Both the position numbers and the translations under genes were made by a program. Positions 1 to 20,598 of a stretch of 20,598 nt of DNA are shown piece after piece. A model generated the notes under the pieces. The model searched no databases. It was not told the origin of the DNA and worked only from the letters and a program-made list of their open reading frames with translations. The first letter of the stretch is position 1; each line of letters starts with the position of its first letter. The DNA comes from a virus, in IMG/VR virus record IMGVR_UViG_3300036845_000349, positions 1-20,598 of that record; one strand, written 5' to 3'.

Positions 1-2
1 GC

Positions 3-170
3 CAGGAGGTGGTGGAGGTTGGTGAGCGCGCCAGCGTTGGCGAAGCTATGGCCACTGGACCGGAGTGGGTGCGGCGTGAGATCAGCGGCATTCTTGCTGA
101 AAACTACAAGCGCTTTGGAGAGGATCCGGAGGGCGAGGAGCCGGCGGAGATGGAGAACGCCAGTGGCTGA
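3..170 (+). CDS. 3' end of an unidentified protein (partial)
   Basis: This is the C-terminal 55 residues of a gene whose start lies left of the window. The frame is open from base 3 and ends in TGA at 168-170. The visible part is acidic and charged, with a helix-like stretch containing EWVRREISGILAENYKRFG, followed by a Glu/Pro-rich tail. I do not recognise the family. The frame is preferred over the competing one because the next gene starts with a GTG inside its last codons, with a GGAG ribosome site placed in this gene's tail, as is usual in compact phage operons. Function is unknown. Confidence 0.55.
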   Translation, partial: QEVVEVGERASVGEAMATGPEWVRREISGILAENYKRFGEDPEGEEPAEMENASG

Positions 171-303
171 CGCCGACGCCCTCCGCGCCGCGCTGCGGCA
201 GGCGCTCGACATGCTGATCGAGCTGCGCGACTGCCCGCTCTCTGTGCTGGAAGTGCGCCAGGCCCAGATCGATGCCGTGGTGGCAGATGCCATGCGGGGG
301 TGA
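163..303 (+). CDS. small hypothetical protein, 46 aa
   Basis: A GTG start at 163 overlaps the previous stop by 8 nt, and GGAG at 152-155 sits 7 nt upstream. The 46-residue product is almost entirely helical in character (ADALRAALRQALDMLIELRD, then LEVRQAQIDAVVADAMRG) with one Cys. No family is recognised. A longer reading that starts near base 19 is rejected: its first 48 residues are Arg-rich out-of-frame reading of the preceding gene. Overlap with the upstream gene suggests translational coupling. Confidence 0.5.
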   Translation: MADADALRAALRQALDMLIELRDCPLSVLEVRQAQIDAVVADAMRG

Positions 304-328
304 CGCCGGCAGAGTGAGGGAGGGGCCG

Positions 329-505
329 ATGTTGTCCAAACCGGAAAACGGCGGCGTATTTGTGTTGATGGAGGATGCTTGGACGGGCGACCGTTGGCGC
401 CGTATCGGCTCTCGGGTGCCAGGGCAGTACGCTACTGCGCGAAAGCCGCGAACGGCCCCCCGGCGGCTCCTGGACCCGATCGGGGGGCGCCTATTTTTCG
501 TTTGA
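329..505 (+). CDS. possible small hypothetical protein, 58 aa
   Basis: The ATG at 329 has a good purine-rich ribosome site (GGGAGGGG, about 3 nt upstream after counting CCG). The first part, with GGVFVLMEDAWTGDRWRRIG, looks like a real folded protein. The last third (from about residue 36) is Arg/Pro-rich and coincides with a terminator-like hairpin at 455-498, so either the gene is a fortuitous ORF or the terminator is embedded in its coding end. No family is recognised. It lies directly before the 213-aa gene, whose ribosome site AAGGAG overlaps its TGA stop. Confidence 0.35.
   Translation: MLSKPENGGVFVLMEDAWTGDRWRRIGSRVPGQYATARKPRTAPRRLLDPIGGRLFFV
455..499 (+). terminator. candidate rho-independent terminator
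   Basis: GCCCCCCG at 455-462 pairs perfectly with CGGGGGGC at 481-488 (8 bp, nearly all G-C) around an 18-nt loop, followed three bases later by TATTTTTC (492-499). Stem strength and the U-run fit an intrinsic terminator on the plus strand. The next gene's ribosome site begins only a few bases later (505-510), so it could also act as an attenuator or partial terminator before the 213-aa gene. Confidence 0.5.
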
Positions 506-516
506 AGGAGTGGCCG

Positions 517-1158
517 ATGTCTACGTCAATGAAGGCAGCCTTTGAGAAGGCCGGCTATGCCGGCAGCACCGAGGAATGGCCATCCGAGGATTTGATCCAG
601 ACCGCGATCCGCGCCATGGCGCGCCACGCCGATGACACCGAGGCTTGCCAGCATGCCATCTTCAGGGCATGCCGCAACGACCCAGAGCTACTGCGGCAAC
701 TCATCCTGCCATGGTGGCGACAGGCCACATCCTCGATCATAAGCGAGGTCCGCCGCGAGCTACGGCACCGGGAACGCACCGCAACTCTCGAAACACCGGT
801 CGAGCGGCGCGCCGCGAAGGTGGTCAATCTGGTCCATGAGCGCGAACTGGCCGAGGAAAAGCGCGAGCGCGACGAAGCGTTGGCCGAGCAGGCGCGGCTG
901 AACAAGCAGCACCAGCGGGAGTTCGAGGAGCGGATCGCCGCTTGGCGGCAGACGAAAGCATCGAGCTTCGAGATCGAAGGACGGCCATTCTTTTTGGTCT
1001 CTACCGCCGAGGCGCGGAGGTGGCAGATACGCTGGCACCATCGCGGCCGTTTCCTCGACCTCCTGCTCTCCGGTGTGCCCGAAGACGACCGACCGATCAT
1101 GCATTATCGACGGCCGGAGGAGATCGACGCGCTGTGGGATCAGGCGTTCTCTGTCTGA
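517..1158 (+). CDS. hypothetical phage protein with central coiled coil, 213 aa
   Basis: The start at ATG 517 is set by AAGGAG at 505-510 (6-nt spacing); an upstream in-frame ATG at 379 would run through the terminator-like hairpin and is rejected. Three parts are visible: an N-terminal helical region (residues 1-70) with several Trp and a helix of MAR/ACRNDPELLRQL type; a highly charged probable coiled coil at about 104-145 (HERELAEEKRERDEALAEQA); and a C-terminal basic/aromatic region (150-213) with FEIEGRPFFLVSTAEARRW. No signal peptide or membrane segment. I do not recognise the family. It is the last gene of the left plus-strand group and converges with the lysis cassette. Confidence 0.75.
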   Translation: MSTSMKAAFEKAGYAGSTEEWPSEDLIQTAIRAMARHADDTEACQHAIFRACRNDPELLRQLILPWWRQATSSIISEVRRELRHRERTATLETPVERRAAKVVNLVHERELAEEKRERDEALAEQARLNKQHQREFEERIAAWRQTKASSFEIEGRPFFLVSTAEARRWQIRWHHRGRFLDLLLSGVPEDDRPIMHYRRPEEIDALWDQAFSV

Positions 1159-1205
1159 AAATGGGAATTACCGGACGGAATGACTCGCCGACTTGTCTAG
1201 TGTGC

Positions 1206-1225
1206 CCGATCTATCGGTTTGGTTT
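1206..1225. terminator. weak terminator-like hairpin between convergent genes
   Basis: In the 90-nt gap between the convergent 213-aa gene and the holin-like gene, CCGA (1206-1209) and TCGG (1214-1217) form a short stem with a 4-nt loop, followed by TTTGGTTT on the plus strand. The stem is short, so this is only a candidate; the location between converging genes is the main support. Confidence 0.22.
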
Positions 1226-1248
1226 ACCACGCCTTAGTCAGAGCCGCC

Positions 1249-1476
1249 CTAATTCGCTGGAGGCGGCGGCGGAGGCCGGCCTAGCGCAATCAGCAGCGCC
1301 ACCGCGGCCAATACCTCGCCCGAAACACCCGCGAGCGTCTCGCCGGTGCGCGTACACATCGCCGGCACGCCGAGCACGCACCCGGTGAACACGAGAAGCT
1401 GTTGGAGCAGGATCGAGGCGACCAGCAGAAGCAGCAACCACCAGGCGCCGCGGATCGGGTCGAACGGATCTGGCAT
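1249..1476 (-). CDS. putative holin (two-TM small membrane protein), 75 aa
   Basis: Two hydrophobic segments are clear: residues about 11-38 (AWWLLLLLVASILLQQLLVF and beyond) and about 49-66 (AGVSGEVLAAVALLIALG), joined by a short loop with Cys and charged residues. The protein ends in a six-proline tail (RPPPPPPAN). Size, two membrane spans and position directly downstream of an endolysin gene fit a phage holin, which permeabilises the inner membrane to release the endolysin. The start ATG lies 15 nt after the endolysin stop, with a weak AGGG ribosome site. There is no sequence motif that defines holins, so the call rests on topology and context; another small membrane protein of the lysis cassette is possible. 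Confidence 0.55.
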   Translation of the reverse strand: MPDPFDPIRGAWWLLLLLVASILLQQLLVFTGCVLGVPAMCTRTGETLAGVSGEVLAAVALLIALGRPPPPPPAN

Positions 1477-1491
1477 GGACCCTGGCCACGG

Positions 1492-1875
1492 CTACGCCTC
1501 GGCCGCAGCCGTCTCCACCACGTAGTAGCGGCTCGCATCATCGGCCGCCGGCCCGACCCCTGCCTTGTCGCGGATGACCCGCTCGGAGCACACGCGGCCC
1601 TGCCACTGGTCGATGACACGGAGCGCGCCCCTGGGCGTCTCGTCGAGGTAGATGGCCGCGTGCGACGAGCCGTCCGTCGCATTGGCGTACCTGCCCGAGA
1701 CGTCGAAGCAAGCGATGATGGTGCCCGGCAGCACCTCGCCGTGCAGCACCAGCTCGCCACGCCGCCACGAGCTGGTGTGACCCAGCCTGGCGGCGTGACG
1801 GACCAGTGCGACGCAGTGGCCGTCGCCGTGAGCAACACCGAGGTGCTGCTCAGGCTGGTCGGCTACGTGCGGCAA
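1492..1875 (-). CDS. putative endolysin, BPSL0067-family cysteine peptidase/amidase-like
   Basis: The 127-aa product resembles the BPSL0067 family (NlpC/P60-CHAP-like fold), used by phages as peptidoglycan-cleaving endolysins. Family-type features are the GDGHCVALVRHAARL segment with the probable nucleophile Cys21, a Trp-Arg-x-Gly stretch near residue 37, GTIIACFD at 51-58, the SHAAIYLDE segment with probable catalytic His72, the VIDQW motif at 88-92, and a closing RYYVVE strand. There is no signal peptide, so release would need the neighbouring holin. The only in-frame start that keeps the Cys motif is a TTG at 1875-1873, directly abutting the TGA of the upstream Pro/Gly-rich gene, so expression probably depends on coupling. 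Family assignment is from memory of the motif pattern. Confidence 0.72.
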   Translation of the reverse strand: MPHVADQPEQHLGVAHGDGHCVALVRHAARLGHTSSWRRGELVLHGEVLPGTIIACFDVSGRYANATDGSSHAAIYLDETPRGALRVIDQWQGRVCSERVIRDKAGVGPAADDASRYYVVETAAAEA

Positions 1876-2415
1876 TCAGCCCGGCTTCGGCTCAGGCGTC
1901 AGCGCGGGACCGCCGCCCGGCACATTGCCAGACATGGCTGGTGGCATGATCCACACGCCCTCGGGTGGCACGACGATTGGCGGGGTGGGCGAGCCGTCGA
2001 CCATGATTGGTGGAACTGCCCAGCCAGGCGGAATGTAGATTGGCTGGGACGGCCGCGGATCGGTTGGACCCCAGATCCCGGGAGGCGCCGGATAGCCAGG
2101 GAAGGGCGGCGGACCGCTGCCACCGCCGGGCGGCGCGGGATAGCCAGGGTAGCCGCCCACCGGGGGGTTCAAGCCACCACCAGGCGGCGCCGGATACCCA
2201 GGGAACGGCGGCGGACCGCCGGGCGGGAAGATCGGCTGACCACCGCCGCCCCAGCCGGGCGGCGGGTACGCGATCGGCGGCATGATGCCAGGGAACGACG
2301 GTTGGCCTCCTCCTCCCCATACGGGCGGGGGCGGGTTCGGTAGCGTCGGCAGGAAGGGCGGCGGGAGCCCTCCCGTATTGAGCGGCTCGACGTAAACCAG
2401 ATAAGCCTGAGCCAT
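1876..2415 (-). CDS. Pro/Gly-rich repeat protein, 179 aa
   Basis: The first gene of the lysis cassette, with AGGAG nine nt before its ATG. After a short normal N-terminus (MAQAYLVYVEPLN) the protein is dominated by Pro and Gly. Two repeat types are visible: PPPxWGGGGQPxFPxG at about 28-47 and 51-66, and GYPAPPG three times (about 73-79, 91-97, 107-113), embedded in PPPFPGYPAPPGGG-type units. The repeats are also near-identical at DNA level around 2083, 2132 and 2184. No signal peptide, TM segment or cysteines. Such proteins are expected to be disordered or polyproline-II-like. Its position upstream of endolysin and holin suggests a lysis or late structural role, but no function can be read from the sequence. 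Confidence 0.7.
   Translation of the reverse strand: MAQAYLVYVEPLNTGGLPPPFLPTLPNPPPPVWGGGGQPSFPGIMPPIAYPPPGWGGGGQPIFPPGGPPPFPGYPAPPGGGLNPPVGGYPGYPAPPGGGSGPPPFPGYPAPPGIWGPTDPRPSQPIYIPPGWAVPPIMVDGSPTPPIVVPPEGVWIMPPAMSGNVPGGGPALTPEPKPG
2083..2215 (-). repeat. imperfect tandem coding repeats (GYPAPPG units)
   Basis: Three copies of a GC-rich unit, starting near 2083, 2132 and 2184 with a period of about 50 nt, encode the GYPAPPG motifs of the Pro/Gly-rich protein. Copies one and three share a longer block including the PPPFPGYPAPPG part. The repeats probably arose by in-frame duplication. Confidence 0.6.
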
Positions 2416-2517
2416 GAGCTAGTACTCCTGTTGGGTTGGGTGCCATCGCTGGGTGTGGCCTGTGGATATTACGCCGCCGCGATGGCGATGACGGCGGTGG
2501 TTCTGTGACGATTGTGC

Positions 2518-2546
2518 TTGACTACCCAGGTGATAGCGACTACTTA
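2518..2546 (+). promoter_or_regulatory. candidate promoter of the plus-strand island
   Basis: TTGACT at 2518-2523 matches a -35 box well. With a 17-nt spacer the -10 position would be TACTTA (2541-2546), a poor match. Its location 8 nt before the RHH gene and its overlap with the tandem repeat fit a repressed promoter. If this is the promoter, the leader is very short or the transcript is leaderless. Confidence 0.35.
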
Positions 2547-2550
2547 GGTG
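2520..2550 (+). promoter_or_regulatory. tandem direct repeat, candidate operator of the RHH regulator
   Basis: GACTACCCAGGTG (2520-2532) and GACTACTTAGGTG (2538-2550) match at 11 of 13 positions with an 18-bp centre-to-centre spacing. Each contains an imperfect palindromic core (ACCCAGGT / ACTTAGGT). They cover the -35 to ribosome-site region of the 41-aa ribbon-helix-helix gene that starts at 2554. RHH dimers typically bind such short cores in tandem arrays, so autoregulation is the natural reading. Confidence 0.5.
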
Positions 2551-2553
2551 GCC

Positions 2554-2679
2554 ATGGAACGACTGAGTTTTGCCTTGCCTGAAGACACGTTGAGATGGCT
2601 GCACCGCGAAGCAAAGCGGCTGGGTATTTCGATTGGCGAGCTTCTGAGACGTTTCATTGACGAGAAACGAACGCCTTAA
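2554..2679 (+). CDS. small ribbon-helix-helix (CopG/Arc-type) DNA-binding protein, 41 aa
   Basis: The product fits a minimal RHH fold: a short strand (ERLSFALP, residues 2-9), helix A (EDTLRWLHREAKRLG, about 10-24), the turn GIS, and helix B (IGELLRRFIDEK, about 27-38). In this family the strand inserts in the major groove, and alternating residues (here Arg3, Ser5, Ala7) contact bases. The length is at the low end for RHH repressors. The ATG at 2554 follows a weak AGGTGG ribosome site that is itself part of the direct repeat. It is the first gene of a four-gene rightward cluster, so it may control its neighbours. An antitoxin-like role is conceivable, but no toxin partner is recognisable. 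Confidence 0.6.
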   Translation: MERLSFALPEDTLRWLHREAKRLGISIGELLRRFIDEKRTP

Positions 2680-2703
2680 CCCCACCAACAAGGATATTGA
2701 CCC

Positions 2704-2838
2704 ATGAAGTACGCTCTTACCGCCCTCGCCCTGCTCGCCGTAGTGCTGACCGCCCAGGTGGCAAACGCCTACAGCAACTGCACCACCAACTGCTCGTCCT
2801 ATGGTGGCCAGACCAGTTGCCAGCGTAGCTGCTTCTGA
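2704..2838 (+). CDS. exported four-cysteine microprotein, 44 aa
   Basis: The ATG at 2704 follows AAGGA nine nt upstream. The N-terminus is a textbook Sec signal peptide: MKYALTALALLAVVLTAQ, then VANA, with a likely cleavage after Ala22 (A-N-A|Y). The mature peptide of 22 residues carries four Cys at 26, 30, 39 and 43, in the pattern C-x3-C-x8-C-x3-C, rich in Ser, Thr, Asn and Gln. That spacing is compatible with two disulfides bridging a helical hairpin. I do not recognise a specific family. As an exported periplasmic or envelope peptide made from a phage it could act in superinfection exclusion or host conversion, but this is inference. Stop TGA lies 15 nt before the next start. Confidence 0.7.
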   Translation: MKYALTALALLAVVLTAQVANAYSNCTTNCSSYGGQTSCQRSCF

Positions 2839-2853
2839 TCCCGGAGGATGCTC

Positions 2854-3066
2854 ATGAGCGACGACCCGTTTCCCGCGCAGCCGGCGCTCATGAGCGCCAT
2901 CCGTGCCCGCAATCTGTCCCGGCTCTACAAGGGCTTTGCCGACGCGTGCCGACGCGATGGCTACGACCGCGAGTATGTCCTGGCCGAACGCGACGCGCAG
3001 TGGTGGATGACGTACGCAGTGTCGCTGAGCCAGACGCCGCCCGGCGCGATCGATAAGGAGGGGTGA
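2854..3066 (+). CDS. small hypothetical protein, 70 aa
   Basis: GGAGG at 2843-2847 directly abuts an ATG at 2848 but is spaced 6 nt from the ATG at 2854, so the latter is chosen. The product is soluble and mostly helical, with SAIRARNLSRLYKGFADACR, a DGYDREYVLAERDAQWWMTY segment, and a polar C-terminus. No family is recognised. It sits 15 nt after the exported peptide gene, and its 3' end contains the ribosome site (AAGGAGGGG) of the membrane protein that follows, so the genes look co-translated. Confidence 0.6.
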   Translation: MSDDPFPAQPALMSAIRARNLSRLYKGFADACRRDGYDREYVLAERDAQWWMTYAVSLSQTPPGAIDKEG

Positions 3067-3067
3067 G

Positions 3068-3346
3068 ATGGCTGGTGCATTCGGCGTCTTTATTCTTATC
3101 CTCGGCAGTTCCGGTGTTGACTGGACAATCCTCGTCTTTTTGATCGGTATTGTCGCCCTACCGTTAGCAATCGCGAGCTTCTTTGCCAGCACTTTCGGGA
3201 GTAACCACCCGGCAGCGGCAGGCAGATACTGCCGCCCCGTGGTTCGTTCACCACCAGAGGATCGGCGCATCCTCCAGTATGCGCTGCTCGCGATGACGGT
3301 GTGCCTGGGGTATCTGGCTATCGCCATAATCTACCACACCGTTTAG
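3068..3346 (+). CDS. small membrane protein, 92 aa
   Basis: A strong AAGGAGGGG at 3056-3063 precedes the ATG, with only 1 nt after the previous stop. Hydrophobic segments lie at about residues 4-13, 17-42 (VDWTILVFLIGIVALPLAIA) and 69-89 (LQYALLAMTVCLGYLAIAII), separated by a basic, Pro-containing loop (GRYCRPVVRSPPEDRR). This suggests two or three spans with the loop in the cytoplasm. No family is recognised. It is the last gene of the island. Its TAG stop overlaps the TAA stop of the leftward virion operon (3343-3346), so neither transcript can end before entering the other's coding region. Confidence 0.65.
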   Translation: MAGAFGVFILILGSSGVDWTILVFLIGIVALPLAIASFFASTFGSNHPAAAGRYCRPVVRSPPEDRRILQYALLAMTVCLGYLAIAIIYHTV

Positions 3347-5157
3347 TTGGCGCTGGCCGGAACCAGCGCAGAAAGCGCCTGTCGCAGCCTGGCGTTGTTC
3401 AGATCGGTCATGGCCTGGTACCAGGGCTGACCCGGCGGCGGCCTGGGGTTGGTCATCGCACCGGCGATCTGCTCATTGGCGCGACCCCCGGCGCGCGCGA
3501 ACGGTCCAATGATTTTCTGGAGCGCCCAGGGCGCGGCGGCGCCTGCTACTACTCCTGCCGGATGCGATGACAGCGCCAGGGCGGTCATTCCAGCCGGGGA
3601 TGTAAGGTTGCTCACCGGCGACGCGGGGTTGGTCTGGGGCGGGGCGTCGGAAATCAACGACGCCTGCGACATAAACCGGTCGAGCTGGCTGTTGGGAACG
3701 CTGCCATATTTCTGCTGTTGGCCATATAGCGCGTCGGCAACCTCGTTCATCGGCAGCGTGCGTCCCTGATATTTGTCGGCCAGCGGATCGAGTGTGCTGG
3801 CCAGCCGGTAGCGATAGCGCGCATCTGTGTGAGCAGTTTGATCATCGGGAGACAGCGAAGAACGGAATGCCTGGTCGAGGTTGGTCATCAATCCGCGGCC
3901 GATTTTGGCCATGTCAGGATTGGCGTTGCCTGCCAGCCGGTCTAGCGGCGAGTCGGTGTTGGTGAGGCTCTGGTAATCGGTGCCGTCCATCTGCCCGGTG
4001 TTACGATTGATGGCGCCGCGGATTTCGCCGATGCGCGCGCGCATCTGCGCCCGGTCGGAGTCGGTCACGCCGGCGGTGGTATCAATGGTGTTTTCCGCCT
4101 GCTGCAGCTGCTGCAACAACCGGTAGCTCTGCATCGCACCCACGTTGTTGGTGTTGGTGATGGCACGCATGTCGGCGCCGGCATCAGTCTTTGCCTGGCC
4201 GATATTGGTCGGTGTCACCCGATTGGTGGTGACCGGGTCACCGGTGTTCGGGTCCAGGTTGAGCTCGCGGAGCATGTTGCCTTGCAGTGCATCCGAAACC
4301 GGCGCTGGGTTGCTATAATGCGACCCCGGTGTGATGTCCGGCGCGGTGAACGGCACACCCTCCTGGCGCGCGGTGTTGGCGATGCTCGCCACCGCGGGGT
4401 CGATCCCGCGGCCGGGCGGTGTCTTGAATGCGCCGCCAGCGCCCTGGATCAGCATATTCGTGGCCATCTCGACCGACGGCTTGGCCCAGTCTGGCGCGTA
4501 GGACGCAACGTTGCCGCCGGCCAAGGCACCAAGACCGCCAAGCAATCCGCCGGCGCCGACACCGAGCGGGCCGAAGCCGCCTAGCTGGGCTCCCGTGGTG
4601 GCGCCCTCCAGCGCGGTCGCGACCTGTGACTCCAGCGGCGTACGTGGCCTCACCGCGTATGGGTTGAAGCCCTTCGGCAGTGCCGATGCGACCTGTGCGA
4701 TGTCGCCCTGTTCGGCCGGCGGCGCGCCTGCGCCGGTGATGTCGGCGCGCTGTTCCGGTGTCATCCGCGGTAATCCGAGCGAGGGTGCTGCCGCGTCCCA
4801 TGCCGCTCCGCCCAATGTCATGAGCGGCCGAAATACCGCCTGGGATGGATTAGTGATGAGATCGAGCGAGTTGACCGTGCCTCGGCCAACAGCCGCTGAC
4901 GCATTGCGCGCCAGGTCGCGCACCGGGGTCTGCGATGGCGGCGGCGGCTCGGAGCCGACATCCTTGAGCGACATCCAGCTGCGCGACATCAGCCCGGTCG
5001 GGCCGGTATCGTCGTTCGTGCCTGAGACGGAACGGTTGCCAACATCGGCATCGGTCAGCAGCGGATTGCCGGTTGTCGGATGGTCGTAGGTCTGGGCGCC
5101 ACTGTCAGCGTCGTCCAGGATCGGATTGCCAGTCGGTGCGGGTGCGATCGCGGCCAT
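3343..5157 (-). CDS. internal virion / DNA-ejection-type protein, 604 aa
   Basis: The last gene of the leftward virion operon; TAATG overlap with the upstream 879-aa gene. The N-terminus carries a repeated motif, TGNPILDDADSG (9-20) and TGNPLLTDADVG (29-40). A long Gly/Ala/Leu-rich, weakly hydrophobic stretch lies at about 188-216 (GGFGPLGVGAGGLLGGLGAL) and a second hydrophobic region at about 524-550 (MTALALSSHPAGVVAGAAAP). Between them is a polar, helical, Gln/Asn-rich region, and the C-terminus is helical. The pairing with a lysozyme-domain protein at the end of a podovirus operon, plus amphipathic Gly-rich segments, suggests a protein ejected into the cell envelope with the DNA. No named domain is recognised, so the role is inferred from context. 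Confidence 0.6.
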   Translation of the reverse strand: MAAIAPAPTGNPILDDADSGAQTYDHPTTGNPLLTDADVGNRSVSGTNDDTGPTGLMSRSWMSLKDVGSEPPPPSQTPVRDLARNASAAVGRGTVNSLDLITNPSQAVFRPLMTLGGAAWDAAAPSLGLPRMTPEQRADITGAGAPPAEQGDIAQVASALPKGFNPYAVRPRTPLESQVATALEGATTGAQLGGFGPLGVGAGGLLGGLGALAGGNVASYAPDWAKPSVEMATNMLIQGAGGAFKTPPGRGIDPAVASIANTARQEGVPFTAPDITPGSHYSNPAPVSDALQGNMLRELNLDPNTGDPVTTNRVTPTNIGQAKTDAGADMRAITNTNNVGAMQSYRLLQQLQQAENTIDTTAGVTDSDRAQMRARIGEIRGAINRNTGQMDGTDYQSLTNTDSPLDRLAGNANPDMAKIGRGLMTNLDQAFRSSLSPDDQTAHTDARYRYRLASTLDPLADKYQGRTLPMNEVADALYGQQQKYGSVPNSQLDRFMSQASLISDAPPQTNPASPVSNLTSPAGMTALALSSHPAGVVAGAAAPWALQKIIGPFARAGGRANEQIAGAMTNPRPPPGQPWYQAMTDLNNARLRQALSALVPASAN

Positions 5158-7796
5158 TACTGTCCCGGTTGTTGCTGTGGTTTTTGTGGCGCGCCACGGA
5201 TAGCCAGCTGGCCATTCGGCTTCAGATAGAACGAGCCGTTCGGTACGTTCTGACTGATCCAGCGCCCCTGCGCGGCAAGTTTGGCGTTCGGGTCGGCGAT
5301 GTCAGCGAAGTCCGGCGGCTTGGCGATGATGCTGCCGAGTTGCTCATCGGCTTTCTGTTCGGCCTGCCACACCGGCATGCCAGACCCATGCAGCGAATTG
5401 ACGATGTGGGCATATTGCGCCTGCCGCTGATAGGTGGTCTGCAGCGCCGCCAGCATCGGGCCACGGATTTCTTCCGGGGTGAACGACCCAGGCGCGGTGT
5501 TCTGCAGGAACTGCAGATCCATGTTCGTCATGCGCGACATGCCGGAGCCTTGCCTCGCGGCCAGCACCATCTTGTTGATGACGCCGTTCAATGCCTGCTG
5601 GGCACCGAATCTCTGGATCTCGTCAGGCGACAGCAAACCGGTTCGGATAAGGTTGTTGGTCAAATCGGGATGCATCTCGATGAAGTTTGGCGTGCCGGCA
5701 ACCGCCGAGAGTTGTCGCGCCATTTCTATCTGTTGCAGCGTCTGACTGGCGCCGCGGCCGGCCTCGTTGACATCCTCCAGCGCCTTGGTGCTGGCCTGGG
5801 CATCGGAGGTGGCGTTGATCTCGCGCAATTTGTAATCGCTGGTCACGCCAGCCTGATGAACCTGATTCCAGGTGTCGGCGCCGAGCTTGTACCCCTGCTG
5901 CTGCTGATCGGCATCCATCTTGATGATGGCCTGCGCGTGGGTGGCGATATCCTGCGCGTGCTGCTTACCCAAATCGGCCAGCTGCTGGGTGAACGCCTTG
6001 TATTGATCGGTGCCGTAGGGAGTGCCCTTGATGGCGTTGATCAGGTTGGCGCGGTCGCCCTGGTATTGCGCCTCAGCCGCCGGCGGCAGCGTGGTGTTGA
6101 GATTGGGCGACTGCTGATAGATGAACGGCGGATAGCTGGCTTTGCGGTCATTCGGATCTGGGATGTCAGCGTCAGCTGTGTAGGGCGTGCGTGCGCCAGA
6201 CGGCTGGGTGGCCATCGTGGGAATCTGCTGCGCGGGAGCGCCGGCTGGCGTCGTGGTAGCTGGGGGAGGTGGGATAGGCGCTGCGGGCATCACGGTGGTG
6301 CCGAACGCGCCGCCGCCGAACCGGCCCGCAGGCGGCGCAGGAGGCGTCTCTGCGGCTGTCGTGCCGCCCCCAGCCGCCGGGCCTGCTGCGGACACCGACG
6401 GCGCCGGCAGCGTTGTGGCGGCGGTCTGGATGCCCTGCTGTATGGCGTCGGCGTCAGCGCGCTTGCCGAGGCCGCCAGCACCCGCGCCTAGCGTCACCCC
6501 TCCGCCCGGCTTGGCAAACAGCCCCGGTGTGCCTTCGATCGGTGCCGGCTTGCCGGTCTTGTTGGCGATCGCCTGTGCTGCAGCCATCTGCGGCGTGGGG
6601 ACCGCCGGCAAATCCACCGGCACGTTGGGCGCGCTAGCCGTGTCCTGCGGCTGGGGCGCCAGCGTGGCACCAGCACCCGCGCTGCCGAAGGCACCAGCAC
6701 CGAAGCCCTTGCCTTGGGTTGGCCCAGCAGGTGCGGCAGCGGGCGCAGGTGTTGGTTTGCCATCGGCCTGGGCAACCTGGGAGCCCTTGGCCGTCTGGAG
6801 GCCGGTCGCCACGCCCTTGGCCACATCCGCCGGGGTAAGCCACAGCTTGCCGCTTTCGTGCGGCTGCTGCGCCATGATGAAGGCCGACTGCACCTTGGGG
6901 TCGGTCAGGTCGATCTTGTCGTTCGGTCCGACCCCGAGCGCCTTGGAGATGTCGGCGATGTAGCTGGTGAGATCGGCCTTCGGGTCGCCCACCCAGCGGG
7001 TCACCGCATCCTTCACAGTCTGCGTGCCACTGGCGGCATAACTGGCCAGATTGGCCGCGTTGGCAGCGATCCCGGTGGTGAGGTTGGGGAATGCCGCGAC
7101 ATACCGGCCGCCGGCGACCGGGATGCGGCCGATGGCGCCCGGCGGGAGGCCGTTATCCGCCATCACGTTGCCAGGATTGTTGCCCTGCTGCCCGGCGGTG
7201 CCTGCCTTGGGATCGCGCGCGATCTCGGCGATCGAAGTGCCTGGCGTTGAACCAGGGACGCCTGTGGCAGCGCTGCCACCACCCAGCGCGGTAGTAATCC
7301 CGGCGGATATTCCCGGCCCCATCTGCAGCTGCAGTAGCGGCATCGCCTCTTTCAAGGCTGAGATGCGATTCTGGATTTGCTGCTGCTGCCAGTCCTGGGC
7401 GGCGACCTGACGCTGCGCCTCGATGCCCTCGGAGCTATACTGGCTGCTCTCGGCGCCGCGGATGCCGGCCGCCATGCCCTGGCCCAGCGTGTCGAACGGC
7501 CCGACACTCATCATGCCGGCACTGAAGTTGAGCAGCGCGCGTCGGCCCGCGGACTCGCGTTGCGCCTTGGTCATGTCCACGTCAGACGGCGCCCCGCCGG
7601 CCAGGTGCTCGCCGAGCAGCCCTGCCCACGAGGTTGGCGCGTTGGCGTCGGTGTCGACCGGCTGCGCCTTCGGCACCGGTTGGTTGGTTGGTGCCAGCAG
7701 CCCCTGCAGGATCGTGTTGAGGTTGGCGGTATTGACCGACGATGGCGGCGGCGGCGCCGGCTGGGGTGTCTCGTCGTCAGGAGTGGGTGTTGCCAT
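5157..7796 (-). CDS. large internal virion protein with lysozyme/transglycosylase-like domain, 879 aa
   Basis: After a Pro-rich N-terminus, residues about 200-320 match the phage structural peptidoglycan-hydrolase pattern: GNNPGN (205-210), a GG-R-Y-x-A-F strand, the P-x-x-x-x-G-I-A-A segment (237-245), a TVKDAVTRWVGDP helix region (260-272), LTSYIADISKALGV (276-289), and a closing HESG (313-316) whose Glu is a candidate catalytic or structural residue. Ala/Pro/Gly-rich linkers span about 340-560, and a long helical Gln-rich region follows (about 580-850). Virion lysozymes of this kind open the wall locally during DNA entry. The C-terminus is Gln/Pro-rich (KPQQQPGQ). The start ATG is 4 nt after the upstream TGA. 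The catalytic residues are not confirmed. Confidence 0.65.
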   Translation of the reverse strand: MATPTPDDETPQPAPPPPSSVNTANLNTILQGLLAPTNQPVPKAQPVDTDANAPTSWAGLLGEHLAGGAPSDVDMTKAQRESAGRRALLNFSAGMMSVGPFDTLGQGMAAGIRGAESSQYSSEGIEAQRQVAAQDWQQQQIQNRISALKEAMPLLQLQMGPGISAGITTALGGGSAATGVPGSTPGTSIAEIARDPKAGTAGQQGNNPGNVMADNGLPPGAIGRIPVAGGRYVAAFPNLTTGIAANAANLASYAASGTQTVKDAVTRWVGDPKADLTSYIADISKALGVGPNDKIDLTDPKVQSAFIMAQQPHESGKLWLTPADVAKGVATGLQTAKGSQVAQADGKPTPAPAAAPAGPTQGKGFGAGAFGSAGAGATLAPQPQDTASAPNVPVDLPAVPTPQMAAAQAIANKTGKPAPIEGTPGLFAKPGGGVTLGAGAGGLGKRADADAIQQGIQTAATTLPAPSVSAAGPAAGGGTTAAETPPAPPAGRFGGGAFGTTVMPAAPIPPPPATTTPAGAPAQQIPTMATQPSGARTPYTADADIPDPNDRKASYPPFIYQQSPNLNTTLPPAAEAQYQGDRANLINAIKGTPYGTDQYKAFTQQLADLGKQHAQDIATHAQAIIKMDADQQQQGYKLGADTWNQVHQAGVTSDYKLREINATSDAQASTKALEDVNEAGRGASQTLQQIEMARQLSAVAGTPNFIEMHPDLTNNLIRTGLLSPDEIQRFGAQQALNGVINKMVLAARQGSGMSRMTNMDLQFLQNTAPGSFTPEEIRGPMLAALQTTYQRQAQYAHIVNSLHGSGMPVWQAEQKADEQLGSIIAKPPDFADIADPNAKLAAQGRWISQNVPNGSFYLKPNGQLAIRGAPQKPQQQPGQ

Positions 7797-7799
7797 CGC

Positions 7800-8348
7800 T
7801 CACATCCCCAAGAGTCCGCGCCCGCCGCCGGTGCTGGAGCCGGGCGGCCCGTAGCGCATGGCCCGCTGCTGCAGCAGCTGCATCAGGCTGCTCAGCGTGT
7901 TCTCGCCGCGGAACGCCGATGACTGCGGTCCCTGCGCGCGCAGCCCGAGATTGGCCTGCACCGGCGCCGGGTTGTGCTCGTTGCCCTTATTCATCGCGGC
8001 ACCGAGTGTGCTGAGCGCCGAGGCGACTTTCTCGGTGAGCGGCTTGCCGCCGGCCCCGCCGCCGAGTGGCACCTGCGTGCCGGCTGCGTTGATCCCCGCA
8101 TTGATCGCGGCCATTGGATCGCCAGGTGTCGTCGAGGCAGCACCCGGTGCTCCGGGGGCGGCGGCGGTGGAGTCTATCCCGGTATTAATCGCAGCCATCG
8201 GGTCGCCACCCGTCACACCCGGATCATTGGTGGCCGAGAACAGCCCTAGCCCGCTGCTCGGATCGCCACCGAACCCGATACTGCCTTCGTCGCTGATGCT
8301 GGGATCGTTCTCGTCAGTCCACCCGCCGCTGTCTAGAAAGCCGCTCAT
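7800..8348 (-). CDS. hypothetical phage protein, 182 aa
   Basis: AGGAGG, overlapping the upstream TAG stop region, lies 8 nt before the ATG at 8348. The protein is low in complexity: an acidic N-terminus (SGGWTDENDPSISDEGSIG), then a duplicated motif GDPMAAINxGI at 48-58 and 76-86 with Ala/Gly/Pro linkers, then a helical segment (EKVASALSTLGAAMNKG) and a C-terminal LSSLMQLLQQRAMRYG helix with a Gly-rich end. It lies among the internal/ejection genes and is probably a virion component. No family is recognised. Confidence 0.6.
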   Translation of the reverse strand: MSGFLDSGGWTDENDPSISDEGSIGFGGDPSSGLGLFSATNDPGVTGGDPMAAINTGIDSTAAAPGAPGAASTTPGDPMAAINAGINAAGTQVPLGGGAGGKPLTEKVASALSTLGAAMNKGNEHNPAPVQANLGLRAQGPQSSAFRGENTLSSLMQLLQQRAMRYGPPGSSTGGGRGLLGM

Positions 8349-8360
8349 GCCATTCGCCTC

Positions 8361-9506
8361 CTAGGGATTTGGACCCGTGAGCAGGCCAAGCCCCGTGCCA
8401 AGCAGCCCGGCACCCTGCGAAATCTGGCTCATGATGCTCGGGTTGTTGACCGCGGTCTGAGTGCCCTGATTGTAGCCCTGCTGCGATGTGGTTGAGCCGT
8501 ACGGCACGCCGCTCAGTGTCGACAGCAGTAGATCGAGGTTCTGCACCGGCCAGTTCTGCTGTTGGTAAAAGTTGCCCATCGCAGCGTTGATCTGGTTCTG
8601 CTGCTGTTGTTGCTGCGCGGTGCCGACCGCCTGCAAGGCGCCGGACGCGGCGAGGTTGCCGGTCTGCTGCTGCACTGCCTGGCTGGGCATCTGCTCGGCG
8701 GCGGTGATGCCGGTCGACAGATTGGATGCGCCCATGTTCTGCGCCTGGGTGGCGGCGTTGCCGTAGCCCTGCTGCAGCATGCCGGCGAGATTGGTCGCCG
8801 CACCGTAGCCCTGAGAGCCGGCCTGCAGCGCCGTCTGTGTGGCTGGCGTCAGCGCCGTGTTCCACTGGTTGTTGAGCAGGTTGCCGAGATACTGCTCGGA
8901 ACCGAGCGCCGCCTGCGACTGCGCCACGCCCTCCTGCACGCCCTGCCGCGTGCCGCCGAACGCGCCGGCCTGATTGGCGCCGGCGCCGATGTTCTGCAGG
9001 TTCTGCGACAGCTGCTGCTGCATCAGCTGGTTGGTCGGATCGATCACGTTCTGGGTGTAGGGCGACATCAGCGCCTGGGTGTTCTGCCCGATCTGCTGTG
9101 CCGTCGCGGGTCCGCCGAGGTAGCCGCCGAGCAGTCCGGCGCTCGGCGCCATTACGTTGCCGGCGTAGTTGCCATACAGCTGATTGGTGGCCTGGTTCTG
9201 CGCGCCGGGCGTCAGCCCCTGCAGCTGCGGCAGCACACCCGACCACTGATTGGCCGCCGCGCTGAACGCAGGATCGATGCCGCCCTGCAGGTTCTGTACC
9301 TGCTGATAGGCTTGGTTGGTCGCCGCAGTCGGATCGGCGACCTGCTGGCCGGGATATGCCTGATAGGGCTGCTGCGACAGCCCGAGGCCGGTGCCTAGCG
9401 CGGTCTGCGCGGCACTGGTCACCCAGTCGGGGAGTTGGGTGGCGGACGTGCCCGAGGAACTTTGGGTTCCGCTGGTGGTCGTGCTGCCGCCTTTGCCGGA
9501 GCCCAT
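8361..9506 (-). CDS. Gln/Gly/Ala-rich phage structural protein, 381 aa
   Basis: The TAATG junction with the upstream gene sets the start. Composition is strongly Gln, Gly, Ala, Asn, with motifs of a recurrent uncharacterised podovirus protein: SPYTQNVIDPT (148-158) followed by a helical Gln-rich stretch and GAFGGTRQGVQEG (181-193), and a repeated Q-x-x-GxGAA pattern further on. A run of six Gln occurs near residue 306, encoded by mixed CAG/CAA codons. Helical Gln-rich proteins next to lysozyme-bearing proteins are typical of the ejection machinery of short-tailed phages. The role is inferred; no enzymatic motif is visible. Confidence 0.6.
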   Translation of the reverse strand: MGSGKGGSTTTSGTQSSSGTSATQLPDWVTSAAQTALGTGLGLSQQPYQAYPGQQVADPTAATNQAYQQVQNLQGGIDPAFSAAANQWSGVLPQLQGLTPGAQNQATNQLYGNYAGNVMAPSAGLLGGYLGGPATAQQIGQNTQALMSPYTQNVIDPTNQLMQQQLSQNLQNIGAGANQAGAFGGTRQGVQEGVAQSQAALGSEQYLGNLLNNQWNTALTPATQTALQAGSQGYGAATNLAGMLQQGYGNAATQAQNMGASNLSTGITAAEQMPSQAVQQQTGNLAASGALQAVGTAQQQQQQNQINAAMGNFYQQQNWPVQNLDLLLSTLSGVPYGSTTSQQGYNQGTQTAVNNPSIMSQISQGAGLLGTGLGLLTGPNP

Positions 9507-9880
9507 TAGCCTGCCCCCCTAACCAGAACCTTGTGAAAGTGCGCCATGTTCGGCGTCGGTCGCCATCCAGTTGCGGCGCTAACTCTCCCCCATCCAGGCC
9601 GGCCGACCGCTGTTGCCATGGTCGCGCCCTGCTCGATGCCCCACGGCAGCACCTCGTGCTCTAATTGCAGGACGTGTTTAAGTTCGCCAAAGAGCAGCCA
9701 CAGATGAACCGCGGTCAGTCGTGGAAACCGATGCATCTCGCCGACGATCACGCCGCTGTCGTTCTCGAACAGCTTGGCATCGCCACGCTTCAGCAACTCA
9801 ACGATATCGCCGACGCTGTGGGTGTTCCCGCCATAGTCCAGCGCGATCTGCAACCGGCGGATCTTCTCGTCGCCGGTCAC
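9506..9880 (-). CDS. phage protein with possible GNAT-like fold, 124 aa
   Basis: It starts at a GTG that overlaps the upstream TGA (GTGA). The order of elements is suggestive of small phage proteins distantly related to acetyltransferases: VGEMHRFPRL (46-55), a long helix LWLLFGELKHVLQLEHEVLPW (60-80), a GATMATAVGRPGWGRV segment (85-100), then a GW-x-P strand and NMAHFHKVL. The GRPGWGRV...GW pattern resembles the C-terminal half of a GNAT core, as in T7 gp13-like virion proteins, but a full acetyl-CoA loop is not evident, so enzymatic activity is doubtful. Position between nozzle-like and ejection genes fits a virion or assembly role. Confidence 0.4.
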   Translation of the reverse strand: MTGDEKIRRLQIALDYGGNTHSVGDIVELLKRGDAKLFENDSGVIVGEMHRFPRLTAVHLWLLFGELKHVLQLEHEVLPWGIEQGATMATAVGRPGWGRVSAATGWRPTPNMAHFHKVLVRGAG

Positions 9881-10089
9881 GGCCGTGGCACTGCTGTGGT
9901 GGTGAGCACGCCGGTGGCGGACACGGTCAGCTTCCAGGTGCTGCCGTCGGGCGCGATCAGCTGCACCGCGTTGTAGACCGGCTCGTCGGACATATCCGCC
10001 TTGCGGCTCATCGCCGCGGCCATGATCGACAACCGCTGATCGAGATCACCGGCAAAGGGGGCAATGAACGGTGCGGGTGCGTGGGCCAT
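9877..10089 (-). CDS. small hypothetical protein, 70 aa
   Basis: The ATG overlaps the nozzle-like gene's stop (TGATG), and its own TGA overlaps the next gene's GTG. A longer reading of this frame is an out-of-frame shadow of the nozzle gene and is rejected. The product has an Ala/Pro N-terminus (MAHAPAPFIAPFAGDLDQRL), a short helix, then a beta-like half (PVYNAVQLIAPDGSTWKLTV, ending in TGVLTTTAVPRP). The second half looks like a small strand-rich domain of the kind fused to tail proteins. No family is recognised. Confidence 0.6.
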   Translation of the reverse strand: MAHAPAPFIAPFAGDLDQRLSIMAAAMSRKADMSDEPVYNAVQLIAPDGSTWKLTVSATGVLTTTAVPRP

Positions 10090-11663
10090 CAGCGCATCCC
10101 CGCTGGTTTCATCAGCAACCGCGGCCGGCCGATGGTGAACTCGTTGTCGATCAGCGCCTCGACCCGCATCTGCACGCTGCGGCCGGAGAACCGCACATCC
10201 ATCAACCCGTCGTGGACCACGGTATATAGGCCGGTGTTGTAGGCGTTGGTGGTATCCATTGGCTGCTCGGTGACATCGAAGCTGTAGCCCAGCATGTTGG
10301 CCACCGGGCTGACGTAGTCCGGCACCACCTGGGTGACGTTCACCCGCTGGTCGCCCTCGCCCAGGGTAATCGCGCCGCTCTCGGCATAGATCGAGCCGGT
10401 CGCCGCGCGCGGGTTGCCATTGTCCAACCATCCGTATTCGTGGAGGAACAGGCCCCCGCCACTGCCCAGCGGGCCGCCGAGGATCGGGAAGTCCATCGTG
10501 CCGGTGGGATCGGCCGCGGTGCGGGTGCGGGTGCCGATGGTCCAGGTGCGGGATGCGACCATGGCGCCGAGCTGGTTGGCTGACACGCCGATATTGACCG
10601 CAAGATAGCGGTTGCACTCGGTGTTGGATTCATCCGGCCAGTCCCACCACATCTCGGCGAAGGTGGGATTGGGTGAGCCGAAGATGCGCCCGACATAGAC
10701 CCGGTTGAGCAGCGAGAAAAACCAATCGCCGACATCGCAGCCGACCGGGATAACGCTGCCCGACCAGATCCAGAACGTCTGCAGCCCTGGCCACAGCACG
10801 GTGGAACCGATCGCCACCGGCGCGCGCTGTGAGATCGGCCCGCAGCCGGACGCGATCTGCACGATGCCGTAAGCGTAAGGCGGGCCCACGTAGGTCATCA
10901 GATGCAAGTCGTTGGCGGTAAAGATCAGGATGCCGGACGACACCTTTACCGCGCACATCGCGTAGCTCTGCGTCTGCAGGAACTTGCTGCCGGCCAGGTT
11001 GGCCACGCCGGGCGCCCAGACGGTGTAAGACTCCTGGTCGCTCCACGCGATGTTGCGCGGGTCACCGCCGGCGCCCAGCAGCACCACCTGGCGCTGGTCG
11101 GTGACAATCACGCCACGGTTGTTGATCGGCGCGTTGGCGATCAGGTCGGGCGCGGTGGTCGGGGTGGCGGGCGACCAGTGATACAGGTGGCCGTCTTGCG
11201 TGGGGACGAACAGCAGATCCTGGCCGAAGGTGTCGAGGCTCCAGCGGTCGCCCTGATTGGCCGAGACATCCTGCGGGCCGATGTCGGCGGGATCGCGCGC
11301 GGTGCCGAACGTGCTGTCGCCGAAATTGCCCAGGCCGTATCCGGTCAGCGGGCCGGGTGGCCCGAGCGCAGGCACACCGGCTGGGGTAATGTCGTGCAGT
11401 GTCTGGGTGTCGAACTCAAACGCGTAGAGTTTGGTGTCGGTGCCGATCGCCGCCCAGCGCACATGGTTGTTGTCGTGCCAGGTCAGCAGGTCGCGCGGGT
11501 GATCGACGGTAACCGCGTTGGGGATCGCCACGTTGCCGCCCACCGGGATCAGCTGACCCTGGCGGAATCGGATGTTGTTGGCATCGAACCACCGGCCTGG
11601 CGTGGCCTCGGAGGTGCCGGCGCGCACCACGCCGGGCGGTGGGGCCTGGGTGACGCGCGGCAT
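10089..11663 (-). CDS. putative tail nozzle / tail stabilisation protein, 524 aa
   Basis: The start follows the collar-fibre stop at a TGACATG junction. The protein is Trp- and Gly-rich, mostly beta-strand and repetitive. The N-terminus (PGVVRAGTSEATPGRWFDAN, then NIRFRQGQLIPVGG) is typical of a phage protein family found with podovirus connectors. Several strands of the type LLFVPTQDGHLYHW and ILIFTANDLHLMTYVG recur, as in a beta-propeller. The C-terminal part has a strand-rich domain ending FTIGRPRLLMKPAGMR. In short-tailed phages the nozzle closes the tail tube below the adaptor and carries fibres. Length and position among tail genes fit, but the assignment is by style and context rather than a confirmed domain. 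Confidence 0.5.
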   Translation of the reverse strand: MPRVTQAPPPGVVRAGTSEATPGRWFDANNIRFRQGQLIPVGGNVAIPNAVTVDHPRDLLTWHDNNHVRWAAIGTDTKLYAFEFDTQTLHDITPAGVPALGPPGPLTGYGLGNFGDSTFGTARDPADIGPQDVSANQGDRWSLDTFGQDLLFVPTQDGHLYHWSPATPTTAPDLIANAPINNRGVIVTDQRQVVLLGAGGDPRNIAWSDQESYTVWAPGVANLAGSKFLQTQSYAMCAVKVSSGILIFTANDLHLMTYVGPPYAYGIVQIASGCGPISQRAPVAIGSTVLWPGLQTFWIWSGSVIPVGCDVGDWFFSLLNRVYVGRIFGSPNPTFAEMWWDWPDESNTECNRYLAVNIGVSANQLGAMVASRTWTIGTRTRTAADPTGTMDFPILGGPLGSGGGLFLHEYGWLDNGNPRAATGSIYAESGAITLGEGDQRVNVTQVVPDYVSPVANMLGYSFDVTEQPMDTTNAYNTGLYTVVHDGLMDVRFSGRSVQMRVEALIDNEFTIGRPRLLMKPAGMR

Positions 11664-11664
11664 G

Positions 11665-12672
11665 TCAACGACCCGCGATGGCGCGCATGCCGCCGCGCAT
11701 CGGAGAGGACAAGCGTTGCCGCTGTGGGGTGGCCGCGGCCATCAGCGCGGCTGCCGCCTGGCTGCCGGCGTAGATGATCTTGGTGCAGACCAGCAGCGGG
11801 TTCTGCACGCTGAGCCACGCGCCGGAGCCACCGAGCGGCACCAGGTGGTTGTGTGAGCCGTCCGGGTTGATGCCGAGCTGCAGGTTGCCGGAATAAGCGT
11901 TGTTGTGGGCGTGCGCGCCGGCGGCGGCGATGTTGTGCTGGTGCGCGCCCTGGGTGTCGGTGGCGATATTGTGCGCGTGCAGGCCGTCGGTGCTGGTGCC
12001 GTAACTGGCATTGCCGAAGAACGAACTCACCACCGTGGTGCTGCCGAATGGCACGCCGGTGCCGGAGGCCGGGATCGTCACTGTGTGCGCGTGGTTGCCT
12101 TGGTTGTCGGTGCCGCCGCCATGCGCGTGCGCGCCTTGCACATCCTCGGTGTGGCTGTGGGTGCCCTGGACATCCATCGCGTGGGTGTGGTTGCCGCCGG
12201 CTGCGGTGGCGCCGCCGTGGGCGTGGGTGCCGATGGTGCTGGACGTGAGATTGACCGCCGGCAGGTTGGCCTGGGCGATCTGCTGCGACAGCGCGCCGGT
12301 CATCTGGGCGAAGGTGTAGCTAAGCTGATTGCCGTTCTGATCGATCACGGTGCCTGGCCCGATCGCGGCGCGGCCGGGTGTGTTGGGCAGCGCAAAGGTG
12401 GTGGACCCGTCCCCGGCGCCCCAGTAGGTGGAGATGATCGCGAACAGCGCGCTGTAGGTGACGCGGTTGATCAGACGACCGTCGCAGATTAACCAGCCAG
12501 CCGGCGCCTGCGGTCCGGCAAAGTCCAGCATTGCGCCGATCGGCGTCGCGTAGGCGAGGAACGTGTCGAGCGTGCTGGTGTTCTGGTTCAGCAGCGTTCC
12601 CCAGGTGTCACGATCGGCGCCAACGGTCGGTAGGTTGAGCCCGAAGTTCGGTGTGGTGGTGCTGCCGCTCAT
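11665..12672 (-). CDS. tail fibre with collar domain and His-x-His repeats, 335 aa
   Basis: The start is the ATG after the TGAC of the upstream gene; an extension upstream reads another gene out of frame. Domains: residues 1-42 form a short N-terminal anchor (SGSTTTPNFGLNLPTVGADR) shared with fibre 1. Residues 46-106 are a phage tail collar domain (GAMLDFAG, PAGWLICDGRLINRVTYSAL, FALPNTPGRAAIG). Residues 148-276 carry nine H-x-H motifs in N/T/A-H-x-H context, followed by a hydrophobic strand end (NPLLVCTKIIYAG). In T4 gp12-like fibres such His pairs coordinate metal along a trimer axis. The last 30 residues are Ala/Arg-rich. It is likely a receptor-binding or short tail fibre. Confidence 0.8.
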   Translation of the reverse strand: MSGSTTTPNFGLNLPTVGADRDTWGTLLNQNTSTLDTFLAYATPIGAMLDFAGPQAPAGWLICDGRLINRVTYSALFAIISTYWGAGDGSTTFALPNTPGRAAIGPGTVIDQNGNQLSYTFAQMTGALSQQIAQANLPAVNLTSSTIGTHAHGGATAAGGNHTHAMDVQGTHSHTEDVQGAHAHGGGTDNQGNHAHTVTIPASGTGVPFGSTTVVSSFFGNASYGTSTDGLHAHNIATDTQGAHQHNIAAAGAHAHNNAYSGNLQLGINPDGSHNHLVPLGGSGAWLSVQNPLLVCTKIIYAGSQAAAALMAAATPQRQRLSSPMRGGMRAIAGR

Positions 12673-12673
12673 G

Positions 12674-12988
12674 TCACTTAGTTCCGGCAGGCGGCTTGTT
12701 GACCGTTGGCGGGCTGGCGAGGGTGCCCTCGGTGCTGTCGTCGGCGGTGCTGACCACCCAGCCGGAGTTGACCGGCATCGCGATGATCCAGCCGATTGGC
12801 CCGAGACCGAGGCGCCGGCCTTGCCACCCAACGCTGCGTACATAATCGCGACGGTCGCCGCGCGAGATGCCGGTATGTGTGCGATACGACTGCGTATGGT
12901 CGAGCACATACAGCGGCTGGCCGTTGGCCGGTACCCATTGCGGGTTGGTCTGGGTGCCGCTGAACATCGTGCCTGCGGATGTCGGCAT
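12674..12988 (-). CDS. hypothetical tail-region protein, 104 aa
   Basis: AAGGA, which overlaps the upstream TAG, lies 7 nt before the ATG. The protein is soluble and strand-rich, with several Trp and Tyr (QWVPANGQPLYVLDHTQSYR), then RGDRRDYVRSVGWQGRRLGL and a Thr/Pro-rich C-terminus. No family is recognised. It lies between fibre-associated genes, with a one-base gap before the collar fibre start, so it may be a fibre chaperone or a decoration protein; neither is shown by sequence. Confidence 0.6.
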   Translation of the reverse strand: MPTSAGTMFSGTQTNPQWVPANGQPLYVLDHTQSYRTHTGISRGDRRDYVRSVGWQGRRLGLGPIGWIIAMPVNSGWVVSTADDSTEGTLASPPTVNKPPAGTK

Positions 12989-12992
12989 GGCG

Positions 12993-13298
12993 CTATCCTT
13001 TCGCTGCGATCAGGCGACGCTCGATGGTGTCAACGCGCGAGGTGACGGCTGCGACTTCGGCGTCCACATAGCCCTTGGTCGCGGCGTCCATGTCGGCGAC
13101 CGGATCGGCCGGCAGCTCGATGGGTGCCGGCGGTGGCGGCTCGGGCGGCACTGGCGCTGGGTCGGGCGTGTTGCCCTCGGCGAGCCAGTCTGTATATACG
13201 GCCCAATCTCGGTTGCCGCCATCGTTGGGTACGAACGCTTCATCGGCGGTGCGCTTCACGCCGTCGAAGTTGGTCACCAGTTGGTAGTCGCTGGCCAT
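12993..13298 (-). CDS. small fibre-associated protein, 101 aa
   Basis: GGAG sits 5 nt before the ATG. The N-terminal 45 residues (SDYQLVTNFDGVKRTADEAF, PNDGGNRDWAVYTDWLAEGN) match a widespread small domain next to phage tail fibre genes (YQ..tn..gv.r..dgafiP.D..N.dW..Y..WLa.Gn). A Pro-rich linker (47-64) follows, then DMDAATKGYVDAEVAAVTSR (69-88) and a short helix, possibly coiled coil. The AATKxYVDA element is the same one that recurs in the two fibre proteins. It could be a fibre tip, adaptor or assembly protein. Confidence 0.65.
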   Translation of the reverse strand: MASDYQLVTNFDGVKRTADEAFVPNDGGNRDWAVYTDWLAEGNTPDPAPVPPEPPPPAPIELPADPVADMDAATKGYVDAEVAAVTSRVDTIERRLIAAKG

Positions 13299-13322
13299 GG
13301 GTGCTCCTACGGTTGCGCCATG

Positions 13323-14489
13323 TCAGAGGTCCGCGCTGGCAGTGAAAGCTCCGTTGAATGCTGAATTGCCGGTAGCTGTGGCCAAGGCAAAGAATTGCAT
13401 TCCATAAGGGACGGTATTCTGTATGCCGGCGCCTGATGCGTTAGTATAATTCGCACCAGTAATCGTCATAGTTGGACCTGCTCGCATAGTCACAGGAAAC
13501 GCTGAAAAAGCGCCAATAGCCTGGCCGGCTGCGCCGTAGCCATTCCATGCAGCTTGCCCGGTCTGATAAAACCGCTGGCAGTTCGCCAGATCGTTGCGCG
13601 GGTCCAGCTTCTCCAGCGGCGTGGCGCTGCCGCCGAGTTCGAGCTGCACGCCCCAGATGCCGATGGTGCCGCTCTGCACGCCGATACCGCCGGATGGTAT
13701 CGTTGCTGCCGTATTCGATGGGGCGGCGGAAAGCCAGAAGAACAGAGATAGCTGGTCAGTTCCAACAGTTGTGCCGAGTATCTTGCCGGCGGATGATGGG
13801 ATTGTCGCAGTGAAACTATAGCGCGCCCATGCCGTCGTAAGTGCCGGTGTCGTGCCAAATACGCCATAGACTGTCGCTGACGGACTGCCACCTTGGCCGA
13901 AGTTCTGGGAGTAGGACAAGCACAGCCTCGGAGAACCCACCGACGCTTTTGCCCAAAGTGAGATCGTCATGGTCTTACCAGCAAAGCGACGGACACTCTC
14001 CGCTGGTTGTGACTGCTCACATTGGGATGTCGCTGTATTCGTGCCGGCAAACGTGCATTGCATATACGACACGCAGCTTTCATCGCCGATCGCCGCCCGA
14101 TCAGCGTCAGTCGCAGCCACCTGCGACGTGCTGAGTGTGTCGCCTCCCGCCATGTATTGGGTAAACCGATCCAGCGTGTATCCGTTCGCGCTGAACGGCC
14201 CTGCCCCGCGCTGCGCGATGTTCATCAGCCCGTTGTGTATATACGACCGCCCGACGTTATGTTCCGCCGCCGCGCTGCCAGCATCGGCGTATTGCTTGGT
14301 AGCGGCACCGAGTGCGACGGCGGGATCGGCGGCCAGGATCAGCGGGCCGGAGAGCGTGCCGCCGGTGATCGGCAGCGTGGCCCCGGCACCGAGCACGAAC
14401 CACTTCACGCCATCGTACTGATACAGCTCGCCGGAGGGGCCGGTGAACTGCTGGCCGGTGGTCGGGGCGTTGGGAAAGTCGAGCGCCGT
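13323..14489 (-). CDS. tail fibre 2, paralogue of fibre 1; probable ACG start, 388 aa
   Basis: The conserved fibre N-terminus begins at codon ACG (14489-14487), 5 nt after a strong AAGGAGG: (M)ALDFPNAPTTGQQFTGPSG. No ATG, GTG or TTG exists in frame between the upstream in-frame TGA and a GTG at 14408 that would delete this conserved part. Domains: N-terminal attachment-like segment (1-35), one LPxTGGTLSGPL...AATKQYADA fibre repeat (about 40-75), then from about residue 80 a jelly-roll-like carbohydrate-binding region (SYIHNGLMNIAQRGAGP, ESVRRFAGKTMTISLWAKAS, GIWGVQLELGGSATPLEKLD, CQRFYQTG), closing FTASADL. The C-terminal three quarters is paralogous to fibre 1. Likely a receptor- or polysaccharide-binding fibre. 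GC looks lower than in neighbouring virion genes. Confidence 0.7.
   Translation of the reverse strand, partial: TALDFPNAPTTGQQFTGPSGELYQYDGVKWFVLGAGATLPITGGTLSGPLILAADPAVALGAATKQYADAGSAAAEHNVGRSYIHNGLMNIAQRGAGPFSANGYTLDRFTQYMAGGDTLSTSQVAATDADRAAIGDESCVSYMQCTFAGTNTATSQCEQSQPAESVRRFAGKTMTISLWAKASVGSPRLCLSYSQNFGQGGSPSATVYGVFGTTPALTTAWARYSFTATIPSSAGKILGTTVGTDQLSLFFWLSAAPSNTAATIPSGGIGVQSGTIGIWGVQLELGGSATPLEKLDPRNDLANCQRFYQTGQAAWNGYGAAGQAIGAFSAFPVTMRAGPTMTITGANYTNASGAGIQNTVPYGMQFFALATATGNSAFNGAFTASADL
14195..14237 (-). repeat. 43-bp near-identical repeat, copy in fibre 2
   Basis: This segment matches 15384-15426 at 42 of 43 bases (only 14202 differs, T for C). It encodes the HNGLMNIAQRGAGP core of the carbohydrate-binding-like region. 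The flanks are much more diverged, so the block marks either strong constraint or recent recombination between the two fibre genes. Confidence 0.7.
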
Positions 14490-14490
14490 G

Positions 14491-14526
14491 TCAGCCTCCT
14501 TGCGTCAGTTGGGTGGGTTGGACCAT
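14491..14526 (-). other. 11-codon minicistron ahead of fibre 2
   Basis: ATG directly follows the fibre 1 TAG stop and encodes MVQPTQLTQGG before a TGA that ends one base before the ACG of fibre 2. It contains the AAGGAGG ribosome site. It may couple fibre 2 translation to fibre 1 by termination and reinitiation, or be fortuitous. Confidence 0.3.
14495..14501 (-). promoter_or_regulatory. ribosome binding site of fibre 2
   Basis: AAGGAGG is a near-perfect anti-16S match. It lies 5 nt before ACG and about 87 nt before the nearest GTG, so it only makes sense for initiation at or beside the ACG codon. Confidence 0.6.
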
Positions 14527-16098
14527 CTATAAATCCGCCGATGCGGTGAAGGTGTATGCCAGCGTGTTCTGTCCGGTCACGGTGGAAGTCGCGGAAGCAT
14601 AAATGTCGCGTCCGTTATTGCCGGGGCTCATGGCCGCCGAACCGATGTTGACGCTGCCTGCCGAGCCGGTGATCACCAGAGTCGGCGTCCCGCGCATGTT
14701 CACCGGCAGCGAGTAGGGCACGATAATAGTCGTGCCGCTGATCTGATAGCCTGCCGATGTGATCGCTCCGGCATAGAAAAAGCGATTGCACTTGGCCAAG
14801 TCTTGCTGCGGGTCCAGCTTCTCCAGCGGGGTCGCGGTGCTGCCGGCTTCGAGCTGCACGCCCCAGAGGTTGATCCCGCCCGATTGCACGCCGACATTGC
14901 CGGAGCGGACTGCGTTGGTGCTGCCGGACGAATACCAGAAGTTCAGCGCGGTCCAGTCGTTGCCATTGGTGCCCAACGTCTTGCCAGCGGCTGAGGGCAG
15001 AACGAACGTCAGGGAATAGCGGGCATACGCACTGGTCAGAGTAACCGCCTGCCCGTTGCCATCGACTTCCGGCGATGGCGACCCGCCAGTGCCAAAGCCC
15101 TGGTCCAGCGACACGCCTAGTCTTAGTCCGGCGGTGGCATTTGCCCAGAACGAAACTGTCACCGTTTTGCCGGCCAATCGCCGGACGCTTTCGATGCGCT
15201 GCTGAATGGCGGTGAGGGCGGTTGCCGCCGCAGTGCCGACAATCGACACGCCCAGGGTATATCGGCACGCTTCATCGCCAATCGAGCTACGGTCTGCGTC
15301 AACCGCTGCGTTGATGGCGGCACTGGACGTGTCACCACTCAGGTTGATCCACCATCTGTCCGCAGTATAGCTGACGGTGCTCCACGGCCCCGCCCCGCGC
15401 TGCGCGATGTTCATCAGCCCGTTGTGCAGATAGTTTCGTCCGGTATCATGCAGCCCGCCGGCGCTGCCGAGATCGGCCGGCGTCAGCGTGACCGCCCCGG
15501 TGCGCGCGTTGAAGCTGGTGACGCTCACCGTTCCCGCGTTGGAGGCGGCGACCCATTGGCTGCTGTTGGGGTCGGGATACCACACATACAGCTGCGCGTC
15601 GGTGCTGGAGAACCACAGCTCGCCGGGTGACGGCGAAGCGGGGGCACCGTCGCTGACCACCGCGCCAAGCAGCAGGCTGCCGACCCTGGTATCGACGTAG
15701 TTCTTGGTGGCCGCCTGCTGGGCCGCAGAGGGGTCGCCAGCGAGCGTCAGCGCCCCGGTCAGTGATCCGCCCGCGATCGGCAGCACGCTGGCCCAGGCGC
15801 CGCCCAGACGGCCGTAGGCGGTGGTGTTGTTCGGTGCGTCGGTGAACGCGTGCGCATCCACGTAAGCCTTGTTGGCGAGATCGGTGGCGGCGACCGGCGC
15901 GGTGGGTTGGGTGATCACGCCTTTCATGCTGCCGCCGGCGAGCGGCAGGAACAGCGCGCCTGCGCCAGTGGTGGCGAGCAGGCCGTCTACCGCCGTCCAG
16001 TTATCAACAAGGTGATATCCCCAGTTCTCACTATCGGCATTATAGACCGGCAGATAAAAACCATGGTTCGGAGTCGTGGTGTAGTCTGTTCCGCTCAC
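14527..16098 (-). CDS. tail fibre 1 with N-terminal anchor and carbohydrate-binding-like C-terminus, 523 aa
   Basis: The GTG start overlaps the HNH stop (GTGA), with AAGAGGG 7 nt upstream. The resulting MSG N-terminus matches the collar fibre's MSG, which supports this start. Residues 1-42 are the anchor (TTTPNHGFYLPVYNADSENW). Two fibre repeats of type LPxAGGSxxG...A(A/N)K.YVD lie at 51-81 and 106-136. A VTSFNARTGAVTLTPADL motif (193-210) is typical of tail fibres. From residue 221 it has the paralogous jelly-roll-like region: NYLHNGLMNIAQRGAGPW, ESVRRLAGKTVTVSFWANAT, LWGVQLEAGSTATPLEKLD, CNRFF, ending FTASADL. The W-G-V-Q-L-E-x-G-S-x-A-T-P-x-E motif is typical of phage carbohydrate-binding fibre domains. 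A receptor-binding role is likely. Confidence 0.75.
   Translation of the reverse strand: MSGTDYTTTPNHGFYLPVYNADSENWGYHLVDNWTAVDGLLATTGAGALFLPLAGGSMKGVITQPTAPVAATDLANKAYVDAHAFTDAPNNTTAYGRLGGAWASVLPIAGGSLTGALTLAGDPSAAQQAATKNYVDTRVGSLLLGAVVSDGAPASPSPGELWFSSTDAQLYVWYPDPNSSQWVAASNAGTVSVTSFNARTGAVTLTPADLGSAGGLHDTGRNYLHNGLMNIAQRGAGPWSTVSYTADRWWINLSGDTSSAAINAAVDADRSSIGDEACRYTLGVSIVGTAAATALTAIQQRIESVRRLAGKTVTVSFWANATAGLRLGVSLDQGFGTGGSPSPEVDGNGQAVTLTSAYARYSLTFVLPSAAGKTLGTNGNDWTALNFWYSSGSTNAVRSGNVGVQSGGINLWGVQLEAGSTATPLEKLDPQQDLAKCNRFFYAGAITSAGYQISGTTIIVPYSLPVNMRGTPTLVITGSAGSVNIGSAAMSPGNNGRDIYASATSTVTGQNTLAYTFTASADL
15384..15426 (-). repeat. 43-bp near-identical repeat, copy in fibre 1
   Basis: The partner of 14195-14237, in direct orientation about 1.2 kb away, in the same reading frame of the paralogous domain. 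Direct repeats of this length could mediate deletion or gene conversion that produces a chimeric fibre. Confidence 0.7.
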
Positions 16099-16556
16099 AA
16101 CACAGCCCTCTTGGCTGCGTAACTACGTCGATCCCAGATCCGTTTGCACTCTCGGCACTGACGGCTCTTTGGGCCGAAATAGGTGTTGGCCTCGTCGAAC
16201 GGATGTCCATGCTTACAATGCGTCCTGTTCTCCCACCCATTCGTGTTATGAACGAAGCGGCCTTTCGACATCGCGTCATGCATGTTCTCGGTGTGCGTGC
16301 CGAGAAACAGGTGATCGATGTTCACACAAGCCCGCACATCGCAGCGATGACAAACGAACAGGCCATCTGGGATGGTTCCATTGCGCTCCTCCCAGACCAG
16401 ACGATGCGCCCTGATCTGCTTGCCCCCACGGATAGTCTTTGCGTAGCCGGTGCTGTCATAGGTGCCGAGCCATAGCAAACAACCGCTGTTCGGCTCTGGG
16501 ATCACCTGATCTCGCCAAGGAATAGACGGACGGCCCATCTGCATTTTATACATCAT
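16095..16556 (-). CDS. HNH endonuclease, probably free-standing homing-type, 153 aa
   Basis: The start ATG overlaps the upstream stop (TAATG), with AGGTGG 7 nt before it. The protein follows the HNH_3 pattern: HRLVWEERNGTIPDGLFVCH (51-70), CDVRACVNIDHLFLGTHTEN (72-91) and M. Candidate active-site residues are His70, Asn79 and His82. The Cys69/72/77 cluster and the C-terminal CKHGHPF ... CRECKRIWDRR (113-143) look like zinc-binding or DNA-binding elements. The N-terminus (PEPNSGCLLWLGTYDSTGYA) is also typical. Such genes nick or cut DNA and often spread as selfish insertions in phage genomes. It sits between two tail genes and appears visibly more AT-rich than they are. The frame continues upstream without a stop, but that part is antisense-free shadow of the 165-aa gene. 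Confidence 0.85.
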   Translation of the reverse strand: MMYKMQMGRPSIPWRDQVIPEPNSGCLLWLGTYDSTGYAKTIRGGKQIRAHRLVWEERNGTIPDGLFVCHRCDVRACVNIDHLFLGTHTENMHDAMSKGRFVHNTNGWENRTHCKHGHPFDEANTYFGPKSRQCRECKRIWDRRSYAAKRAVL

Positions 16557-17053
16557 TATGCAGCCACCTGTATCGGACCCGGTGCCCAGGTTCCGACCTC
16601 GCACACGTGCTGGCCGGTATCGAAGGTGAGCGCCAGCACTGCACTGCCGGACAGCACGTTGCCGGTGCCGTAGCGGCCGGTGCCATAGCTGCCGATGCCG
16701 TAGGGACGCGGGGCCACGATGATCACCCCGGAGATGCCGGCCGGAGCGACGCGGGCACGGGAGTATTGCTCGATGTCGACGATGGCCGTGGTCGGCACCG
16801 TGCTGAGCAGCTGACCGGGCTGTGCCAGCGTCGAGCCGGTCCACAGCAGCGCCGCATTGACTGCGCCCCAATCGCTGCCGGCGATGGGCCACTGGATGGC
16901 GGCGGCGTTGGCGATGGTCACGCCGTCGGCGCACAGGTCGAACTCGGCCAGCACGCGCGCATAGTTGCCGTAGGTGATGCGCGTGATCTCCTGCCCGGTG
17001 TCTGCTGACTGCAGGCCGACATAGGCGCTGAACGGAGCGGCCAGCACGGCCAT
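16556..17053 (-). CDS. tail-fibre-type structural protein with YG repeats, 165 aa
   Basis: The ATG overlaps the adaptor stop (TGATG). The N-terminal part resembles small phage tail fibre or baseplate proteins: FSAYVGLQSADTGQEITRI, a C-x-x-x-V-x-I-A-N segment, then AAIQWPIAGSDWGAVNAALL (51-70) with the W-P...W-G signature, followed by strands TTAIVDIEQYSRA and ISGVIIVAPR. A short Gly/Tyr repeat, PYGIGSYGTGRYGTGN (117-132), comes before a strand-rich end (VLALTFDTGQHVCEVGTWAP). It directly follows the adaptor and precedes the HNH gene, so it is probably a minor tail component. The family is inferred from style. Confidence 0.55.
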   Translation of the reverse strand: MAVLAAPFSAYVGLQSADTGQEITRITYGNYARVLAEFDLCADGVTIANAAAIQWPIAGSDWGAVNAALLWTGSTLAQPGQLLSTVPTTAIVDIEQYSRARVAPAGISGVIIVAPRPYGIGSYGTGRYGTGNVLSGSAVLALTFDTGQHVCEVGTWAPGPIQVAA

Positions 17054-17739
17054 CAGAAAACGACCGCGGGTTCTGCGCGCAGCGGCGCACCGCTCATGTC
17101 CGCCTGCTGTTTCCACAGGTTGGCGCGCGTCACTTCCTGCTGATACGCGGCATCCATTTGCTGCGCGCGCTGATCGTCCAGCGCCCAGATCGCGCCGTGC
17201 TTCACCAGGCCGTAGAGATAGATCGCGTAGTGGCGTTCGAGGATCGGATTGGTGTCGGCCGGCAGCAGCAGCGGGATCGGCTTCTGGTAGTAGGTCATGA
17301 CCACCTGCTGTGGCACCCAGGCGGGATCAGGCGGGTTGGGGATGTATGGATGCGGGAGCCACTCCACGCAGTCGGACACCAGGCGATACGCGGTGCAGGG
17401 CGCGGCCGGATTTAGCTGCCAGTAAACGCTGGGATAGATGCCGCTCCAGGTCGCATAGGCAGCGGCCCAGCCGCCGCCTTTGGGGCTCCACTCGTCTTTC
17501 AACTCCAACGGTGCGCCGCTGGTGTTGTCGCGGATCGACGCCATGGTGGCGAAGTCGGCAGGCAGCGCGACATACGGCGCGTCGAGGTTCTGGATGCCGG
17601 AGACTTCCTGCGCACGGGTGCGGCAGGTTTCGGCGATCTCGGTCTCCAGCATGGTGGTCCAGGACGGCAGCAGCCCCAGGCAGTCGCGCCTGTTCAGGAA
17701 CGACATCACGTCGTCCTGCAACTGCTGCAGCGACGCCAT
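17053..17739 (-). CDS. head-tail adaptor protein (SU10-type), 228 aa
   Basis: It resembles the phage adaptor proteins found beside SU10-type capsid genes. The N-terminus is the helical LQQLQDDVMSFLNRRDCLGLL, followed by WTTMLETEIAETCRTRAQE and a strand region with VALPADFATMASIRDN, GAPLELKDEWSP, an S-Y/W-x-x-x-G-x-x-P segment, and VVMTYYQKPIPLL. It ends with helices of the type ILERHYAIYLYGLVKHGAIW and DAAYQQEVTRANLWKQQAD. Adaptors bind below the portal ring and connect it to the nozzle. The start ATG lies 3 nt after the upstream TAG with no ribosome site, suggesting coupling. Length is normal for the family. Confidence 0.75.
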   Translation of the reverse strand: MASLQQLQDDVMSFLNRRDCLGLLPSWTTMLETEIAETCRTRAQEVSGIQNLDAPYVALPADFATMASIRDNTSGAPLELKDEWSPKGGGWAAAYATWSGIYPSVYWQLNPAAPCTAYRLVSDCVEWLPHPYIPNPPDPAWVPQQVVMTYYQKPIPLLLPADTNPILERHYAIYLYGLVKHGAIWALDDQRAQQMDAAYQQEVTRANLWKQQADMSGAPLRAEPAVVF

Positions 17740-17742
17740 GCG

Positions 17743-18069
17743 CTAGCCGTGCGCGGCGGGCGGCACTGGCGGCGCCACGCCCGGCGACGACGGCGGCTGT
17801 CCCTCCTGGCCGCTGACCGGCACCTGCTGGCTGGCCACCACATCGGGTGCCGCCTTGAGTGCCGCCTCTCCGGCCTTCATCGCCGCATCGCGCAGCGCCG
17901 CCATGGCGCCCGGCGACTGCATCTGGCCGTAGAGCCGAACGAGGCGCACCGGGTCGATGTCGTCGAACAGCACCGGCTTGGTGAAGATCGGCACCTCGTG
18001 CTCGGGCGTGACGCCGGGCGTCGGCGCCATCTGTGCGAGCGGCGGGGTCTGAGTGGTTGCTAGGGCCAT
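17743..18069 (-). CDS. small hypothetical protein, 108 aa
   Basis: AAGGAG, fused to the upstream TAA stop, lies 8 nt before the ATG. The N-terminus is Thr/Pro/Ala-rich; a central region (VPIFTKPVLFDDIDPVRLVR, LYGQMQSPGAMAALRDAAMK) looks folded and helical; the last 30 residues are Pro/Gly-rich and probably disordered. No family is recognised. Position between capsid and adaptor genes suggests a head or head-completion role. Confidence 0.6.
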   Translation of the reverse strand: MALATTQTPPLAQMAPTPGVTPEHEVPIFTKPVLFDDIDPVRLVRLYGQMQSPGAMAALRDAAMKAGEAALKAAPDVVASQQVPVSGQEGQPPSSPGVAPPVPPAAHG

Positions 18070-18081
18070 TATAGTTGCTCC

Positions 18082-18399
18082 TTAGAGTTTGCGGCGGTCA
18101 TCGACGCGAAAGGCGCTGCATTCCCAGCTGTCCAGCCACGCATTGAACAGCTTCTGGTCGCGGGTAATGCCCTTTCGCACGAGGTCGTCGTAGATCACGC
18201 GCGGGATGCGGGCGACATGCGTCACGTCGCGCTTGATGTGCGGATCAAACATGGACGCGAGGCGCTTGTTGGCCTCGATGATCGGCTTGGTGTTCTGGCT
18301 GTGAACGATGTAGGGCAGCTTGCTGTCGCTGTCCTCGAACACCTCAGTCGAGCGCTGCGTCTCGGGATCCCAGCGCTCGTAGAGCGGCGTATCGGTCAT
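18082..18399 (-). CDS. hypothetical head-region protein, 105 aa
   Basis: The start is the ATG overlapping the capsid gene's TGA (ATGA); an upstream extension of 18 residues would overlap the capsid gene and is basic nonsense. The protein is charged and mixed alpha/beta, with LYERWDPETQRSTEVFEDSD, KLPYIVHSQNTKPIIEANKR, LASMFDPHIKRDVTHVARIP and a C-terminal RDQKLFNAWLDSWECSAFRV segment. Such a short gene right after the capsid is common in podoviruses, but I cannot name the family. A structural or assembly role is likely from position and tight coupling. Confidence 0.65.
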   Translation of the reverse strand: MTDTPLYERWDPETQRSTEVFEDSDSKLPYIVHSQNTKPIIEANKRLASMFDPHIKRDVTHVARIPRVIYDDLVRKGITRDQKLFNAWLDSWECSAFRVDDRRKL

Positions 18400-19376
18400 T
18401 GGTTGAGGGCGCCGATGTAGGCGTGGCTGAGCGGGGCTGTGGGCCGTACGCATCCCTCAAACACGACACCACCCTGACTGTTGTCCCCAGTTTGGGCGTA
18501 GTCTTGTTGGATCATGTCACGCTCTGGCAGAGGGGCCAGCTCGATGTAGTCGGTGGTGACCAGCAGGATCTGATGCGGGGGACAGAAGCGGTCGGGTGCC
18601 AGCTGAACTGTCCCGAAGTCGGTGCGGAACACATCGACGGCGCCCTGGATCGTCATGGTGTCTCTTGGGCTGGCGGTGACGATGTTCTGCGCCACGATCG
18701 GGTTGCCGGTGCCGCCTTGCGACAGCGTGGCAAAGTAGAGTTTCACCGAGCCGGACATGATGGCGAGGTCGGGCTTGCCGCCGGCCTGCCAGGCTTGCTG
18801 CATGGCGGTCTGGAAGGCGATCAGGGTGAGGTCGTATGCGGTGCCGAGGGTGCCGGCGTTGGAGCCGTCGCCGACCGGCATAACGCCGCCGGCGCCGAGC
18901 GTGCCGTTGGCGCAGTAGCACGGCAGTCCGGACATGTGCCGCGGGTCGGTGGTGGTGCGGACCAGCGGCGAGGTGATGGCGAGTTCGAGGTCGCGTTTGC
19001 ACTCCATGCCGCGCAGGATCATTTGGCGGTTGTATTCATCCTCGCCGCCGGCCACGTCGACGACACGCAGCGTATTCGATACGCCGACCGTGTGGGCGAT
19101 GATCTGGCAGACATTATTGAGCCGCACCGGCTTGAGCACCGCCTGCATGACGGCGGTGAAGCCTTCGGGCTGGAAGTTGTCGTATGCCGGATTGAGGGTT
19201 TGCACCAACCATTCAGTCAGGGTCTGCGAACTTCCCACACGCGAACACGCAGAAACTAATGGTGTCTCATCCGGATCGATACGGTAGATGATATTTGCGA
19301 GGTCTTCTCGAACACCGACGGCGCCGGTTTCGATGTATGTTCCTGCGGGGGCACTCCCCATCGCTGCGAGAGCCAT
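18396..19376 (-). CDS. major capsid protein, DUF5309 / SU10 type, 326 aa
   Basis: The start at 19376 is chosen over the ATG 18 nt upstream because TGGAG lies 7 nt before it and the product then begins MALAAMGSAPAGTYIETGAV, normal for the family. Family hallmarks are GVREDLANIIYRIDPDETPL (21-40), the WLVQTLNPAYDN segment, RLNNVCQIIAHTVGVSNTLR, EYNRQMILRGMECKRDLELA, PDLAIMSGSVKLYFATL (HK97-fold P-domain style), and a C-terminal HQILLVTTDYIELAPLPERD with a final GGVVFEGCVRPTAPLSHAYI. It forms the icosahedral shell. A scaffold gene lies upstream and a small head protein overlaps its stop. Length is normal. Confidence 0.85.
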   Translation of the reverse strand: MALAAMGSAPAGTYIETGAVGVREDLANIIYRIDPDETPLVSACSRVGSSQTLTEWLVQTLNPAYDNFQPEGFTAVMQAVLKPVRLNNVCQIIAHTVGVSNTLRVVDVAGGEDEYNRQMILRGMECKRDLELAITSPLVRTTTDPRHMSGLPCYCANGTLGAGGVMPVGDGSNAGTLGTAYDLTLIAFQTAMQQAWQAGGKPDLAIMSGSVKLYFATLSQGGTGNPIVAQNIVTASPRDTMTIQGAVDVFRTDFGTVQLAPDRFCPPHQILLVTTDYIELAPLPERDMIQQDYAQTGDNSQGGVVFEGCVRPTAPLSHAYIGALNQ

Positions 19377-19754
19377 TGAGCCACTCCATTGCATGCGCGA
19401 GCGCGAGGCGCTTCAGCGCGGTGAAACCAGTTGGTTTCGCAATGGTCGTGACTGTCGGCTCAGCTAGCCCGGCTCCCGCGACATGACCTGTTGGGCACTG
19501 CGGGGCGTCTAGCGGCCGGCGACATCAGGCCAGCGACGGCACGTGGCGCGCGGCGGGACATGAACCGGGAGGTGCCCCTGCGGGAGGGCAATGCGACGCA
19601 CTCCGCCGCGCGTCGGTTGTGGCTCTACAACTTGCTCCGAAGCCGCGTCAACGCTGCAGTCGCTCGACGTCCCCTAAGCCTCAAAAGGGCGCACCAAGCG
19701 GCTGCAGTGTCGGCTTTGGCGGCGGCCCATCTAATACCCGCAACCATCGTGGCG
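19377..19754 (-). other. 378-nt non-coding leader between scaffold and capsid genes
   Basis: No convincing gene is seen here, in an operon that is otherwise gapless. It contains a candidate promoter right after the scaffold stop (19731-19758), a weaker second TTGACG-16-TGTAGA pair (19624-19651), and several inverted repeats, including GAAACC/GGTTTC near the capsid start and TGCCC/GGGCA around 19573-19590. A possible 40-aa Arg/Ala-rich reading frame begins with ATG near 19747, but it has no ribosome site and no folded appearance. The region is probably the 5' leader of the capsid transcript. Confidence 0.5.
19423..19438 (-). promoter_or_regulatory. perfect hairpin in the capsid leader
   Basis: GAAACC and GGTTTC pair around a 4-nt loop (sequence GAAACCAACTGGTTTC on the transcribed strand), about 47 nt before the capsid ATG. 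It has no U-run, so it is not a normal terminator; mRNA protection or processing is a possible role. Confidence 0.35.
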
Positions 19755-19758
19755 TCAA
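19731..19758 (-). promoter_or_regulatory. candidate promoter for the capsid and tail operon
   Basis: TTGACG (19758-19753) and TATTAG (19736-19731) match the sigma70 consensus at 5/6 and 4/6 positions with a 16-nt spacer. The -35 box overlaps the scaffold stop codon. An extra promoter here would raise capsid expression relative to scaffold and portal. Confidence 0.4.
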
Positions 19759-20598
19759 CGGCGGGCTGCGGCGCGCTGGGCGGTGAGCAGGTTGGCGGCG
19801 TTCCTGATATTCGGCCGCGCATCGAACGCCTGCTCGGCGCTGCGCACCGCGGCAGCCGGTGCGGGCGGTGGTGCGGAGCCGCGCGCTGGGCGCTGCTGCT
19901 GTGGTGCCCGCGTCACCGCGCCGTCCTTGAGCGCCTCGAACATCATGGCCTGCATCAAGATCCTGAGTTGCCGATGGTCCGACAGCCGCGCCAGTTCCTG
20001 GCGCGAGAACCCGGCTTTGTCCATCGCAAAGGTGGCAATCCGCTGCTGCCATTCGGAGCGCTTCTGCGGGTCGCCCCAGTCGGGGAACTCCTTGGCCAGC
20101 GCCTCGTTGCTGCGGGCCACCTGCTCCGACAGAGCACGTTCCATCGCCTGCTGCTGGAGCTGCGTGAGCGTGCCCATCCGGCCCTGCTCGTCGGCCGCTG
20201 CCTCGAACGCGGCGCGCTGGCGCAGGTATTCCTGTGGGTTGGAGTCTATGAGCGTCGGGTCCGGTCGCGCCACGCCCTGGATCTGCTGCTGAATGCGGGC
20301 GAGCTCGGGCTGGATATAGGGCAAGACCGTCGCCAAGGCTTCCTGCTGCTGCTGGAGTGCCTGCCGGTCGCGTGCCAGCGCCTGGGTCTTCTGGGTGTAA
20401 TCGGTGGCGGCGGCCATCGCGCGGCGCACCTGGTCGGCGGTGAAGCGGCGGCCGTCGATCTCGATGGCGGGTTGGTTTAGCGCAGCCTCGCCTTGCTGCG
20501 CGTCCGGCTGGGTGCCGACCGCGCCTTCCGGCAGCCCGAGCGCGCGCGCCATGGTGTCCAGCGCCGCATCTGGCGCACGTTCTGGTACCGCGGATGGC
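19755..20598 (-). CDS. capsid scaffolding protein (5' part beyond window)
   Basis: The frame is open to the window edge, giving at least 280 residues; an internal ATG at 20552 exists, but the sequence upstream (SAVPERAPDAALDT) reads as continuous protein, so the start is likely outside. A characteristic scaffold segment is present: IEIDGRRFTADQVRRAMAAA then DYTQKTQALARDRQALQQQQ, a long Gln-rich helix continuing through EALATVLPYIQPELARIQQQ. A second helical, acidic part follows (EALAKEFPDWGDP ... DKAGFSRQELARLSDHRQLR), then a Pro/Ala linker and a basic C-terminal tail (RNAANLLTAQRAAARR) of the kind that binds capsid protein. Scaffolds direct procapsid assembly and then leave. Location just upstream of the capsid gene fits. 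Confidence 0.75.
   Translation of the reverse strand, partial: PSAVPERAPDAALDTMARALGLPEGAVGTQPDAQQGEAALNQPAIEIDGRRFTADQVRRAMAAATDYTQKTQALARDRQALQQQQEALATVLPYIQPELARIQQQIQGVARPDPTLIDSNPQEYLRQRAAFEAAADEQGRMGTLTQLQQQAMERALSEQVARSNEALAKEFPDWGDPQKRSEWQQRIATFAMDKAGFSRQELARLSDHRQLRILMQAMMFEALKDGAVTRAPQQQRPARGSAPPPAPAAAVRSAEQAFDARPNIRNAANLLTAQRAAARR

Follow-up and report, generated by a model that had tools for sequence, protein, structure and literature searches.

The infC gene of Escherichia coli, which starts at AUU, is a rare bacterial instance of a start codon outside the NTG group, and the ACG start of AAV VP2 sets the ratio of that virus's capsid proteins. In an E. coli reporter, ACG belongs to the group of codons that give 0.1-1.5% of the output of ATG (PMC6925171), and a directed-evolution variant in which ATG had been changed to ACG still made functional protein in the same species (PMC10449621). 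IF3 counteracts non-canonical starts, and reinitiation is raised by Shine-Dalgarno (SD) sequences and by a short distance between stop and start; in the M13 gene V-gene VII (gV-gVII) reporter, a single C separates the two (PMC2268962). A different solution is found in prfB (RF2), where a +1 ribosomal frameshift is accompanied by an SD-like element six nucleotides upstream of the stop, the slippery site CTTT and the poor terminator context TGAC (PMC12421855). A literature search, with subscription journals mostly outside its reach, found no report of a phage gene that naturally starts at ACG. Bacterial starts outside the NTG group are themselves known, and a phage fibre started at ACG would be a new form of them.

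The gene described here, fibre 2, lies in the virus record IMGVR_UViG_3300036845_000349, whose positions 1 to 20,598 are called the window below. Like infC-type rare starts, it carries a near-cognate codon at a homology-defined start, presumably read by initiator tRNA and expected to give lower output; unlike infC, it mismatches the middle base, is a structural phage gene and gives no suggestion of IF3-level autoregulation. The one-C spacing matches that of M13 gene V-gene VII, and here too upstream translation likely feeds the start and the SD would enhance it. In fibre 2, however, the upstream cistron is an apparent 11-codon scar, the start is ACG, and the SD is strong enough to permit de novo initiation as well. 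The junction shares TGAC and a nearby SD-like element with prfB but differs from it in the distance from SD to stop (1 nt instead of 6 nt), in lacking CTTT and in an unconserved offset. As in AAV VP2, an ACG would start the gene of a virion protein, with dosing as the shared idea; the AAV gene, which uses a eukaryotic scanning mechanism, is unrelated to fibre 2 and serves as an analogy only.

An open fibre frame preceded by ACG

The window encodes an SU10-type major capsid protein (PF17236) that is about one third identical to the capsids of 45-kb Pseudomonas phages, which are LUZ24-like podophages, and of other phages. Its DNA had no match in the INPHARED phage collection, and its close relatives are IMG/VR contigs. 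The features of the fibre region are listed in Table 1. An endonuclease of the HNH_3 family (PF13392, E 1.4e-15) is encoded at 16095-16556 (minus strand), between fibre 1 and a structural gene ending at 16556. The TGA of its gene overlaps the GTG start of fibre 1 (GTGA), so that the fibre 1 start seems to owe its context to a gene that is possibly mobile.

Table 1. Features around the start of fibre 2 (positions in the window)
Feature	Position	Strand	Remarks
Fibre 2 gene, read from ACG	13323..14489	minus	388 codons; N-terminal (M)ALDFPNAPTTGQQFTGPSGELYQYDGVKW domain, then tail-fibre body
ACG, proposed start codon	14487..14489	minus	coincides with the initiator Met position of homologues
Shine-Dalgarno AAGGAGG	14495..14501	minus	5-nt spacer CTGAC to ACG
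Minicistron MVQPTQLTQGG, 11 codons	14491..14526	minus	resembles a small tail-region gene of YQL type cut short after its 5' end
TGA in the fibre 2 frame, upstream of the ACG	14505..14507	minus	confines any frameshift to the last few minicistron codons
GTG, first standard start in the fibre 2 frame	14406..14408	minus	codon 28; within the conserved N-terminal domain
Fibre 1, paralogous fibre body, GTG start	14527..16098	minus	
Small protein MASDYQLVTNFDGV..., full-length, 101 aa	12993..13298	minus	phrog_20370, E 2.5e-10, function unknown; gene type that probably gave rise to the minicistron

Read on the minus strand from 14529, the TAG of fibre 1 (14529-14527) is followed by ATGGTCCAACCCACCCAACTGACGCAAGGAGGC TGA C ACG GCG CTC GAC TTT CCC. 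The minicistron opens with the ATG at 14526 and reads ATG GTC CAA CCC ACC CAA CTG ACG CAA GGA GGC TGA, and one C separates its stop (14493-14491) from the ACG. In the fibre 2 frame, the codons CGC AAG GAG GCT GAC stand between the upstream TGA and the ACG, and the frame then stays open through all 388 codons. The product matches the tail fiber protein family phrog_4492 (E 5.8e-48) and has relatives of 41-54% identity over the full length.

The sequence bears out the description on which the original prediction was built. From the in-frame TGA (14507) to the internal GTG (14408), fibre 2 holds no ATG, GTG or TTG, the strong AAGGAGG (14501-14495) lies 5 nt before the ACG, the 11-codon minicistron terminates where it was said to, and the neighboring junctions at 12672 and 11663 read TGAC-ATG. 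The fibre N-terminus, also said to be in frame with the rest of fibre 2, is so, and homology to M-ALDFPN... places the initiator exactly on the ACG.

Start codons of homologous fibres

The fibre and capsid proteins, an alignment of fibres and DNA patterns served as queries, and several hundred loci were gathered in this way. Among the 82 distinct homologous fibre starts, 64 are ATG, 15 are GTG and one is TTG. The remaining two are ACG and belong to the window and to contig L027 (IMGVR_UViG_3300036828_000276); this is how the comparison of homologous loci for ATG versus ACG, proposed earlier as a check, came out. Both ACG codons align exactly with the initiator codon of M-A-L-D-F-P in the others. 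Apart from L027 and from L306, a contig described below, all relatives use ATG, GTG or TTG, including L002, the nearest to L027. Phage genes that begin with AAGGAGGCTGACATGGC are widespread; in 93 contigs with AAGGAGGCTGACANGGC, L027 supplied the sole ACG among the matches. A search of bacterial genomes with TGACACGGCNCTNGAYTTYCC returned 7 matches, none of them a fibre.

Substitution patterns speak to the status of the stretch that precedes the internal GTG. In codons 2-30, the window and contig L014 differ at 3 first, 4 second and 17 third codon positions, which indicates that this N-terminal domain is coding, at least historically; the selection recorded may predate the ACG. Beyond codon 10, the window and L027 give dN 0.30 and dS 0.55 over 130 codons, values that mean weak constraint, as in a fast-evolving fibre.

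A junction shared by two diverged contigs

The upstream structural genes of the window and L027 are 74-77% identical in DNA. At the junction CCAACTGACGCAAGGAGGCTGACACGGCGCTCGACTTTCCC, ACG included, the two contigs are identical over 41 nt, their second-longest exact match. The 5' halves of the two minicistrons are unlike (ATGGTCCAACCCACC in the window and ATGGCCAGCGAGTAC in L027, encoding MVQPTQL and MASEYQL, respectively), and past the start L027 is nearer L002 (85%, with ATG) than the window (76%). The fibre frame of L027 is open up to the contig end, and the codon corresponding to the internal GTG of fibre 2 is GCG there. The 41-nt identity amid diverged flanks and minicistrons points to a junction of common origin combined with different flanks, an arrangement that may have arisen by recombination or by retention. 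Because an identical junction is present in this second, diverged contig, an isolated base error is unlikely. Since the fibre body of L027 is nearer that of L002, which starts with ATG, the ACG junction common to the window and L027 may reflect recent exchange and not long conservation under selection.

The two fibres, otherwise diverged, also share an identical 50-nt block (ACCAAGCAATACGCC...AACGTCGG; L027 3857-3906 and about 14251-14300, minus strand, in fibre 2). The block is near-identical in L002 as well and is likely a recombination anchor for the swapping of fibre bodies.

The minicistrons read MVQPTQLTQGG in the window, MASEYQLTQGG in L027, MASEYQLVT in L004, MAQPYQLITNTTIVLR in L014 and MAEYQLLTDTTTVQR in L021, each closed by a stop codon. 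All look like the beginning of full-length small proteins that are encoded near fibres, such as the one at 13298-12993 in the window. Relative to its minicistron, the fibre is offset by +1 in the window and L027 and by +2 in L014 and L021, whose fibres have their own standard start. Such varying offsets fit scars rather than a conserved frameshift.

In L003 (2829-2875) and L004 (about 3834-3880), the start of a second, complete fibre is directly preceded by a TAA that closes a 12-codon stub of a fibre N-terminus (MALDFPASPTNG-). This stub is a candidate fibre-exchange scar, parallel to the minicistron of the window, and 5' ends cut short in front of fibres seem to be common scars of recombination.

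A probable ACG start in an unrelated phage

The pattern GGAGN{4,10}ACGGCNYTNGAYTTYCC returned six loci, among which the fibres were L027 and one other, L306 (IMGVR_UViG_3300014969_000478). The start of the L306 fibre reads TTAAGAGGAGGTTGTC-ACG-GCGTTCGATTTCCCA (minus strand, at reverse-complement position 1624), in the arrangement AGGAGG-TTGTC-ACG; its strong SD is partly a matter of ascertainment, as the search pattern itself required GGAG. The gene has 240 codons, which encode AFDFPASPTVGQTFAPVVGVLYTWNGYAW and then a tail protein rich in glycine, and it matches the minor tail protein family phrog_416 (E 6.8e-8). No standard in-frame start lies upstream or within the first 38 codons downstream, the next one being 39 codons on. 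The N-terminal domain is the same as that of the window fibre, while the phage is unrelated, and the L306 fibre found no match in INPHARED. The ACG of L306 is thus a probable second origin, independent of that in the window and L027. It lacks a minicistron of the window type. An unassigned ORF in antisense orientation immediately precedes the L306 fibre, so that translation there may not be coupled to any upstream gene; an HNH endonuclease identity for this ORF was rejected, as Pfam gave no match.

Shine-Dalgarno strength and local structure

Duplex energies were computed against the 16S tail. At -11.4 kcal/mol, the SD-antiSD duplex of fibre 2 is the strongest of the window gene starts checked, and the ACG starts of the window and L027, both with this value, rank 2 and 3 of 81 homologous fibre starts. 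The median energy is -5.0 kcal/mol for ATG and -7.1 for GTG, with -8.4 for the single TTG and -11.4 for ACG (ATG versus GTG and TTG combined, p about 1e-6, with related sequences counted as independent). Within the fibre set the SD is therefore stronger as the start codon weakens, in agreement with the report that, in prokaryotes, weak starts are associated with stronger SDs (PMC5622118).

Two other candidates were set aside. The internal GTG (14408) was rejected as a start, having a weak SD (-2.2) and being unconserved, and its use would cut the conserved domain. A hairpin governing access to the start was likewise rejected, as the region is less structured than its shuffles (z +1.45). A mechanical scan of 3.2 Mb of gathered loci showed no enrichment of ACG behind a strong SD with an open frame relative to other codons in this GC-rich phage DNA, and most of its matches were without homology support. 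For this reason, only homology-anchored cases of ACG are counted here.

Proposed initiation at ACG and its alternatives

The reading that we favor, with a probability of roughly two in three, is that fibre 2 is translated from the ACG behind a near-perfect SD, with likely translational coupling, at a junction left by recombination. Ordinary initiator tRNA would read the ACG (14489-14487) and insert fMet, with the near-perfect SD at ideal spacing enabling initiation despite the poor codon. Ribosomes that finish the minicistron at the TGA, 1 nt upstream, would probably boost the ACG by termination-reinitiation. The junction itself would be a scar, in which a fibre N-terminus became fused to the 5' end of a small gene of YQL type that already carried a strong ribosome site or acquired one; the start codon at the joined junction is now ACG, and at least two diverged phages would have it in common. 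Against this reading stands the fact that ACG is normally a very poor start. Of the options first put forward, initiation at ACG has gained support from the homology-defined start, the strong and well-spaced SD, L027 and L306, whereas the RF2-like frameshift has gained none.

The poor performance of ACG in the E. coli reporter (PMC6925171) would suit a broken start, in which fibre 2 is absent or truncated from the internal GTG and the phage depends on fibre 1, an intact paralogue. We consider this improbable, as the 388-codon frame is intact, the strong SD has been retained and the junction is kept in L027 in front of a frame without a stop as far as that contig extends; a truncated form would depend on the internal GTG, which has a weak SD and is not conserved in L027.

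It is less probable still that the ACG is a sequencing or assembly artefact covering a standard start. In its favor, the contig is metagenomic, and L027 and L306 are the only other homologues that lack a standard start. However, the codon recurs in L027, which is a separate contig whose flanks have diverged, and independently in L306; a residual worry is error correction over the shared 41-nt stretch if both contigs came from one sample series. The ACG is probably a real, weak start.

An RF2-like +1 slip at GGC-TGA-C, fusing the minicistron to fibre 2 (MVQPTQLTQGG-DTALDFP...), is very unlikely: the minicistron has an ATG, the fibre lies in the +1 frame in the window and L027 alike and the poor terminator context (PMC12421855) is present (TGA C, 14493-14490), but the SD ends 1 nt before the TGA, the site reads GGC-T in place of the prfB CTTT, a P-site GGC should re-pair badly on GCT, the TGA at 14507 leaves only the last few codons as a possible site, the offset shifts to +2 in L014 and L021, and L306 has its ACG without such a minicistron.

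Implications for fibre dosage and annotation

Under initiation at ACG, the dose of fibre 2 would lie below that expected from ATG, and the ACG start may plausibly set a fibre ratio. The weak start may be selected, tolerated or en route to loss. A broader idea, which we offer as speculative and unlikely on balance, is that ACG with a near-perfect SD sets a low, adjustable dose of one receptor-binding protein, that this arose at least two times, and that the junction spreads by recombination between phages.

Gene finders commonly take only ATG, GTG and TTG, and such fibres would therefore be annotated about 27 residues short, with the conserved N-terminal domain lost, or missed altogether. If the ACG is truly used, it would be a natural start codon mismatched at its middle base, in a structural gene of a phage, in which compensation by the SD is testable, and a possible means of dosing one of two receptor-binding proteins.
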